Shown piece after piece: positions 1 to 64,000 of a stretch of 64,000 bases of DNA (the stretch's first letter is position 1; each line of letters begins with the position of its first letter). Both the position numbers and the translations under genes were made by a program. The notes below the pieces were generated by a model. That model saw nothing but the letters and a program-made list of their open reading frames with translations. It was not told the origin of the DNA and ran no database searches. Source of the DNA: Deltaproteobacteria bacterium. GTDB taxonomy: Bacteria > Desulfobacterota > Desulfarculia > Adiutricales > Adiutricaceae. The stretch is from NCBI GenBank assembly GCA_031265205.1, contig JAISCZ010000064.1, forward strand, positions 1-64,000. Reading direction: 5' to 3'.

Positions 1-1530
1 TGGCCTTGGCCAGGGTCCGGAGTTCCTTTTCCAGGTTTTCCCAGGCCCCGCGGCGGAGCTTGGAGAGAGGCTCCACCACCACGACGGGCCTTTGGGACCC
101 GGGGTCCCCGATCCCCACCAGGGCCGAGCGGCGCACCAGGGGATGGTTGTTGAAGATGGACTCGCAGGGAATGGTGTGGAGAGTCGCGGAGCCGGTCGTC
201 ACCCTTTGGCTTTTGCGCCCGCAGAACCAGATATGGCCCTGGGCGTCCCGCCAGCCCACGTCCCCCATACGCCGCCAGGGCCGCCCGTCGGGGCCCAGGA
301 GCATGGAAAGGGCCGTGGCTTGGGGGAGCTCAAAATAGCTCTCCGCGACCATGGGGCCCTGGGCCACCAATTCCCCCACTTCCCCCTGGGGCAAAAGGTC
401 CTTGGCGGAAAAAGCGTTTAAGGGGCCGTCGCCGATGGGGATGATTTTGACGTCGCACTCGGGGAGGGGCCGGCCGAGGCAGAGCCCGAAGCCCTGTTCG
501 GTCATGCCCCGGAAGCCGACGATTTCCGCGGCGGAAATCTTGGTGAGGGGCATGCCCTCGGTGGCCCCGTAGGGGGTCAGAAAGGAGCACTCGGGCGCGA
601 GCGCCGCCGCGAATTCCAGCGCCAGGCTGGGGGCGCCGGGGCCCCGGCGGAAATGACGCTTTTAAGGCCCGAAAGGACTATCTTTTTTTCGCGGCAGTAG
701 GGCGCGAGTCGGCGCAAAAGCGCCGGGGAGGCGAAGAGAGAGGTGACCTTGTTGGCCGAAAGGGAGGAGACGAGCTTGGCGGGGTCCGCCTGGGCCGGCT
801 TGGCGGAGTTCATGTCGGCGATGACGGAGGTCATGGAGAGGGCCGGGGTAAAGAGTCCGAAGAGGGGAAAGGTCACCAGCTCCACGCCCCCGGGGGGGAG
901 CGGGAAATTGTTCCGGATGGCCTCGACCTGGGCGCGGAACATGGCGTGGGTGTAGAGGACCCCCTTGGGGGGCCCGGTGGCCCCGGAGGTGAAGAGAATG
1001 GCCGCGGGGTCGCTCGCCAAGGTGGGGACGGGATTGATGAGGGGGGCGCCCTTGCGCAGAAGCTTTAAAACCGTGGAGCCGCCCCAGCCCAAGGTCCGCC
1101 CCAAGGTTACCCGGGTCCGGACGTTTTTGAAGTAGCCCGGGAAGATAAGGCTGGCCGCGTGGGCCAGGGGGATACCGACGAGCCCCTGGGGCCGGCTCTC
1201 GGCCAGGCACTGGAGGGCGCGCCGCGCTCCCACGCCGGGATCCACCATCACGGGAATGAGGCCCGCCTTGAAGAGGGCGAAGATGACGACGTAAAAATCA
1301 ATTCCCGGCCTTAAGGCCACCGCCACCCGGTCCCCGGGGTCCAAGCCCAAAGAGAGGAGGCCCGCGGCCACGGTGGAGGAGTCTTGGTCCAGGGCGGCGA
1401 AAGTGAGGGAAGCCTGGCCGCGGCAGTCGGGGGACTGGGGGCAGTGGACGGCCGTCTTTTGGGGGTCTTGGGCCGCCGCCTGGGACAGGAGGGAGGCGAT
1501 ATTGAAGGGGGCCGGGCTGGTGGGGGGCAT
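1..1530 (-). pseudogene. oleC: OleC-like fatty acyl-AMP/beta-lactone synthetase, frameshifted and cut by the window edge
   Basis: Acyl-adenylating enzyme of the ANL superfamily. OleC converts beta-hydroxy acids to beta-lactones in Ole-type long-chain olefin synthesis. The N-terminal frame runs from an ATG at 1530, with GGGAG about 12 nt upstream, and carries the phosphate-binding loop FTSGATGPPKG and then SAGAPAP. That frame is lost near 630-640 inside a G/C run. The next frame (a -1 shift) continues at once with family sequence: a YGATEG adenylate-binding motif, then GRPLPECDVKIIP and WFCGRKSQRV, and stays open to base 1. The two halves are clearly one gene with a one-base indel, so it is a decaying gene or a sequence error. 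A longer frame from a TTG at 1581 exists, but the ATG has the better context. About 510 codons are present, close to the family length. It follows oleB by 51 nt. Other ANL ligases are possible, but the oleB neighbour favours OleC. Confidence 0.8.
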
Positions 1531-1581
1531 GGGCGGAAATTTCTCCCGGAAAAAAGGGGTCCTCGCGCGGGGCCGCGTCAA

Positions 1582-2544
1582 TTAGAGGGGCGCGGTCGGG
1601 GTCGAGGCGTAAAAACGGCGGAGTCCTCGCAGAATTTTAAGGGGTTCGTCCTCGAAAAGCCAGTGTCCCGCCCGCGGGAGGGTGAGGAGGGCGGCGCGCG
1701 GAAAGCGCCTATAGAGGTCCTCCAGAAAGAGGTTGTCGAAGACGAAGTCCAAAAGGCCCCAGAGGAGGAGGATGGGTTTCTTTTCGAGGCGCCCAAAGCC
1801 GGCGCGGATTTTTTCGAGGGTCGCGAAACTGGGGTGCCGGGGCCCTAGGGGGATATCGGAGATAAAGGAGGCCACGGAGGCGCGGTGCGCTTTTTTGGCG
1901 TAGGGGGCCAAAAGGCCTTCCCGGGCGGCGGCTCTTAAGGGCCTGAGGGTCCCGACGCGGGCCAGGCCCCGGGTAAAGAGGCCCAGGTCGCGGGCCAGGA
2001 AATTGGCCCCCGCGGAGCTTTTCTGGAAGAGGGCGAGGCTGGCCGGGAGGCGCGAGCCCGGCGCGGGCCGAAAGCCCGTGTTGGCGAAGGCGATGGAGGC
2101 CACCCGCTCGGGGGCCTCCACCGCCCAGCCCAGGGCGATGGGGCCGCCCCAGTCGTGGACGACGAGGTGGACGGGCTCGCTGAGCTTAAGGCTGTCCATA
2201 AAGGCCCCGAAATCCGCGACGCGGTCGGCGAGCCTTAAGGGCCGCGCCCCGGGGGCGAGGCGGGAGGAAAGGCCCATCCCCAAGTGGTCCGGGGCGAGGC
2301 AGCGGTATTGTCCCCGGAGGCCGCCGATAAGCGCGCGGAAGAGGAAGGACCAGGTGGGGTTTCCGTGGACCAGGGCCACGGGGGGGCCCGTTCCCTCGTC
2401 CACGTAATGGAGAAGGCCCCGGGGACGCTCCAGGTAGCGCGAGCGGAAGGGGTACTCGCGCCGCCAGGCGCCTTGGGGGATAAGGGGGATCCGGCTTCCC
2501 TCCAAGGGGAGGGCGCGGTCGGCGGGGGGCGTGGGCGCGCTCAA
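1582..2544 (-). CDS. oleB: OleB-like alpha/beta hydrolase (haloalkane dehalogenase family)
   Basis: Alpha/beta-hydrolase of 320 residues. In Ole pathways OleB decarboxylates the beta-lactone made by OleC to give a cis-olefin; it is related to haloalkane dehalogenases. Visible are the oxyanion segment HGNPTWSF (about residues 60-67), the nucleophile elbow HDWGG with the Asp nucleophile at about 131 (Asp, not Ser, marks this family), and a late GHWLFED segment with the catalytic His near 296. The start is a TTG at 2544, since the next ATG falls inside the fold at about residue 90. It begins 3 nt after the ade stop and is followed by the OleC-like gene, so the two are probably co-transcribed. 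A true haloalkane dehalogenase is the alternative. OleA and OleD homologues, if present, would lie beyond the left edge or elsewhere. Confidence 0.78.
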   Translation of the reverse strand: MSAPTPPADRALPLEGSRIPLIPQGAWRREYPFRSRYLERPRGLLHYVDEGTGPPVALVHGNPTWSFLFRALIGGLRGQYRCLAPDHLGMGLSSRLAPGARPLRLADRVADFGAFMDSLKLSEPVHLVVHDWGGPIALGWAVEAPERVASIAFANTGFRPAPGSRLPASLALFQKSSAGANFLARDLGLFTRGLARVGTLRPLRAAAREGLLAPYAKKAHRASVASFISDIPLGPRHPSFATLEKIRAGFGRLEKKPILLLWGLLDFVFDNLFLEDLYRRFPRAALLTLPRAGHWLFEDEPLKILRGLRRFYASTPTAPL

Positions 2545-2547
2545 AAA

Positions 2548-4305
2548 CTAGGCCTGGGCGCCGTCGGCCCGGAGGGGGACGTAGAGGAACTTGTCCACGT
2601 CCACCAGGCCGCGGTCGGTGAGTTTGAGGGAGGGGATCACGGGGAGGCTGATAAAGGCGAGGGGCATGAAGGGGTCCGCGCCCTCGGGAAAGCCCAAGGC
2701 CGGTAGGACCTCCCCGAGGTTGGTCATGGCCGCCGCGGTGGCCGAAAGGCTCACTAGGCTCATGAGTCCCCCCAAGGGGAGGGCCAGTTCCGCGAGGATC
2801 TTGCCGTCCAAGGCCACCACCAGGCCCCCCTCCAGGTCGCGGGCCCTTTGGGCGCAGAGCAGCATGTCGGCGTCGGAGGCCCCCACGGTCACGAGGTTAT
2901 GGGAGTCGTGGCTGACGGTGGAGGCGAGGGCTCCCCGCCGGAGGCCTAGGTTTTTCAAAAAGCCCACGGCGGGCTCCGCGCGCGCGCCGTAGCGGTTAAA
3001 GACGGCTATTTTGGCGATGTTGCGCTCGGGATCGGCTAAGAGGAGGCCCTTGCGGGTGGGGAGCTCCAAGAGCAGGCAATCGGTTACGATCTCGTTTTCG
3101 CGCAGGCCAATGACCCGGACCTTTTCCCCGCTTTTGCCGGAGACCCGGAGGCAATCCACCGGAGGGTCCCCCAAAACGACCGACTTCCGGACGCGGGACT
3201 CGGACTCCAGGGGCGCCGGGGGCGGCCAGGAGCTGACCCCGTCCTGGGCCGTGAGCCGCCCGTTCTTCCAGACCTTGGAGGGGCGGAAGGACCAGAGATC
3301 GTGGTAGAGGGCCATGTCCGCGTCAAAGCCCGGGGCCAGGGCCCCGACCCGGTCAAGGCCGTAGTGGACGGCCGGGTTTAAGGAGGCCATGTTGATGAGT
3401 TCCGGGAGGGGAATGAGCCCCGAGGCCATGGCCAGGCGGACCAAGTGGTTGACGCTCCCGTCCGCGAGGATGTCCTTGGCGTGGCGGTCGTCGGTGCAGA
3501 GGCCGCAGAAACGGCTGGTGAAGGGGGTCACCGCCGAGAGCAGGCTGTAGAGATTCTTGGCGGCGCTGCCCTCGCGCAGGAGCATAAAGAGCCCGCTCGC
3601 GAGCTTGGCGGTGAGTTCCCCGGCCTGGGTGGCCTCGTGATCCGAGGAGATCCCCGTGGAGGCGTAGGCGTCCAGGGCCTTGCCGAGGACCCCCGGGGCG
3701 TGCCCGTCCAAAACGATTCTTTTCTCCCCGCGCTTTAAGGAGAGCTTGCGGAGGACCTCCGGGTCCCGCGCGAGGACGCCCGGGTAATTCATCATTTCCC
3801 CGAGGCCCAGAACCCTGGGGTGGCTTAAAAAAGGCTCCAGGTCCGCGGCCGTCAGCGTGGCCCCGCCCTTTTCCAGGGGGGTCGCGGGGACGCAGGAGGG
3901 GAGCATGAAATAAATGTCCACCGGCGCGTTTTCCGAGGCCTCGAGGAAATAGCGGAGCCCGTCCGCGCCCGCGACGTTGGCGATCTCGTGGGGGTCGGCG
4001 ATGACGGCGGTGACGCCGTGGGCGTTGACCGCGCGGGCGAATTCCCCCGGGGAGCAGAGGGAACTCTCGACGTGGACGTGGCTGTCGATGAAGCCGGGGA
4101 GCAGGTACTGGTTTTTCCCGTCCACCCGCTCCAGGCCCTCGTAGGTTCCGAAGGCGGCCACCCGCCCCTCGGCCACCGCCAGATCCCCCTCCCGGAAGCG
4201 ACCGGTAAAGGAATCGAAGACCTTGGCCCCTTTGATAACGAGATCCGCCGGCCTCTCGCCCAAGGCGGTTTGGATTAAAACTTCAAGATTGAGTGGTTCG
4301 CGCAC
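2548..4305 (-). CDS. ade: Adenine deaminase
   Basis: Cytoplasmic metal-dependent hydrolase (585 residues) that deaminates adenine to hypoxanthine in purine salvage. It has the Ade/AdeC architecture: an amidohydrolase barrel with metal ligands HVH (about residues 76-78) and the family segment DPHEIANV (about 104-111), then an Ade-specific C-terminal domain with SHDSHNLVTVGAS. Length matches the family (about 570-600). The start is a GTG at 4305 with AGGGG about 12 nt upstream. It sits 90 nt after lepA, a gap holding two GC-rich inverted repeats, and only 3 nt before oleB. Linkage to lepA and the Ole genes looks like shared transcription, not shared function. Confidence 0.93.
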   Translation of the reverse strand: MREPLNLEVLIQTALGERPADLVIKGAKVFDSFTGRFREGDLAVAEGRVAAFGTYEGLERVDGKNQYLLPGFIDSHVHVESSLCSPGEFARAVNAHGVTAVIADPHEIANVAGADGLRYFLEASENAPVDIYFMLPSCVPATPLEKGGATLTAADLEPFLSHPRVLGLGEMMNYPGVLARDPEVLRKLSLKRGEKRIVLDGHAPGVLGKALDAYASTGISSDHEATQAGELTAKLASGLFMLLREGSAAKNLYSLLSAVTPFTSRFCGLCTDDRHAKDILADGSVNHLVRLAMASGLIPLPELINMASLNPAVHYGLDRVGALAPGFDADMALYHDLWSFRPSKVWKNGRLTAQDGVSSWPPPAPLESESRVRKSVVLGDPPVDCLRVSGKSGEKVRVIGLRENEIVTDCLLLELPTRKGLLLADPERNIAKIAVFNRYGARAEPAVGFLKNLGLRRGALASTVSHDSHNLVTVGASDADMLLCAQRARDLEGGLVVALDGKILAELALPLGGLMSLVSLSATAAAMTNLGEVLPALGFPEGADPFMPLAFISLPVIPSLKLTDRGLVDVDKFLYVPLRADGAQA

Positions 4306-4395
4306 GCGCCTTTTCCCCTCGCCGGGGCCGGGGAGAGCCCCGGCCTCGCGGCCGCGCGCGGGGGAGCCCCCCGCGCCAAATTCCTCGCCAATATT
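4306..4395 (-). other. lepA-ade intercistronic GC-rich inverted repeats
   Basis: This 90-nt spacer holds a perfect 8-bp stem (GGCCGGGG / CCCCGGCC, loop AGAG) around 4327-4346 and a second G/C-rich inverted repeat to its right. Neither is followed by a T-tract on the minus strand, so they look more like an RNA-stabilising or processing structure between lepA and ade than a terminator. Confidence 0.4.
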
Positions 4396-6189
4396 TTAGT
4401 CGTCGTCGCTTTTGAGAACCGCGATAAAGGCGCTCTGGGGGACTTCTATCTGGCCCACCATTTTCATGCGCTTTTTGCCCTTTTTCTGTTTTTCCAAAAG
4501 CTTCCTCTTGCGCGAGATGTCGCCCCCGTAGCACTTGGCCGTGACGTCCTTGCGGAAGGCGCTTAAGGTCGAGCGGGCCACGATTTCCCCGCCGATGGCC
4601 CCTTGGATGGCGATTTTGAACTGCTGGCGCGGGAGCTCTTCCTTGAGTTTTTCGCAGACGCTCACGGCCCGCGCCCGCGCCCGGTCCTTGTGGACGATGA
4701 CCGAAAGGGCGTCGAGCCTTTCGCCGTTTAAGAGAAAATCCAAGCGGGCCAGGCGCCCCGGGCGGAAATCCAAAAGCTCGTAATCGAAACTCCCGTAGCC
4801 TTGGGTAAGGGATTTGAGGCGGTCGTAGAAATCGTAGACGATTTCGGCCAAGGGGATCTCGAAGACGAGCTCGGCCCTCCCTTGGGTGGGGTAGGAGAGA
4901 TTGGAGCTGACGCCGCGGCGGTCCAGGCCCAGCTTCATGACGGCCCCGATAAAGCGCTCGGGGATCATGATGGAGGCGCGGATATAGGGCTCCAGGGCCT
5001 CCTCGATGAGGGTGGGGTCCGGGTAATCCTGGGGATTGTCGATGACGATTGTCTCCCCGCTCTTGAGGCGGAACTCGTAGCGCACCGAGGGGGAGGTCAT
5101 GATGATGGACTGGTTAAATTCCCGCTCCAGCCTTTCCTGGACGATCTCCAAGTGCAAAAGACCCAGAAAGCCGCAGCGGAACCCGAGGCCCAAGGCCGCG
5201 GAGCTGTCCTTCTGGCATTGGAGGGCCGCGTCGTTGAGGCGGTACTTTTCCAGGGCCTCGGCGAGGGCGGGGTAATCCTCCGCGGCCACCGGGTAGACGG
5301 AGGAAAAGACCACGGGCTTGACGGTCTTAAAGCCCGGCAGGGGCGCGGGCGCGGGATTTTTGGCGAGGGTGACGGTGTCGCCGATGGCGACTCCGGAGAC
5401 GTCTTTGACGCCCGCGACGATATAGCCGACCATGCCCGCGGAGAGCTCCCCGACCGCTTCCCGCTGGAGGCGGAAGAGGCCCAGCTCCTCGGTTTTGTGC
5501 TCCGTTCCCTTGGCCATCATGAGGATGGAGTCGCCCTGCCGGAGAGTCCCGTCAAAGACGCGGACGGCCACCACCGTCCCCCGGAAGGGGTCGTAGAAGG
5601 CGTCGAAGATGAGCGCCAAAAGGGGTTTTTGCGGGTCCCCCTGGGGCGGGGGGATCCTCGCGACGATGGCCGCGAAGACCTCCGCGACGCCCTCGCCCGT
5701 TTTGGCGGAGGTCAGAAGGGCCCCCGCTGGGTCCAGGCCCAGATCGCGCTCGATCTGCTCTTTGGCCGCGTCGACGTCGGCGGAGGGCAAATCAATTTTG
5801 TTGATGACCGGAACGATAAGAAGATCGCGCTCCATGGCCGCGTAGAGGTTGGCCAGGGTCTGGGCCTCCACGCCCTGGGCCGCGTCCACCAGGAGCAGCG
5901 CCCCCTCGCAGGAGGCCAGGGCCCGGGAGACCTCGGAGGAAAAGTCCACGTGCCCCGGGGTGTCGATGAGGTTGAATTCGTATTTTTGGCCGTCTATCGT
6001 CCGCTCCAGGGTGACGGCGGAGCTTTTGATGGTGATGCCCCGTTCCCTTTCCAGCTCCAGGCTGTCGAGCATCTGGTCGCGGAAATCGCGGCCCGAGCCC
6101 AGCCCGGCTTCTTGGATGAGGCGGTCGGCTAAAGTCGATTTGCCGTGGTCGATATGGGCCACGATGGAAAAGTTGCGGATATTTTTCAA
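4396..6189 (-). CDS. lepA: Elongation factor 4 (LepA) back-translocating GTPase
   Basis: Ribosome-associated translational GTPase (597 residues, normal for LepA). The protein opens MKNIRNFSIVAHIDHGKST, giving the G1 loop AHIDHGKST at about 11-19. The switch II motif DTPGH, the G4 motif NKID, and the LepA-specific C-terminal domain ending in a Lys/Arg-rich RKRKLLEKQKKGKKRMK tail are all present. The start is a TTG at 6189, which matches the conserved family N-terminus exactly; no strong Shine-Dalgarno is visible. It lies 31 nt downstream of the dsbB-like gene. Confidence 0.96.
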   Translation of the reverse strand: MKNIRNFSIVAHIDHGKSTLADRLIQEAGLGSGRDFRDQMLDSLELERERGITIKSSAVTLERTIDGQKYEFNLIDTPGHVDFSSEVSRALASCEGALLLVDAAQGVEAQTLANLYAAMERDLLIVPVINKIDLPSADVDAAKEQIERDLGLDPAGALLTSAKTGEGVAEVFAAIVARIPPPQGDPQKPLLALIFDAFYDPFRGTVVAVRVFDGTLRQGDSILMMAKGTEHKTEELGLFRLQREAVGELSAGMVGYIVAGVKDVSGVAIGDTVTLAKNPAPAPLPGFKTVKPVVFSSVYPVAAEDYPALAEALEKYRLNDAALQCQKDSSAALGLGFRCGFLGLLHLEIVQERLEREFNQSIIMTSPSVRYEFRLKSGETIVIDNPQDYPDPTLIEEALEPYIRASIMIPERFIGAVMKLGLDRRGVSSNLSYPTQGRAELVFEIPLAEIVYDFYDRLKSLTQGYGSFDYELLDFRPGRLARLDFLLNGERLDALSVIVHKDRARARAVSVCEKLKEELPRQQFKIAIQGAIGGEIVARSTLSAFRKDVTAKCYGGDISRKRKLLEKQKKGKKRMKMVGQIEVPQSAFIAVLKSDDD

Positions 6190-6220
6190 GAAAGAAGGCT
6201 TTCGCCAAAAAGGCTTTGGG

Positions 6221-6820
6221 TTAAAAGGGCCTCGCGCGCCGGGCTCGCTCGTAAAGGCGCGCGGCGAGGGCGAGGAACAGGGCCGCGAGGGCGACGCCGT
6301 ATATGAGGATAAGCCACTGGGTCATGGTAAAGCCCCCGAGGGACCAGAGGCTGTCGCCGCCGCAGGCGCCCGTGGCCTGGAAGAGGGCGGGGGAGACGCG
6401 GTCAAAGGGGATCCCCCAGGGAAATTTTACCCTGCCGCTCCCGCAAAGGGGAAAAAAATTGGGGTCGGAGACGGCCTCCAGGTTAATCGCCTCCAGGATA
6501 AGGGTTCGCCAAAGACCAGCGGCGAGCCCGTAAAAGGCGACGGCGCCCGCCGCCAGCGAAGCCCAGAGGGAGCGGGGATAGACGGCGCCCAAAAGGCCCC
6601 CCGCCATGACGAAGATCCAATAGGCCCGGATCAGGACGCACTCGGAACAGGGCGCGAGCTTGAGGCGTCCCTGGAAAAAGGCGTAGGAGAAAAGGTCGAG
6701 GCCCAGGGCGAGCGCGGCCCCCAATAGCCAGAGGGCGCGCCCGCGCGCGGCGGCGGCGAGCGTTCCCCAGAAATCCGCGAGGAGGAGCCGGGGCAGTTGG
6801 AAAAGCGACGGGGGGCTCAT
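6221..6820 (-). CDS. DsbB/DsbI-family disulfide bond formation membrane protein
   Basis: Inner-membrane thiol oxidase (199 residues) that re-oxidises a periplasmic DsbA-type protein and passes electrons to quinone. It has four hydrophobic helices, the first cysteine pair CSEC (C58, C61) at the start of helix 2 followed by VLIRAYW, and a second pair in the periplasmic loop (FPLCGSG and ATGACGGD). The spaced cysteines after SDPNFFPLCGSG resemble DsbI-like members. It starts at an ATG 41 nt after the stop of the DsbA-like gene, so the two form a functional oxidant pair. lepA follows 31 nt later. Confidence 0.87.
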   Translation of the reverse strand: MSPPSLFQLPRLLLADFWGTLAAAARGRALWLLGAALALGLDLFSYAFFQGRLKLAPCSECVLIRAYWIFVMAGGLLGAVYPRSLWASLAAGAVAFYGLAAGLWRTLILEAINLEAVSDPNFFPLCGSGRVKFPWGIPFDRVSPALFQATGACGGDSLWSLGGFTMTQWLILIYGVALAALFLALAARLYERARRARPF

Positions 6821-6861
6821 GTCAAGCGCCTTGCGAGGGAGGCCTTTAGCCTCTTGGGGCC

Positions 6862-7797
6862 CTAATTTTGGGCGGGGGAGGCGAGGCGGGCCCTTTCGGC
6901 CTCCAAAAGGGCCTCGGCCGTCTGGAAAAAGCGCCCGGCGCCCGCGCGGGAAATGGAAAAAGAGTAACGCCCGCCCACGCCCATGGCCGGGACCGAGTCA
7001 ATGTCCAGATTATCCACGAAGGCCAGAACCGCCTGGATCCTCCGTTCCACTTCGGGGGAGTTGTAGGCCGCGGCGAAATCGGCCTCCGCGATCCCATTTT
7101 CCTTGGCGAAGGCGAGCTGCTCCGGGAAAGTCGTTAGCCCCCCGCCGTGGCCGGTCGAGTCCAAGTTGTCCTGGACCGCGGCGAAGACCTTGGCGTGGAG
7201 CGCCTTTTCTTTTCCCAGGTATTCGAGGGCGAAAAAGAGTTTGCCGTGGGCCATCCAGGTGGCGTTGGGGGCGAAGAGGGCCGGGACGGAGGTAAATTTC
7301 ACGTCCGGGGCGAGGGTTTTGAAAAACTGGGAGACTAAAGGGTCCAGGCGGCGGCAGGTGCCGCAGCCGTACCAGAAGATATAGACGAGTTCGAGGGGGG
7401 GCTCGGTCTCGGCGAGAAGCGGCAGGGGCGTCACGGCCTCGCGGTAGTCCTCGCCGAGGACGAGGGCGACCGAATCCGCCGGGGCGGTCGGATTCGCCGG
7501 GGCGGCCGGCTCGGCCGGCTCGACTGGCTCGACTGGCTCGACTGGATCGAACGGATCGACTGGCTCGACCGGCTCGACCGGATCGACTGGCTCGACCGGC
7601 TCGACCGGATCCGCCGGGGCCGCTTGGGCCGCTGGATCCGGCGGGACGGCGGGCTCTTGGGCGCGGGCCGTGAGGGGGGTGAGGGCCAAAGCCAAAGCCA
7701 AAGCCAAAGACAAAGCCAAAGCGAGGGCGAGGAGCCCTAGGGTCGCGGGCCGCGCCGCGCCGCGCGATTTAAATGAAAGAGGAAAATAACGCCGCAC
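6862..7797 (-). CDS. DsbA-like periplasmic thiol:disulfide oxidoreductase with repetitive linker
   Basis: Thioredoxin-fold oxidoreductase predicted to introduce disulfides in the periplasm. The chosen start is a GTG at 7797 with GAAGGAG 9 nt upstream; it gives a basic N-terminus (RRYFPLSFKSR) and a long Leu/Ala signal sequence ending TARAQ. A frame from a GTG at 7923 would overlap the upstream gene and spoil the signal. With this start the protein has 311 residues: signal about 1-47, a Pro/Glu/Val/Asp repeat linker (PVEPVEPVD units) about 64-98, then the DsbA domain with YGCGTC (C145, C148). The linker and signal are coded by 9-bp and 6-bp DNA repeats. It partners the DsbB-like protein encoded 41 nt downstream. 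Confidence 0.86.
   Translation of the reverse strand: MRRYFPLSFKSRGAARPATLGLLALALALSLALALALALTPLTARAQEPAVPPDPAAQAAPADPVEPVEPVDPVEPVEPVDPFDPVEPVEPVEPAEPAAPANPTAPADSVALVLGEDYREAVTPLPLLAETEPPLELVYIFWYGCGTCRRLDPLVSQFFKTLAPDVKFTSVPALFAPNATWMAHGKLFFALEYLGKEKALHAKVFAAVQDNLDSTGHGGGLTTFPEQLAFAKENGIAEADFAAAYNSPEVERRIQAVLAFVDNLDIDSVPAMGVGGRYSFSISRAGAGRFFQTAEALLEAERARLASPAQN
7507..7611 (-). repeat. 9-bp tandem repeats encoding the PVE/PVD linker
   Basis: About 11 imperfect copies of a 9-base unit (CTCGACTGG, CTCGACCGG or ATCGACTGG on the plus strand), each encoding three residues of the Pro-Val-Glu/Asp linker of the DsbA-like protein. Unit length is a multiple of three, so copy-number change keeps the frame. 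Confidence 0.9.
7685..7721 (-). repeat. Hexamer repeats encoding the Leu-Ala signal sequence
   Basis: Around six copies of GCCAAA (one is GACAAA) on the plus strand encode the alternating Leu-Ala core of the signal peptide of the DsbA-like protein. Slippage would lengthen or shorten the hydrophobic core in frame. Confidence 0.85.
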
Positions 7798-7895
7798 TTT
7801 TAACGCTCCTTCAGGGGTCGGGGCGCCGGGGCGCCTTCCCTGGCCCCGCGGGGCCGAGCCAAACCTTCGGGCCAAGTCCAAAAAACGGGAAAAAA

Positions 7896-8165
7896 CTAGC
7901 GCCCTTCCGCGCGAGGTTTCCACCGGGACGCGGGGTTAGGGTGGTAAGAGAGGGGAAAATCCCCTCCGGGGCCATTGGGGTAGATGACCCCGTAGGAGAG
8001 CAGATCCGCGAGGGCCGTGTCCCTTTCGCCCTCCGGGGCGGGGAAGCGGGCGGCGATCTCCTCCGGGGTGGGCCGGATCCCCAAGTCGGCCAGTTCCGCG
8101 ATGAGGATATAGAGGGAAAGCGCCGGAACCGAAAGGGGCAGATTGAAGATCTGGGTGTCCATCAT
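7896..8165 (-). CDS. Small hypothetical protein, possible winged-helix domain
   Basis: An 89-residue protein whose ATG overlaps the nadC stop by 4 nt (ATGA), the usual sign of translational coupling. The N-terminal half reads as two or three helices (LSLYILIAELADLG, then TPEEIAARF) followed by LADLLSYGVIYP. This is compatible with a small winged helix-turn-helix fold, but no conserved motif fixes a function. It lies between nadC and the DsbA-like gene, with 98 nt before the latter. Codon use matches its neighbours, so it is probably a real resident gene. The role is unknown; regulation of nadC or the dsb pair is only a guess. Confidence 0.6.
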   Translation of the reverse strand: MMDTQIFNLPLSVPALSLYILIAELADLGIRPTPEEIAARFPAPEGERDTALADLLSYGVIYPNGPGGDFPLSYHPNPASRWKPRAEGR

Positions 8166-9046
8166 CGGGAGCGGTCCGTCCCGAAGGCGTTGGGCTCAAA
8201 ATCCAAGGCCAGGTCCGCCGCGGGGGCGCTGTGGGTGATGGCCCCCAGGGAAATGTAGTCGACCCCGGTGTCCCGGTAGGTGGAAAGGGACTCAAAATCA
8301 ATGCCCCCCGAGGCCTCGAGGATGACCGCGCGGGGGTTGGGCGCGAAAAATTCCTCCGCGAGGGCGACGGCCTTTTTCAGCTCCGTGGGGCTCATGTTGT
8401 CGAGAAGGATAATGTCCGCCCCGCCCCTGAGGGCCTCGAGGGTTTCCGCGAGGGTTTCCACCTCGATCTCTATTTTTTGGCCCACGGGGGCCTTGGCCTT
8501 GGCCAGGGCCAGGGCCTGGGCGACGCCCCCGGCGGCGAGCACGTGGTTGTCCTTAATCAGGATGCCGTCAAAGAGGCCCGAGCGGTGGTTTTTGCCGCCG
8601 CCGTGGCGCACCGCGGTCTTGACGAGGCCCCGCAGGCCCGGGGAGGTCTTGCGCGTGTCCAGAAGCTGGGGCCCGTCGGGGCCGATGGCTTCCACGTAAG
8701 CGCTCGTGAGGGTCGCCACCCCCGAGAGACACATCAGGAAATTTAAGGCGACCCTTTCCCCCGCGAGAATGGAGCGGGCGGGGCCCTCCAGGATAATGGC
8801 CATGTCGCCCCGCGCGAGCTTGGAGCCGTCGGGAAAGAGGATTCGGCACTCGATTTGGGGGTCGACCTGGCGCATCACGGTCTCGAAAACCAAGGTCCCC
8901 GAGAGGACCAAGGGCTTGCGGGCCAGGACCTTGGCGCGGGCGGTCAAGTTGTGGGGGACCACCAGGTTGGTGGTGAGATCGCCCTGGCCCAAGTCTTCCT
9001 GGAGGGCTATCTGGATGATCTGGCTCATGAGGGGATTGAGGGTCAT
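8162..9046 (-). CDS. nadC: Nicotinate-nucleotide pyrophosphorylase (quinolinate phosphoribosyltransferase)
   Basis: Converts quinolinate and PRPP to nicotinate mononucleotide in de novo NAD synthesis. The 294-residue protein shows DTRKTSPGLR (substrate binding) followed by VRHGGGKNHRSGLFDGILIKDNH, then the EVETLAE strand, LLDNM and EASGGI segments typical of NadC. ATG at 9046 has GAGG about 8 nt upstream. It begins 20 nt after the valS stop and overlaps the next small gene by 4 nt. No nadA or nadB is visible in the window. Confidence 0.95.
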   Translation of the reverse strand: MTLNPLMSQIIQIALQEDLGQGDLTTNLVVPHNLTARAKVLARKPLVLSGTLVFETVMRQVDPQIECRILFPDGSKLARGDMAIILEGPARSILAGERVALNFLMCLSGVATLTSAYVEAIGPDGPQLLDTRKTSPGLRGLVKTAVRHGGGKNHRSGLFDGILIKDNHVLAAGGVAQALALAKAKAPVGQKIEIEVETLAETLEALRGGADIILLDNMSPTELKKAVALAEEFFAPNPRAVILEASGGIDFESLSTYRDTGVDYISLGAITHSAPAADLALDFEPNAFGTDRSR

Positions 9047-9066
9047 GTCTCTTGCCTCGCGGGGCT

Positions 9067-11724
9067 TTAGCGGGCCGCGCGCGTCAGATCGCCTATAAGG
9101 TCGCGGGACCGCTGGGCGCTTTGGAGCCGAATCTCGGCGCTCGCGAGCTTTTCCCGGGTCTCTTCCACGATCTCCGGGGGGGCCTTGCGGACGTACGCGG
9201 GGTTTTGGAGCTTCTGGCGGGCCGCCGCGAGCTCTTTTTCGAGTTTGGCGATCTCTTTGAGCCTCTTGCCCATTTCCGCCTCCAGATCGATTTGGCCGGC
9301 CAAGGGCGTCCAGACCTCGCCCCAGGCGTGGATGACGGTGGCGGCGTCGGCGGGTTTGGCCCCGGGGTCGCCGGAAAAGGAGAGGGAACTCGCGCCCATG
9401 AGCTTGAGAAGGAGGGGCGCGCGTTCCCGGAGGAGCGAGAGTATCTCCCCGTCGGAGCTTTGGACGACGGGCGCCACCTTGGCCCCCGGCGCGAGCCCGA
9501 AGTCGGCCCGGGTCTGGCGGACCGCGCGGCAGACGTCCATGAGGTAGCCGACGTTTTTTTCCGCGGCCTCGTCGCGGTCCTCCGCGCGTCCCCGCGGGAA
9601 GGGGGCGACCATCAGAAAGCCCTTCGCCCCGGGGAGGCGCGAGTAAAGCTCCTCCGTCACGAAGGGGGCGATGGGGTGGAGAAGGGCCAGGGTTTCGGAG
9701 AAAACGGCGTAAAGGTTTTGGGCGGCGCTTTCTTTAAGCTTCGGGTCGTCCCCGTAGAGGAGGGGCTTGGCCAGTTCCAGGTACCAGTCGCAGAATTCGT
9801 CCCAGATAAAATGATAAAGGGTTTCCGCGGCGCGGTCGAAGGAAAATTCCCTTAAAGCGGCGTTGACCGCCATCGTCGCGACCGCGAGGCGCGAGCGGAT
9901 CCATTGGTCGGGGAGGGTTTGGGGCTTGGGGAGCGGGGTGGGCGGCGGGCCCTGGAGGAGCGGGAGGGCGAAACGCGCGGCGTTCCAGAGCTTGGTGATA
10001 AAGCGGGAGTATCCCGCCACCCTCTCCGCGCTCAGTTTCAGATCGCGGCCCGAGCCCGCCTGGGAGGCCAGGGTAAAGCGGAAAGCGTCCGCCCCGTACT
10101 CGTCGATGATGGTCAGGGGATCGATGACGTTCCCTTTGGACTTGCTCATCTTCTGGCCGGAGGCGTCGCGGACCAGGGGATGGAGGACCACCGTCCGGAA
10201 GGGGACCTCCTTCATGATCTTGAGGCCCATCATCATCATGCGGGCCACCCAGAAGAAGATGATGTCGAAACCCGTGACCAGAACCGTGGTGGGGTAATAG
10301 CGCTTGAGGTCCTCCGTCTCGTCCGGCCAGCCTAAGGTCGAGAAGGGCCAGAGCCCGGAGGAGAACCAGGTGTCCAAGACGTCCGGGTCCCTCGCGAGGG
10401 GCCCGTGGCAGTCCGGGCAGTCCGTGGGGTCTTCCCGCAGGACGTGGGTTTTGCCGCAGCTCGCGCACTTCCAGGCCGGGATTTGGTGCCCCCACCAGAG
10501 CTGCCGGCTTACGCACCAGTCGCGGATATTGTCCATCCAATTGAAAAAAGTGTTCTCCCAGGAGGATGGGACAATCTTGATCCTTCCGTCGCGGACGGCG
10601 TCCGCGGCGCTTTTGGCCAAGCTTTCCGTCTTGACGAACCACTGCAGGGAAAGGAGCGGCTCGATGGGGGTCCGGCAGCGGTAGCAGACTCCCAAGGCGT
10701 GCTGGAGAGGCTCCGTTTTGGCGAGCAGGCCCTTGGCCTCGAGGTCGGCGAGGATAACGGCGCGGGACGCGAAGCGGTCCAGGCCCTCGTAGGGGCCGGT
10801 CTCCCGGTTGAGGCGCCCGTCTTTGTCGACGCAGGAAAAGATGGGGAGATCGTGGCGCTTGCCGATCTTAAAGTCGTTGCCGTCGTGGGCGGGGGTGACT
10901 TTGAGGGCCCCCGTCCCAAACTCCATGTCCACGTAGGAGTCGAAAATAACGGGGACGGCCCGGTTAACGAAGGGGACTTTCACGAATTTGTGGTCGCGGT
11001 AGCGCGCGTCCTGGGGATTGACGGCGACGGCCACGTCCGCGAAGACGGTCTCGGGCCGGGTGGTCGCGACGGTTAGGGGGGGCGCCCCGTCGACGCCCTC
11101 GTAAACAATGTAATAGAGGGTCCCCTCGCGGTCCTCGCGCTCCACCTCGATATCCGAGAGGGCCGTTTGGCAGCGCGGGCACCAGTTGATCACGTAGTCT
11201 TCCTGGCGGATCAGCCCATCCTCGTAAAGGGTGACGAAGACTTCCCGCACGGCCCGGGAAAGCCCCGCGTCCATGGTGAAGCGCTCCCGGGACCAGTCGC
11301 AGGAGGCCCCGAGGCGTTTCAGTTGGCCGATGATTTTGCCCCCGAACTCTTCTTTCCAGGCCCAAACTTTTTCCAGGAATTTTTCCCGGCCCAGTTCCTG
11401 GCGGGTCACGCCCTCCGCGGCGAGACTTCTTTCCACCACCGCCTGGGTGGCGATGCCGGCGTGGTCCGTCCCCGGAATCCAGAGGGTATTGTCCCCGAGC
11501 ATCCGGTGAAAGCGAATGAGCGCGTCCTGGAGGGTATTGTCCAGGGCGTGGCCCATGTGCAGGTTGCCGGTGACGTTAGGGGGCGGGATGACGATGACGA
11601 AGGGCTCGCCGGGGCGCGCGGGGTCGGCTCGGAAGAGGTTGTTTTCTTCCCATAGGGCGTAAACGCGTTTTTCGGCCTCATGGCGCTCGAAGGTTTTGCT
11701 GAGGGTTTCGTTGGGGGAAGGCAT
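9067..11724 (-). CDS. valS: Valyl-tRNA synthetase
   Basis: Class I aminoacyl-tRNA synthetase of 885 residues, charging tRNA-Val. Visible are the HIGH-type motif in PPNVTGNLHMGHAL (about 49-62), the editing (CP1) domain with TTRPETVFADVAVAV, a zinc-like CASCGKTH...CPDCHGP segment, WFSSGLWPFSTLGWP, the KMSKS motif KMSKSKGNVIDP (about 525-535), the anticodon-binding domain, and a C-terminal coiled coil (LKEIAKLEKELAAARQKLQ) typical of ValS. ATG start at 11724. It is the first gene of the minus-strand run and has its own promoter and a leader hairpin. Confidence 0.97.
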   Translation of the reverse strand: MPSPNETLSKTFERHEAEKRVYALWEENNLFRADPARPGEPFVIVIPPPNVTGNLHMGHALDNTLQDALIRFHRMLGDNTLWIPGTDHAGIATQAVVERSLAAEGVTRQELGREKFLEKVWAWKEEFGGKIIGQLKRLGASCDWSRERFTMDAGLSRAVREVFVTLYEDGLIRQEDYVINWCPRCQTALSDIEVEREDREGTLYYIVYEGVDGAPPLTVATTRPETVFADVAVAVNPQDARYRDHKFVKVPFVNRAVPVIFDSYVDMEFGTGALKVTPAHDGNDFKIGKRHDLPIFSCVDKDGRLNRETGPYEGLDRFASRAVILADLEAKGLLAKTEPLQHALGVCYRCRTPIEPLLSLQWFVKTESLAKSAADAVRDGRIKIVPSSWENTFFNWMDNIRDWCVSRQLWWGHQIPAWKCASCGKTHVLREDPTDCPDCHGPLARDPDVLDTWFSSGLWPFSTLGWPDETEDLKRYYPTTVLVTGFDIIFFWVARMMMMGLKIMKEVPFRTVVLHPLVRDASGQKMSKSKGNVIDPLTIIDEYGADAFRFTLASQAGSGRDLKLSAERVAGYSRFITKLWNAARFALPLLQGPPPTPLPKPQTLPDQWIRSRLAVATMAVNAALREFSFDRAAETLYHFIWDEFCDWYLELAKPLLYGDDPKLKESAAQNLYAVFSETLALLHPIAPFVTEELYSRLPGAKGFLMVAPFPRGRAEDRDEAAEKNVGYLMDVCRAVRQTRADFGLAPGAKVAPVVQSSDGEILSLLRERAPLLLKLMGASSLSFSGDPGAKPADAATVIHAWGEVWTPLAGQIDLEAEMGKRLKEIAKLEKELAAARQKLQNPAYVRKAPPEIVEETREKLASAEIRLQSAQRSRDLIGDLTRAAR

Positions 11725-11778
11725 GGGGTTGGGGCTGGGACTTAAGGGTAAGGCCCGAAAAAGGGAAAGAGAGAGAAA

Positions 11779-11802
11779 GGGCCAAAAGAGAAATTTTGGC
11801 CC
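11779..11802 (-). promoter_or_regulatory. Perfect hairpin in the valS 5' leader
   Basis: GGGCCAAAA (11779-11787) pairs perfectly with TTTTGGCCC (11794-11802) across a 6-nt loop. It lies between the predicted valS promoter and the valS ATG, followed on the minus strand by a pyrimidine-rich run (TTTCTCTCTCTTTCCCTTTTT). It could act as a leader attenuator or RNA-stability element. No T-box features are seen. Confidence 0.5.
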
Positions 11803-11813
11803 TTAAAAGGGAA

Positions 11814-11842
11814 ATTATAAAGGATAAGGGCCTTGGAGGCAA
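11814..11842 (-). promoter_or_regulatory. Sigma-70 type promoter for valS
   Basis: On the minus strand TTGCCT (11842-11837) is followed by a 17-nt spacer and a consensus TATAAT (11819-11814). This is the best housekeeping-type promoter at the head of the long minus-strand gene run; it would give a leader of roughly 80 nt. Confidence 0.72.
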
Positions 11843-12440
11843 CAGAGAGCGGGCCGCCGGGCCGCCCCCGGGTCCCCGGGCCCCCGGCGATGGAAAGTCG
11901 CCTCGCCACTTGTCTTAAGGTTAAGGATAGACGAGGGCGCCCCTCGAGCGAAACGGGCCCCCATCGGCTCAAGCTCCGGCGCCCGGCGCGACGCTTTCCA
12001 AGGGGGGGCTATCCGCTCGCGCGGCCCCAAAGCGCCGTGGGCGCCCCCTGAAAGCCGTGAGCCCCCGCGAGCGGCGGGCTCTTTAACGGGGACTGGCGCC
12101 TCGCGGCGGCCATAGAGCGGATCTTAAAGCGCTTAGCTCAACAAAGTCGCGGTTCTCCCGTCAGGGGAATTTCCAAAAGCGCCTTAAGCGTTCCCCAATT
12201 CGCTTCCCCGTAAAATCGCCGCCAGTTCGCCCAAGACGCGCTCGCCGCCACCATGGCCTAAATGAGTGGCGGCTTCGCCAAAAAGAAGCGCGCTGAAATC
12301 CTTCCTCGGGCCATGACGCCCATTAGCGACGGGAGAGCCAATCTTTGGGCGAAAAAGGGTCAGGGCAAACCGCGTCCAGAGTTAAAATACGCTTGACGTA
12401 TCGCGTATATTCATTTATAGTTCGCGCTAATGGAGCGGAT
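11843..12440. other. Intergenic region between valS and the hig locus
   Basis: About 600 bases without a convincing gene. Open frames here lack codon structure, ribosome sites and recognisable motifs. The right part becomes less G/C-rich and leads into the higB remnant; the AT-rich stretch near 12390-12420 may carry its promoter. Confidence 0.5.
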
Positions 12441-12730
12441 ATGATCCAGAGTTATAGAGATCCCAAAGTTCAGCGGCTCTATGAGGGCGAAAATGTCAGA
12501 GCTTGGGCGAGCGTCCGCCTTCAGGCGGAAAAACGGCTTAAGGATACTTGACGCGGCCGACCGGCTGGAAACTTTGACCCTTTTGCTTAAGTCGCCGCTT
12601 TGAAGCCTTACGAGGCGACAGGAAGGGCCAATTCAGCGTCCGCGTCAATGACCGTTGGCGAATTTGTTTTACCTGGCCATTGGGCGCTCCAGGGCCGGGC
12701 GACGTTGAAATTGTCGATTATCATAAATAA
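12441..12730 (+). pseudogene. higB: HigB toxin (RelE/ParE superfamily mRNA interferase), frameshifted
   Basis: Three frames in series match one HigB protein of about 96 residues. From ATG 12441: MIQSYRDPKVQRLYEG through AEKRL. After one extra base near 12541: ILDAADRLETLTLLLKSP. After another extra base near 12600: FEALRGDRKGQFSVRVND, then RWRICFTW and DVEIVDYHK, ending TAA at 12730. RWRICF and VEIVDYH are the family's C-terminal hallmarks. Two separate single-base insertions leave only a 34-residue product from the normal start, so the toxin is probably dead unless both are sequence errors. higA follows 9 nt downstream in the usual toxin-first order. Confidence 0.85.
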
Positions 12731-12739
12731 GGAGAAATT

Positions 12740-13096
12740 ATGCCTAGCGCTCCCATTCATCCAGGCGAAATACTGAGGGACGAAATGGACGCCCTGAATT
12801 TGAGCGCGGCGGAACTGGCCAGGGCCATCGGCGTTCCGGCCAACCGCGTCAGCCAGATTGTCGCCGGCTTAAGAAACGTTTCCGCCGATACCGCTCTGCG
12901 TTTGGGCAAGCTCTTCAGCACCGGGCCGCGCTTTTGGTTGAACCTGCAAATGGCCTATGAGCTAGATTTAGCCAAAGCCTCTGGCGCGCCTAACCTCGCC
13001 AGTATCGTTCCCCTGATTCAGCCTACCGACCATTCAGGCGCCAAACGCCCTTGCGCTCGCGTGGCGGGCGGTCGCGCGCCAAAAGGCGTGTCATAG
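12740..13096 (+). CDS. higA: HigA-family antitoxin (XRE helix-turn-helix)
   Basis: DNA-binding antitoxin of the HigA/VapI family (118 residues). It opens with the family signature IHPGEILRDEMDALNLSAAELARAIGV, an XRE helix-turn-helix, followed by RVSQIVAG (recognition helix), SADTALRLGKLF and FWLNLQMAYELD. ATG has GGAGAAATT directly upstream. The frame is intact although the cognate higB upstream is frameshifted, so it is now an orphan antitoxin. The last 15-20 residues (CARVAGGRAPKGVS) do not look like family sequence; the C-terminus may have been extended by a lost stop. Known HigA proteins repress their own promoter. Confidence 0.88.
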   Translation: MPSAPIHPGEILRDEMDALNLSAAELARAIGVPANRVSQIVAGLRNVSADTALRLGKLFSTGPRFWLNLQMAYELDLAKASGAPNLASIVPLIQPTDHSGAKRPCARVAGGRAPKGVS

Positions 13097-13611
13097 CCAG
13101 GCGCCTGGGATTATAAAAAAGGCGAGTAAGAGAGCGTATCCATATCGCGGGGGCGAGGCCCTTAAGCTGGCCCAACCCTCCGCGCGGACGACAAGCGCTC
13201 TCTCCCACAAGCGGCTCAACCCCCCAGGGCCTCCCGCCCTCCGCGCCTCACGGTCCCACTGGGGTCGCCAAGGCGTCAGTCGTTACGCCCTAAAGCGCCT
13301 TCAGTCTCTCAGTCCCCTCTCGCTCTTCCACGTGAACGGATATAATTAGCGCGGTATTTAAATAATTTATTATAGATTTTAAGATATAAAAATTAAAAAA
13401 TTAGTATTTTATAGCATGAAATTAATAATAATTAGTTTGAATATATCCTCATCTTTAGCGCGCGGCGGGATCGCTGGGAGAGAGCTTTTTCCGCTTTTTT
13501 AGCCAACTTTCGCCCAAGGAGCGGAAAAAGCGCCCCACGCGGCGGAAAATTTGCTAAAATAAAGGATTGTGGGAGATTTAATTCTTATAAGCTTTTCGAG
13601 AGGCTCGCGCG
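13097..13611. other. Intergenic region with AT-rich core
   Basis: No gene recognised. The first 230 bases are G/C-rich, then 13335-13450 is strongly AT-rich with runs of A and T. The right end leads into the decayed small membrane-protein gene; TAAAAT near 13553 could be a -10 element. Confidence 0.5.
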
Positions 13612-13870
13612 ATGACCGAAGATATGGCCCCAACCGGGGGTTGGCCTTTGACCCCGCTGACGTTGAGACTAACAAATTGTTGGCCTGTCTTTCCCGCCTT
13701 GGCCTCTCGGTTTTGATTCCTCTCTTGGCGCCCCCGAATTCCAAGCGCGTGGGCCCGCGCGCGCCCAAGGCTTTCGCTCCTCTTCTTCCTCATTCTTCCC
13801 CCTCCTCCTCTTCTTCGCGCGCGTTCGCGCGCGGGTCCCGTCGGTGGCGGGAATCGGCTTGGCGGCGCTC
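13612..13870 (+). pseudogene. Decayed paralogue of the downstream small membrane protein
   Basis: From ATG 13612 (MTEDMAPT) a frameshift leads into LAFDPADVETNKLLACLSRL and then GLSVLIPLLAPP. This matches the intact gene 470 bp downstream (FDPADIERNKVVACLSYLG, LFLIPLFA). After that the reading frame changes again (ARGPARAQGF against FARAHVNQGF) and similarity fades into G/C-rich sequence. At least two frameshifts and loss of the membrane helices show it is a pseudogene from a tandem duplication. The 3' limit is approximate. Confidence 0.75.
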
Positions 13871-14083
13871 GCCTGGCGGAGCGCCGCCCCCGCCCGAGGC
13901 GGGCTGAGGCGGCGCCCCCCTCGTGGGTCGCGTCGCGACCGTCAGGCGCGCGCGCCCGTCCGGGAGCGCTCCGCGCTCTCGCGCCAAAGCCTCGGCGCCT
14001 TTAAGCCCTTCCGAATTCTCTATCGATAGCGCGGCGCCCCGCCGCCATTTCCCTTTTTCCCTTTTTCGCATGGAGTTTTTTTT

Positions 14084-14467
14084 ATGGCCAATGAATATCA
14101 GTCCTCTCCCATTCGTCCCGACGTCGCCACAAGCGCGCCTGTTTTTGACCCCGCGGACATTGAGCGGAACAAGGTCGTCGCCTGCCTTTCCTATTTAGGC
14201 ATCCTGTTCCTCATCCCGCTTTTCGCCGCCAAAGATTCCCCGTTCGCCAGGGCGCACGTCAACCAGGGCTTTTTGCTCTTTCTATACTTTATCGGGCTCT
14301 CCGTGGTCTTCGGGATTCTCATGCAGTTAAGCTTTGGTTTGGCGGTAGCGGTGCTATCGATTGGAAATATTGTCGGAAGCGTTATCGCCATTTGGCGCTT
14401 AATCGTTTGTCTGCAGGGCAAATTTTTGCCCATTCCGGTTATTGGCGGTAAAACTCTCATTAAATAA
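14084..14467 (+). CDS. Small multi-pass membrane protein (DUF4870/Tic20-like)
   Basis: A 127-residue membrane protein. A soluble N-terminus of about 30 residues is followed by DIERNKVVACLSYLG, a hydrophobic helix (ILFLIPLFAA), a loop SPFARAHVNQGFLLF, then two or three further hydrophobic segments (FLYFIGLSVVFGIL; AVAVLSIGNIVGSVIAIWRLI) and a short tail ending GGKTLIK. The pattern N-K-x-x-A-x-L-S-Y followed by P-F-A-x-x-H-x-N-Q-G is that of the DUF4870/Tic20-like small membrane proteins of unknown function. ATG has GGAG 7 nt upstream. A terminator follows. A decayed copy lies just upstream. Confidence 0.72.
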   Translation: MANEYQSSPIRPDVATSAPVFDPADIERNKVVACLSYLGILFLIPLFAAKDSPFARAHVNQGFLLFLYFIGLSVVFGILMQLSFGLAVAVLSIGNIVGSVIAIWRLIVCLQGKFLPIPVIGGKTLIK

Positions 14468-14491
14468 TCCCCCCGCGACCGGGCGCTTGAG

Positions 14492-14526
14492 CCCCAGGGC
14501 CTTTGGAAAAGGGCTCTGGGGTTTTT
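14492..14526 (+). terminator. Intrinsic terminator after the small membrane-protein gene
   Basis: A 10-bp stem (CCCCAGGGCC, 14492-14501, with GGCTCTGGGG, 14512-14521, one G-T pair), a 10-nt loop and then TTTTT. It sits 25 nt after the stop codon on the same strand. Confidence 0.85.
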
Positions 14527-14999
14527 GCGCGAGGGGGCGGCGCGCGCCCCAGGCTAGCGGGAGGGAAACTTCCCGCCGCTCCCGCCGCGCGCGATCTTGA
14601 GGGCTGGGAAGCGGCGGAGACGTTTTCGCCAAAAGAAATCGCGCTCGCGCTCTTTTCTCCCATGGCGCGGTTGACGGCGCGCGGGCGGACGGCGCCCGCG
14701 CTTCCAGATAGCGCGCCTCCAGCGTCCGGCTCGTCCAGTCCGCCTGTCCGCGTCGGACCTGAGGCTTCCGGGCGGAAGAACCCGCGCGGTTGGTCTCCAG
14801 CGGTCGCCTCAAGCGGGCGCCAACTCCAATATCCGCTGGCGCGGTCGCGCGCCGCCGCCGGACGCTGCGCGGCGAAGGAAGACTCGCGCGTCTCCCCAAG
14901 TTCCGCGTCCCCAAGAGATGGGGCGCGCCGGGCCGAGCGCGGGAAGGACCTTCCGTTTCATCCGGACGGAGCGCTTCCCTTAAAGCCACCGAGGCGCCC
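14527..14999. other. G/C-rich spacer between convergent genes
   Basis: No convincing gene on either strand. Open frames exist on both strands but are Arg/Pro/Ala-rich translations of G/C-rich DNA without ribosome sites or motifs. Confidence 0.5.
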
Positions 15000-17900
15000 C
15001 TAGAACTCCCAGCCAGCGCGTAAGCCTCCGGAGAAGCCCCGGATCCTACCCACGAAGCCCTGGACCCCGAAGGATAGGGTAAAGCCCGGGTCGCTCGCGG
15101 ACGGGCGCGCGATCGCCCCCACCTCGAATATGCCGGTTGAGCCTCTCATGTCGTTCTGCTCCAGATTCATTCCTCCGGATCTCGCGTCCACCCCGTGGCT
15201 GAACTCGCGGTCGTAGTAGGCGCCCACATAGAGCCTGGCGCGCGCGCCGGCGTCGAATCCGAACTTGGCGCCCGCGCGGGCGTGGAAGGCGTCGGAGGTC
15301 CCGAAATCCACCGTGTGGTCCTGGCCCACCAGGACGGAATTCCCGTCGATCCTGGTCCAGTAGCCTCTGGCCACGAGATCCAGGGTCGAGTTCTCGGTCG
15401 TCTGGAACGAGTGTCCGACGCCCAGGGTAGCCCCCAGATAACTGGTATTGAGGTCGTAGCGCCCGTGGAACCCGTGACCGGAGGGCAGTTCCGTGAAAGT
15501 GAAGCGGTTCGCGAGCCCGCCCGCCCTCGCCGAGGCCTCGACCCTGAAACCGTTATTCCACAGCGCGCGGGCCATGAGCCCGCCGCCAGCGGACTTGGAC
15601 CTGCCGTTCCCGCCAGCGGCCTCGCCGCCACGGACCAGACGGGTCGCCACCTTGTACTCGAAGGAGCCCGCCTCAAGGAAGGCCCCGATAAGAAATTCCC
15701 CGGAGTCCAGACGGATCTTGCGGGCGGCGCCCAGCACGGCCTGGGCGCCCCGGATGTCCACGTCCGCCCCTTCCTTCACGGTGTAGCGGGAGCCGTCCAC
15801 GCCGGCGAATATTGACCAGGACGGAGGCTCCTCCCCAGCGGACTCGGCGCGCGCCCCTCCGGCCCCGAAGGCGATGTCGGCCGCCTGGTAGCTGTGCTCC
15901 GCCACCCAGGAACCCATCAGGGAGATATGGGCGGACCCCGCGGAGTAGCTCTCTGTCACCACGTCCACGTGGACCGGGCCCGGCGGCGGCGGATTAAAGG
16001 TATAGACCTCCGCGATTCTGGCGGTGAGAAACCTGCCTCCGCTGTTTGCGGCGTTGAGAAACGCGGTGTCGGGTATGTTGGCGGGGTTAACCTCGGCGTC
16101 CAGAACCAACAGGTATTCGGCCTGGCCGACGCCAGTGACCGTCGCGGTGGCGTTGGAGACCGGCTTGCCATCGACGTCCAAGGTCAGCGCCCCGGCGTGG
16201 CTGGGCGAGTCGACGCGCCCGTCCACGAGATAGAACTCGTCCCCCACCTCCAACTCGCGGTTCAGGGCGAAGTTCCCCAGGGTGACCGTCGCCCCCGTGA
16301 GATCTATCCCGCCGGCGGCCGGGGCGACTATCGTGAGCAGGGGTTTCGTGGGATCGTTCACGTCCTCGCCGTTTAAAACGAAATGTATCCCGCCAACGGA
16401 CGAGAATTCCTCCACGGCGATCGTCGTGAGAAGGGCGCCGTTCCTTCCGGCGACTGACAGGAGGGCCCCGGATTCCATGAGAAAGCGGTGGTTGACCGCT
16501 TCCAAGGTCATGCCGGGCAGAAGGACCGTCGAGCTTAAGTTTCTGAAATTTATTTCGTTTTTCGTGACATGCGCTGAGTCGTCCGCCTTGACTTCAAAGA
16601 GGTTGTCGCCTCCCCACCGGAATTCGCCCAGTCCGGCGACTTCCATGCCGAAAGTCCCCAGGCGAACCGACGGGTCGCTAAGCTTGGTCTGGCGGACCCT
16701 TATGGGATCCTCCAGCGCGACCGCGCCTCCCGCCTCCGGCGCTATGACCAAAAGACCGTCGGACTCGGGATCGTCTTCCACCAACTTGAAAGGCGGACTG
16801 TTTTGGGTCGCGAGGGTGGGATTGGGATTTTGGTCCTCGTAACCTATGACGCCGCCGAAATATATTGAATAGGACGCCCTCGCGTCGCCGGAGCCCCACT
16901 CGTCCATCGCCACGTTGCCGGAAAAGATCGTTTCCTCCCCGGAACTCGCCGTGAGGGTAAGCTTGTTGGGGAGATTGCCCGCCTTTTGCAAACCCGTGTC
17001 TATGGTGACCGTGCCGTAAACCACCGCGGGAGCCGCGAAACCGGTTCCGAAGGTTCCCGGAGAGTACGCGGCCTGGTCCGAGACAACCGCCGCGAAATAA
17101 TTGTTCTTGAACGTCGCGTTTTTTATCGTCATGTCTCCGGAAAGCCCGTAGGAGTAGAATATTCCCCCCATGATCGAGCCGTTCTCGGCGGTGATCCTGT
17201 TATCCAGAAACACGTTGTCGGTCATGGTCTCCACGCCGGCGTACACGGTGGTGTTGACTCTGCCGTTCACGCCGATAATCCCGCCGCCGTCTATGTACGC
17301 TCCGGAATTGACCGTAATGTTTTTGAACGCGTTAGCGGAAATGTTTTTTACGCTGGAGACCGCGCCGTTTCCGAGAAGGCCAATTACCCCTCCGCCCTCG
17401 ATATACGTCCCGCTGGCGGCTGACGCCGAATAGGCCCCGCTGACCGGAGATCCCGTATTAACGATTATGTCCTCAAAAAGATTGCCGCTCAAGGCTGAAC
17501 TCAAGACATTGTCGTACTGGGTCTGGCCAGACATCCCTATTATCCCGCCGCCCCTTATGAACTTGTCAGTCTCGACGGTGACGCCTTTGAACACGCTGTC
17601 GGAAAAGCCCACCGAAGCGGCGAAAGTGGCTGTCCCGGACGTGACGACGCCGACCACGCCTCCGCCAGTGATGCCGTACGCCGCGTATACCGTAGTGTCC
17701 GTGACGGAGTTTCGCGTAAAATTCTGCATTACGGACGCGGAGCTGTCCACGCTGGAGGCGTTTACCCCGACCAATCCGCCGCCCAGGATGAACCCAGCCG
17801 CGCTTATCGCGATATCGTCAAAATAATTGTCTTCGAGCGAACTGATTTGAGCGGAAGAGCTTGAGTGGACTCCGATGACGCCTCCGCCTTTGATGTTGCC

Positions 17901-19637
17901 GTTCGCTTTTGTCGTGGCGGTCATGGAAGGGGACCTGGTCAGCGCCGTGACCGTAATCCCTCTGAAAACGTTGCCCTTTACCTCCTCCATGTCGGCGGGC
18001 CCCTTGTTGGACCTTACGCCTATGACGCCGCCTCCCTCGATATCGCCTCCGGTATATAGCCCCGCTCCTTGAAGACCTACCCAAGTCTCGGTAGTCCCCG
18101 CGGTGACGCTTATATTAATGAACGCGTTGTCGTTCGCCTTACCGAGGCCGGCGCCGAGCCCGCACATTAACATATCGCCGCAGATCTCTGGCGCGTCTAT
18201 AGTCTTTTTTAACTGGGAATCAATATCATTATCGTTTACCTGCAGACCGATTATTCCGCCTCCGCTGATATAAGTGCCCGTTGAAACTTTAATTCCCGCG
18301 AAAAGGTTATTGGAGACATTGGTAATCTCGACGTCCGCGTTGGTATACGCGTTCGCCCCGATGACCCCGCCGCCCCTAAGGGAGTATGTCGCGTTGACGC
18401 TGATCGACCAGTCCTGAATAGGAATCCACGGCCCGTCTTCGGCGCCCGCGCCGGTACCGAAAATATTCCCGGTAACGTCTCCCAGCTTCGAGTACGCCAC
18501 TTGGGAATTGCTCTGCGAGTTGCTGTGAACGCCGACCAACCCCCCGCCCAGGATTATGTCCGTTATGTCAACGATGATATCCTGGAAGAAGTTGTCGCGG
18601 ACCTTAGCTATCGTGACGCTTCCCAGGCTCGACGCCGCGGTGGCTTCCATATCGAGGCCGATTATCCCTCCTCCCTCCAGGTATGGCGCCGATATGGGCG
18701 TTGACGGGACGGTACTGGAAGTCTTGACCGATATGTTTCTGAACAAGTTTCCCGCCACGTCCTGGATGACGATATTCCCGGAGGTCGTGGACATGCCGAT
18801 CACTCCTCCGCCGGCGATGAGCGCCTCCTTGTTAGGGCCGACGTAGTTGGAAGAGTTCATGAGCACGTTGATATTTTCAAAATAGTTCTGGGACAAGGTC
18901 CCGAGACTTTTATTATTGGAGTCCGCGCCGTTCCCGATGAACGGGTTCCTGACCACCCGCCTCGTCGTGTCCGGGGCCACGTTGAAGTCGACTTTGACGC
19001 TAAAATCACGGAACGCGACCCCGGTTATCCCGAAATTGTTGGCGTTCACGTCTATCAGCTTGAGTTTGTCAGCGTCCGTCAAGGTTCCGGCGGTCACGGG
19101 AATCGTCCAAGTGGAAGCGGTTTGAGGCGTTATAACATTCAAGTCTCCCGTATCGATACCCGCGAACGCTTCAGTGACGGCGACGAATCCCGTTCCGTCC
19201 GCCGGAATCGTCAGAGCGGGGAGGACCCCTCCGGCGTCAGGCCGGACCGCGCTATCAAGCCAAGCGCTGATAATGGTCGCGGCTCCGGACAGGTACTGGT
19301 CCTGCCCCGAATAACCCCGCAGAGTCCTACCGTCCAAACGCGCCTTCATCCGCTGCAGTGGACTGCCGATCTCGTCAACCAGAACCTCGCTCACTCCGAA
19401 AGTTATCAGAAGATCGTTATTATTTATGAATTCGGAATCAAGCCCGGCTTGATCTCCGGTTTGAATAGCCCCGGCGAGCGCCGTCCCGACCGCCGCGAGG
19501 ACAAAGAGGAAGCTCGACGCGATGATCAGGGTCAGGGCGGCGTGGGGGACCCGGAAGGCGCCGCCGGACCGGGAGACGCGGAGTGGGCTTTTGGAATGTT
19601 TTGGCATAGCGATATCTCGTTGCGCCGCCATCCTCAA
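15000..19637 (-). CDS. Very large type V autotransporter with GGGxxG-repeat passenger
   Basis: Predicted surface protein of up to 1545 residues. Start candidates are TTG 19637, ATG 19631 and ATG 19607; the last gives the cleanest signal region (MPKHSKSPLRV, then HAALTLIIASSFLFVLAAVG and a TALAGA cleavage site). The passenger holds about 12 repeats built as GGG(V/I/L)(I/V)G, a variable stretch, then N-x-F-x-x-I-x-V, spaced roughly 50-80 residues, as expected of a beta-helix with a glycine ladder. The last ~270 residues form an autotransporter barrel (from about GSWVAEHSYQAADIAFGAGG) with alternating aromatic/Gly strands, ending in the terminal aromatic signature LRAGWEF. Inner-membrane export by Sec and self-insertion in the outer membrane are inferred. 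It stands alone between a convergent spacer and an AT-rich island. Confidence 0.88.
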   Translation of the reverse strand: MRMAAQRDIAMPKHSKSPLRVSRSGGAFRVPHAALTLIIASSFLFVLAAVGTALAGAIQTGDQAGLDSEFINNNDLLITFGVSEVLVDEIGSPLQRMKARLDGRTLRGYSGQDQYLSGAATIISAWLDSAVRPDAGGVLPALTIPADGTGFVAVTEAFAGIDTGDLNVITPQTASTWTIPVTAGTLTDADKLKLIDVNANNFGITGVAFRDFSVKVDFNVAPDTTRRVVRNPFIGNGADSNNKSLGTLSQNYFENINVLMNSSNYVGPNKEALIAGGGVIGMSTTSGNIVIQDVAGNLFRNISVKTSSTVPSTPISAPYLEGGGIIGLDMEATAASSLGSVTIAKVRDNFFQDIIVDITDIILGGGLVGVHSNSQSNSQVAYSKLGDVTGNIFGTGAGAEDGPWIPIQDWSISVNATYSLRGGGVIGANAYTNADVEITNVSNNLFAGIKVSTGTYISGGGIIGLQVNDNDIDSQLKKTIDAPEICGDMLMCGLGAGLGKANDNAFINISVTAGTTETWVGLQGAGLYTGGDIEGGGVIGVRSNKGPADMEEVKGNVFRGITVTALTRSPSMTATTKANGNIKGGGVIGVHSSSSAQISSLEDNYFDDIAISAAGFILGGGLVGVNASSVDSSASVMQNFTRNSVTDTTVYAAYGITGGGVVGVVTSGTATFAASVGFSDSVFKGVTVETDKFIRGGGIIGMSGQTQYDNVLSSALSGNLFEDIIVNTGSPVSGAYSASAASGTYIEGGGVIGLLGNGAVSSVKNISANAFKNITVNSGAYIDGGGIIGVNGRVNTTVYAGVETMTDNVFLDNRITAENGSIMGGIFYSYGLSGDMTIKNATFKNNYFAAVVSDQAAYSPGTFGTGFAAPAVVYGTVTIDTGLQKAGNLPNKLTLTASSGEETIFSGNVAMDEWGSGDARASYSIYFGGVIGYEDQNPNPTLATQNSPPFKLVEDDPESDGLLVIAPEAGGAVALEDPIRVRQTKLSDPSVRLGTFGMEVAGLGEFRWGGDNLFEVKADDSAHVTKNEINFRNLSSTVLLPGMTLEAVNHRFLMESGALLSVAGRNGALLTTIAVEEFSSVGGIHFVLNGEDVNDPTKPLLTIVAPAAGGIDLTGATVTLGNFALNRELEVGDEFYLVDGRVDSPSHAGALTLDVDGKPVSNATATVTGVGQAEYLLVLDAEVNPANIPDTAFLNAANSGGRFLTARIAEVYTFNPPPPGPVHVDVVTESYSAGSAHISLMGSWVAEHSYQAADIAFGAGGARAESAGEEPPSWSIFAGVDGSRYTVKEGADVDIRGAQAVLGAARKIRLDSGEFLIGAFLEAGSFEYKVATRLVRGGEAAGGNGRSKSAGGGLMARALWNNGFRVEASARAGGLANRFTFTELPSGHGFHGRYDLNTSYLGATLGVGHSFQTTENSTLDLVARGYWTRIDGNSVLVGQDHTVDFGTSDAFHARAGAKFGFDAGARARLYVGAYYDREFSHGVDARSGGMNLEQNDMRGSTGIFEVGAIARPSASDPGFTLSFGVQGFVGRIRGFSGGLRAGWEF

Positions 19638-21469
19638 GAGGCGAAGGCCGAAAGGCCCGCCCTGGCGTCGCTTAACGCGCCATGGGGGGGCGTTAACGGA
19701 TTGAGGGGACGCGGGGACGCCATGGGCTGGACAAGAATTAACAAAAAAACTAGCTAAACATGAACCACAAGATATTGAGACTTAGGAGAAGGTCGAAAAT
19801 GAGGAAGATGGCTCGACGCGCTGGGATCTCCTTATCTAACTACCTTATTTTTAAGCCTCTTTTTTTTAAATCTATCATTTTTTTTGACGTCAAGCAATTA
19901 GGAATAAAGACGGTTAAGCGACACAATATAACAAATCAATAAAGACAGGGCGCGGCGAATTTAGCCGCGCTTCGTTTTTAAAACGCGCTTCTATCTTTTT
20001 TGCTCCGCGACCGCGGCCAAGAAGGAAGATTTTAATAGTTGACGTCGACGACAAAAATATGGAAAGCCCTAATAAAAAATATTCAAAATCTATTAGATAA
20101 TGGTATAATATTTAATATAATAATAAATTGTTTACATATAACCATAAAAATATATTTATATGTATAATTAAATGTTTATTGCGCGACGCGTCTTTAATTT
20201 CGCGCTAAAAATATTAACAAATATAATTTATTATTAGTTATATGAATAAAAAATATTAATAAATATTTTAAATTATGATTTAAAGTCTATAAACTTTGAT
20301 TTATATGAAAAAAATATATCCATTCATCTTAGAGTATAGACGAGAACCGCCACTGGAGGGGCGCTGGGGTGGGCGCGCTAGCTAATTTTAATATTTAACT
20401 GAAAAAGGCAATTATAATATATTATTTACGCGTAATTATTAATAAATATCAACTATACAATTACTATAACTTATTATATGCTATAAATATTGGAAAGATC
20501 CTAAATAGTTCTTCTCCGCCGCCCGATGACCTTGGGAGGGGGCAAACAGCGCCTTACGCGAAGATTTACCCATCTTTCGCCCTTTGCCAGAGTTGAAGTT
20601 GACCCTGAAGGCCGGGATTGACGAAGTTGGCGGCCTGTTGGCCTCTTTCGAGCGTAATCTTCTCTCTATTCAAGACGAGCGCGCCGTCAAAATTCATGGC
20701 TTAGAAGAGAGCCGCGCCGATTTTTGGAAAAAAACGCGCCTTCTCTCAAATCGAAAAGCGAACGCGGCGGCCTGGCTAGAGACGTGACGTGGGTTGGATA
20801 GCCGGCGCGAAAGGGCTCTAGACTTAACTTGGGCATGAGACGAACGCTACCGGGGCGACAAAATAATTATCATAAAAAATATGATTATTTACTTTAATTA
20901 TACTAAATTTGCTAATAAATATATTTATAGCTTTGAATATATATTGTATTATCTGGCGTCTCAATGTCTCTTAATAATATCTTAATGGCCGCGCTGGCCT
21001 TTAACAAGGTCGCGTCTATCGGGCGCCTCAATGTTTTTCTCTAACCCACGTCATGTCTATAGCCAGGATCCGCGATTAATGGCGCGTCAGGGGCGGTCGC
21101 CGGATTCCCACGCCATCATTCAGATAGCCTTCCAGGCGTCAAAAAATATATTTTCAAGAAGAGCCGTCCGACTCGCCAATCGAGGCGCGTCTCTTTGATT
21201 CTTTGCTGAGATTTTTCGCGGATGGAGCTTTATTAGTTAAAAAATAAAGGTCGCCGTTAAAATATTTTTTATAATTTTTGCCGCGTGACGGCGAATGTTT
21301 TGACAGATTTTCGCTTTTTTTCTAGACTCGGGGCTCATGGACGCGCCCCCCAAGATTGGCCCTGGGCCTTTGCGGCGCTCGCGTCCGCTCACGCTTACAA
21401 TTTTAAAAGGCGCTCCTCGCCCGCGGCGGGCTCACGGCCCCCCGCGGCAAGGCGTTTTTGAGAGGATTT
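19638..21469. other. AT-rich island without recognisable genes
   Basis: About 1.8 kb, mostly non-coding. 20040-20510 and 20860-20960 are extremely AT-rich, with many A/T runs, a hairpin near 20860-20895 and the palindrome TTACGCGTAA at 20426-20435. One 67-codon frame (20584-20787, Leu/Lys/Glu-rich) shows no recognised domain or good ribosome site and may be a gene fragment. The stretch contrasts sharply with the G/C-rich genes on either side. Confidence 0.6.
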
Positions 21470-22348
21470 ATGGGGACTTTGAGGGGAAGTTCTAACTTCG
21501 CGCGCTCGAGGATGGCGCCGAAACTGGCCCGCGCGCTTTTTTCGCTGCTCTTAATTCTCCTCTGGGTCAATTTGGCCGCGGCGGACGGGGACTTGGCGTT
21601 CCTCCAAAGAGCCGGGAAGGTCCGCGTCGCCGTGTACGGCGACACCCCGCCCTTCAGTTTTGTGGACCAAAACGGCCGTCACCAGGGTTTCGTCGTCAAT
21701 CTGGGCCGCCAAATCGCCCAAGATATTTTGGGCTCGCCAGACGCCGCGGAGTTTGTCGTGGTAAGCCAGGCCGAGCGGATCGCGGCTCTTCAGTCGGGCC
21801 GGGCGGACATTGTCCTGGCCAATTTAACCGTCACCCCCGAGCGGCTGCGGCTCGTGGAGTTCGCCTATCCCTACCTCAAAACCACCATTGGGGTGGTGAG
21901 CCGTGGCGCCCAGATCATAACCGACGCGGCCGCCTTGGAAAATCAGACCCTTGTCGTGGTGGAAGGCGGCACGGCGGAATCTTTTTTCCGCGGGCGCTAC
22001 CCCAAGGTGAGGCTCTTAAAATTCCCGGACAACGCGGAGGCCATCAACGCCTTCATGAACGGGAGCGGCGTGGGCCTGGCCCACGACAGCGCTCTCCTGT
22101 CCGCCTGGATCAAAAATAACCCGGGCTACGTCAAGGGTATCGACAGCGTGGGGGACGTGGGGGCGGTGGCCCCCGCCGTGAAATTAGGGAACTTGGAGCT
22201 GTCGCGATGGCTTAGCGACGAGATCGCGGACCTCACCAAAGACAATTTTTTCATGCGCGCTTATCAGGAAACCCTCTTGCCGGTCTATGGGCCCAACGTG
22301 GACCCCCGGACGGTTATTTTTAGCTTCGACGAGCTGCGCATGCCTTAG
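21470..22348 (+). CDS. Periplasmic amino-acid-type ABC solute-binding protein (SBP_bac_3 family)
   Basis: Extracellular solute-binding protein of family 3 (292 residues from ATG 21470, with GAGAGGA 4 nt upstream). It has a signal sequence (ARALFSLLLILLWVNLAAA) and then the family core: LQRAGKVRVAVYGDTPPFSF, GFVVNLGRQIAQDI, AERIAALQSGRADIVLANLTVTPERLRLVEFAYPYL, and the hinge to domain 2 with ENQTLVVVEGGTAESFFR. The ligand is probably a polar amino acid, but specificity cannot be read. No permease or ATPase gene is adjacent, so it is an orphan binding protein that may use a distant transporter or act as a sensor. An upstream TTG (21458) is in frame but less likely. Confidence 0.85.
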   Translation: MGTLRGSSNFARSRMAPKLARALFSLLLILLWVNLAAADGDLAFLQRAGKVRVAVYGDTPPFSFVDQNGRHQGFVVNLGRQIAQDILGSPDAAEFVVVSQAERIAALQSGRADIVLANLTVTPERLRLVEFAYPYLKTTIGVVSRGAQIITDAAALENQTLVVVEGGTAESFFRGRYPKVRLLKFPDNAEAINAFMNGSGVGLAHDSALLSAWIKNNPGYVKGIDSVGDVGAVAPAVKLGNLELSRWLSDEIADLTKDNFFMRAYQETLLPVYGPNVDPRTVIFSFDELRMP

Positions 22349-23168
22349 CGCCTTGGGCGGCCTTGGAGGCGGTAAGGTCACGGGCTTCGCGAAAAATAGC
22401 GCGCGCCTGTCTCCGCCTGTGGGCGCGAGCCCCGGGGGATGACCGCTTTGGAGGGCAATCCGAGTTCGCGCTTCCGCGCCAGCGGCCTAAGGGAGCCCCA
22501 CTTTCGAAAGGATTCCGCTCCTTTCTTCCCCCTCTTGCCCAAGATCGTCGTTCGCCGGAGACCGCCAAGTCAGGTTAGATAAACAAATATTCACGTTTGC
22601 CGTTAATCGTCAGCGGCTCCCCGCCGCGCGGCGCCTTCCGCGCGCTTTTGGAGTTCCGGCGCGCGAATACGCGCGCGGAGGGCGGCGGGAGTCGTCCCGC
22701 CCCATCGCGGTTGTCGGAGCGCTGGAGACGCGCCAAGACGCCCTGGCTCTCAGTTCGCTCCTCCGGGATCTCTTGTGAGGATGGGGAGAGTTTCGCTTAT
22801 GTCCCGCCGCGGCGCCGGGCCGAAGCCCGGTCCGAGAGCGAGAATGGCGACGGCCTCAAGAGACTGATGGGCGGCTTTTTCAAGGCCTTTCCGTTTTCGC
22901 TTCCCGCTTTCCGGGCGCCTGGCGATGGCTGGCTCGCGCGCGAATCGAGGCGGGGTAGCCGAAAGAAACGCCAAAATCAATATGGCCGCCTTGACGACGG
23001 AAGGCCAACGCGGGGCCGTTCAGGCCAGGATCTATTGGTTGGCGACCCATCTCTTCATCTCCTCATCGACGGCTTGAACGGCTTTAAAAAAAATGTTAAA
23101 ATTATATCTTAGTCAAGTCCTAAAATGGTGTCTAATAAATTTTAAGAAGCTTAAAGGAAGATCTGAAA
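22349..23168. other. Intergenic region, no gene recognised
   Basis: About 820 bases, G/C-rich for the first 700 and AT-rich just before the next gene. Frames here are Arg/Pro/Ser-rich with no motif. A short frame near 22925-23075 (ending LATHLFISSSTA) looks somewhat protein-like but has no start site and no identity. Confidence 0.45.
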
Positions 23169-23642
23169 ATGTCCAACGGCGCGATTTATTTTTTTTGGTT
23201 TATATTTTGCGCGTTTTTGTATTTTGTCATAAATTTGGTTCAATCTCCAATTCTACGATACGGCGATTCGTATGACCCGCGCTATTTATGGCTTGAGCTG
23301 TGCTCCGCAATAGGCGCCGGGTTAGCTTTGGCGTTAGTGCCTACCGCCGTAACGATTGCCATAAGAGGCACAATAATCGCGATAAGAGACAGAAAGGGAG
23401 CTTTGATAATGTCCAACCACGCGATTTATTTTTTTTGGTTTATATTTTGCGCAATTTTGTTTTTTTTCATAAAATTGGTTAAATCTCCAATTCTACGATA
23501 CGGCGATTCGTATGGCCCGCGCTATTTAACGAATGACATGGTCTACGCTTTAGTCGCCGCGTTATTTTTGGCGTTAGCGCCTACCGCCGTAACGATTGCC
23601 ATAAGAGGCACAATAAACGCGATAAGAGGCAGAGAAAAAAAA
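23169..23642 (+). repeat. Tandem direct repeat of about 240 bp
   Basis: Unit 1 (23169-23408) and unit 2 (23409-23642) are closely similar over their whole length, most strongly at the 5' end (first 45 bases) and at the 3' end. This indicates a recent tandem duplication of a whole small gene. Confidence 0.9.
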
Positions 23643-23645
23643 TAA
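23169..23645 (+). CDS. Internally duplicated two-TM-per-repeat membrane protein
   Basis: A 158-residue AT-rich gene made of two near-identical halves fused in frame. Each half runs MSNxAIYFFWFIFCA, a first hydrophobic helix, SPILRYGDSY and PRYL, a second helix (LALAPTAVTIAIRGTI), then AIR. The second half begins at a complete ATG (23409) with its own purine-rich upstream segment resembling that of the first. The ancestor was therefore probably a roughly 78-residue two-TM protein, duplicated with loss of the first stop. ATG at 23169 has AGGA about 9 nt upstream. No known family is recognised. Base composition is far more AT-rich than its neighbours, suggesting transfer. Confidence 0.7.
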   Translation: MSNGAIYFFWFIFCAFLYFVINLVQSPILRYGDSYDPRYLWLELCSAIGAGLALALVPTAVTIAIRGTIIAIRDRKGALIMSNHAIYFFWFIFCAILFFFIKLVKSPILRYGDSYGPRYLTNDMVYALVAALFLALAPTAVTIAIRGTINAIRGREKK

Positions 23646-23781
23646 CGAATTCAAGAGAGGAGGCAGTTTACGCCGAGGAATATATTTTTGGCGAAAGAGA
23701 TTCCCGCGAGGGGAGACGAGATCTCCCTCAGCGCGAGCCCCCGCCGGAAGAGGGGAAGCGCCCCAGAGCGGCGCTTCCAGT

Positions 23782-24270
23782 TTAAGCTGGCCCCTTTTTC
23801 TCCAGAAAGGCGAAATTGAAATTTTCCCCCGAGGGCTTAACGGCGACGATCCGGTAGCCGCGCTTTTGGTAGAGGGACAGGGCTTTCTCGTTGCCTTGAC
23901 GGGTAAAGAGCTTGAAGAGGGGCGCCGGGAGGGCTTCCTCGATGGCCGAAAGGAGAGCGGCGCCAAGGCCCCGGCCCTGGAAGGGCGGGTCCACGATTAA
24001 TTTGCGGACGTGGGTGGCGTCCCCTTCCCTAAGGCCCCGCGCCGAGCCCACGATGGCCCCTTCCGGGGTTACGGCCTTGAGCGTGAGCGTGGCCTGGAGA
24101 AAATCGGAAAGGACGCCCGCCTCGTCCTGGGTCAGGGGGCTTATCGCGAAATTGCCCAGGGCGACGGCTTCCGCGTAAAAGGCGCGGCGCTGCAAAGCGA
24201 GAATCTCGCCTAAGTCGGCCCGCCCGGCCGGGATAATCCGCCAGGGCGGGGATGGCGCGCGCCCCTCCAT
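23782..24270 (-). CDS. GNAT-family N-acetyltransferase
   Basis: A 162-residue GNAT acetyltransferase. The acetyl-CoA loop is seen as VDPPFQGRGLGAALLSAIEE (the Q/R-x-x-G-x-G/A motif) after strand 4 (THVRKLIV). The C-terminal part LFTRQGNEKALSLYQKRGYRIVAVK is the usual N-x-x-A-x-x-L-Y-x-x-x-G-(F/Y) signature. It starts at an ATG directly after the stop of the OmpA-family gene (TAAATG), so the two are co-transcribed. The substrate is unknown. Confidence 0.88.
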   Translation of the reverse strand: MEGRAPSPPWRIIPAGRADLGEILALQRRAFYAEAVALGNFAISPLTQDEAGVLSDFLQATLTLKAVTPEGAIVGSARGLREGDATHVRKLIVDPPFQGRGLGAALLSAIEEALPAPLFKLFTRQGNEKALSLYQKRGYRIVAVKPSGENFNFAFLEKKGPA

Positions 24271-25086
24271 TTAAGAGCTCTTGCCGGGCAGGAGCACGAA
24301 TTCCACCCGGCGGTTCTGGGCCTGGCCTTCGGGGGTGCCGTTGTCGGCGACGGGGACTTGGCTCCCGTAGGCCGTGAGGATGAGCCTTTCCGGGGAGACC
24401 CCCACGCCGGCGAGCCAGTCGGCGACGGAGCTCGCCCGCGCGCGGCTCAGTTTCAGGTTGAACTCGTCCCCGCCGATATTATCGGTATGGCCGGCGATTA
24501 AAAGGTTTTTGTCGCTTAAGGCCGGGGAGAGCAGGGCCTGGGCGAAGGCCTGGAGGACATCCTCGGAGTCGGAGAGGATTTCCGCGGAATTGTACTCAAA
24601 ATTGATGGTGGCCCAGACCCGCAGGGAGACTTGGATTAAAACGTTGCCTTCGCTGTCCTGGGTGAGCCATTTCTGGCCGGTCTCGTCCTCGCGGGTCTCC
24701 ACCACGGAGTCGACTAAGGCCAGCGAGCCGTCGGCGTTCCGGCGGAAGAGCTCGTTGCCCCGCCAGACGTAGAGCTGGCCCTCGTAGGCGACCTCGCGGC
24801 TCTCGTCGAGGGCGAGGGCCTCTTCCATGTTGTCCAAGGTCAGTTCCGTTCCGCGGCCCGGGGCCGCGGGGGGCGCGGCGCTTGCGGGGCCCGGGGGGAG
24901 GGTCGGCGCGGGCGCGCCCGGGTCAAGCGCGCCGTCCGCCTCCGGGGCGATCCGAAACTCGCGTCCGCCTCTCTCGACGATGGGGGGAGGCGGGCTCTGG
25001 GCCCGGGCGGGGCCAGCGGGAAAGACTAAGGGAGCGAGGAGGGCGAAAAGAGCCGTCGCGAGTATAATGGAGCGGAAACGACGCAT
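24271..25086 (-). CDS. OmpA-family peptidoglycan-associated protein
   Basis: A 271-residue exported protein. The start is ATG 25086, with GAGGA about 11 nt upstream, giving a signal peptide (MRRFRSIILATALFALLAP, cleavage after ARA). A Pro/Ala-rich linker and a short beta-like middle region (YEGQLYVWRGNELFRR) precede an OmpA C-terminal domain: INFEYNSAEILSDSEDVLQAFAQAL, the peptidoglycan-binding LLIAGHTDNIGGDEFNLKLSRARA, and RLILTAYG and QNRRVEFVL. There is no lipobox, so it is periplasmic or held by another partner. The GNAT gene follows immediately. A radical SAM gene starts divergently 171 nt away. Confidence 0.88.
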   Translation of the reverse strand: MRRFRSIILATALFALLAPLVFPAGPARAQSPPPPIVERGGREFRIAPEADGALDPGAPAPTLPPGPASAAPPAAPGRGTELTLDNMEEALALDESREVAYEGQLYVWRGNELFRRNADGSLALVDSVVETREDETGQKWLTQDSEGNVLIQVSLRVWATINFEYNSAEILSDSEDVLQAFAQALLSPALSDKNLLIAGHTDNIGGDEFNLKLSRARASSVADWLAGVGVSPERLILTAYGSQVPVADNGTPEGQAQNRRVEFVLLPGKSS

Positions 25087-25190
25087 GAAAAAGCGTCCTC
25101 GTTCTGGATGGGAGCGGGCTGGGAATCTCGAAGGGCGGGCGATAAGCCTTAAAGGCGCGTAAAGGCCTTTTCGGGAGGGGACTTTCCCCA

Positions 25191-25219
25191 TTGGGGGAGG
25201 CTCCCAGCAATAATACAAT
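25191..25219 (+). promoter_or_regulatory. Predicted promoter for the radical SAM gene
   Basis: TTGGGG (25191-25196), a 17-nt spacer and TACAAT (25214-25219) lie about 38 nt before the chosen GTG start, in the divergent region between the OmpA-family gene and the radical SAM gene. Confidence 0.55.
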
Positions 25220-25256
25220 ATTTTTGCTTTTTTTGAAGAGAGGGAGTCGCGCGGGC

Positions 25257-26288
25257 GTGAGCGTCGCCAAGTCACGGGAAGAGCCCCATTACCGGGGACC
25301 CACCTATTACGAGCTTAAGGCGCCCCCGGAGCTGGACTGGCGGCCCTTCCGCCCGGCCTCCTACCTGGAATACCGCCTGGAGTGGGACCGGCGGGGGTCC
25401 CAAATGGATCCAGGGCGCTTTCCCCTGCACTTGGACATCGATCCCACCAACCGCTGCAACCTCGCGTGCGTCATGTGTCCCCGCACCGTCTACGCTCGGG
25501 AGGGCCGGACCGCCTGGGCGCCCCGGGGCCTGGGGGACATGGATTTCGCCCTGTACGAGCGCCTCGTGGAGGAGGGGGCGGCGGAGGGCCTGCGGTCCGT
25601 CAAGCTCAATTTTCTGGGGGAACCCCTCCTTTACCCCAAGCTCGCCGCCATGATAGCTCTCGCCGCCGCCCGGGGGCTCTACGCGATGCTCAACACCAAC
25701 GCGGTTCTCCTGACGCCCGCCAAGGGCCGGGAACTCTTGGAGGCGGGGCTCACGGACATTTTTTTTTCCTTTGACTCCCCGTACCCAGCGGAATACGAAA
25801 GGATCCGCCGCGGGGCCTCCTTTCGGGGCGTTCTGGACAATATCCGCGCCTTTATCCAAAGCAAAGACGAGATGGGCCTCAAAAGCGTCCAGACCCGGGC
25901 CAGCATGGTCCTCCCCGCGGACGGGGGGGATAGCGAAAAAACGCGCTCCGACTATCTGCGCCTTTTCCGGGACCTCGGCGTCGCGGAAATCGGCTTTGGG
26001 CTCCCCACGGACCTTTCGCGAGACTACGAGCCCCTCAACCGCGGGCTTAATTTTAGCTGCCCTGACCTTTTTCGGCGGGCCTTCGTTTTTTGGGACGGCG
26101 CCGTGGGGCCCTGTTGCGGGGATTGGGAGAGACGGCTCATTATGGGGGACGCGAAAGAGCGGCGCCTTTTGGATATTTGGGGCGGGGAAGAGTATCGGGC
26201 CTTGCGGGCGCCGCACTCCCGCGGGAATTTTCGAGAAATACCCGCCTGCCGGATTTGTAGCGTGCCTTATCTCGCGCGCGCTTTTTAA
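25257..26288 (+). CDS. Radical SAM protein with C-terminal SPASM-like cluster
   Basis: A 343-residue radical SAM enzyme. The start is GTG 25257 with AGAGGGAG about 10 nt upstream; a longer TTG frame from 25191 overlaps the promoter. The [4Fe-4S] motif CNLACVMC (C67, C71, C74) follows LHLDIDPTNR. Next come LNFLGEPLLYPKL (GEP motif), MLNTNAVLL and DIFFSFDS. The C-terminal part has CCGDWE and CRICSVPY, the auxiliary-cluster cysteines of SPASM/Twitch proteins. Such proteins modify peptides, cofactors or glycans. No precursor peptide or partner is adjacent, so the substrate is unknown. Confidence 0.88.
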   Translation: MSVAKSREEPHYRGPTYYELKAPPELDWRPFRPASYLEYRLEWDRRGSQMDPGRFPLHLDIDPTNRCNLACVMCPRTVYAREGRTAWAPRGLGDMDFALYERLVEEGAAEGLRSVKLNFLGEPLLYPKLAAMIALAAARGLYAMLNTNAVLLTPAKGRELLEAGLTDIFFSFDSPYPAEYERIRRGASFRGVLDNIRAFIQSKDEMGLKSVQTRASMVLPADGGDSEKTRSDYLRLFRDLGVAEIGFGLPTDLSRDYEPLNRGLNFSCPDLFRRAFVFWDGAVGPCCGDWERRLIMGDAKERRLLDIWGGEEYRALRAPHSRGNFREIPACRICSVPYLARAF

Positions 26289-26810
<522 letters not shown>

Positions 26811-27464
26811 ATGCGCGTCAAAGCCAACAACGTGGATCTCTATTACGAAACTTACGGGAGCGGCCCCCCCTTGCTTATGCTCCACGGCAACAGCGAAGAC
26901 TGCCATATCTTTGACAAGCTCGCCTCCAAGCTCCGCGCCCATTTTACCCTCTACCTCTTGGACAGCCGCTGTCAGGGATTAAGCGAGAAAACGGCGGAAT
27001 TTTCCTACGATCTTATGGCCGCGGACACGCGCGAGTTTATTCGGGAGCTGAAGATCGCCCCGGTCAATCTCGTGGGATTCAGCGACGGGGGAATTTTGGG
27101 CCTTCTGCTCGCTCGCGAAGACCAAAGCCTTTTGCGGAAAATGGCCGTTTTGGGCGCGAACCTCAGGCCGGAGGATTTGACGGAGGAGGGCGTGGCCTTT
27201 GTCCAAAGGCTCCACGACACGGGCAAATACCCTTTGCTGGGGATCGCCCTGAAAGAGCCCAATATCGATCCCGCTTCCCTCAAGGGGGTCAAGACGCCGA
27301 CTTTGGTGGTCGCCGGGGAAAACGACATCGTTAAACCGGAAGTCACCCAAGAAATCGCCGCGAGCCTCGCCGACGCGCGGACCCTCATCCTCCCGGGGCG
27401 CGATCACCTCTCCTACGTCGTCGACCAAGACGAGCTCTACGAGCCCCTCGTCGCCTTTTTTTAG
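26811..27464 (+). CDS. Alpha/beta hydrolase
   Basis: A 217-residue alpha/beta-hydrolase. It shows the oxyanion segment LLMLHGNSEDCHIF, the nucleophile elbow GFSDGG (Ser nucleophile), the acid in VVAGENDIVKPE and the catalytic His in PGRDHLSYV. It is shorter than typical members (about 250-280), with a reduced cap region, but the catalytic triad is complete. Substrate unknown. The ATG follows GAGG by about 8 nt. ispG begins 79 nt downstream on the same strand. Confidence 0.85.
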   Translation: MRVKANNVDLYYETYGSGPPLLMLHGNSEDCHIFDKLASKLRAHFTLYLLDSRCQGLSEKTAEFSYDLMAADTREFIRELKIAPVNLVGFSDGGILGLLLAREDQSLLRKMAVLGANLRPEDLTEEGVAFVQRLHDTGKYPLLGIALKEPNIDPASLKGVKTPTLVVAGENDIVKPEVTQEIAASLADARTLILPGRDHLSYVVDQDELYEPLVAFF

Positions 27465-27543
27465 GCGGAAAGCTTATGGCCCCGCGCGCCTGGCGGCCCC
27501 CTGAGGCGGCCAGAGGCGCGCGCCCTCGGGGGAAAGGAATAAG

Positions 27544-28650
27544 ATGGCGACCCGGCGGGTAACTTTGGGAGACCGCGTCATCGGGGGCGGGGCCCCGGTC
27601 CTGGTGCAGACCATGGCCAACGCCGACACGCGCGACGCGCGACGCGCCATCGCCCAGATTTTAAGCCTCGTCGCCGCGGGGGCGGAGGCCGTCCGGGTGG
27701 CCGTCCCGGACGAGCGGGCGGCGGAGGCCTTGCGGGAAATTGTCCCCGCCAGCCCGGCGCCCATTATCGCGGACGTGCATTTTAAAGCCCAATTGGCCGT
27801 TTTGGCCATCCAAAACGGGGCCAGCGGGGTTCGGATCAATCCCGGCAACATCGGGGGCCCGGCGCGCGTCCGCGCCATCGCCGAGGCCGCGGGGAAAGCG
27901 GGGGCCGCGCTGCGCGTGGGGGTCAACTCCGGCTCTTTGGACCGGGAAATCGCCCAAAAATACGGCCGCGGCCCCGAGGCCATGGTCGAGAGCGCCTTAA
28001 AAGAGATCCGCGCGGTGGAAGAGACGGGATTTCGTAACCTCAAGGTTTCCTTAAAGGCCTCCAGCGTCCGGGACACCGTCGCCGCGGCCCGGCTTTTCGC
28101 GAGTCGGAGCGACATTCCGCAGCATCTGGGGGTCACCGAGGCCGGGGATTTAATCGCGGGGGTGGCTAAATCCGCCGTCGCCATGGGAATCCTCTTAAGC
28201 GAGGGGGTGGGGGACACGATCCGGGTTTCCCTAACGGCGCCCCCCGAAGAGGAGGTGGAAGCCGCCTGGGCCATTTTAAGGGCCCTGGGGCTGCGTCGGC
28301 GGGGGGTGGAGTTTATCTCCTGCCCCACCTGCGGTCGGACGGAAATAGACCTCGCGGGGCTTTTAAAAGACGTGAAAAAGCGCCTGGCCGATCTGCGCGC
28401 CCCCTTAAAAATCGCGGTCATGGGTTGCGTCGTGAACGGCCCCGGGGAGGCCCGCGAGGCGGACTTAGGGGTGGCCGGAGGCCGGGGGAAGGGGAGCCTT
28501 TTCGTGAAAGGCGAGAGAATAAGTTCCCACCCCTTCGCGGAGTTGGCTCCCGCTTTGGAAAATTGGGCCCGCCGCCTGGCCGCCGAGTGGGAGGAAAAGG
28601 GCGCGCGGATCTCCCCCGCTGGGGACGCCGCGTCGCGCCGCGACCTTTAA
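27544..28650 (+). CDS. ispG: 4-hydroxy-3-methylbut-2-enyl diphosphate synthase (flavodoxin/ferredoxin type)
   Basis: [4Fe-4S] enzyme of the MEP isoprenoid pathway, converting MEcPP to HMBPP. The 368-residue protein shows the N-terminal barrel (VLVQTMANADTRD, PIIADVHFKAQLA, GVRINPGNIG) and the C-terminal cluster domain with SCPTCGRTEID and MGCVVNGPGEAREADLGVAGG, supplying the three Cys ligands. ATG has GGAAAGGAATAAG just upstream. The C-terminal 40 residues extend slightly past the usual end. Confidence 0.97.
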   Translation: MATRRVTLGDRVIGGGAPVLVQTMANADTRDARRAIAQILSLVAAGAEAVRVAVPDERAAEALREIVPASPAPIIADVHFKAQLAVLAIQNGASGVRINPGNIGGPARVRAIAEAAGKAGAALRVGVNSGSLDREIAQKYGRGPEAMVESALKEIRAVEETGFRNLKVSLKASSVRDTVAAARLFASRSDIPQHLGVTEAGDLIAGVAKSAVAMGILLSEGVGDTIRVSLTAPPEEEVEAAWAILRALGLRRRGVEFISCPTCGRTEIDLAGLLKDVKKRLADLRAPLKIAVMGCVVNGPGEAREADLGVAGGRGKGSLFVKGERISSHPFAELAPALENWARRLAAEWEEKGARISPAGDAASRRDL

Positions 28651-28730
28651 GAGTCCTCTCGCGTAAAGGGCCTCTCGCGCGGGCGGCGCGGCGGGGTTAA
28701 ATGGGAACGGGGCTTTCCACGCCGGGGCGG

Positions 28731-29729
28731 CTAAAGGCCGCGGGCGAAAGCGTTAATGAGATCCGGGTTTTCCATAAAGGGCCGCGCCATGCCGAAATAG
28801 GCGATATCCGTTTCGTTTAAGATACGGAACATCATGTCTTTTTCGCGCAGGCCCCCGGTTAAAATGACCTTGGCCTTGGTTTGGGAGGCTAAAGCCGCGG
28901 CCTCTTGGAGGTAGTAGGCCCTCTCGTTTTTCTCGCGCTCCCACCAGTCGCCGCTGACCTCCACCGCGTCCAACTTGTCCTCCGCGAGCTGGCGGCAGAG
29001 CGCGAGCGTCTCCTTAAAGTCCACTCCCCCGACCGCGCCGTCCCGGACGTCAATTTTAAGGAGCGTCGGAAAATTTTCCCCTACCGCCGCGCGGACGGCC
29101 GCGTAGGTCTCGCGGACGATCCGCGCGCGCCCCGCGCCGTCGCCGCCGTAGGAGTCGGAGCGTTTATTGTGGAGGGGGGACAGGAATTGGCTTAAGAGAA
29201 AGCCGTGGGCGGCGTGGATTTCCACGCCGTCGTAGCCCGCTTTCTGGGCCCTTTGGGCGGCGCGACCGTATTCCGTGGCGACGCGGGAGATTTCGGCGAG
29301 AGTTATCGCCCGGGGCCAGGGGCCCGCCACGCCCGGGGCGGGGCCGCTGGGGGACAGAAAGGGGAGGGCGCGGGGGTTTTGCGGATTGTCCTCGGGGAAA
29401 GGCTTGCCGTGGTGCGAGCCGATATAGACGAGCTGGGAGAAGATGGCCGCGCCTTTTTGGTGGGCGAGATCGGTCAGCTTACGGTGCGCGGGGATCTGGG
29501 AATCGCTCGCGAGGGAGAAGATCGGCAAAAACTCCTCCTCGCTCTCCGCGACTTTGGTAAAGCCCGTGATAATGGCGCCAACCCCGCCTTTGGCGAGATC
29601 GTCGTAAAGCTTATAGTTTTCCGCGCCCATGCCCCCCGCGGGGACCCGGTCGCCCACGGCGGCGCGGAAAAAGCGGTTAGGGAGGCTCGCGCCCCCCAAA
29701 AGGGTTTCGTCAAAAAGGGATTTAGCCAT
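28731..29729 (-). CDS. NADH:flavin oxidoreductase (Old Yellow Enzyme family)
   Basis: FMN-dependent TIM-barrel ene-reductase of 332 residues, a single-domain member without the iron-sulfur/FAD extension of 2,4-dienoyl-CoA reductases. Visible are LPNRFFRAAVGD (FMN strand 1), the H-A-A-H substrate motif in GVEIHAAHGFLLSQFLSP, NKRSDSYGGD, and the phosphate-binding VILTGGLRE and FGMARPFMENPDL at the end. ATG has GGGAGA about 6 nt upstream. It follows rfaE2 by 39 nt. The substrate is unknown. Confidence 0.9.
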   Translation of the reverse strand: MAKSLFDETLLGGASLPNRFFRAAVGDRVPAGGMGAENYKLYDDLAKGGVGAIITGFTKVAESEEEFLPIFSLASDSQIPAHRKLTDLAHQKGAAIFSQLVYIGSHHGKPFPEDNPQNPRALPFLSPSGPAPGVAGPWPRAITLAEISRVATEYGRAAQRAQKAGYDGVEIHAAHGFLLSQFLSPLHNKRSDSYGGDGAGRARIVRETYAAVRAAVGENFPTLLKIDVRDGAVGGVDFKETLALCRQLAEDKLDAVEVSGDWWEREKNERAYYLQEAAALASQTKAKVILTGGLREKDMMFRILNETDIAYFGMARPFMENPDLINAFARGL

Positions 29730-29768
29730 GAGAGTCTCCCGGCCTCTTTCGCGAAGGAGCGCCGCGCG

Positions 29769-30263
29769 CTACTTCGCGAATGGGGCGTAAGTTTCCAAGA
29801 TTTTTTGGATGAGGTTCGTGGTGCTCTGTCCTGGGGTGAGGGGCAGCGACAAGACTTTACCGCCCCGGGCGAGGGTTTCGCGCCCCCCCACGATCTTTTC
29901 CGGGGGCCAGTCCCCGCCCTTGACTAAAATGTCCGGCTTGAGGGAAAGGATGAGCCGCAGCGGGTCGTCCTCGTCGAAAAGGATAACGGCGTCCACAACC
30001 GCGAGCCCGGAAAGCATTAGGGCGCGGTCCGCCTCGTTGTTGATGGGGCGCCGGGGCCCCTTAAGGCGCCTGACGGAGGCGTCGGAGTTGAGGCCGACCC
30101 AGAGAAAGTCTCCCAGCCCGCGCGCTTGGGAGAGATAATTTAAATGGCCCGCGTGCAGGATATCGAAGCAGCCGTTGGTAAAAACCAGGGTTTGGCCCCG
30201 CTCTAGCGTTTCCCGCCGCGCGGAAAGGGCCTGGGGAGCGTCGAGGAGCTTGGATTGAAGCAT
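29769..30263 (-). CDS. rfaE2: D-glycero-beta-D-manno-heptose 1-phosphate adenylyltransferase
   Basis: Stand-alone adenylyltransferase (164 residues) equivalent to domain II of HldE/RfaE, making ADP-heptose for LPS inner core. It has the nucleotidyltransferase motif FTNGCFDILHAGHLNYL, VGLNSDASVRRLKGPRRPI, KPDILVKGGDW and the C-terminal PGQSTTNLIQKI. The split form implies a separate heptose-7-phosphate kinase elsewhere. It lies 60 nt after the SUMF1 gene and 39 nt before the flavin oxidoreductase gene. Its presence supports an LPS-bearing outer membrane. Confidence 0.95.
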   Translation of the reverse strand: MLQSKLLDAPQALSARRETLERGQTLVFTNGCFDILHAGHLNYLSQARGLGDFLWVGLNSDASVRRLKGPRRPINNEADRALMLSGLAVVDAVILFDEDDPLRLILSLKPDILVKGGDWPPEKIVGGRETLARGGKVLSLPLTPGQSTTNLIQKILETYAPFAK

Positions 30264-30323
30264 GCGTCACCGTTTGGGGGAAAAAGCGGGCCCCTGGGGA
30301 AACCCGCGCCGATTGGGCGTGAA

Positions 30324-31202
30324 TTAGTTGGACCCGAGTTCCCCAGGCCTCCCCGCCTCGGGGATCGCGGTAAGGGGAACGGCCGTGAAAGCCAGGCGCA
30401 AGCCAATGTTGGCGCCATGTTCATTGGTTTTGATCCACGCCCTGCGCCCTGATTTACACTTAACGGCAATGTCGCGCCATGAGCAGCCACGGATCACGCG
30501 ACCGTAACCAACCACGGGCCCTGTCGGATCAATCGCCGCGAGACCTGAAAATAGCTCAAAGTAGTCAGATACCCATTCTTCGACGTTTCCGTTCATGTCA
30601 TATAACCCCCAGGGATTAGGATTAAGAGACCCCACCGGATGGGTGTGATTTTCGGAATTGCCTCTATACCACGCGTAGAGATCCAGATTTTGTTCGTCAT
30701 CCCCGAAAAAGAATTCAGTCGTCGTTCCCGCCCGAAGCGCGTACTCAAACTCAGCTTCCGTGGGAAGGCGGTATCCCGTGGTTTTTTCCCTTTCGTTCAG
30801 CCTACTAAGAAAAGTTTTTACGTCACTCGTCGAAACATTATCCACGGGAAGGCTGTCGCCCTTAAAAAGAGACGGATTGGCGTCCATCACGGCGTTCCAC
30901 TCCGCCTGGGTAACCTCGCGCTCGCTAAGATAAAATGGTTTGGAAATCAAAACGCCACGCGTCTGATATTTTTCCTGGAGGGTTCCCGTTGTGGAGTTTC
31001 CAGAAGGTCCCATCATAAAATTTCCGGGCCTGATAAATACAAATCCTTCTTTTTTGGCGTAAAAGACTCTCGTATTATCGTCCGCGACGCCCGCGCCGGA
31101 TAAAAGCGCTTGGAAGAGTAACGCCGTGGCGAAAGAGATTATCAGACACGCGCTTTGTCTTGAGCGGCCGAGGAAAATTGAATTATTCTTAAAAAAACGC
31201 AT
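30324..31202 (-). CDS. Secreted SUMF1/formylglycine-generating-enzyme family protein
   Basis: A 292-residue protein with an N-terminal signal or anchor (QSACLIISFATALLFQALLSGAG) and an FGE/SUMF1 (C-type lectin-like) fold: FVFIRPGNFMMGP, LSEREVTQAEWNAVMDANPS, YRLPTEAEFEYALRAG, LYDMNGNVEEWVSDYF, VIRGCSWRD and IGLRLAF. FGE oxidises Cys of sulfatases, but many bacterial homologues are binding or structural domains. The usual GGSW is GCSW here, and no sulfatase is nearby, so catalysis is uncertain. ATG has GGAGGG 6 nt upstream. Codon use is less G/C-biased than rfaE2, suggesting later arrival. It follows a low-GC membrane protein gene on the same strand. Confidence 0.87.
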   Translation of the reverse strand: MRFFKNNSIFLGRSRQSACLIISFATALLFQALLSGAGVADDNTRVFYAKKEGFVFIRPGNFMMGPSGNSTTGTLQEKYQTRGVLISKPFYLSEREVTQAEWNAVMDANPSLFKGDSLPVDNVSTSDVKTFLSRLNEREKTTGYRLPTEAEFEYALRAGTTTEFFFGDDEQNLDLYAWYRGNSENHTHPVGSLNPNPWGLYDMNGNVEEWVSDYFELFSGLAAIDPTGPVVGYGRVIRGCSWRDIAVKCKSGRRAWIKTNEHGANIGLRLAFTAVPLTAIPEAGRPGELGSN

Positions 31203-31405
31203 AGGATCCCTCCATATTCCCGTGGGATATCCTTAAACTAAAGCTTAATTCTTCGTTTCTCGCGAAGGCCCGCGCGGCGCCCCCTAAAGCTAGATGAGAT
31301 AGAGGAGAATCCGTTATTTTGGGGCTTTCCGTCATTTCTCGTGGATTGTCTTAAGCGGATACGCTCAGGCAAAAAAAACGGCGCTACCGAACGCGGTTTT
31401 TGGGT

Positions 31406-32524
31406 TCAATACGCCACGCATTCGGCGGAACTGATAAATTTATCCCAATACCCGTATAAAATATTAGACGGGACGTTCGGCGGGAACGCGGCGGGACTTA
31501 ACTCCGCCGCGACGAAAGTGACGTTTATTCTATCGCTAAAGCAATTGCCGCTCGCGGATCCAGTCGCGCGTAAACTCATAATTAAATCGCGAGCGACTCC
31601 ATTTTCGCTTTCCCACATTTTAATCGTTTCGTCTTCGGAATAAGACGCTAAAAACGTAACGTCGCGCCGCCCGTAAGTCCAATCGTAACCAAAAAATAAA
31701 TCGATATTGTGGTATAGGCGAATAAGAATATGGCCGACAAATTTTTCAAAAATTGAAAGATCTTCGCGCGGTTTAACTCTAGTATCGCCCTGAAGAAAAT
31801 TAATAATAAAATACGTTGTCTTTTGAGCTGAATACTCGCTATTAAATATTACATATTCCGCGCTAACTTTAAGGTCGTCATTCATTTTGATGACGCCACG
31901 CTTAGTTTTAAATCCTTTTGGCGTATCTGAGCCAGCGTCTACCCATTGATAATTATTTACAAATATATCCGCGAAATTTCTTATTATCAGTTCTTTATTG
32001 TCAGGCGAATTGGCTTCCATTCGCGGTTTTTCTCCTAAAATCGCGCACCCGCCGTCAAAAATAATTTTTATCGCGTACGTTGATTCCCGCGTCTGGTAAA
32101 TTTCCGTTTGAGGATACTGAGTGGAACCGTCCCCGGCGGAGGCGACGGATAAATCTTCTCCGGCGTCAGCGGATAAAAGCGTGACATTGGACTCGTAGTC
32201 ATCCACGTCGGGAATTTCGCATGGAGAAGGCGACTCAAATTCGCTCAATTTGAAGCGCCACCCCTGATATTTCACCAAAATGTCGTTTAGTTGAAAGTGA
32301 GAATAAGAGGCTGGCAATTCAACGGAAATTGGGCCAATCCGAGTTCTCGCGAATTCCTCGCCAGAATACTCTGGCTTCAATTGAACGAAAGTATAATTAT
32401 AAGAAATTAAAAAAAATAAGAAAACGGCGACAAGAGAGCCAATGACGAATTTAAAGCTAAAGCTCCTGATTAGAAATACTCCTAAGAATCTGAATATTTT
32501 CGCCAACTTTTTAAAGAGCTTCAT
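31406..32524 (-). CDS. Low-GC hypothetical membrane-anchored protein (Tli4-like architecture?)
   Basis: A 372-residue protein with a basic N-terminus, one transmembrane helix (about 25-44, FKFVIGSLVAVFLFFLISYNY) and a large extracytoplasmic domain rich in aromatic and acidic residues. Paired Cys are visible (SPCEIPD, GGCAILGE, GNCFSD, SAECVAY). The opening segment after the helix, RTRIGPISVELPASY, recalls the N-terminal region of type VI lipase-immunity (Tli4) proteins, but this is a weak visual resemblance and no effector is adjacent. Base composition is much lower in GC than the core genome. The stop is 203 nt before the SUMF1 gene start. Function not known. Confidence 0.6.
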   Translation of the reverse strand: MKLFKKLAKIFRFLGVFLIRSFSFKFVIGSLVAVFLFFLISYNYTFVQLKPEYSGEEFARTRIGPISVELPASYSHFQLNDILVKYQGWRFKLSEFESPSPCEIPDVDDYESNVTLLSADAGEDLSVASAGDGSTQYPQTEIYQTRESTYAIKIIFDGGCAILGEKPRMEANSPDNKELIIRNFADIFVNNYQWVDAGSDTPKGFKTKRGVIKMNDDLKVSAEYVIFNSEYSAQKTTYFIINFLQGDTRVKPREDLSIFEKFVGHILIRLYHNIDLFFGYDWTYGRRDVTFLASYSEDETIKMWESENGVARDLIMSLRATGSASGNCFSDRINVTFVAAELSPAAFPPNVPSNILYGYWDKFISSAECVAY

Positions 32525-33330
32525 ACCGTCCGGCTCCGTTAAATATTACGGCTAAAGCGCCAGCTTTTGGGGCGCCTCAAAGCGTCCGCCGCGACTCTTC
32601 AGGCTCGAAAGGCTCGCCCGCGACCCTTGATTAAAGTTTCGCGAATTAAAGAGCGCGAACGCTTTCCGCGTCAGGCTTGAAATTATCCGTCGCGCCATTC
32701 TTTTAGGGAACGCTATTTTTATTTTACGCTCCCCGGTAGTCAGCCGTCAACGGACGCTGGCCGTCGCCTGGCCGCGCCTGACCGCGCCCAGGCTTGCGCC
32801 TGGCCGTCGCTCCAGCCCGGAACGGCTCGGCGGCGCCGCGCGCTTTTGGCGCGTTTTTTGGGGGTCTTTGAAAAAACTCGCGCGGCCGGTCCGCGCCCTT
32901 AAGGAATTTTGATTGAAGCGGCGGACTAATCCTTGGGGGCGCGCGCCCGCGCGCGAGGGAGGGAGGGCCCTCTTAGGTTAAATACGCGCTGAAGGCCAAG
33001 AGCTTCGGCGCGCCCAAAGGCTGTCGGTAGAGGAGGGCGGCTCGTTAACCGCGCGCTCAAAATTAAGCGCTTTTCGCGATTAAGCGCTTCGCGCTCCCGT
33101 CCTTGGGAGGCTAGCGGGGCGGCCCCACCGCCCCCCCCTCGGGATGGAGAGTTCTCAAGCGGACATTTTGACGCCGCGCGAGGGCGTTTTGAGGGTCGCT
33201 ATAAAAGAAACGCGCCAAACGCGCGGCGGCGAGCGATTTAAGGAGGGTGCCGCCGCGGACGCGCGTTGGAGCCTCGGGCGGGGACGCGCCGCCCTTTTTC
33301 CTTATGGGGAGGCGGAGTTTTTTTCTCCCC
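32525..33330. other. Intergenic region, no gene recognised
   Basis: About 800 bases upstream of the low-GC membrane-protein gene. Short inverted G/C-rich segments occur (for example around 32755-32830, with repeated GGCCGTCGCC/TGGCCG words), but no gene or RNA is recognised. Confidence 0.45.
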
Positions 33331-33331
33331 C

Positions 33332-33382
33332 AAAAAAAGAGACCAAACCCGGCGCGGGGCGTCCCGCGCGGGGTTTGGTCTC
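33332..33382 (-). terminator. Strong intrinsic terminator of the corrinoid-activator gene
   Basis: A long near-perfect stem: GAGACCAAACCC (33339-33350) pairs with GGGTTTGGTCTC (33371-33382), with further G/C pairing inside. On the minus strand it is followed by seven T (A-run 33332-33338). It lies about 75 nt past the stop of the minus-strand gene. Confidence 0.92.
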
Positions 33383-33454
33383 GGCTTGAGCCCTTGGGGG
33401 CCGCCAGGGCCCTCTGGAACGGGGGGCGCGGAGCCCTCGCGGGGGTTAAATCCC

Positions 33455-35191
33455 CTAGAAAGCCAAGTGGTTGACGAAGACCTGCTGGAATTTGGGATCG
33501 AATCCCAGCTCGATGACCTCGACTTCCCGGATAATTTCCATGGCCTCGCCCGGGGAATCGCTGTTTAAAAGCATGCGCGCCGAGCCCGCCAAAGAGGAAT
33601 TGCCCACGAAGGTCACGGGGCCTTCGTAGTCCGGGGGAATAAGGGAGATGGTCTTGAGGCTTTCGGCGCGCAGGTGGTAACCGAAAGCGCCGGCGATGAC
33701 TATTTCGTCGATTTCCTTGAGGGTCAACCCTAAGCGCTCCATGAGCATTTCCATGGCCGCCGCGATGGCGCCCTTGGCCAGCTGCACCTGGCGCACGTCC
33801 AATTGGTCCAAAAAGACGTCATCGGTCAGATAGAAGCGGTTGTTCTTAAGGATCTCCTTGTCCGCGGGGTTCTTCATGCGGCCGGCCTTGTTGATGAGCT
33901 TGCCTTTGATGAGGTAGGCGCAGATATCGATTAAGGCGCTCCCGCAGATGCCCATGGCCGGGGCCCCGCCGATGGTCGTGTATTTGAAGCTGTAGTCGTC
34001 TTCCATCTGGAAGGTGTCAATGGCCCCGGTGACGGCGCGGGTGCCGCAGAGGATGTTCATGCCCTCCAGGGCCGGGCCGGCGGCGCAGGAGGTGGCCACG
34101 AACTTGCCGCCGCGGGAGATGACGATTTCCCCGTTGGTGCCGATGTCGATAAAGACCACGGTCCCGGGCCGCTGTTTCAGCTGGACCGCCAGAATGCCGC
34201 TCACGATGTCCCCGCCCACGTAGGAGGAGATCATGGGGGCCATGAGGACCTTGGCGCGCGGCGAAAGGTTGAGGCGGGTCGCCAAATGGGAGATGTCCAG
34301 CATATGGGTGAAGACCGGGCGGTAGGGCGCCTGGGCCAGGCCTTTGGGGTTCACGGCCGCCAGGAGGTGCTCCATGGTGGAGTTGCCGCTTACCACCGCC
34401 GCGGAGATCTTTTTCCCGACCTCGGGGCCCACGGCCGAAAGCACCATGCCCCCCAGGCCCTCGAGGGCCATGGTCTGGAGATCCAAAAGATTCTGGTGGG
34501 AGTCGTAGGTGTGGGTGATGCGGGAAATAACGTCCCCGCCCGCCGCGGTCTGAGGATTTAAGGCCGTCTCCAGGGCGATGACCTTATGCTCCTTGAGATC
34601 GATGACCGCCAGGGCGAGCCCGGTGGTCCCCAGGTCAAAGGCGGCGGCCAACGGCCCCGTGGAGCGGTCGTTCTGGGCGTCGATGGGCCAGCTCTCCAAG
34701 AGTTCGTCGAGCCAGACGAGGGCCCGGCCCTCGCTGTAGGTGGCGTCCACCGTGGCGATTTCGTTTAGGGCTTGGATATCGTGGGTGTGGAAGCCGCGGA
34801 CGTCGAGGCAGCCCGTGGGATCTTGGCGGTCCAGGATGGGAAGATCCAATTCCCGCAAAGAGGGCTTAATCTCGTAGGGGGCGCTCCAGCCCATGGCCTT
34901 GTCGGAGCTGAAGAGGACCTGATCCTCCAGGGTAATGACCACGTCTCCCGAGCCGACGGCTTTGCAGGCCAGGCGGCTGTCGCCCTGGCCTTCCACGAAC
35001 TTGAGTTCCTCGGCGTCGGGCTCGTTTAAAGCGCCCACGGCCTTGACCACGCACTTGCCGCACTTGCCCCGGCCGCCGCAGGGGGCGTCGAGCCGCAGTC
35101 CCTGGCCGGAGAGGGCCTCCAATAAAGTTTTGCCGTCTTCGGCGGTAAAGACTTTATCTTCGGCGCCGGCCTGTTTAATCGTAACTAACAA
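33455..35191 (-). CDS. ASKHA-type reductive activator of corrinoid proteins (DUF4445, N-terminal 2Fe-2S)
   Basis: A 578-residue protein of the RACE/RamA-like family: it uses ATP and a low-potential electron to re-activate corrinoid (B12) proteins oxidised to Co(II). The N-terminal ferredoxin domain has DAPCGGRGKCGKC (2Fe-2S loop) and a later Cys in RLACKAVG. After a linker comes the ASKHA ATPase core with AAFDLGTTGLALAVIDL, SGNSTMEHLL, VFIDIGTNGEI, TSCAAGPALEG and VIAGAFGYHL. The start is TTG 35191 with GGAGGTGG about 6 nt upstream. It diverges from the coiled-coil gene across a 418-nt region and ends at a strong terminator. Its target corrinoid protein or methyltransferase is not in the window. 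Confidence 0.88.
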   Translation of the reverse strand: MLVTIKQAGAEDKVFTAEDGKTLLEALSGQGLRLDAPCGGRGKCGKCVVKAVGALNEPDAEELKFVEGQGDSRLACKAVGSGDVVITLEDQVLFSSDKAMGWSAPYEIKPSLRELDLPILDRQDPTGCLDVRGFHTHDIQALNEIATVDATYSEGRALVWLDELLESWPIDAQNDRSTGPLAAAFDLGTTGLALAVIDLKEHKVIALETALNPQTAAGGDVISRITHTYDSHQNLLDLQTMALEGLGGMVLSAVGPEVGKKISAAVVSGNSTMEHLLAAVNPKGLAQAPYRPVFTHMLDISHLATRLNLSPRAKVLMAPMISSYVGGDIVSGILAVQLKQRPGTVVFIDIGTNGEIVISRGGKFVATSCAAGPALEGMNILCGTRAVTGAIDTFQMEDDYSFKYTTIGGAPAMGICGSALIDICAYLIKGKLINKAGRMKNPADKEILKNNRFYLTDDVFLDQLDVRQVQLAKGAIAAAMEMLMERLGLTLKEIDEIVIAGAFGYHLRAESLKTISLIPPDYEGPVTFVGNSSLAGSARMLLNSDSPGEAMEIIREVEVIELGFDPKFQQVFVNHLAF

Positions 35192-35609
35192 AAATCCACC
35201 TCCAGAATTTTATGGGTCAGGGCCTTAAGGGCCGCGCCGGGGGGCGCGAGCTTGGGCCCGGGGAGATTTGGAAACAAGGATGGGCCGCGCGAAGGGCCCG
35301 CGAGGCGCCGGCGCCGGGGGACGGAAGGGTCGCTCCCCCCTCTTCCTAGAAACGCCTCCGTCAAATGGCGATAATTTCGCGAAATTGGCGATCAAGCGCC
35401 TGGCAATTAGGGGCAAGGGGCGTAATTAAGCCTGAGAGTGGAGAAAATAAGCCCTATTTCCCAAAGACATTTTCACATTTAGCCAAAATTATGGTAGATT
35501 AGGAAAACTGGTCAGCCATTGCCGGGCCCTCGCCGCCGCGCGCCCAGCGGCGCTTCGCGGGGGGGCCGCGACGCTCCGATAAAGGCATTATTAACAGGAG
35601 ATTCGGTTT
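35192..35609. other. Divergent intergenic region
   Basis: 418 nt between the divergent corrinoid-activator and coiled-coil genes. It is G/C-rich at both ends with an AT-richer core (35430-35510) holding a promoter candidate. No gene is seen. Confidence 0.55.
35472..35500 (+). promoter_or_regulatory. Predicted promoter for the coiled-coil gene
   Basis: TTCACA (35472-35477), 17-nt spacer, TAGATT (35495-35500), about 110 nt upstream of the TTG start. It is the only AT-rich segment in the spacer on this side. Confidence 0.45.
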
Positions 35610-38600
35610 TTGTCTACAAATTATTGTGACCCCAAAAACCCGCGCGCCGTCATCGGCGCGACAGCCGATCTCCGCGGCGCGGGGCGCGCCCGGGCCCGCC
35701 CCTTCGATTTGGGGCCGCTTCTGGCCGCTTGCCGGGAAATGGGCAAGCTTCTCGCGCGCTTCCGCCCCCTTGAGGGTTACGCGCCCGAGCCCGCCCTTCC
35801 CGAGCCCGCCCTCTCCGAATCTTTGACGAAAGCCCTCGGGGCCCCCACTTTAAGCGACTATTTTATTCTCTCTTTAAAATCCGTCGAGGCCCCCGCCGAA
35901 CGCCAGCGCGAGCGCGAGGCCCTGCCCCGGGGCCCGGAAAATATTCCCAGCGCCCTCGCGGCCCTCGCGGAGGCCATCGAGGCCTACGCCCAGGCCGCCG
36001 AGCGCGACCCCGCGGCCTACGGCCGGACCAAGGTCGAGCTCCTCAAAACGCGCAACGCCCTTTTAAAGGCCCAGAAACTCCGCCCGGATCTTGAGCGCCT
36101 CGCCGGCGATCTCTCCCGCGAGGCCGCGGATAAATACCGGGAAGCCAAGGAATTCCAGGGCAAGGTGGAGGAGATCCTGGCCGTGATCCCCGCGCCTCCC
36201 CAGGAGGAGGAAGCCCCCGAGGAACTCGCCCTGACCGCCTATACCGCCACCCTCTCGGAGCGCCTCCGCGAGCGCGAGGGCGTCGCGCTCTCCCGCGAGC
36301 GCTGGGGGGAGGACTTAAAGGGCTTTACCGTGGAACTCGAGCGTTCCCTCTCCTCCGTGGGGGCCGAGCGCCAGGGCCGCGACTGGGCCGGCGCGCTCCA
36401 GGAGGGACGGGAGCGTTTGGCGGAACTGGAAAAACGGCACGTGGACCTCGTCTCGGGCCGCCTGGACGCCGACCGCCGCCTCAAGACCGCCTACGGGAGC
36501 CTCATCGCCGCGGAAAAGCGCTACGCGGGGGAAAAACTCCTTGACTACCGGGAAAAGGCCGAGGAGACGGTGGAATACGCCCTGTCCCTCTGGAACGCGG
36601 TTTTGGACCGCCGGGTGGAGCTCGCCCTCTTTTGGCGGCAAAGCCCGGCCCTCGTCGGTCGGCCCGTCTTTCTGGACAAGATTTTTTTGCTGTCCGCCAT
36701 GAATTTGGGGCTCAGCCAGGGGATCGTCGAGGACGCTAGGGCGCGCTTAAGCGCGCTCACCAAAAAACTCTCCAACACCCAAAAGATCCGCTTTGAGGCG
36801 GAAAAAATCCTCAAAGCCAAAGAGTCGGACCGCGCGGAGGCCTCCCTTCTGGAAAAGGCCGAGCGCCTTTTGACGGCCCTCGCTTCCGCCGTCCGCGCCC
36901 TGTCCGAGACCCAGGAGGCCAAGGCCGAGCTCCAAAAAGTCCTCTCGGAAACCTCGCGGGCGACCTCGGAGAGCGAGCGCGAAAAAAGGGCCATGAAGGA
37001 GACCTTCGCGGCCGAGATCTTAAGGATCCAGGAGGGCAACAACCGTGAAATCGCCGCGGGAGCCAAGAGGCTGACCGCCGTTTTAAAGGAAAAGGAAAGG
37101 CTCGTCGCCGGCCTCGAGAGCGCGCGCGCGGAACTGCGCCAAAGCGCGGAGGCCAAAAAAGAGTTGCTGCTCGCGGTGAGCGACGCCAAAGAGAAGCTCG
37201 AGACCCTGATCCGCGAGCGCCGGGAGCGCGCCCAAGAACTCTCCGACGCCCAGGACGCCCAGGACGCCCTGAAGGGCCGCCACAAAAGGCTCTCGGAGCT
37301 GCACCTCGCCGCCCGCCGGAAGCTTAAAGCCCTCGAGGCGGAACTCGCCCAAAGCCAGGCGAGCGCGGAACTGAGCCTGGAGGAGGCCCGCGCGAGCCAG
37401 GCGGAAAAGCGAGGCCTCGAAAGGAAGATCGGGGAACTCGCCCGCGAGCTCGACGAGGTCGTCAGCGCCCGGGAGGCTCAGAGCGAGAAAATAAAAAGCC
37501 TCGGAGATCTCCTAAACGACGCCAAGGCGCGGGAGGCGGCGCTTTCCGTGCGCCTGGCGAGCAAAGACGGGGAGTTGCGCGAGACCAATAAAACCCGGGG
37601 GGCCTTAGCCGAGGCCGTCGCGGGCTATCGGGCGCACTTGGAGCGGGTCTCCCTGGCCCACGAGGCCCTTTTAAAGTCCTGGCGCAAGCGGGGCGCCCTG
37701 TTGAGCCAAGCCAACCTGGAGCGGGACGACTTGCGGCTCAAGCTGAGCCGCAAGCACGAGGATCTCATTGACGGGGCGACCCGGCTCCAGGAGACCCAGG
37801 ATTCTTTAAAGGCCGTCACGGCCAAGCTCGCGGATTTGGAGAGCGCGAAAACGCGCCTTTTGGACTCGATCGAGGAAGAGGCCGCGGCCAAGATGGGCCT
37901 CCAGGACGCGAACGCGCTTCTCGTGGAGGAAATCGCCGCTTTGAAGAGCCAGAGCGGGGAGGACCTCGCGCCGCTGACGCGCGTTTTGGGCCTCGCCCTG
38001 GCCGCGAGCCAAAAAGAGCTCGCGGATTCCCTGGAAAACGCCGCGCGCGACCTGGAGGAGCGGACCCTCGCCGAGGGGGCCAAAATCGCCGGGGTCCGCG
38101 TCAAGTCCGCCGCCCGGGAAATCGATTACGTCCAGCTCGTGGACCGCAAGGACCGGGAGATCAGCCAGGCCAATTTCGAGATTAAGTCCCTGAAAGAGGA
38201 GACCCTCCGCCTCCGGGAAAATCCCCCGGAACCGGAAGGCGCCCCCCGCGTCTCCGAGCTTTCCTATCTGGCGCGGGGCCTCGCGTGGGCCCTAGTCGCC
38301 GCGCGGGGCCAGAAAACCCGCCTCCGGGACGCTTTCGTCAAGCGCCGCCACGAAAGCCGCGCCAAGCTCGCGCGCGCGGAGAGCGCGGAACGGGAACTGA
38401 AAGAGCTTTTGGCGGAGCGGGAAAAGGCCCTCGCCGAGAGCCAGCTCTGGCTGCGGGATTTAACGGAACTGACGCGCTTTTTTCTTCAGAGCGGCCGTTC
38501 CTTCTGGGGGTCCCCCGCCGTTCGGGACAGCCAGGAAGCCCTCTTCTTTTATCTGACGGAGGAAAATCAGAGCCTCGTCCGCGATCTGGACTCCCTAAAG

Positions 38601-40550
38601 GGGGAACGCCAGGAACTCTTGGCCGAGCGGCGGATTCTCCTTAGCCAAAACGAGGAAATCGCCGCGCGGCTTTACTCCTTCCGGCCACTTTTGGAGTTCT
38701 TGGGCCGGGCCTTCGAGCGCAACGCCTACGCCATGGCCGCGGCCCGCGCGGAGGCCCCCGAGGCCCCCGAGGACTCTGGGGAGAGAGCCACGGAAAGCGC
38801 CCTGTGGCGGGATTTGGAGCGCTCCCGCGCGGAGTTGGCGCGCCTGCGAAAGGAAAACGAGTCCCTCGCCAAGACCGCGGAGCGCCAAGCCTCGCAGCTA
38901 GCCTCTCTCGCGGGCGAAAGCGCCGCGCGAGCCCAGAGCCAAAAAGAGCTCGGCGAACTGATTGAGCTGAAAGACGCCCAAATCGCCCAGATTTCCCAGG
39001 AGTCGCTGGAGCGGGGCGCGGAGGCCGCGGAAGACGGGCGCGTCGAGACCTTGTGGGCCGCCTTAAACTATTTGGCGACGCGGGCGGGGGGCGCCATCGG
39101 GCGCTTGGAAAGCCAGCTCCAAAGCCAGGCTCGGGAGATCGAGAACTCCTACGGGGAACTCCAAAAGCGCGAGGAGCGCGTCAAAAATTTGGAGAGCCGC
39201 CAGGAGAGCCTTTCCCTCCTTTTCTGGCTCATCTACTCCTGGGCCATGGGCGGCTTGACGCTGCCGGCCCTTCCCCCGGGCGGGGATGGCGGCGGCGAGG
39301 GTGGCGGGAGCGCCGCCGGAGCGGGCCCGGAGAGCCCCGGCGCGGAGGGCGGCAAAGGCGGCTCGCTCTCCCGTTCCTTTTTGCGGGAACTAAAAAACGC
39401 GGCCCGCAAGAGCCTTTTCTCCCTCCTTTTGGCCGGGGGCCTGGTCTTGGCCCTGGAGCGGGGCGCCGCGGCGGAAAGCCCCTCCAAGGATCCGGCGCCT
39501 TCGGCCCCGACGGGGTTTTTTACCCCCTTCCACAATTCCGCCGCCCACTCCGCGGGACCGCCCCCCGCGCCCCGGGCGCCGGCGCGGGAAGTCGCCTTTA
39601 TCGCGGCGCGGATCTTTTCCCCGACCTTGGGCCGTTCCTTGGATTTGGGCTTTTTGCCCCCCGCGGAAAGGGATCTCGCCCCCGCCCGCGTGGAGGAGCG
39701 GGCGCTGGAAATTTTGCGGGCTCAAGCCCAAAATCATGGCCTCGACCTGGCGAGTTGGCTTACCCTTATCCGCGGGGCCTATCCCCCGGACCGGCCGCTG
39801 CGCCTCCCGGAGACGCAAAGCCCCCAGGCCCCCTTTACCCTCTTAAGCCCGCTCTTGCCGGAAATCGCGCGTATCCTCGGGGCCAAGGGCGCGGCGCCGC
39901 CCCCCCCGGGGGTCATCGCCTTGGCCCTCCGGGGCGCCTCTACCCTCAAGCCGGGGGAAGGGATTTTTTGGGAGAGAATTAGGAAAGATTTTGAGAAGAT
40001 TTTAGGGGACCCCAGGGAGTCCGCCCTGGCCGCCGTCCACCATCTGGCGCGCGGCAGGCGGGCCTTGCCCCTCGTGGAGTTCGGGGGGACCCTCGCCCCC
40101 ATCGCCGCCGTGGAGGAGATGCCCTACGAGCGGGCGACGCGTTTTTTGGCTTCTTTTATGCGGCAAAATTTCAAAAAGAAGGTTCGCCGCCGCGCGGGCC
40201 CGCGCCCCGATTTTCCTTATCTCGCCGCGGACCTCTTTTACGCCTCCGGGCTCTTCCGGCTGCCCCTCACTTTTTTGGTGACCGTGGCCCACGCGCATTT
40301 TGAGGCCACCGGCGAGTGTCCCGGGGCCCTGGAGGTCTTCGCGGGCGCCCGGGATCTGGCGGCCCGCGCGCGGCGCCTGGGGCGCTTCTGGCGCTCGGAC
40401 GCCCCCCTGCTTTTGGACCTCGACGAGCTCGCCGGCGACTTTCCCCTCAGCCGGCGCTCGCCCCAGGGCCTTTACCGGAAAAAGGAAGCCCTGTCGCGTT
40501 TTTACGCGGACACTTTTCTCAAGACCCCGCTCTTCCCGGACGAGGCCTAA
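35610..40550 (+). CDS. Giant coiled-coil membrane protein of unknown function
   Basis: A 1646-residue protein, not assigned to a known family. The start is TTG 35610, with AGGAG about 10 nt upstream. An N-terminal region of about 120 residues is followed by roughly 1000 residues of Glu/Arg/Lys/Ala/Leu heptad-rich coiled coil (about 130-1190), SMC-like in composition but with no Walker motifs. Then come a hydrophobic segment (SLLFWLIYSWAMGG, about 1200-1217), a Gly/Ser-rich linker, a second hydrophobic segment (LFSLLLAGGLVLALE, about 1265-1282), a Pro-rich stretch and a folded C-terminal domain of about 320 residues (from EVAFIAARIFSP). That domain contains LPLTFLVTVAHAHFEATG, loosely like lytic-transglycosylase helices, but no catalytic signature is clear. 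A MetE-like gene follows 48 nt later. A cell-envelope or division scaffold is conceivable. Confidence 0.82.
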   Translation: MSTNYCDPKNPRAVIGATADLRGAGRARARPFDLGPLLAACREMGKLLARFRPLEGYAPEPALPEPALSESLTKALGAPTLSDYFILSLKSVEAPAERQREREALPRGPENIPSALAALAEAIEAYAQAAERDPAAYGRTKVELLKTRNALLKAQKLRPDLERLAGDLSREAADKYREAKEFQGKVEEILAVIPAPPQEEEAPEELALTAYTATLSERLREREGVALSRERWGEDLKGFTVELERSLSSVGAERQGRDWAGALQEGRERLAELEKRHVDLVSGRLDADRRLKTAYGSLIAAEKRYAGEKLLDYREKAEETVEYALSLWNAVLDRRVELALFWRQSPALVGRPVFLDKIFLLSAMNLGLSQGIVEDARARLSALTKKLSNTQKIRFEAEKILKAKESDRAEASLLEKAERLLTALASAVRALSETQEAKAELQKVLSETSRATSESEREKRAMKETFAAEILRIQEGNNREIAAGAKRLTAVLKEKERLVAGLESARAELRQSAEAKKELLLAVSDAKEKLETLIRERRERAQELSDAQDAQDALKGRHKRLSELHLAARRKLKALEAELAQSQASAELSLEEARASQAEKRGLERKIGELARELDEVVSAREAQSEKIKSLGDLLNDAKAREAALSVRLASKDGELRETNKTRGALAEAVAGYRAHLERVSLAHEALLKSWRKRGALLSQANLERDDLRLKLSRKHEDLIDGATRLQETQDSLKAVTAKLADLESAKTRLLDSIEEEAAAKMGLQDANALLVEEIAALKSQSGEDLAPLTRVLGLALAASQKELADSLENAARDLEERTLAEGAKIAGVRVKSAAREIDYVQLVDRKDREISQANFEIKSLKEETLRLRENPPEPEGAPRVSELSYLARGLAWALVAARGQKTRLRDAFVKRRHESRAKLARAESAERELKELLAEREKALAESQLWLRDLTELTRFFLQSGRSFWGSPAVRDSQEALFFYLTEENQSLVRDLDSLKGERQELLAERRILLSQNEEIAARLYSFRPLLEFLGRAFERNAYAMAAARAEAPEAPEDSGERATESALWRDLERSRAELARLRKENESLAKTAERQASQLASLAGESAARAQSQKELGELIELKDAQIAQISQESLERGAEAAEDGRVETLWAALNYLATRAGGAIGRLESQLQSQAREIENSYGELQKREERVKNLESRQESLSLLFWLIYSWAMGGLTLPALPPGGDGGGEGGGSAAGAGPESPGAEGGKGGSLSRSFLRELKNAARKSLFSLLLAGGLVLALERGAAAESPSKDPAPSAPTGFFTPFHNSAAHSAGPPPAPRAPAREVAFIAARIFSPTLGRSLDLGFLPPAERDLAPARVEERALEILRAQAQNHGLDLASWLTLIRGAYPPDRPLRLPETQSPQAPFTLLSPLLPEIARILGAKGAAPPPPGVIALALRGASTLKPGEGIFWERIRKDFEKILGDPRESALAAVHHLARGRRALPLVEFGGTLAPIAAVEEMPYERATRFLASFMRQNFKKKVRRRAGPRPDFPYLAADLFYASGLFRLPLTFLVTVAHAHFEATGECPGALEVFAGARDLAARARRLGRFWRSDAPLLLDLDELAGDFPLSRRSPQGLYRKKEALSRFYADTFLKTPLFPDEA

Positions 40551-40598
40551 TTCCGCCGCGAATTTTCCAAGAATTTCCCAACTTTTAGGAGGCGCGCT

Positions 40599-41657
40599 TT
40601 GGCTCCCCAATTGCCACCCTTCGCGACTTTGGCCATCGGCTCCTTTCCCTTTGACGATCCCTCGCGGGCCTTGGATCTCATGGGCGCCAATTTGGACATT
40701 CCCGCCGCCCCCCAGATGGTCCGCTTAGACCCCTACGAGGACATGCTCTTGGGTGCCACCTCCGGGATCCCCTTTTTGGCCGTCGACCCCGACACGCGCG
40801 CCATTAGCGTTCCCGCGGCGGGCCGGGAAGAAGCCCTGGCCTCTTTTTACGAAAAATTCTACGCGGGCGATCTCTCTTTTCTGGCGCGGGGTCCCCGCTC
40901 TTCCTTGGGCTTTGACGCTTTCGGGGAGCGGGCGCGGCGGGACGCTAAATTCGGGCCATTCTTTTTAAAGACCCAGGTGGTGGGCCCGCTCACCTTCGGC
41001 CAGTCCGTCAGGGTGGAAGGCGCCTTTTTTCTGGTGGACGACCCCACCCTCCAGGAGGCGGCGGCCGCCGCCCTGGGCGGCAAGATCGCCCACGAGGCCT
41101 CGCTCATTCGGGATTGGGGCCGGAGCCCCGTGGCTTTTCTGGACGAGCCGGGTCTTTCGGGATACGGCTCGGCCTTTTCCACCCTTTCCGCGGAAAGGGT
41201 CTTGGGGACGCTGCGCGCCGCGACCGCGGCGGCCCGCTCCCTGGGGCCCCTCCTCGTCGGGGTCCACGTCTGCGGGAACACCGATTGGGGGCTGCTCGCC
41301 CAGGCGGACGTGGACGTCGTCAACTGCGACGCCTGGGGTTATATGGAATCCGTGAGCCTCTATCCCAAAGAATTGCGCGCTTTTCTGGAAAGGGGCGGCT
41401 ATCTGGCCTGGGGCGTCATCCCCAGCCAGGGTTTTGAGGAGAGCCTGACCCCCGCGATCCTCGCGGGAAGGCTCAAGGCGGGTTTCGAGCTCTTGGGAAG
41501 GCGCGGCCTAGAGCCGGAACTGCTCGCCCAAAGGGCGCTTGTCGCCAGTTCCTGCGGCCTGGGAAGCCTTTCGGCGCCCGTCGCCCAAAAGATCTTAGAG
41601 CTTTCGCCGCGAGTCCAAGAAGAACTCTTAAACCTCTATCCGAGCGCGGTCGGCTAA
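40599..41657 (+). CDS. Methionine synthase II-like (core MetE/UROD-fold) zinc methyltransferase
   Basis: A 352-residue protein resembling only the C-terminal barrel of cobalamin-independent methionine synthase. The zinc-ligand pattern is visible as GVHVCGN (His and Cys) with a later Cys in LVASSCGLGSL, and FLDEPGLSGYG supplies a conserved acidic segment. The opening ATLAIGSFPFDDP is typical of this family. Core-MetE proteins lack the folate-binding N-terminal half, and some take methyl groups from methyl-corrinoid donors. The corrinoid activator 5 kb away makes that role attractive here but unproven. TTG start with AGGAGG about 7 nt upstream; 48 nt after the coiled-coil gene and 118 nt before ftsK. 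Confidence 0.75.
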   Translation: MAPQLPPFATLAIGSFPFDDPSRALDLMGANLDIPAAPQMVRLDPYEDMLLGATSGIPFLAVDPDTRAISVPAAGREEALASFYEKFYAGDLSFLARGPRSSLGFDAFGERARRDAKFGPFFLKTQVVGPLTFGQSVRVEGAFFLVDDPTLQEAAAAALGGKIAHEASLIRDWGRSPVAFLDEPGLSGYGSAFSTLSAERVLGTLRAATAAARSLGPLLVGVHVCGNTDWGLLAQADVDVVNCDAWGYMESVSLYPKELRAFLERGGYLAWGVIPSQGFEESLTPAILAGRLKAGFELLGRRGLEPELLAQRALVASSCGLGSLSAPVAQKILELSPRVQEELLNLYPSAVG

Positions 41658-41775
41658 GGCCGGAGGCCGCCTTTATCTCCCCTATCCGCCGTCTTTTTCT
41701 TTTTTGTCCGCCCGCGCGCGCCTTTTTCCGCCCCGCGGGCCCCGCGCCGCGCTTTTTTGAGGGAAGCGGCTTTCT

Positions 41776-44151
41776 ATGAAAAAATCTCCCGACAGTTCCC
41801 CCGCCGCCGCGCCTAAAGCCAAAGCCCTAAGGGTCCCGAAGGCCGCCAAGGGAAAAAAGCGCGCGCCCAAGGAACTCTCCCCCGGGGCCCGTAAAAAAGG
41901 CGCCGCGGCGTCGCGCGCGCGGCGGCCCGCCGCGGTCGCGCCCAAAGCCCCCGCGCGGAGCCTTCCGCGGATTCCCCCCGAGGCCCCGAGTCTGGTCGCG
42001 GTTTTGGGGGCGGTAATTATTCTGCTTTCCCTTTTTTCTTTCAGCCCCCAGGATTACCCCCAAGCCGGGGAGGGGCGCCTCGTCGCGAACCATATCGGCT
42101 TTTTGGGGGCCTGGGGCGCCCACGGCCTCTATCGGCTCTTTGGGCTTTTAGCCGTTTGGCCGGCCCTTCTTTTAGCCCTCTTTCCCTATTACGCGCTGAC
42201 GGCCTACGGCAAGACCCTTTCCCGCCTCGCGGTGGCCTTGGGCTTGGCCCTTTTCCTGTGCGCGCTCTTGGCCCTTTTTTCCCTGACGTGGCCCAAGATC
42301 CCCTTTTTCGCGCGCCTCGCCGCCTTTTCCGGAGGAGGCGCGGCGGGCGATTTTATGGCCCGCTCCGCGCGCGAGCTTTTGGGCGGGGTCGGGGCCTATA
42401 TCCTCCTGCCGCCTTTGGCGCTCGCGGGCTTTTTTTTGTGGAGCGGGATAACGCTGAGCGCTCTCCGCAAAGTTTGGGGCGTCTTCGCCGCGCCCTCCGG
42501 CGCGGCGGAAGGGGAAAGCGCCGCCACTGGAGAGGAGCTGGCCTTGGGATTGCCCCGCGTCCAGGATTTCGCGGGGACGGCGCGGGAGGCCCTTTTAGGG
42601 GAGGAAACCCCCGCCACTCCCGTTTCCCCGGAGGCGCCGCCGCTCCTCCCTCTGGTCCCCCGCGTCGTCGAAAAAGCCCCGCCCGCTTCCCCGGAAAAGC
42701 CGCTGACCCTCTCCCACGCCGAGGGACCCTACAAATTCCCCGACTTGGACCTTTTGGACCCCCCCAGCCCGGAAAACGCCGCGCCGGAACTCCATCGCTC
42801 CAAGGAGGAACTCACGCGCAACGCCAAGTCGCTGGAGGCCAAACTGCGGGAATTCAAGGTGGAGGGCGTGGTGACGGAGGTGACCGGGGGGCCGGTCATC
42901 ACCATGTACGAGTACCAGCCGGCTCCCGGCGTCAAAATCGGGAGGGTGTCGGCGTTGGCGACGGATCTAGCCATGGCCATGAAGGTGGAGGCGATACGGG
43001 TGGTGGCGCCTCTGCCGGGCAAAGCGGCCATCGGGTTGGAGCTTCCCAACGCCGCGCGGGCCGTGGTCTCTTTGAGGGAACTCGTGGAAAGCCCCGCCTA
43101 CCAAAAACAGGCCTCCCCGCTCACTTTGGTGTTGGGGGTGGATATCGTGGGGGCTCCGGTGGTGACGGATTTAGGCAAAATGCCTCACCTTCTGATCGCC
43201 GGGGCCACGGGCAGCGGCAAGTCCGTGGGCTTGGACTGCATGATCATGAGTATCCTCTACAAGGCCAGCCCGGCGGAAGCGCGCTTTTTAATGATCGACC
43301 CCAAATGCGTGGAACTGGCCCTCTACCAGGATTTGCCCCACCTGCTCTATCCCGTTCTAACCGATCCCGCCGAGGCCACCGAGGCCCTCAAATGGGCCCT
43401 CTACGAAATGGACTCGCGCTATAAGCTCATGGCCGAAAAGGGAGTGAGGAACATCCAGGGCTACAACGAAATGACGCTGGAAAAGCGGGGAGGGCGGCCC
43501 TTCAACCCCGACCGCGACGAGCCGACCCTGCCTTACCTGATTATTATTATCGACGAGCTCTCGGATCTGATGATTCAGGCCCCCAAGGACGTGGAGACGG
43601 CCATCATGCGCCTGTGCGCCAAAGCCAGAGCCTCGGGGATCCACCTCATTTTGGCGACGCAAAGGCCCTCGGTGGACGTTTTGACCGGGGTGATCAAGGC
43701 CAATCTGCCCACGCGTATTTCTTTCCAGGTGGCGACGAAATTTGACTCGCGGACCATTTTGGACCAGGTGGGGGCCGAAATGCTCCTCGGCAAAGGCGAC
43801 ATGCTCTTCCAGCCCCCCGGGACCTCCAAGTTGCGGCGGCTCCACGGGGCCTACGTCTCCGACGCGGAAAAAAGAAGGGTCACGGATTTTATCCGCGCCA
43901 ACGGGCCCCCCAATTATCTGGAGCGCTTAAGCCTCCCTGAGTCGGCGGAGGAAAAGGGCGGCAAAACGGAGAGGGACGAAAAGTTCGACGAGGCCGCGGA
44001 ATTAGTCCGTAGCACGGGCAAGACCAGCATTTCTTTTATCCAAAGGCGCCTCAATATCGGCTACAACCGCGCGGCCAATTTAAAGGAAGCCTTGGAGCGG
44101 GCCGGCGTCATCGGGCCCCAGGAAGGCTTGAAGCCGCCCCTCGTTTATTGA
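41776..44151 (+). CDS. ftsK: DNA translocase FtsK
   Basis: Septal DNA translocase (791 residues) that clears chromosome dimers and aids division. A Lys/Arg/Ala/Pro-rich N-terminus of about 65 residues precedes four membrane helices (about 70-225), a short Pro/Ala/Glu linker, and the motor: alpha domain (FKVEGVVTEVTGGPVITMYEY), Walker A GATGSGKSV (about 475-483), LMIDPKCVELALY, Walker B LIIIIDELSDLM, HLILATQRPSVDVLTG, and the DNA-reading gamma winged helix with SISFIQRRLNIGYNRAANL. ATG start. The linker is short, as in compact SpoIIIE/FtsK proteins. The unusually long basic N-terminus is noted. Confidence 0.96.
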   Translation: MKKSPDSSPAAAPKAKALRVPKAAKGKKRAPKELSPGARKKGAAASRARRPAAVAPKAPARSLPRIPPEAPSLVAVLGAVIILLSLFSFSPQDYPQAGEGRLVANHIGFLGAWGAHGLYRLFGLLAVWPALLLALFPYYALTAYGKTLSRLAVALGLALFLCALLALFSLTWPKIPFFARLAAFSGGGAAGDFMARSARELLGGVGAYILLPPLALAGFFLWSGITLSALRKVWGVFAAPSGAAEGESAATGEELALGLPRVQDFAGTAREALLGEETPATPVSPEAPPLLPLVPRVVEKAPPASPEKPLTLSHAEGPYKFPDLDLLDPPSPENAAPELHRSKEELTRNAKSLEAKLREFKVEGVVTEVTGGPVITMYEYQPAPGVKIGRVSALATDLAMAMKVEAIRVVAPLPGKAAIGLELPNAARAVVSLRELVESPAYQKQASPLTLVLGVDIVGAPVVTDLGKMPHLLIAGATGSGKSVGLDCMIMSILYKASPAEARFLMIDPKCVELALYQDLPHLLYPVLTDPAEATEALKWALYEMDSRYKLMAEKGVRNIQGYNEMTLEKRGGRPFNPDRDEPTLPYLIIIIDELSDLMIQAPKDVETAIMRLCAKARASGIHLILATQRPSVDVLTGVIKANLPTRISFQVATKFDSRTILDQVGAEMLLGKGDMLFQPPGTSKLRRLHGAYVSDAEKRRVTDFIRANGPPNYLERLSLPESAEEKGGKTERDEKFDEAAELVRSTGKTSISFIQRRLNIGYNRAANLKEALERAGVIGPQEGLKPPLVY

Positions 44152-44366
44152 TAAGGACGGGGCCGCGCGCGCCCGCCGTTTGGTATAGTTCTTCCGAGAG
44201 CCTTCCGAGGCGCGCTCGGCGGCGTGGGACGCTCGCGTGGCGCCTTTGGGTAACTTCGAGCCCCAAACTCCAACCCTTGCCAAGCGTGATTTAAAATGGC
44301 GTATTAACTATCGTGCCCGCGGAGATTTCGCCAAGCTAGGCCTTAGTTTAGTCGCGGAGAACGGTA

Positions 44367-46270
44367 GTGAAGGATATTCAGACAAATTCTCAGTCTTTTG
44401 AAATGATCGTCAAGGGCGATTATGTCTACGCCGACAAGACGGAGAGCGTATACCAATTAGCCGCGAAGGGCGGCGCCTATTTTTTAGCCAGGCCTGGAAA
44501 GTTCGGTAAATCGCTCCTCTTAAACACTTTTGACGCGCTTTTTCGGGAGCCCGCCACGCCAGAAGACGCGCCCTCTAATCTTTTTCAAAATTTATGGATT
44601 GGCCAAAAAGCGACGCCGGAGTACGATTTCACGGATTGCCGTCCCGTCATAAACTTGTCTTTAGCCATGTCTTGCCAAAGTCCCCAGATTCTAAGCGATG
44701 GACTCGCGCGGAAAATTCGCCTCATCGCCGCTTCCTATGGCGTGGAAAGAGATATCTCCACTCCTGACGGATTGTTGGAAGCTCTAATCGTGGATCTTAA
44801 GAAAAAATATAAAAAAACGTGGTATTGCTTATTGACGAATATGACGAGCCCATTAAGGCTAATTTTAAAGATAACGATTTAGCGATAGCCAATCTCATGG
44901 TTCTCAAAGGGTTTTATTCCGCGCTGAAAACCAGCGTAAAAGATCTCCATTTTGTTTTTCTGACCGGAATTACCCGGTACGCTTTATTATGGGGGTCTGG
45001 CGTTCTAAACCATCTTACTGATATAACCCTTAGCGAAGAATACGCGAATATCTGCGGATTCACTTACGGAGAATTTGAAAACTGTTTCGCCGACAGATTT
45101 CCTCAAGCTTTGAAAGCGCTAAAGGAACAAGGATTGCTGGGAAAAAAAGCCACGATTTCAGATTTGCGAAAGGTAATGTTTGACCAATACGACGGTTATA
45201 GCTGGGACGGCAAAACAAGAGTTCTCAATCCCTATTCGATTTTAAATTTTTTTAAATCATATAAATTATTCAATTATTGGGCGGATCTTGAGCCTTCGGC
45301 GTTATTTATTGAGCATGTAATGGCTAAGGATCCTTTGGCTATTGTCGCTGAAAAACTTAAAAATCTGCCTGGAAGGAAAATTAATATGTTAGAGGCGGTC
45401 GGATCTTTAACGCCTATTCCGGCTCTATTCCAGACTGGGTACCTGACCGTGGATAAAGCTACGGATGTCAGAGGGGGTTATTTGTATAGCTTTAAAATAC
45501 CTAATGAGGAAGTAAGGCCGACGTTAGAGGATAATTTTATTTCAAGCGTTGGCCAGTTATTAAAGATGGACATGGACAAGCGAAATAATTATTTTGAGGA
45601 AGCTATTAAGCGCGAAGACGCCGAAAAAATAACGGAAATTATTACCTCTCTTTATCTCGAGTTTCCAGCAATACATCATAAATCAGACGAGTCTTTTTAT
45701 CACGGGTTGCTCTACGCGTTCTTTCGAGCGATACGTGGAATTAAAGTCACCTCTGAACCCGCCAAGGCCGAAGGGACCGCTGACATGGTCCTTGAATTAG
45801 AAAATAATTTTTATGTTATTACTGAACTTAAATATCAGCCGGAAAAGGAGCGTATCCGAAGGACAGCGGAGGTTAAGCGCGAGCTAAACGTCACGCTTGA
45901 GGCGGAAAAAATGGCGTATAAAGGATTGGACGCCATCAGAAATATCGGGTACGAAATTCCGTATAAAAGGGTAGCGAAGAGAATTTTAAAAATGAGCGTC
46001 GGAATCTACGGGAGGGGGCGCGCCCTGGTTTTTTTAGAAAATGACGTTCAGTCAAAAATAATTTTAGAATTGGGAAGGCTTAAAGATTCCGCGCGAAAAG
46101 TTTTCTCCGTAATGGGAACGCTGTTAAATGAAGCGGATATTATTATAAAGGACGCTGAATCTCTTCAAAAAAAGGCGGTAAAACTCAATAGAGACGAAGC
46201 GCTAAAATTAAATATTGAAGTCAAAAGACTTGGCGATGAATTGGAAAAGCTTAAGGCGCGGCGCGGTTGA
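44367..46270 (+). pseudogene. AAA-ATPase-like / PD-(D/E)XK nuclease superfamily gene with internal frameshift
   Basis: Member of the AAA-ATPase_like (PF09820) plus DUF1703 PD-(D/E)XK family, abundant in gut bacteria and of uncertain function. Frame 1 from GTG 44367 (GGAGA 8 nt upstream) has VYADKT and a Walker A variant RPGKFGKSLLLNTF (about 42-55). It reaches KKKYKK at the A-run 44811-44817 and then goes off. The -1 frame resumes exactly there with NVVLLIDEYDEPIKANF (Walker B), LTGITRYA, DGYSWDGKTRVLNPYSIL, the nuclease core GTADMVLELENNFYVITELKY, and a C-terminal coil to 46270. Either one A is missing (mutation or error) or both halves are joined by -1 frameshifting on A-AAA-AAA-C. The first product alone would be 171 residues. 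Low-GC compared with ftsK. Confidence 0.85.
44811..44818 (+). other. A7C slippery heptamer at the frameshift
   Basis: The in-frame context TAT AAA AAA ACG presents A AAA AAA C; a -1 slip after AAA AAA yields AAC GTG GTA, matching the conserved family text N-V-V-L-L-I-D-E-Y-D. This is the classic tandem-Lys slippery geometry, and also a hotspot for indels. Confidence 0.7.
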
Positions 46271-48158
46271 GTCGGCTTAAAACATGTCGCGTGAGCGCGA
46301 CTCCGCGTGAATGAGATACGGACAAATTTTAAAAGCTCGGAGATATTCTCGAAAAATCGCGGCTTTTTTTTACCGTTATTCGCGTATGGCGTCTCGCGCG
46401 GCTTCACGACAATCGGATAATCGGGAGCGTTTAATTTTGGCGATATTACGGCGCGCGCCAGCCTAAAACGCGCGATTTGTTCGCGAAGGTTGAGCTTACC
46501 GGAACGTTCGTCGTTTACGGTTATAAAACCGATAGGCTGATGGGGCGCGGTCAATTCAATTGAAACTCTCCCTTTTATGGAATAAAAGCGTAAACTTTTT
46601 TGCGGTCGCGATTTTCCCCGATAAATACTCAATATCAGCGTTTGTCTGATGAATAATATAATTTTCGTCTAATATCCCTAAAGCTTATAAGTTTTTGTAA
46701 TTTCTTTATTATAATTTTAGGGTTAAATAATATAATCACCGTATCGCGGCGATAAATTAATGAAAACGCCGCTCTTTAAGAGTGGTTGAACGAGGCGTTT
46801 TCTAGCGCGACCAGGCTTCGGTCCTCCCTCGAGGCTTCCCTGGGGTCCTCGCGCCGAAAACTCTTTTCGGGTGGAGGCCGCAGGTCTCCGGTAAGGGGAA
46901 TATTTTTGGCGGACGTCGCCACAAAGTTTGTGGCGACGTTTAAAAGGATTTGTGGCGACGGGCGCTGGAAGGCGCGAGACCGCGCTTTGGGGCGTACGCG
47001 CGCGCCGGCGGCGTGGGCGGAGGAAAGAGGTGGGTCATCCTCCCCAAAGGATTTGGAGGCGTTTTATTTTCGCGTGTCAACCATCAAAATAGGTCTGGAG
47101 AAGGCGATAGTCTCTTTTAAGGGACGCTCTCCGCCGCCCTCAGGAAAGATAACCCAAGAGGGCGCTCCTCGGAAGCCTTCCAGTGGATTTTCCGTGGCTT
47201 CAATTTTCCGCCTTGGCCTACGCTTTATCCTTTTGGGTTTTTCCCGAGATTTTTCCGCCACGTAAAGGCCTAAATGGACCGCCTAAATAAAGCTAATTTA
47301 ATATTCTTATAAATGCCGTCTTAAGCGATATGTCAGGCGATAGTTTTAAATAAAGGCTTTCCGCCGCCATTTAATGAAGCTAGCTAACCTAAATTTTTTC
47401 TATTAATTATTGTTGTAGTTTTTCATTAGCTCTATTTTTCAATTTTTCCTTCGCGTATTATCTAGTGGTTTTTACCCCTATATTTATCTCTATCGAGACT
47501 TAGCGATGAGGGCAAATTTCGCGCGGTTTAATTATTCTAAAAACACCCCTTAAGTATAGTAGAGGCGAGAGTTTTTTTTAAGGAAGACTCTCCGGCGCCC
47601 TCTGGGAGGCCTGGCCGCTCGCGGGCTTTCCCCACCATTTTTGGGGGGTAGTTTTCCCGTGGCTCCGCTCTCCAATTTAGACCTTTGTCTTTTCCTTCGG
47701 GGGCTTTTCTCCCGAATTTTCCCCTTGGGAGACTCCCCAACGGATAGCCAAATTATGTCCGGTCAATTTTGTAAATTCGCCCCTCAAGCGTTAGAGGGAC
47801 GCCCACGCGCGCTCGACCGTCCGCTTCTCTCGCGCGAGCCTCTTGATTAGCGCGAACCATTGACGCGCGGCTAGCCGCCGATTGTCGCGGCGCCTTCTCG
47901 GAAAGCGCCTTTTTTTCCCGCGCCCAGTTTGCGGCGCGGCGCCTCGGCGCGAGCTTTGGGCGCGGCGGCCAAGCGTCTTCGCGGCTCGTTTAGACCAAAA
48001 TTTTACCTTGTTTTCGCGCGAGGATACCTCAAGGCCCCTCGCGAATGGCCGGAAAGCCCCTCCCCGCCAAGCCTTAGGAGGGATTTTACCCGCGTTTTAA
48101 GTTGACGCTTGCCGTCTTGGCGCCTTTGGCGCCGCCTCTCTCCTTGATAGGAGCGTAT
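46271..48158. other. Decayed accessory spacer
   Basis: About 1.9 kb with alternating AT-rich (46640-46790, 47270-47560) and G/C-rich segments. A minus-strand frame at 46290-46632 gives fairly protein-like sequence (SIKGRVSIELTAPHQP, QIARFRLARAVIS) but no identity, and its stop lies inside the neighbouring AAA-ATPase-like gene. Two diverged repeats occur at about 47095-47258 and 47565-47730. No intact gene is supported. Confidence 0.5.
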
Positions 48159-50741
48159 ATGAGTCTCGATTTTCTTTTGGACGGCCTCCTCGTTTACGGC
48201 GCGCCGCGAAGCTTCCAATTTTTCCTCCTTCTCCTTTTAGCTTCCCTCCTCGCGAGGCTTTTGGAACAATACGTCGCGCTCGCCTTAAATTCCGCGCGCG
48301 TCCCGTGGGCGCGCGAAGGCGCTCCAGAGCCCCGCGCGAGGCGCCACAAGGGCCTTTTCCGCGCTCTTTTCGCGCCATTTTTCGCCCGCTTTTCTTCCCC
48401 CTTCCGCCGCTCTCCGCGCTCGCTTCGCCTGACTCCTTCCGCGCTTGCGGACGGAGAAGGACAACCCTCTATCCCTTCGCGGCGGGCGCCGGCCTCCCGG
48501 CTGACGCCGCGGGAATTATCCCCGGACGGGACCTCCGGCGCCAGAGGCGCCGCGCTATTTCTTAACGGCGCGCTCTTAAGCGGAAACCCCGCTTCCCCCG
48601 CTATTGGCGCCCTTTGGCTTGAGGCCAGCGCCCTTTCCAGTCTTCGTCCGGCGAGCCTGACGCCGCGCGCGCTCGGCGCGGGCGCCCCGTTGACCCTCGG
48701 CGCGCCCTTATTGACGCGGCCCGCGAGCGGAGCGGAAATTTGGGAAAAGCGCGCGTGGAGTCTTCCCGCTTTTTGGGAAGAGGGCGACGCCCTCGCGGAA
48801 GGCGCGGATCTTTCCCGCGACGCCCCGAGCGACTCGCCAAGGGTCTTTAACTCCCGCGCCTTTCTTGGAGGAAGCTCTCTGGGAGAGAGCTCGCGGAGCG
48901 CGGAGGGCTCGCGGCGCGACTCTATCCTTTTCCGCGAAGAGGCGTTTCCGCCTCTTCCGGCCTTGGCGCCTTTCCCGCGCGCGGGCGCGCCGTTTTCCGC
49001 CCGCGCGCGGGAAAACGCGCGCTTCCCGGAAACGCCGTCGCGCGTCGCTCCTGACCCGGAAAACAGGCCAGCCCCCTTTTTGAGCCTGGCCCCCTCGGTC
49101 TCCAGAGAGAAGGAAGCGTCTTGTGGCCTCCTGGGGCTAATCCGGGAACGGCTCGCAAGCGAGGGAGTCGACCTCAATAATCTGGGCCTCAGTCCCCTCA
49201 AAATGGCCGGGGCCCAAACGGGACAGGCCCTTTTGGAACTGGTCCGGCGGGCCGTTTCCGACTCCAATCCCTCGCCCCACCCCAAAGAGGACGCCCCGGC
49301 GCTTCCAAGCCCGCCCCAGCGGGAGGACTTTGCGGCGGCGGGCCTCGCGTGGGATAAACTCCAGCGGGAGAGCGCTTTCTGGAGAACTTTAAAAGTTAGC
49401 CCCGCGCTCTCCTCCTGGCGGAAAGGTTTTTCCCCGGAAGAACTGGACGCTATTTTCGCGGGCTTGGAGAGCCTGGCGCTCGAAAAAATGGAGCGAGAAC
49501 ACGCGCTCGCGAATAAGCTCCATCCCCGTTTTCTCCTCGCGAGCGACCCCGCCCGCGCGGAGGAGCGGCGGTTAATTCAAGAGAAAGCCGAGAAGATCCT
49601 CGCCGGGCGCGCTAACTCTTTGACTCTCTTTCCTTCCCTGGACGCCGAAGCGCTCCCGCTCCAGGGCCCCGTCCTGGCCTCCGTCTGCCACGTCGCGGGC
49701 GCTAACCCCGAAAATAGCGAAAATAACGCCGACCGCGCGCTTCTCTTTTTGGAGGCGAACGGAAAAACGCCGCTCGGGTATCTGGATCTCGGGCCCGCGC
49801 CGGCGAGCCTGAAGCGGGTTTTGGGCGCGATAGGCCGCTTTAGCCGTGAGCGCGATCGCGTCAAGGTCCTTCTCGCGGGAGCGGAGTATTTTGACGGCCG
49901 CAAAAAGCTCATGGTCAAAGAGACGCCCGTTAGCCAGAAAGACGGGTGGATGGAAAGCTTTCTCCGCGCGCGGCTCGCCGCGGGGAGTTCGCCCCTCAAG
50001 GGCGGCGCGCCGATAGCCTTGCCCGCGCGGAGCGGCGAATGGGGCCGGCTCGTGGCCTTTTATTCCCCCGGCGTGGGAAAGGAGCGCCAAACGGCGCTCC
50101 GGGAAACTTTGTCGCGGATTTTAAAGGAGCAAAAAAGATTCTGGGGCGAAAAGGCCGACGAGAAGGCGCGCGCTTTCTTTCAGGCGACGGTCCGGCGCCA
50201 CCGGCGCCGGACCGGGCTTAAAGTCTTGGGGAGCTTATTTGAGGAGTCCCGCGCGCCCGGGGGCGAGCTCGTCTGGAAAATCGCGGCGGAAAAGCGAGCG
50301 CTCGCGGAAAGCGTTTTTGACTTTACCGTCCTCCGGGCCGCCGTTAGCGCCAAGGTCATCGGAGACGCGGAACTCCGCCGCCTTTACCGGCGCCGTCAGG
50401 AGATTTCTCGGGAGATTGCCTCTCTCGCGGGGCCGCGCGACTTTAACCTCGAGCTCTGGCTGAAATTCTTTGGGGAGTCCTGGCGCGCTTCCCCCGCGTC
50501 CGCGCGGGAGAAGGCGCCTCGCGGGGAGAACGCGCCGCGCGCGGAAGCCGCTTTCCAAGAGGAAAGCGCGCCTGATGGGAAAGGCGGGCCCGTGGGCGCG
50601 CCCCTCGGGCCCCCGCGCGAGGATTTTCCCGCTGGCTCTTTCCTGTGGGAGAGGCTCTACGAGCTTTTGGCTTCCCAGAAAGCGCGGGAGGAGCGCCCGC
50701 CGCTCGCTTCCCTCGCGGAGCCAAGTAAACCCACGCCTTGA
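48159..50741 (+). CDS. Membrane-anchored protein with a degenerate IS1634-like transposase domain (tentative)
   Basis: An 860-residue protein from ATG 48159 (TAGGAG 5 nt upstream). An N-terminal hydrophobic helix (about 17-35, SFQFFLLLLLASLLARLL) is followed by about 300 residues of Ser/Ala/Arg/Pro-rich low-complexity sequence. A more ordered region begins near 320. By eye, residues about 480-750 follow the order of the DDE domain of IS1634-type transposases: RALLFLEANGKTPLGYLDLGP, VKVLLAGAEYFDG, GRLVAFYSPGVGKERQTAL, GELVWKI with ESVFDFTVLRAAV, and ELRRLYRRRQEISREI. The expected catalytic Asp in ADRG is lost (AGAE), and the first Asp and last Glu also seem missing. Codon use is native, so this would be an exapted, inactive relative. 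The homology is inference. Confidence 0.5.
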   Translation: MSLDFLLDGLLVYGAPRSFQFFLLLLLASLLARLLEQYVALALNSARVPWAREGAPEPRARRHKGLFRALFAPFFARFSSPFRRSPRSLRLTPSALADGEGQPSIPSRRAPASRLTPRELSPDGTSGARGAALFLNGALLSGNPASPAIGALWLEASALSSLRPASLTPRALGAGAPLTLGAPLLTRPASGAEIWEKRAWSLPAFWEEGDALAEGADLSRDAPSDSPRVFNSRAFLGGSSLGESSRSAEGSRRDSILFREEAFPPLPALAPFPRAGAPFSARARENARFPETPSRVAPDPENRPAPFLSLAPSVSREKEASCGLLGLIRERLASEGVDLNNLGLSPLKMAGAQTGQALLELVRRAVSDSNPSPHPKEDAPALPSPPQREDFAAAGLAWDKLQRESAFWRTLKVSPALSSWRKGFSPEELDAIFAGLESLALEKMEREHALANKLHPRFLLASDPARAEERRLIQEKAEKILAGRANSLTLFPSLDAEALPLQGPVLASVCHVAGANPENSENNADRALLFLEANGKTPLGYLDLGPAPASLKRVLGAIGRFSRERDRVKVLLAGAEYFDGRKKLMVKETPVSQKDGWMESFLRARLAAGSSPLKGGAPIALPARSGEWGRLVAFYSPGVGKERQTALRETLSRILKEQKRFWGEKADEKARAFFQATVRRHRRRTGLKVLGSLFEESRAPGGELVWKIAAEKRALAESVFDFTVLRAAVSAKVIGDAELRRLYRRRQEISREIASLAGPRDFNLELWLKFFGESWRASPASAREKAPRGENAPRAEAAFQEESAPDGKGGPVGAPLGPPREDFPAGSFLWERLYELLASQKAREERPPLASLAEPSKPTP

Positions 50742-51076
50742 AGCCCCGAGGCCTTCCGCGCGCCTTTCCTCGCCCCGCCGCTATTAGGCCGCCGCCAGGG
50801 GAGGGCTCCCTTCAAAATTTAAAAGGCCTTTCCCAGGGCGAGCCCAGGGAGGGGGGATTTAAGCGCCTTAAAACCCCAAGCGCGCGGCGCCACGCCGGAG
50901 GCGCGCTCTTTTTGAGCCCATGGGGGAAGGGGCCGCGTCCGCGGCGCGCCCGCCAGGGGGACCCAAGGGGACCCCTGGGTGAATCGGCCACCCAAAAGCG
51001 CGCGCTTTGGCGCGCGCCGACGGGAGCGCCCCAATTCCCGGCGATTCCCGGCGCGGCGAGGCGCAGGGGGAGGCCA
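50742..51076. other. Convergent spacer
   Basis: 335 nt between the convergent 860-residue gene and tex. G/C-rich, no gene; it holds the probable tex terminator. Confidence 0.5.
50994..51017 (-). terminator. Probable tex terminator
   Basis: GCGCGCGC (50998-51005), 4-nt loop, GCGCGCGC (51010-51017), followed on the minus strand by TTTT (A-run 50994-50997). It lies about 60 nt past the tex stop. The T-tract is short. Confidence 0.55.
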
Positions 51077-53356
51077 CTAGAATTTCCCTTGAAGGGTGTT
51101 AAAGGGATTGTTAAAGGGTTTGGGGCCTCTGGGCTTGCCGATGGGGCCTCCTTTGGGACCGGGGGAGTTAGGCGGGCGCTTGAAGCCGCTTTTGCCGTCC
51201 AGGCGGAGGCTCAAGGCGATGCGGCCTCTTTCCATGTCCACGGAATTGACGCGGACTAAGACTTCCTGGCCGGATCTGACGATGTCATGGGTATTGGTCA
51301 CGAAGGAGTCGCTCATGTCGCTGATGTGGATGAGGCCTTGGGTTTCGATTCCCAAATCCACGAAAGCCCCGAAGTTGGTGACATTGGTGACGAGGCCAGT
51401 GAGAATCGAGCCGATCTGGACGTCCGCGATGGAGGAAAGGCTTCGGTCGAAATTGAGGGGAACGAGGACGGGCCGGGGATCGCGGCCCGGCTTTTCCAGC
51501 TCTTGGAAGATGTCCCGGATGGTGGGAAGGCCGATGGAGTCGCTCAAGTAGCGCTCGCGGTCCACTTTGGCCCTTAATTCCGGATCTCCCATGAGGTTCT
51601 GGACTTCCACGCCCAAATCAGCGGCCATTTTTTCGACCACGAAATAAGACTCGGGATGGACCGCGCTCGCGTCCAGGGGGTTTTGGGCGCCGCGCACGCG
51701 CAGAAAGCCCGCGCATTGCTCAAAGGTCTTGGGTCCCAGGCGGGGCACTTTCAGAAAATCTTGGCGCGACTGAAAGGGGCCGTTTTCTTGGCGGTAAGCC
51801 ACGATGGAGTGGGCGAGGGAAGGGGAGAGCCCCGAGACGAAGGAGAGGAGCTTTTCCGAGGCGCTGTTGATTTCCACGCCGACTTGGTTTACGCAGCTGA
51901 CGACCACGTCCTCGAGGCCGCGATCGAGGAGCTTGGGATCGACGTCGTATTGGTAGAGGCCCACGCCCAGGGATTTGGGGTCGATTTTGACGAGTTCCGC
52001 CAAGGGATCGATGAGGCGGCGCCCGATGGAAATCGCCCCCCGGTAAGTCAGATCCAGATGCGGGAATTCCTGGCGGGCTTCCGGGGAGGCGCTGTAAATG
52101 GAGGCCCCGGTTTCCGGGACTAAAAGGACCTGGAAATCCGCGGGGAGCCCCGGGAGCTCGCGGATAAACATTTCCATTTCTTTGCCGCCCTTGCCGCTGC
52201 CGACGGCCGCGGCCGTGAGCTCGTATTTTTGGATGAGTTCAGCGACGATCGCGGCGGCCTCCTCGCGGGCGGCGTCGCTCGCCTGGAGAAAGACGGTCTG
52301 GCACGCCAAGACGGAGGCGTCGGCGCCTAAGGCCACGGCCTTGCAGCCGGTCCGGTAGCCGGGGTCCACCGCGAGGATGGCCCGGGGCCCCCAGGGAGGC
52401 GCCATGAGGATTTCCCGCACGTTTTCGGCGAAATTGCGCGCGGCCTCTATCTCCGCTTTCTTGCGGGCGACAATCCTGGCTTCGGTTTCCAGGGACCCCC
52501 GGAGGAGCCTTTGGTAAGAGTCGGCGATGGCCTCTTTTAGATGGGGGAAAGCTGGGGAGAGCGGGTCGCGGATAACGGCGTTTTCCATGATGGCGAGCGC
52601 GCGCTCCGGGGGAGGCAGGATTTTGTACGTCAGAACGCCCTTGGATTCCCCGCGGCGGATCGCCAGAAAGCGGTGGGAGGGGACTTTGCTCGCTTCCATT
52701 TCCCCGTCGAAATAGTCCCGGTAATTCTTGCCCTCCTCTTCCATCCCGGGGATGACGCGGTAGCGGAGGATGGCCTCCCGCGCGAAAAGGGCCCGGGCCT
52801 GGGCGCGGATGGCGGCGTCCTCGTTGAAGATTTCCGCCAAGATGTCCCGCGCCCCCTGAAGAGCCTCCTCCGGGGTCAGGCCTTGGGCTTCCGGGACGCT
52901 CGCGACGAGCGCGGCGGCCTCCCGGAGGGGGTCGAGGGTCGCCTCCTGGTCGATGAGTTTTTCCGCGAGGGGCAAGAGGCCTTTTTCTTTGGCGGCCATG
53001 GCCCGGCTCCGGGCCTTGGGCTTCAAGGGCAGATAGACGTCCTCCAGCTCGGGGAGGGTCTGGGCCGCCTCCAGGCGCTCTTTGAGTTCCGGGCTCAAAA
53101 GTTCCCGCTTTTCCAGGGATCCCAAAATGGCTTGGCGTCGCTCGGCGAGATCGCGGAGGAGCGCGAGCTTGTCGCGCACGCCCTCAATGGCGACCTCGTC
53201 CAGGCCGCCCGTGGCTTCTTTACGGTAGCGCGCGATAAAGGGAACGGTCGCCTCGTCTTCCAAGAGTTTGGCGCAGGCGGCCACTTGCGCGGGACGCAGA
53301 TTCAGTTGGGCGGAAATAGTGGCGATATAAGGGGCGGCGCTTAAGCTGGATTCCAA
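51077..53356 (-). CDS. tex: Tex-family RNA-binding transcription accessory protein
   Basis: Nucleic-acid-binding protein Tex (759 residues). In order: the helical N-terminal domain (VPFIARYRKEATGGLDE), the YqgF/RNase H-like core (AILAVDPGYRTGCKAVAL), the helix-hairpin-helix segment (EINSASEKLLSFVSGLSPSLAHSIVAYR, FLKVPRLGPKTFEQCAGFLR) and a C-terminal S1 domain (GSILTGLVTNVTNFGAFVDLG, GLIHISDMSD) at about 640-715. A Pro/Gly-rich basic tail ends the protein. The start is TTG 53356 with AAGGAG about 9 nt upstream. A probable terminator follows. Confidence 0.96.
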   Translation of the reverse strand: MESSLSAAPYIATISAQLNLRPAQVAACAKLLEDEATVPFIARYRKEATGGLDEVAIEGVRDKLALLRDLAERRQAILGSLEKRELLSPELKERLEAAQTLPELEDVYLPLKPKARSRAMAAKEKGLLPLAEKLIDQEATLDPLREAAALVASVPEAQGLTPEEALQGARDILAEIFNEDAAIRAQARALFAREAILRYRVIPGMEEEGKNYRDYFDGEMEASKVPSHRFLAIRRGESKGVLTYKILPPPERALAIMENAVIRDPLSPAFPHLKEAIADSYQRLLRGSLETEARIVARKKAEIEAARNFAENVREILMAPPWGPRAILAVDPGYRTGCKAVALGADASVLACQTVFLQASDAAREEAAAIVAELIQKYELTAAAVGSGKGGKEMEMFIRELPGLPADFQVLLVPETGASIYSASPEARQEFPHLDLTYRGAISIGRRLIDPLAELVKIDPKSLGVGLYQYDVDPKLLDRGLEDVVVSCVNQVGVEINSASEKLLSFVSGLSPSLAHSIVAYRQENGPFQSRQDFLKVPRLGPKTFEQCAGFLRVRGAQNPLDASAVHPESYFVVEKMAADLGVEVQNLMGDPELRAKVDRERYLSDSIGLPTIRDIFQELEKPGRDPRPVLVPLNFDRSLSSIADVQIGSILTGLVTNVTNFGAFVDLGIETQGLIHISDMSDSFVTNTHDIVRSGQEVLVRVNSVDMERGRIALSLRLDGKSGFKRPPNSPGPKGGPIGKPRGPKPFNNPFNTLQGKF

Positions 53357-53383
53357 AGTAAAGGCTCCTTCAAATGGAGGGGG

Positions 53384-54298
53384 TTAGAGAGTGGGGCGGC
53401 CGGAGCGCGGAAGGGCGCCCGCGCGCCTTAAAACTTCCGTGACGCGGGCGAGGGAGTCGCGGTACGTGGCGCTTTGGTCGGCGAGGAAGGCCAGGCGGTA
53501 AAGGCGCCAGGCCTCGGGCAGATCGCCCTGGCCCTCGTGGTAGAGACCCAAATTGTGCTGGGCCGGGGCGTAGAGGGGATTGGCGGCGACCAGGCCCTCC
53601 CAGATGATTTTGGCCGCTTCCCAGTCCCCCCGGCCGACCAAGGCTTTAGCCTCGCGGCTCGCGGGATCGGAGGCCGGGGCGAGGGCGTCGGCCCCGAAGA
53701 GGGGCCCGATGATTTCGGTGGCGTCGCTGGCCGCTTTTTGGGAAAGAGATTTTAAAAGCGCGTCCTCTAAAGAGTCAAGAGCCGCGGCCGTCGGGGCCTG
53801 TCCCGCTTTGGACCCGAGGAAGCCGCCTAAGGCGGCGGCCGCGGCGACGCTAAGGCTCCCGGACCGCAGGAGTCCTCCCGTCGCGGGGTCCCTTAGCTCG
53901 TAATTGAAGACGAGGCGCGCGTGGGCTCTGACGAGGGGGAAGTCGCGGAGAATCTCGCGCTCGTCGCGGCCCCGGGCGAGCCAGACCTGGTTGGTTAAAG
54001 GGTCGCGCTCGTAATAGACTTTTTCGTCGCCCGCCTCCAGCGTGACCGCGGTTTCGTCGCCCAGATCGCTTTGGAGCGCGAAGGAGGCGTTCCCGGTCAG
54101 CGTGGGGCTTTGGCGCGACCCGGAGGCGAGGCGCGCGAGCTCGCGCGCGAGGGTTTCTCCCGCGTTCCCGCCGATATCCCCCACCCGAAAGGCCCCGTGG
54201 AGGCGCTCTGGAAGGGCGCCCGCCCCGCAGCCCGCCAAGAGAAGAAGCGAGAGCGCCGCGAGGGCAAGCGGGGAGAGTCTTTTAGCGGGGATAGACAT
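53384..54298 (-). CDS. TPR-containing lipoprotein
   Basis: A lipoprotein of about 304 residues with lipobox LLAGC at the end of a typical signal (SPLALAALSLLLLAGC). The middle part has beta-type sequence (KVYYERDPLTNQVWLARG, ARLVFNYELRDPATGGLLRSG), an Ala-rich helix, and a C-terminal TPR pair (GDWEAAKIIWEGLVAANPLYAPAQHNLGLYHEGQGDLPEAWRLY). ATG 54298 is chosen; a TTG two codons upstream is in frame. It overlaps the 3' end of trmFO by 17 nt and is probably translated from the same message. Function unknown; an envelope assembly role is possible. Confidence 0.78.
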   Translation of the reverse strand: MSIPAKRLSPLALAALSLLLLAGCGAGALPERLHGAFRVGDIGGNAGETLARELARLASGSRQSPTLTGNASFALQSDLGDETAVTLEAGDEKVYYERDPLTNQVWLARGRDEREILRDFPLVRAHARLVFNYELRDPATGGLLRSGSLSVAAAAALGGFLGSKAGQAPTAAALDSLEDALLKSLSQKAASDATEIIGPLFGADALAPASDPASREAKALVGRGDWEAAKIIWEGLVAANPLYAPAQHNLGLYHEGQGDLPEAWRLYRLAFLADQSATYRDSLARVTEVLRRAGALPRSGRPTL

Positions 54299-55622
54299 AG
54301 TCAATCTCCTTGAGAAAAAGGCCCAGGCGTCTCCTGGCCTCGGCGACCCTCCAGGCGTGGACTTGGGCGCGGGGCGTTTCCGGGGGAGGGGCGGGAAAAA
54401 GCCCGAAATTGACGTTAGAAGGGGAGAAGGGGCCTTTGCGGGGGAGAAGGTGCCCCAAAAGGGCCCCCAGGGCCGTCTCCCGGGGCGGGATTACGAGGGG
54501 AAGGCCTTTGACGGCCCGGGCGGCGTTTTCCCCGGCGACGAGGCCCTGGGCCGCGGACTCCACGTAGCCCTCGACCCCGGAGATCTGGCCCGCCATAAAG
54601 ACGGAGGGGCGCGCGAGCAGGCGCTGGTAGGGGTCTAAGACTTGGGGGGCCTCCAAATAGGTGTTCCGGTGGATAGCCCCGTAACGCGCGAAGCTCGCGC
54701 GCGCCAGTCCCGGGATGAGGCGGAAGACCCTTTCCTGGGCGCCCCGGGGTAGCCTCGTTTGGAAGCCCACGATATTCCAGAGGCTGCCCTGGAGATTCTC
54801 GCGGCGCAGCTGGGCCACGGCGTAGGGCCTGCGACCGGAGCGGGGATCGGTCAGGCCCACGGGTTTCATGGGCCCGAAGGTCAAAACGCGCTGGCCCCGG
54901 GCGGCCATCACCTCGATGGGGAGGCAGCCCTCGAAAAAGCGCGGGTCCTCGAAGGGGCGGGGGCTTAAGGCGTCCTCGCGCTGGAGGGCCTCGTAAAATT
55001 TTAAAAATTCGTCTTTTTCAAAAGGGGCGTTCAGGTAGTCGCCCTCGCCCTCCCCGTAGCGGTTGGCTAAAAAGAGCCTGTCGAGATCCAATGACTCGCG
55101 GGTCACGATGGGGGCCAGGGCGTCGTAAAAGGAGAGATTCGCCGCCCCGGTGAGTTTTTGGAGTTCCTCCGTCAGCCGCGCGGAGGCCAAGGGCCCCGCG
55201 GCGACGACCGCGACGGCGCCGTCGGGCGGGCTCAAATCCGCGCTTTCCTTCCTTTTGACGGTCAGATAGGGGGAGCTTTCGATCCGGCGGGTGATCTCGC
55301 GACTGAATTTTTCCCGGTCCACGGCCAGGGCTTTGCCCGCGGGGACTTGGGTCAGGTCGGCCGCTTCCATGACGATGGACCCAAGGTTCCGCAGCTCCTC
55401 CTTCAAAAGCCCCACGGCGTTCTGGGGATCGCTGGATCTAAGGGAATTGGAGCAGACGAGTTCGGCCAAATCGGGGTTTTGGTGGGCGGGGGAAAAATTG
55501 AGGGGTTTCATCTCCCAAATTATCGCGGGAACGCGGTGGGCGGCGGCCCGCCAGGCGGCTTCGCAGCCGGCCAGCCCCCCGCCGATAATATGGAGTGGCG
55601 CGTTGGAATCGGGAGAGCCCAT
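54282..55622 (-). CDS. trmFO: Methylenetetrahydrofolate--tRNA-(uracil-54-C5)-methyltransferase
   Basis: FAD- and folate-dependent tRNA m5U54 methyltransferase (446 residues), the non-SAM alternative to TrmA. It opens with the FAD fold HIIGGGLAGCEAAWRAA and has the family segments AELVCSNSLRSSDPQNAVGLLKEE, YFNAPFEKDEF-like text (YLNAPFEKDEFLKFYEAL), FEGCLPIEVMAARG, FGPMKPVGLTDP, AVAQLRREN, VFMAGQISGVEGYVESAAQG and NFGLFP. ATG 55622. The TPR lipoprotein gene overlaps its 3' end. Confidence 0.96.
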   Translation of the reverse strand: MGSPDSNAPLHIIGGGLAGCEAAWRAAAHRVPAIIWEMKPLNFSPAHQNPDLAELVCSNSLRSSDPQNAVGLLKEELRNLGSIVMEAADLTQVPAGKALAVDREKFSREITRRIESSPYLTVKRKESADLSPPDGAVAVVAAGPLASARLTEELQKLTGAANLSFYDALAPIVTRESLDLDRLFLANRYGEGEGDYLNAPFEKDEFLKFYEALQREDALSPRPFEDPRFFEGCLPIEVMAARGQRVLTFGPMKPVGLTDPRSGRRPYAVAQLRRENLQGSLWNIVGFQTRLPRGAQERVFRLIPGLARASFARYGAIHRNTYLEAPQVLDPYQRLLARPSVFMAGQISGVEGYVESAAQGLVAGENAARAVKGLPLVIPPRETALGALLGHLLPRKGPFSPSNVNFGLFPAPPPETPRAQVHAWRVAEARRRLGLFLKEIDYVYPR

Positions 55623-56302
55623 AAAAAACCGAAAATACCCTTGAAAAAGTTAGGACCGCGGGGAAAAAGCGCTAAGGGTGGCGTCCGCTAAGAAGTAGGT
55701 AGTTTACCGCAAAAAAGGGCTGGGAGGCAAAAAAGCTCCTCTCCCAAGGCTTAAGGCGCGCGGCGTTCTCGCGGGGGAGCGCGTCCCGGCGCCTTCCCAA
55801 AGGGGGCGTTTCGCGGGCCGATATCCGCGCGCGGCTCAGGAATGGCTTGAGACTCAAGCGTCTCAAGCTCGCCCCGCGGCCCCAAGCGAGCCCCTTTCGC
55901 GGGAGGACAAGCGCGTTGGCGAAAAAAACCACGCGGAAGAGGGGAATTTCGCGCTACGTTGTTATTAGCGCTACGTTGTTATAAGAGAGTATTATAAATT
56001 ATTTTATATGTTAATAGATATATTTTAACGTAAAAAATACGTATTTAGTAAATTGATTATATTTATATAATAATTTAGTCGCCATTTTAGTTCTTGGCGA
56101 GAGCGCCTTTGGAAGCGAGGAAAGTCTGGAGAGTGAGCGAAGCTCCCGCTGGAGGGCCCCTCGCTTAAGCGTCATCGGCGAAGGGCGAAAGAACGGCGCC
56201 CGCCCGTTTGCCATAAAGCCCGATGAATATTGTATTTTATTTGGGCGGCGTTATAATTAATCGTCTTTGGCGAACCCCCAAAAAACTCGCGGGAGGAAGA
56301 AT
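55623..56302. other. Intergenic region with AT-rich segment and 17-bp repeat
   Basis: About 680 bases. G/C-rich to 55950, then strongly AT-rich from 55985 to 56080, then mixed. It contains a 17-bp tandem direct repeat. No gene is recognised. The AT-rich part may carry the promoter of the AAA-ATPase-like gene. Confidence 0.5.
55951..55984 (+). repeat. 17-bp tandem direct repeat
   Basis: Two adjacent copies, GCGCTACGTTGTTATTA and GCGCTACGTTGTTATAA, differing at one base, at the boundary between G/C-rich and AT-rich DNA. Confidence 0.9.
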
Positions 56303-58135
56303 TTGGCGCTCGAATTGCCGCGTCTTTCAATTGGCACGCAATCTTTCAACGAAATAAGGCTAAATAACGCCGTTTACGTTGATAAGACGGGTTTTATTCC
56401 AGAGCTGCGCAAAACGGGGAAGGTAATTTTTTGCGCCAGGCCTCGGCGCTTTGGCAAGTCTTTAACGTGCTCCACCCTTGACGCTTATTATTCTGGAAAA
56501 GAAGAGCTTTTCCGGGGATTGGCGGCCGCGAAGGCCATGAAAGAGGAAGGCGTCGCGTCAAGGCCGGTTATTCGCCTGGACATGAGCTTGGCGGCGACGA
56601 TAGGCTCGCTGGATATTTTAGAGGAAAAAATCTTAAATATTCTGCGGAACAACGCTGAACGGCATGGCGTCGATTTGCGCGGGGCGGATTCGTCGACCGC
56701 CTTTTGTAACTTGATAAGAGACGTTAGCCGAAAATATTCGGCAAATGAGCTTGAGCCTTTAAACGTCGTTCTTTTGATTGACGAATACGATTCCCCCATC
56801 ATCAAGCTCGTGGAAAAAGTCAATTTTACCGATGACGACGTAAAATCCAGGAAAGATAAGCTTGTAAAGAAGGAAGAATTAACCGCGAGAAAAAAAATTC
56901 TCGCTGACACGCGAACGGTTTTGGAGTTATTCTATTCGCAGATTAAAGGCGCCAACGAGTACCTGTCATTCGTTTATATTACCGGCGTCACTAAGTATTC
57001 GGGGATGGGGGTATTTTCCAACCTAAATAATTTAAGGGATATTACCCTTCTTTCACAATTCGGAACTTTTATGGGATATACCCAAGAAGAACTAGAGAGT
57101 AATTTTTCGCCGTTTATTGAAGATATAGCGCGAAAGCTCAAAATTGAAGTCCCAGAATTATTAAAAAAGGCTAAAGATTATTATTACGGATTCTCCTTTG
57201 ACGGGAAATCCAGGCTGTATAATCCCCAATCGATTTTAAATTTTTTAAGCGACGGCGTTTTTTTCAATTATTGGATGGAGTCTGGGTCCAACGCTCTTGT
57301 CAGGAAATTTATCTTGGAAAATAATATTGATTTTAATAGAACCAATGAAACTCCGTTTGATATCAATTATTTCCGCGCTCCCGGGCCGCTCGAAATTGTT
57401 TCTCCTGACCTATACCTCTACCAAGCTGGATACTTGACGCTCCGAGAAAATGGCGACGGAACTTATTATTTGGATTATCCGAACTTTGAAGCGCGCTCGA
57501 CCATGAATCTGCTATTTATGGAAAACTTATATGATAGCTCTAAAAAAGAACTCCTGGCGGCGGAGGTGGCTGATTTAAGGGACCGCTTGCGAAAAGGAAA
57601 CGCGCCGGAGTTGGAAAAAGCTTTTAATAATATGTTCGCTAACGTCAGTTATATGAGCTACGTAAAGATGACGCGCGATAAGCTGGGAGAATTTTTTTTC
57701 CAGAACATATTAATGGCGTTCTTAATGGGCGCTGGCGCTAGCGTTACGATAGAGAAGCATACCACCCGGTGGCGAATAGACTTGGTGGTTTCATATGGAG
57801 GCCTAATTTACGTTATCGAAATGAAGACCGCCAAAAGCGCTTCCGACGCGCGACGGGCCCTTACGGAAGGAACGAGACAGGTAGTCAAAGGTAATTGCGT
57901 AGGGCCTTTCAGCGATTATATCGTCAAGACATTGGCGCTGGACGAGCAAGAAAGGGACATTCGCGCTTGTGTCTATTGGCGTAAGGGATTAACCGCGGAA
58001 GTCAATACAGATAATTTTGAGTATTCTATTCAGAACCGCGCGAAAAAGACCAAGGCTCCTCCGCGGAAGAAAGCGGCGAGCCAAGCCTCTCCCATGAAAA
58101 AGGCGGATAAAAAAAGCCCGCGCCCGAAACCGTAG
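56303..58135 (+). CDS. AAA-ATPase-like / PD-(D/E)XK nuclease superfamily protein (DUF1703)
   Basis: Intact member (610 residues) of the same family as the frameshifted gene at 44.4 kb. The start is TTG 56303 with GGGAGGAAG directly upstream; a TTG 36 nt earlier is in frame but lacks a ribosome site. It shows LPRLSIGTQSFNEIRLNN, VYVDKTGFI, a Walker A variant CARPRRFGKSL (about 45-55), Walker B VVLLIDEYDSPI (about 154-165), FVYITGVTKYSGMG, DYYYGFSFDGKSRLYNPQSIL, and the nuclease core RIDLVVSYGGLIYVIEMKTAKS (about 490-511). A Lys/Pro/Ala-rich tail of about 30 residues follows. It lies in an AT-richer island. The biological role of the family is unsettled; defence or selfish-element roles have been suggested. 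Confidence 0.88.
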   Translation: MALELPRLSIGTQSFNEIRLNNAVYVDKTGFIPELRKTGKVIFCARPRRFGKSLTCSTLDAYYSGKEELFRGLAAAKAMKEEGVASRPVIRLDMSLAATIGSLDILEEKILNILRNNAERHGVDLRGADSSTAFCNLIRDVSRKYSANELEPLNVVLLIDEYDSPIIKLVEKVNFTDDDVKSRKDKLVKKEELTARKKILADTRTVLELFYSQIKGANEYLSFVYITGVTKYSGMGVFSNLNNLRDITLLSQFGTFMGYTQEELESNFSPFIEDIARKLKIEVPELLKKAKDYYYGFSFDGKSRLYNPQSILNFLSDGVFFNYWMESGSNALVRKFILENNIDFNRTNETPFDINYFRAPGPLEIVSPDLYLYQAGYLTLRENGDGTYYLDYPNFEARSTMNLLFMENLYDSSKKELLAAEVADLRDRLRKGNAPELEKAFNNMFANVSYMSYVKMTRDKLGEFFFQNILMAFLMGAGASVTIEKHTTRWRIDLVVSYGGLIYVIEMKTAKSASDARRALTEGTRQVVKGNCVGPFSDYIVKTLALDEQERDIRACVYWRKGLTAEVNTDNFEYSIQNRAKKTKAPPRKKAASQASPMKKADKKSPRPKP

Positions 58136-58959
58136 TCTCCGACCGTTGGGCGGGAAGCGCGTCGGCTGGAGCGCGCCTCGCGCGTAACGCGCTTTACGCG
58201 CCTTCGCGGGAGGAAACCCGCCTCGCCCTTCGGGCGTTGTAATGGCTGAGGCGCCTTGGGAGGGCCGCGATCCGTCCCGCGCGGCGATATATCCGTTTAG
58301 AGGGGGCGGAACGGCCACGGGGCGATTAAATCTGGGCGGCTCCAGGCCCTTCGGGGCTAGGACTCTCCTCACTATATGAAAAGCGTTTGATAATTACGCG
58401 TAATTATTTAATAATATATTAATTTTAATATTTTAAGCGTTATTTATTATATATTAATATTTTTAGTTTAAATTAGAATTATTTTTATTATAAAGCTTTT
58501 TACTTGGCTCTGAAAAACTAATTTGATTTTAATTTTAGATATGCTAAACTTTAGTATGTTGGTTTTCTTTTCTTTCCGCTCCATTTAGAAGGTCAATGTT
58601 TCCCACAGCTCTATATAATTCTCGCTAAAAGTTTCAGTTTCGGCTCAATTACGCGCTTTTCGCTCTTTTTATTTCTTTTTTCCTCCTATAGTTTAGTCTC
58701 TCCCCCTTATGCTATAATGGCGCTTCTCGCGGATTTCCGCCTTTTTAGCGAAGATTTGGCGCGTTTGGGCCGTTTTTTGGGGAAAAAGGGCCTTTTAAGG
58801 AATCCGCGCTTTTTTTCCGTTAAGGAAACAGGGAGGGAGAGTTCGCCCCCAAGCGCTTAAAGCTTTGGGGCTCGCGGCTTGTGGGGGCCTTCGCGGCTCG
58901 CTTTTCCCCTCTGTCCTCGTGGGGCTATTTTTTTTAACGTTATTTTAAGGATTTAATCC
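58136..58959. other. Intergenic region with AT-rich core and leader
   Basis: About 820 bases. 58380-58560 is extremely AT-rich and contains TTACGCGTAA at 58394-58403, also seen at 20426. The right part leads into the small Cys-rich protein gene and has a good -10 element. No gene is recognised. Confidence 0.5.
58689..58718 (+). promoter_or_regulatory. Candidate promoter upstream of the small Cys-rich protein gene
   Basis: Perfect TATAAT at 58713-58718 in ATGCTATAATGG context. The -35 is weak (TAGTTT near 58689 at 18-nt spacing). The leader to the ATG at 58960 would be about 235 nt. Confidence 0.45.
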
Positions 58960-59202
58960 ATGGCCATGCAGAAACCCCAGATTAGCGTTTGCATTGACTC
59001 CAAGCCCCATTCTTGGATGGTGGTGTCCGAGGAGCCCGTTCAAAGCGGCGACATCGTGAAGTTGGAGCACCGCTGGTGCAAGAAGTGCGGTTGCCTGACG
59101 CAAGTGGGCGTCACGGCGGACGGCGAGCCCGTGGTGGCGGTCAACGAGGCGGGAACCCCCCACTTGGCCGTTCCCCGTATCTTGGATCTTATGATTAAAT
59201 AG
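58960..59202 (+). CDS. Small Cys-rich hypothetical protein
   Basis: An 80-residue protein with ATG 58960 and AAGGA about 9 nt upstream. It has Cys at 11, 40, 43 and 45 (HRWCKKCGCLTQVGVT), suggesting a small zinc-binding knuckle, followed by a beta-type stretch and PRILDLMIK at the end. No catalytic motif is visible and the family is not recognised. It sits 307 nt upstream of typA on the same strand and has native codon use, so it is probably expressed. Confidence 0.7.
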   Translation: MAMQKPQISVCIDSKPHSWMVVSEEPVQSGDIVKLEHRWCKKCGCLTQVGVTADGEPVVAVNEAGTPHLAVPRILDLMIK

Positions 59203-59509
59203 CGCTCTAACGCTCCGCCGCGGGCCAGACGCCGCGCCTTGGGGCGCGGCGCGGGGCGCGGCGAGCCGCCCCTCCCAAGGGTTTGGGGTTGGGGCGCGGG
59301 AAGGCGCGGAGGGCGGCGCGCGCTTTTTCCTCAAAGCGCGCGCTCGGGCCCAAAGCCTTAGCGGCGGAAAACAATCCGAACGCGGGACGCGGCGCTCTGG
59401 AGGCGGGGATGGCGCGGGTTTCCCGCTTTTTTCGTTTTGAGGGGCCGTTTTTTTCCCGCGGGGCCCCTTGTCGGGGTTCCGCGCGAGTTTTTTTTGAAGG
59501 TTTTTTTCC
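59203..59509. other. Spacer with GC-rich hairpin before typA
   Basis: 307 nt. A perfect stem GCCGCGCC (59231-59238) / GGCGCGGC (59243-59250) with loop TTGG follows the small gene, without a T-tract. The rest is G/C-rich with no gene. typA has AAGG about 10 nt before its ATG. Confidence 0.5.
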
Positions 59510-61309
59510 ATGACGCCTATTCGCAATATCGCCATTATCGCTCACGTGGACCACGGCAAGACCACCTTAGTCGACGCCATGCTCTGGCAGAGCGGCCTCT
59601 TTCGGGAAAATCAGCAGGTCCGGGAGAGGATTATGGACAGCATGGACCTGGAGCGGGAAAAGGGCATTACCATCATGGCGAAGAACACCTCCATTCTCTA
59701 CCGGGGCGTTAAAATCAATATCGTGGACACGCCCGGGCACGCCGATTTCGGGGGAGAGGTGGAAAGGACCCTCACCATGGTGGACGGGGCCCTCCTTTTG
59801 GTGGACGCCTCCGAAGGCCCTTTGCCCCAGACCCGTTTCGTGCTCCAAAAGACCTTGAAGCGCCAGCTTCCCATTATTTGCGTCATCAACAAAATAGATC
59901 GCCCGGACCGGAGGCCTTTGGAGGTCTTAGACGAGATCTACGACCTTCTAATCGACTTGGACGCCGACGAGTCCCAGTTGGATTTTCCGCTTTTTTACGC
60001 CAACGCCAAACTCGGGACGGCGACGGTGGACCTGGAAAAGGCCAAGGCGGGCGACGTCGCCGACGGGCTGCAAAGCCTCTTTCAGGCCATCGTGGATTAT
60101 TTTCCGGCGCCCCAGGGGGATCCCCGGGGACCCGCGCAGTTTTTGGTGACTAATCTGGAGTGGTCCGACTACGTGGGCCGCGTCGCCATCGGGCCGCTTC
60201 GGCGGGGAACCCTAAGGGCGGGCGGCGAAGTCGCCCTCCTCAAAAAAGGGGAGTTCGCCCTGAAGGCTCCCCTCAAAATCCTCTATACCCACGAGGGGCT
60301 CAAAAGGGTGGAGACCCGCGAGGCCAGCGCCGGGGACATTCTGGCGGTGGCGGGGATTCCCGAGGCTTTTATCGGGGACACCATATCCGATCCGAACGTT
60401 TTGGAGGCCCTGCCCCCCGTGGTGGTGGACGAGCCGACTCTCACCATGGAGTTCGGGGCCAACGCCTCTCCCCTGGCGGGTCGGGAAGGCTCCCTTTTAA
60501 CCTCCAGGCAAATTAAGGACCGTTTGGAAAAAGAGGCCCTTTTTAACGTTTCCATCCGGGTCGAGCCTTCCCCGAGCGGCGCGGAAGCCCAGCAGGTGGG
60601 CGCGCGGGGGGAACTGCAGCTGGCCGTTCTCGTGGAGACTATGCGCCGGGAGGGTTTTGAGCTCTCCCTGGGGCCTCCCCGGATTATTGTCAAAACCGAG
60701 GACGGCACTCCCCAAGAGCCTTTGGAACTCGTCGTCATCGACATTCCGGAGGAATACATCGGGGTGGTCACGGAAAAGCTCACGGCCCGCAAAGGCCAGG
60801 TCGTGAAACTCGTCAACCACGGCCAAGGAAGGGCGCGCTTGGAAATCAAGGCCCCCACCCGGGGCCTCATCGGCTACCGGGGGCAGTTCCTGACGGACAC
60901 CCGGGGCTCGGGCCTCTTAAATTCCATTAATATCGGCTACATTCCCTTCCAGGGACCCATCAAGGGCCGGAGCAACGGAGCCTTGGTGAGCGACAGGGTA
61001 GGCGCGGCCGTGGGCTACGCCCTTTTCCATCTGCAGCCGCGGGGTCAGATTTTCGTCTCCCCCGGGGACCCGGTCTATCCCGGGCTTATCGTCGGAGAGA
61101 ATTCCCGCGCCGAGGATATTTGGGTCAATCCCTGCAAGGAAAAAAAGCTCACGAACATCCGGGCCTCGGGCTCCGACGAGGCCTTAAGGCTGACCCCGCC
61201 CCGCAAGTTCTCTCTGGAGGACGCCATCAGCTATATGCGCGAGGACGAGATTTTGGAGGTGACCCCCAAATCCTTAAGGCTCCGCAAACGCGTCGCGAGC
61301 CCCCGCTAG
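59510..61309 (+). CDS. typA: Translational GTPase TypA/BipA
   Basis: Ribosome-binding GTPase (599 residues, family-typical) involved in ribosome assembly and stress. G1 AHVDHGKTT (about 10-18), [11 protein letters not shown] (switch I), [16 protein letters not shown] (switch II), and [13 protein letters not shown] (G4) are clear. Domains III-V follow, with [20 protein letters not shown], the BipA-specific [30 protein letters not shown], and [29 protein letters not shown] start. A weak terminator follows. Confidence 0.97.
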
Positions 61310-61327
61310 GGAAGCGGGAAAGCGTCG

Positions 61328-61348
61328 CCGCGGGCCGCGCGGGTTTTT
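61328..61348 (+). terminator. Weak intrinsic terminator after typA
   Basis: A 5-bp all-G/C stem (CCGCG / CGCGG, loop GGCCG), one G, then TTTTT, 19 nt past the typA stop. It overlaps the -35 of the next promoter. Confidence 0.5.
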
Positions 61349-61375
61349 GGTTTTTACTCTTTCCTATGCTAGAAT
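61347..61375 (+). promoter_or_regulatory. Promoter for the DUF2726 gene
   Basis: TTGGTT (61347-61352), 17-nt spacer, TAGAAT (61370-61375). It would give a leader of about 170 nt before the ATG at 61555. Confidence 0.6.
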
Positions 61376-61554
61376 AGACGCGTTTTTATGCTTTTCTCCC
61401 CACGGGGAGCAATCGTGTCGCTCGCCTCTCTTGGACGGTCTTTTTCCCTCCTTTCCCCTTTAATTATTTTCCTTGGAACAGCGGCGCCCGTTTCGCGGAA
61501 GGCGCGTTTTTTAACGGAAGCGGGAGGGGATAACCCTGGCGAAAAGGTTCATAG

Positions 61555-62949
61555 ATGACGGAGATTATCCAATTACTCGTGAAAAATATCGAGGTGGCCC
61601 TGGGGATCGCCGTTCTTTTAGTTCTCGTGGTTTTTTACCTCCACGCGAAGAAGAAAAGGGAAAGAGGCAATCCCGCCTTGGCCGAGGCGGCCGCCAAAGA
61701 AGAGAGGGAAGCCAAGTGGCGGGCCCAGGAAGCGGAAAAAGCGCGCCTGGAATCCGGAGCGTCGGCTAGTGGCGGCAAGGCCCAAGCCAAAGAAGACCCC
61801 AAAGCGGCCAAACTGAGGGCCAAAGAAGAGGCCCTGGCCGTCAAGGCCGCGGAAAAAGCCGCCAAAATAACCGCCAAGGCCCAGGCCAAGGAAATGGCGA
61901 AAGAGGCCGCGCGCGAGGCGAGCCGTCAAAAAGAGATCCAAAGGGCCCTCAAAAAAGGCTTGCCGCCCCCGCGGGAACCGGAGCCCGACGCGGCGCTCGC
62001 GAGTTTCGGCCAGGATTTTCCCCAGCGGGAGGCCCTTACGCCCCGCGTCGCGGCGCCTCCGCCAAACCCTCTCGCGCCGCCCACCCTTCCCCCTCCGCCC
62101 CCCACGCCCATCTCCCCCCCCACGTCAATGGACGCGTCGCCGAGCCTCCCGACCATTCTGCCTCCCGAGGCCCCGACCCGCGCCGAGCCCGCTCCGCCCG
62201 CGCTCCCCTTAGTCGCCAACCCCATTCCCGAGGCCGGGCCGACGGCCCTCAAGCCCGGGCCGGGCTTTAAGGCGGTGGCTTTAAAGGCGGTCAATTACGG
62301 CGAGGGCGAGGAAGATCCCGGCGTCTCGCCCCGCGGCCCCAAGGCGCGCGAGAGCGCTCCCGCCGCCATGGCCCAGGATTCGCCCGGGCTTTCCCCGACC
62401 GGCGCGCGGCCAGGCGCCAAAGCCGCTGGCGCCCGCCCCGGCGGCGCCGTTTTCGCCGGACAGACCCAAATGGCCACCCCCATTAAAATCGATCAGACCC
62501 AACTCCCCCAAAATCCGCGCGCGGCGGCGCCTACCCTCAAAAAATCGGTGACCATCCAGGACCTCGCGGTCGCCTACGAGAAGCGGACCTTCATGACTCC
62601 CTTGGAGATTACCTACTATAAGCTCTTGCGGGGCGCCTTGAAGCAGTACCTGATTTTTCCCCGGGTGAGCGCCCAGGCCGTGGTCAAAGCCACCGGTCAG
62701 GAGCCGGAACACCAGAAAATAGCCGACAACGTCCTGAGCGGCACGTCTTTGAGCTTTATCGTCTGCGACGTGCGCCTCAATATCAGGGCGGTGGTGGAAG
62801 TGGTGGACGAGAGCCAGGTCCCTTCCAACAAAGACAAGGCCCGGGACTATATCCTCAAGAAAGCGGGCTGCCTTATCGTCCGTTTCTACAGCGGGGACAA
62901 GCCCCCGGACGTGGAGACCCTGCGCCTTCAGATTGTCGGGTCCATGTAA
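61555..62949 (+). CDS. Membrane-anchored DUF2726 protein
   Basis: A 464-residue protein with an N-terminal helix (about 10-28, VALGIAVLLVLVVFYLHA), a Lys/Glu/Ala-rich coiled-coil stretch (about 30-135), a long Pro/Ala-rich disordered region (about 140-330), and a C-terminal DUF2726 domain (about 340-464): MTPLEITYYKLLRGAL, YLIFPRVSAQAVV, SLSFIVCDVRLNIRAVVEVVDES, ARDYILKKAGCLIVRFYSG. DUF2726 has a restriction-endonuclease-like fold and is often found near nucleic-acid enzymes. Here the active-site (V)E(V)D element is VVEVVDES, so catalysis is unclear. The long linker would hold the domain well away from the membrane. The DUF1844 gene follows 199 nt later. Confidence 0.8.
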   Translation: MTEIIQLLVKNIEVALGIAVLLVLVVFYLHAKKKRERGNPALAEAAAKEEREAKWRAQEAEKARLESGASASGGKAQAKEDPKAAKLRAKEEALAVKAAEKAAKITAKAQAKEMAKEAAREASRQKEIQRALKKGLPPPREPEPDAALASFGQDFPQREALTPRVAAPPPNPLAPPTLPPPPPTPISPPTSMDASPSLPTILPPEAPTRAEPAPPALPLVANPIPEAGPTALKPGPGFKAVALKAVNYGEGEEDPGVSPRGPKARESAPAAMAQDSPGLSPTGARPGAKAAGARPGGAVFAGQTQMATPIKIDQTQLPQNPRAAAPTLKKSVTIQDLAVAYEKRTFMTPLEITYYKLLRGALKQYLIFPRVSAQAVVKATGQEPEHQKIADNVLSGTSLSFIVCDVRLNIRAVVEVVDESQVPSNKDKARDYILKKAGCLIVRFYSGDKPPDVETLRLQIVGSM

Positions 62950-63148
62950 GGGCGCGCCGCTCTGGAGGCCATTCGGGCCGAATGGGGAGTTCGCTTCAAC
63001 GTCAGAAAATAGGCGGCGAGGGACTTCGCTTCCGTTTTGGGGTAAAATTGAGCGCGAGGAGCCCCTCCGACGCGCGGCGGCGCGTCCCCCTCCCCGGGGC
63101 GCCCCGTTTTTAAAAAAGGGAAGCAAGTTAAGGTTTCGGAGTTTAAGC

Positions 63149-63562
63149 ATGTCGGACATCAAAGTAAACGATCGCCGCGCTTTCGCCGCGGACGGCTCCT
63201 TGAACCCCCAGAGGGAAGAGGAGAAAGAGGCGCCCCCAGAGCCCCAGGCGGCGGATACGGCCGCCCCGCCGGAGCCCGAGCTCCCGGAAGGCTACGAAAA
63301 AGGGGCCGCCAACATTCCCGCCACCATTACGACGATTTTTATCGGCCTCGCCTCCACCGCCCTGACGCTGATGGGAGAGCGCGGACCTCAGGGAGAAAGC
63401 GGGCGCGAGCCCAATCTTCCGGAGGCCAAGCACTATATCGACCTTTTGGGCGTTTTGGAAAAAAAGACGGCGGGCAATCTCAGCGTGGAGGAAGAAGCCA
63501 TTTTAAAGGCCTTTTTATATGACCTCCGCCTTAAATACGTGAGCCTCAGCCAGGGAAAGTAG
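63149..63562 (+). CDS. DUF1844 domain protein
   Basis: A 137-residue protein from ATG 63149. A disordered Pro/Glu-rich N-terminus of about 50 residues is followed by the DUF1844 core: IPATITTIFIGLASTALTLMGE, PNLPEAKHYIDLLGVLEKKTAGNLSVEEEAIL and FLYDLRLKYVSL. This short helical family is widespread in Deltaproteobacteria and relatives; its function is unknown. An upstream frame extension (to 62933) is not supported by a ribosome site. It lies between the DUF2726 gene and a probable HtrA protease. Confidence 0.88.
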   Translation: MSDIKVNDRRAFAADGSLNPQREEEKEAPPEPQAADTAAPPEPELPEGYEKGAANIPATITTIFIGLASTALTLMGERGPQGESGREPNLPEAKHYIDLLGVLEKKTAGNLSVEEEAILKAFLYDLRLKYVSLSQGK

Positions 63563-63685
63563 TTTTAGGAGACGCGTCGCGCCCCTTTCGTTTATAATTT
63601 TTATCCCTTTAAAAGAGCGCCAAAATGAAATGAGCCCTCGCAAAGGGCGGCAATCCGCCGTTTTTGGCCTTGAAAGGAACCTTTA

Positions 63686-64000
63686 ATGAGGAAAATTCCG
63701 AAGCTCCAGCTGGCTTCAATCCCGCGTTTTGGCGCGTTTCTGGCTTTGGTCTTCTTTTTAAGCGCTTTCGCGGCCTGGGCCCAAGCCCCCGAAGCCGCTT
63801 CGCCCCAGAATCCCCTTCCTCCCCAGCCAGAGCTCGCGCCTCCCGCGCCTCCCGCGCCCACTCCCACGCCTCCCGCGCCCACTCTCGCGCCGTCCGCTCC
63901 CGCCGCTCCCGCGGCCCTCGCGCCCGGGGGACCGGTGGCCGACGGCTCCAAAGTTCTCGCGCCCCTTCCTTCCTTGGCCCCCATGGTCAAGAAGGTCAAA
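63686..64000 (+). CDS. N-terminus of a probable periplasmic HtrA/DegP-type protease (partial)
   Basis: The open frame begins at ATG 63686 (AAAGGAA about 8 nt upstream) and runs off the window after 105 codons. It encodes a signal peptide (RFGAFLALVFFLSAFAAWAQA), a Pro/Ala-rich linker (repeated PAPPAPTPTPP text) and ends in PLPSLAPMVKKVK. That last segment is like the opening of HtrA proteases, where a similar stretch precedes PAVVNI. No protease motif is inside the window, so the assignment is inference. Confidence 0.5.
   Translation, partial: MRKIPKLQLASIPRFGAFLALVFFLSAFAAWAQAPEAASPQNPLPPQPELAPPAPPAPTPTPPAPTLAPSAPAAPAALAPGGPVADGSKVLAPLPSLAPMVKKVK

What the first reader, a model, noticed from the sequence alone, without database searches (positions are those of the whole stretch)
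48159..50741. Possible exapted, catalytically dead IS1634-like transposase fused to a membrane anchor
The C-terminal half follows the segment order of IS1634-type DDE transposases, most clearly GRLVAFYSPGVGKERQTAL and ESVFDFTVLRAAV then ELRRLYRRRQEISREI. The catalytic acids appear replaced (AGAE where ADRG is expected). The protein has a long low-complexity linker and an N-terminal membrane helix. Membrane-tethered domestication of a transposase fold would be new.
Basis: inference. Interest (0 to 1): 0.6.

Follow-up and report, generated by a model that had tools for sequence, protein, structure and literature searches.

The report
Orphan gene family in secretion-system regulon
The gene belongs to a small family found so far only in this bacterium. 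It encodes a predicted membrane-anchored protein, and its DNA control element is otherwise found only in front of the genes of a type IVB secretion and DNA-transfer machine, so it is probably cargo or an accessory of that machine; whether it descends from a disabled transposase is possible but unproven.

Summary
The ORF is real (48159-50741, 860 aa): one predicted N-terminal membrane helix, a near-neutrally evolving Ala/Pro/Ser/Arg-rich linker, a core under purifying selection (omega 0.41-0.55) and a conserved C-terminal peptide. It has no Pfam, NCBIfam, PHROG or PDB match. At least four further copies (50-64% identical, some split at contig ends) lie scattered in its own genome; none was found in 59 relatives or the public collections searched.

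The transposase reading is only partly supported. The core's best profile match to IS1634 is weak (hhalign P 0.014; 0 of 300 column shuffles as good). A low-confidence model gives mostly RNase-H-like structural neighbours, but two fairer decoy tests were negative.

New finding: a 29-bp element, GTTTAATTNTNNNAAANNNNCCCCTTAAG, lies upstream of all five copies with an intact 5' end. Its only other places in the 4.57-Mb genome are upstream of two type IVB (Dot/Icm-Tra) operons and a MobV relaxase gene pair, always in the gene's orientation. The family is therefore best read as a T4BSS/conjugation regulon member, most likely a translocated substrate or membrane-tethered accessory.

The parts
47526..47554 (+). 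29-bp regulon element GTTTAATTATTCTAAAAACACCCCTTAAG, 604 bp before the start codon
   Evidence: Exact match to the consensus of 12 sites; 13 sites genome-wide with up to 3 mismatches, 0 for the reversed control pattern; the only match in the window, 0.02 expected.
47760..47788 (+). degenerate second copy of the element
   Evidence: PWM score 5.4 against 54-58 for true sites; other family members carry one or two intact copies.
47526..48158 (+). long upstream leader conserved between family members (about 70% identical DNA to the C33 copy)
48159..50741 (+). the gene, 860 aa
   Evidence: three further near-complete copies (60-64% aa identity) and additional 5' or 3' fragments at contig ends in the same genome
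48159..48293 (+). N-terminal segment with one predicted membrane helix (residues 1-45); no K/R before it and 12 K/R against 4 D/E in residues 41-100, so the C-terminal side is predicted cytoplasmic
   Evidence: topology is inference from charge
48294..49127 (+). low-complexity Ala/Pro/Ser/Arg-rich linker (residues 46-323), near-neutral (omega 0.77-1.09)
49128..50498 (+). conserved core (residues 324-780), omega 0.41-0.55; candidate RNase-H-like unit about residues 505-580 and IS1634-like C-terminal block about 629-752
49875..49883 (+). Ala573-Gly574-Ala575 at the position of the second catalytic Asp (same in all four copies that cover it)
50406..50408 (+). Ser750 at the position of the catalytic Glu (Y743-x2-R746-x3-S750); Ser in all five copies that cover it
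50634..50714 (+). conserved C-terminal peptide GSFLxERLYELLASQ...ER (69-85% identical) after a variable stretch (31-62%); candidate type IV translocation signal
   Evidence: signal function is inference
50742..50911 (+). 3' non-coding DNA still homologous to the C92 and C139 copies

Best explanation
The gene is one of a small, dispersed, fast-evolving family that belongs to the regulon of a type IVB (Dot/Icm-Tra-like) secretion/conjugation system. Shown by sequence: the shared 29-bp element, its genome-wide restriction to this family plus T4BSS and relaxase genes, the architecture, and purifying selection concentrated on the core. Inferred: the element is a regulator binding site that switches on the machine together with its clients; the protein sits in the inner membrane by its N-terminal helix with linker and core in the cytoplasm; and it is a client of the system, most likely a protein substrate (effector-like, recognised through its conserved C-terminal peptide and translocated after a membrane intermediate) or, less likely, a tethered accessory that docks DNA or protein to the channel. 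The core may be an RNase-H-like, possibly IS1634-derived, domain without a full catalytic triad, and so would bind nucleic acid or a partner rather than cut.
For: 13 sites in 4.57 Mb (10 perfect), 0 with the reversed pattern, all oriented toward the downstream gene; upstream of C186 (this gene), C33, C34, C56, C92 and of C103, C90, C51. C103: DotG (NF033900, 1.4e-54), DotI (PF11393), DotB (TIGR02524, 2.6e-69), DotM; C90: DotH (PF12293, 3.5e-43), DotI, DotA/TraY (2.1e-94), TraI/DotC (PF16932), DotM, ArdC-like; C51: MobV relaxase (5.1e-19). The element is not enriched in 36 related genomes, which also lack the family. Core omega 0.41-0.55 against linker about 0.8-1.1. C-terminal 27 aa conserved behind a variable stretch. 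Precedent: Legionella effectors share PmrA/CpxR regulatory elements and carry C-terminal signals (PMC2701608); about one third of T4SS effectors have TM domains, the more hydrophobic ones passing through an inner-membrane intermediate (PMC12981334).
Against: The regulon is inferred from DNA only; no expression data and no regulator identified. For this family the element lies about 365-760 bp before the start codon, far for a classical activator site. The system has a relaxase and ArdC-like genes and may only transfer DNA. N-terminal membrane anchors are unusual for effectors; no clear E-block was seen; no translocation test was possible. Copies are not adjacent to T4BSS genes. All sequence is from one assembly in 187 contigs (85% complete).
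Confidence: 0.5

Rival explanations
1. One reading: a domesticated, catalytically dead IS1634 transposase whose RNase-H-like core is tethered to the membrane, acting as a DNA-binding protein (for example a competitor of active IS1634 elements or a chromosome tether). As an account of the origin of the core it is compatible with regulon membership.
For: hhalign in-register score 27.6, P 0.014; segment 600-790 alone P 0.007. As single sequences the copies rank 2nd, 5th and 7th of 172 genes of the genome; 1st is a true IS1634 relative, 3rd, 4th and 6th are unrelated genes with short matches of 24-45 columns against about 100. The D2 block and the E3 block place best, among all positions, at W541 and W738, in the right order. 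Family-only AF2 model: strands 505-512, 526-533, 537-546, helix 551-564, strand 570-572, and most of the top 50 Foldseek neighbours are RNase-H-like. The genome holds 7 intact IS1634-superfamily proteins with a broken triad.
Against: No hit to NF033559 or DDE_Tnp_1; D2 segment alone not significant; clade-consistency and block-chain tests no better than decoys; pLDDT 38-43, best Foldseek E 0.11.
Confidence: 0.35
2. A structural or coupling component of the T4BSS/conjugation machine (DNA or substrate docking factor) rather than cargo.
For: Shared control element; predicted inner-membrane anchor with a cytoplasmic domain, as in coupling-complex proteins such as DotM.
Against: At least 5 divergent dispersed copies outside the operons; no profile similarity to any protein of the two operons (best hhalign 22.6); absent from all related genomes searched.
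Confidence: 0.2
3. The whole unit (leader, gene, 3' flank) is a mobile or non-autonomous element, and the 29-bp motif is part of its end.
For: Homology extends into both flanks; copies dispersed and often at contig ends.
Against: The motif also precedes unrelated T4BSS and relaxase genes without the rest of the unit; copies only 50-64% identical; no terminal inverted repeats found; the core shows purifying selection.
Confidence: 0.07
4. Spurious or decaying ORF in GC-rich DNA.
For: GC-rich sequence with long antisense ORFs; linker nearly neutral.
Against: Frame open in all long copies; core omega 0.41-0.55; conserved element upstream.
Confidence: 0.03

Closest known systems
Dot/Icm effectors of Legionella and Coxiella sharing PmrA or CpxR elements (PMC2701608)
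   Same: dispersed, taxonomically restricted genes sharing a regulatory element; conserved C-terminal peptide; TM segment, as in about one third of T4SS effectors (PMC12981334)
   Different: the element is a different sequence and lies much further upstream; N-terminal anchor; the T4BSS here is associated with a relaxase; no translocation data
IS1634-family transposases (NF033559; PMC2266710)
   Same: weak in-register similarity of the core; Y-x2-R of the C1 motif kept; D2-E3 spacing about 175 residues against 168 alignment columns
   Different: D2 and E3 replaced; added membrane helix, 280-aa linker and C-terminal peptide; not recognised by the family models; no terminal repeats
IncI/Tra (type IVB) conjugation systems
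   Same: two operons with DotG/TraO, DotI, DotB/TraJ, DotA/TraY, TraI/DotC, DotM homologues under the same element
   Different: this family has no counterpart detected in either operon
Kib T4BSS of Pseudomonas putida IsoF (bacterial killing, PMC9519443)
   Same: shows that T4BSS cargo can target bacteria as well as eukaryotes
   Different: Kib effector and immunity gene are encoded in the T4BSS island; no immunity-like partner is conserved beside this family

Membership tests
IS1634-family transposase | recognised by NF033559 / DDE_Tnp_1 | tested here: not met
   No match at E=10; not among 41 NF033559 matches in the genome
IS1634-family transposase | DDE catalytic triad | tested here: not met
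   D2 position Ala573/575, E3 position Ser750 in every copy that covers them; D495 could be D1 but the alignment is ambiguous
IS1634-family transposase | RNase-H-like fold | tested here: inconclusive
   AF2 pLDDT 42.8 and 38.5; topology and Foldseek neighbours compatible, best E 0.11
IS1634-family transposase | terminal inverted repeats around the gene | tested here: not met
   No flanking terminal inverted repeats among the repeats listed; homologous flanks end without clear termini; target duplications were not examined
T4BSS regulon member | shares the control element with T4BSS operons and few other genes | tested here: met
T4BSS effector | C-terminal translocation signal | tested here: inconclusive
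   Conserved C-terminal 27 aa but no clear E-block (signal described in PMC3096851)
T4BSS effector | translocation by the T4BSS | not testable with these tools
   needs an experiment
T4BSS core component | encoded in the operon and similar to a Dot/Icm/Tra component | tested here: not met
   dispersed genes; no similarity to operon proteins

The most novel reading that the evidence does not exclude
A transposase fold that lost its catalytic acids was fused to a membrane anchor and recruited, in several copies, into the regulon of a type IVB secretion/conjugation system, where it works as a non-cutting nucleic-acid-binding substrate or docking factor.
Probability: 0.25. Interest if true: 0.8.

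Novelty: new variant of a known kind. Interest (0 to 1): 0.5.

Why it matters
It turns an orphan gene into a testable client of a secretion/conjugation machine in an uncultured lineage, gives a 29-bp element for mining the rest of that regulon, and shows how a control element can suggest function where protein homology fails. If the transposase origin also holds, it would be a case of a dead DDE fold recruited to a type IV secretion system.

Tried and rejected
Homology searches with the whole protein and the core profile in Pfam, NCBIfam, PHROGs, PDB, plasmids, phages, viral and genome contigs, and 59 relatives: nothing. Two marginal profile hits outside the family (C91 in the own genome; G007) were CobB-like proteins, taken as chance. 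AF2 of the core and of residues 478-792: low confidence. hhalign to L034-type and clade-wise IS1634 profiles: scores at background, though several matches lie on the expected diagonal. Collinearity over 8 clade profiles: 4 of 8 consistent for the core profile, but five ordinary genes of 98 do as well or better. Block-chain test: at the decoy median. A first run of the clade test timed out. A link to the AAA-ATPase_like genes near several copies was rejected as unspecific, since the genome has 124 matches to that family. Rfam: none. T4BSS operon proteins as homologues of the core: none.

Full report
What was checked. The ORF at 48159-50741 (+) is real, 860 aa, with the quoted segments at the quoted places. 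It has one hydrophobic N-terminal helix, an Ala/Pro/Ser/Arg-rich stretch to about residue 323, a conserved core (324-780), a variable stretch and a conserved C-terminal peptide. No library of protein families recognises it (the only sub-threshold hits, to NuoK at E 0.06-0.17 by one member, are taken to reflect a hydrophobic helix).

The family. The window's own genome (187 contigs, 4.57 Mb) holds near-complete copies on C56 (64%), C92 (60%) and C33 (62%), a 5' part on C34, C-terminal parts on C139 and C18, and a fragment on C136 preceded in the same frame by unrelated sequence. C33, C139 and C18 share 119 identical bases at their contig ends, so some fragments are parts of one copy; five loci have an intact 5' end (C186, C56, C92, C33, C34). 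None was found in 59 relatives, 36 family genomes by profile, genome contigs, viral contigs, phages or plasmids. Nei-Gojobori omega is 0.41-0.55 in the core and 0.77-1.09 in the linker: the core is kept, the linker drifts. DNA similarity extends about 630 bp upstream and about 170 bp downstream of the gene.

Is it a transposase? The genome has 41 NF033559 matches, the window gene not among them. A profile of four copies of the core aligned to a 29-sequence IS1634 profile gives 27.6, P 0.014, exceeding 300 column shuffles (maximum 21.2) and aligning RLVAFYSP, FDFTVLR and LYRRRQEISREI with the corresponding IS1634 blocks. Segment 600-790 alone gives P 0.007. Used as single sequences among 172 genes of the same genome, the copies rank 2nd, 5th and 7th; the first is a true IS1634 relative, and the unrelated genes between them match over only 24-45 columns. 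An ungapped scan places the D2 block best at W541 and the E3 block best at W738, so the second Asp falls on Ala573/575 and the Glu on Ser750; AGA is invariant in the four copies covering D2 and Ser in the five covering E3. Against this, the D2 segment alone is not significant, deeper or clade profiles give background scores, and two stricter collinearity tests with natural decoys do not single the protein out. AF2 on family sequences only is poor (pLDDT 42.8 and 38.5), yet the second model has the strand-strand-strand-helix-strand order of an RNase H core, and by my reading of the descriptions most of its top 50 PDB neighbours are RNase-H-like or share that core (ROK proteins, Argonaute, RNase H1, SPT6, TEFM, HIV RT, uS11), best E 0.11.

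A by-product: intact IS1634-superfamily proteins with a broken triad are common here, 21 of 108 full-length sequences from this bacterial family, seven of them in this genome, including C165 with 'AQLGAEYYS' where an active relative has 'AILDAGYYT'.

The upstream element. Searching the leader against the genome showed that a short part recurs on contigs that lack the gene. Aligned, these give GTTTAATTNTNNNAAANNNNCCCCTTAAG. With up to 3 mismatches it occurs 13 times in the genome, 10 perfectly; the pattern read backwards occurs never. In 36 related genomes only five isolated 3-mismatch matches were found, as many as for the reversed control. Every site points at a downstream gene: this gene and its paralogues on C33 (2 sites), C34, C56 (2) and C92; and C103 (2), C90 (3) and C51 (1). 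C103 begins an operon with DotG, DotI, DotB and DotM homologues; C90 one with DotH, DotI, DotA/TraY, TraI/DotC and DotM followed by an ArdC-like gene; C51 holds a 591-aa protein without family match that by eye resembles the next gene, a MobV relaxase with an HxDExxPHxH motif. Tetranucleotide profiles of these contigs correlate with the window at 0.965-0.981, like other contigs of the assembly, which is compatible with one organism.

How it most likely works (inference from here on). The element is probably bound by a regulator that switches on the T4BSS together with its clients; part of it is close to a TTTAA-N5-TTAAA dyad. The protein is predicted to sit in the inner membrane with core and tail in the cytoplasm. 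Scattered, divergent, lineage-restricted paralogues that share a control element with the secretion operons, with a drifting linker and a conserved C-terminal peptide, resemble Dot/Icm effectors, for which shared PmrA/CpxR elements and C-terminal signals are documented (PMC2701608, PMC3096851), as are TM-containing effectors that pass through an inner-membrane intermediate (PMC12981334). A docking or accessory role in DNA transfer is the main alternative. T4BSS cargo can also target bacteria (PMC9519443), but no conserved immunity-like neighbour was seen.

Limits. Regulon membership rests on DNA alone. The genome is incomplete and fragmented. The function, fold and origin of the core are not settled. 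Organism: a bacterium whose TrmFO is 66% identical to that of a Deltaproteobacteria MAG; I did not identify it further.

Noticed in passing
G000 C165:796-2208 (L139), C100 (L138), C41 (L141), C33:15539-17089 (L034), C159 (L112/L134), C177 (L109), C108 (L022): Seven intact full-length IS1634-superfamily proteins in the window's genome lack one or more residues of the DDE triad; in the wider family sample 21 of 108 full-length sequences do.
   Followed up: partly
L190, L176, L172, L175, L131: A set of similar IS1634 relatives from five genomes of the family (NTNF/NPKF ... FDKGNNS-like motifs) mostly lack the first catalytic Asp, which may point to a conserved non-transposing protein.
   Followed up: no
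G000 C103:36600-56400 (L236) and C90:46500-65400 (L237): Two type IVB secretion/conjugation operons in the same genome, each preceded by two or three copies of the 29-bp element; both carry DotI and DotM homologues.
   Followed up: partly
G000 C51, L238:15459-19214: A MobV relaxase gene preceded by a gene for a same-sized protein without any family match that looks like a degenerate copy of it, under the same 29-bp element.
   Followed up: no
window 44367-46270: AAA-ATPase_like (PF09820) gene split over two overlapping frames, a likely frameshift; the genome has 124 matches to this family.
   Followed up: no
window 47115, 47345, 47576: Three direct repeats at 230-231 bp spacing in the leader; in other loci copies of the 29-bp element are spaced about 240-480 bp.
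   Followed up: partly
L015:9588-10463 (G000 C136): A fragment of the family (from residue 216) is preceded in the same open frame by unrelated sequence, suggesting a truncated or fused copy at a contig end.
   Followed up: no
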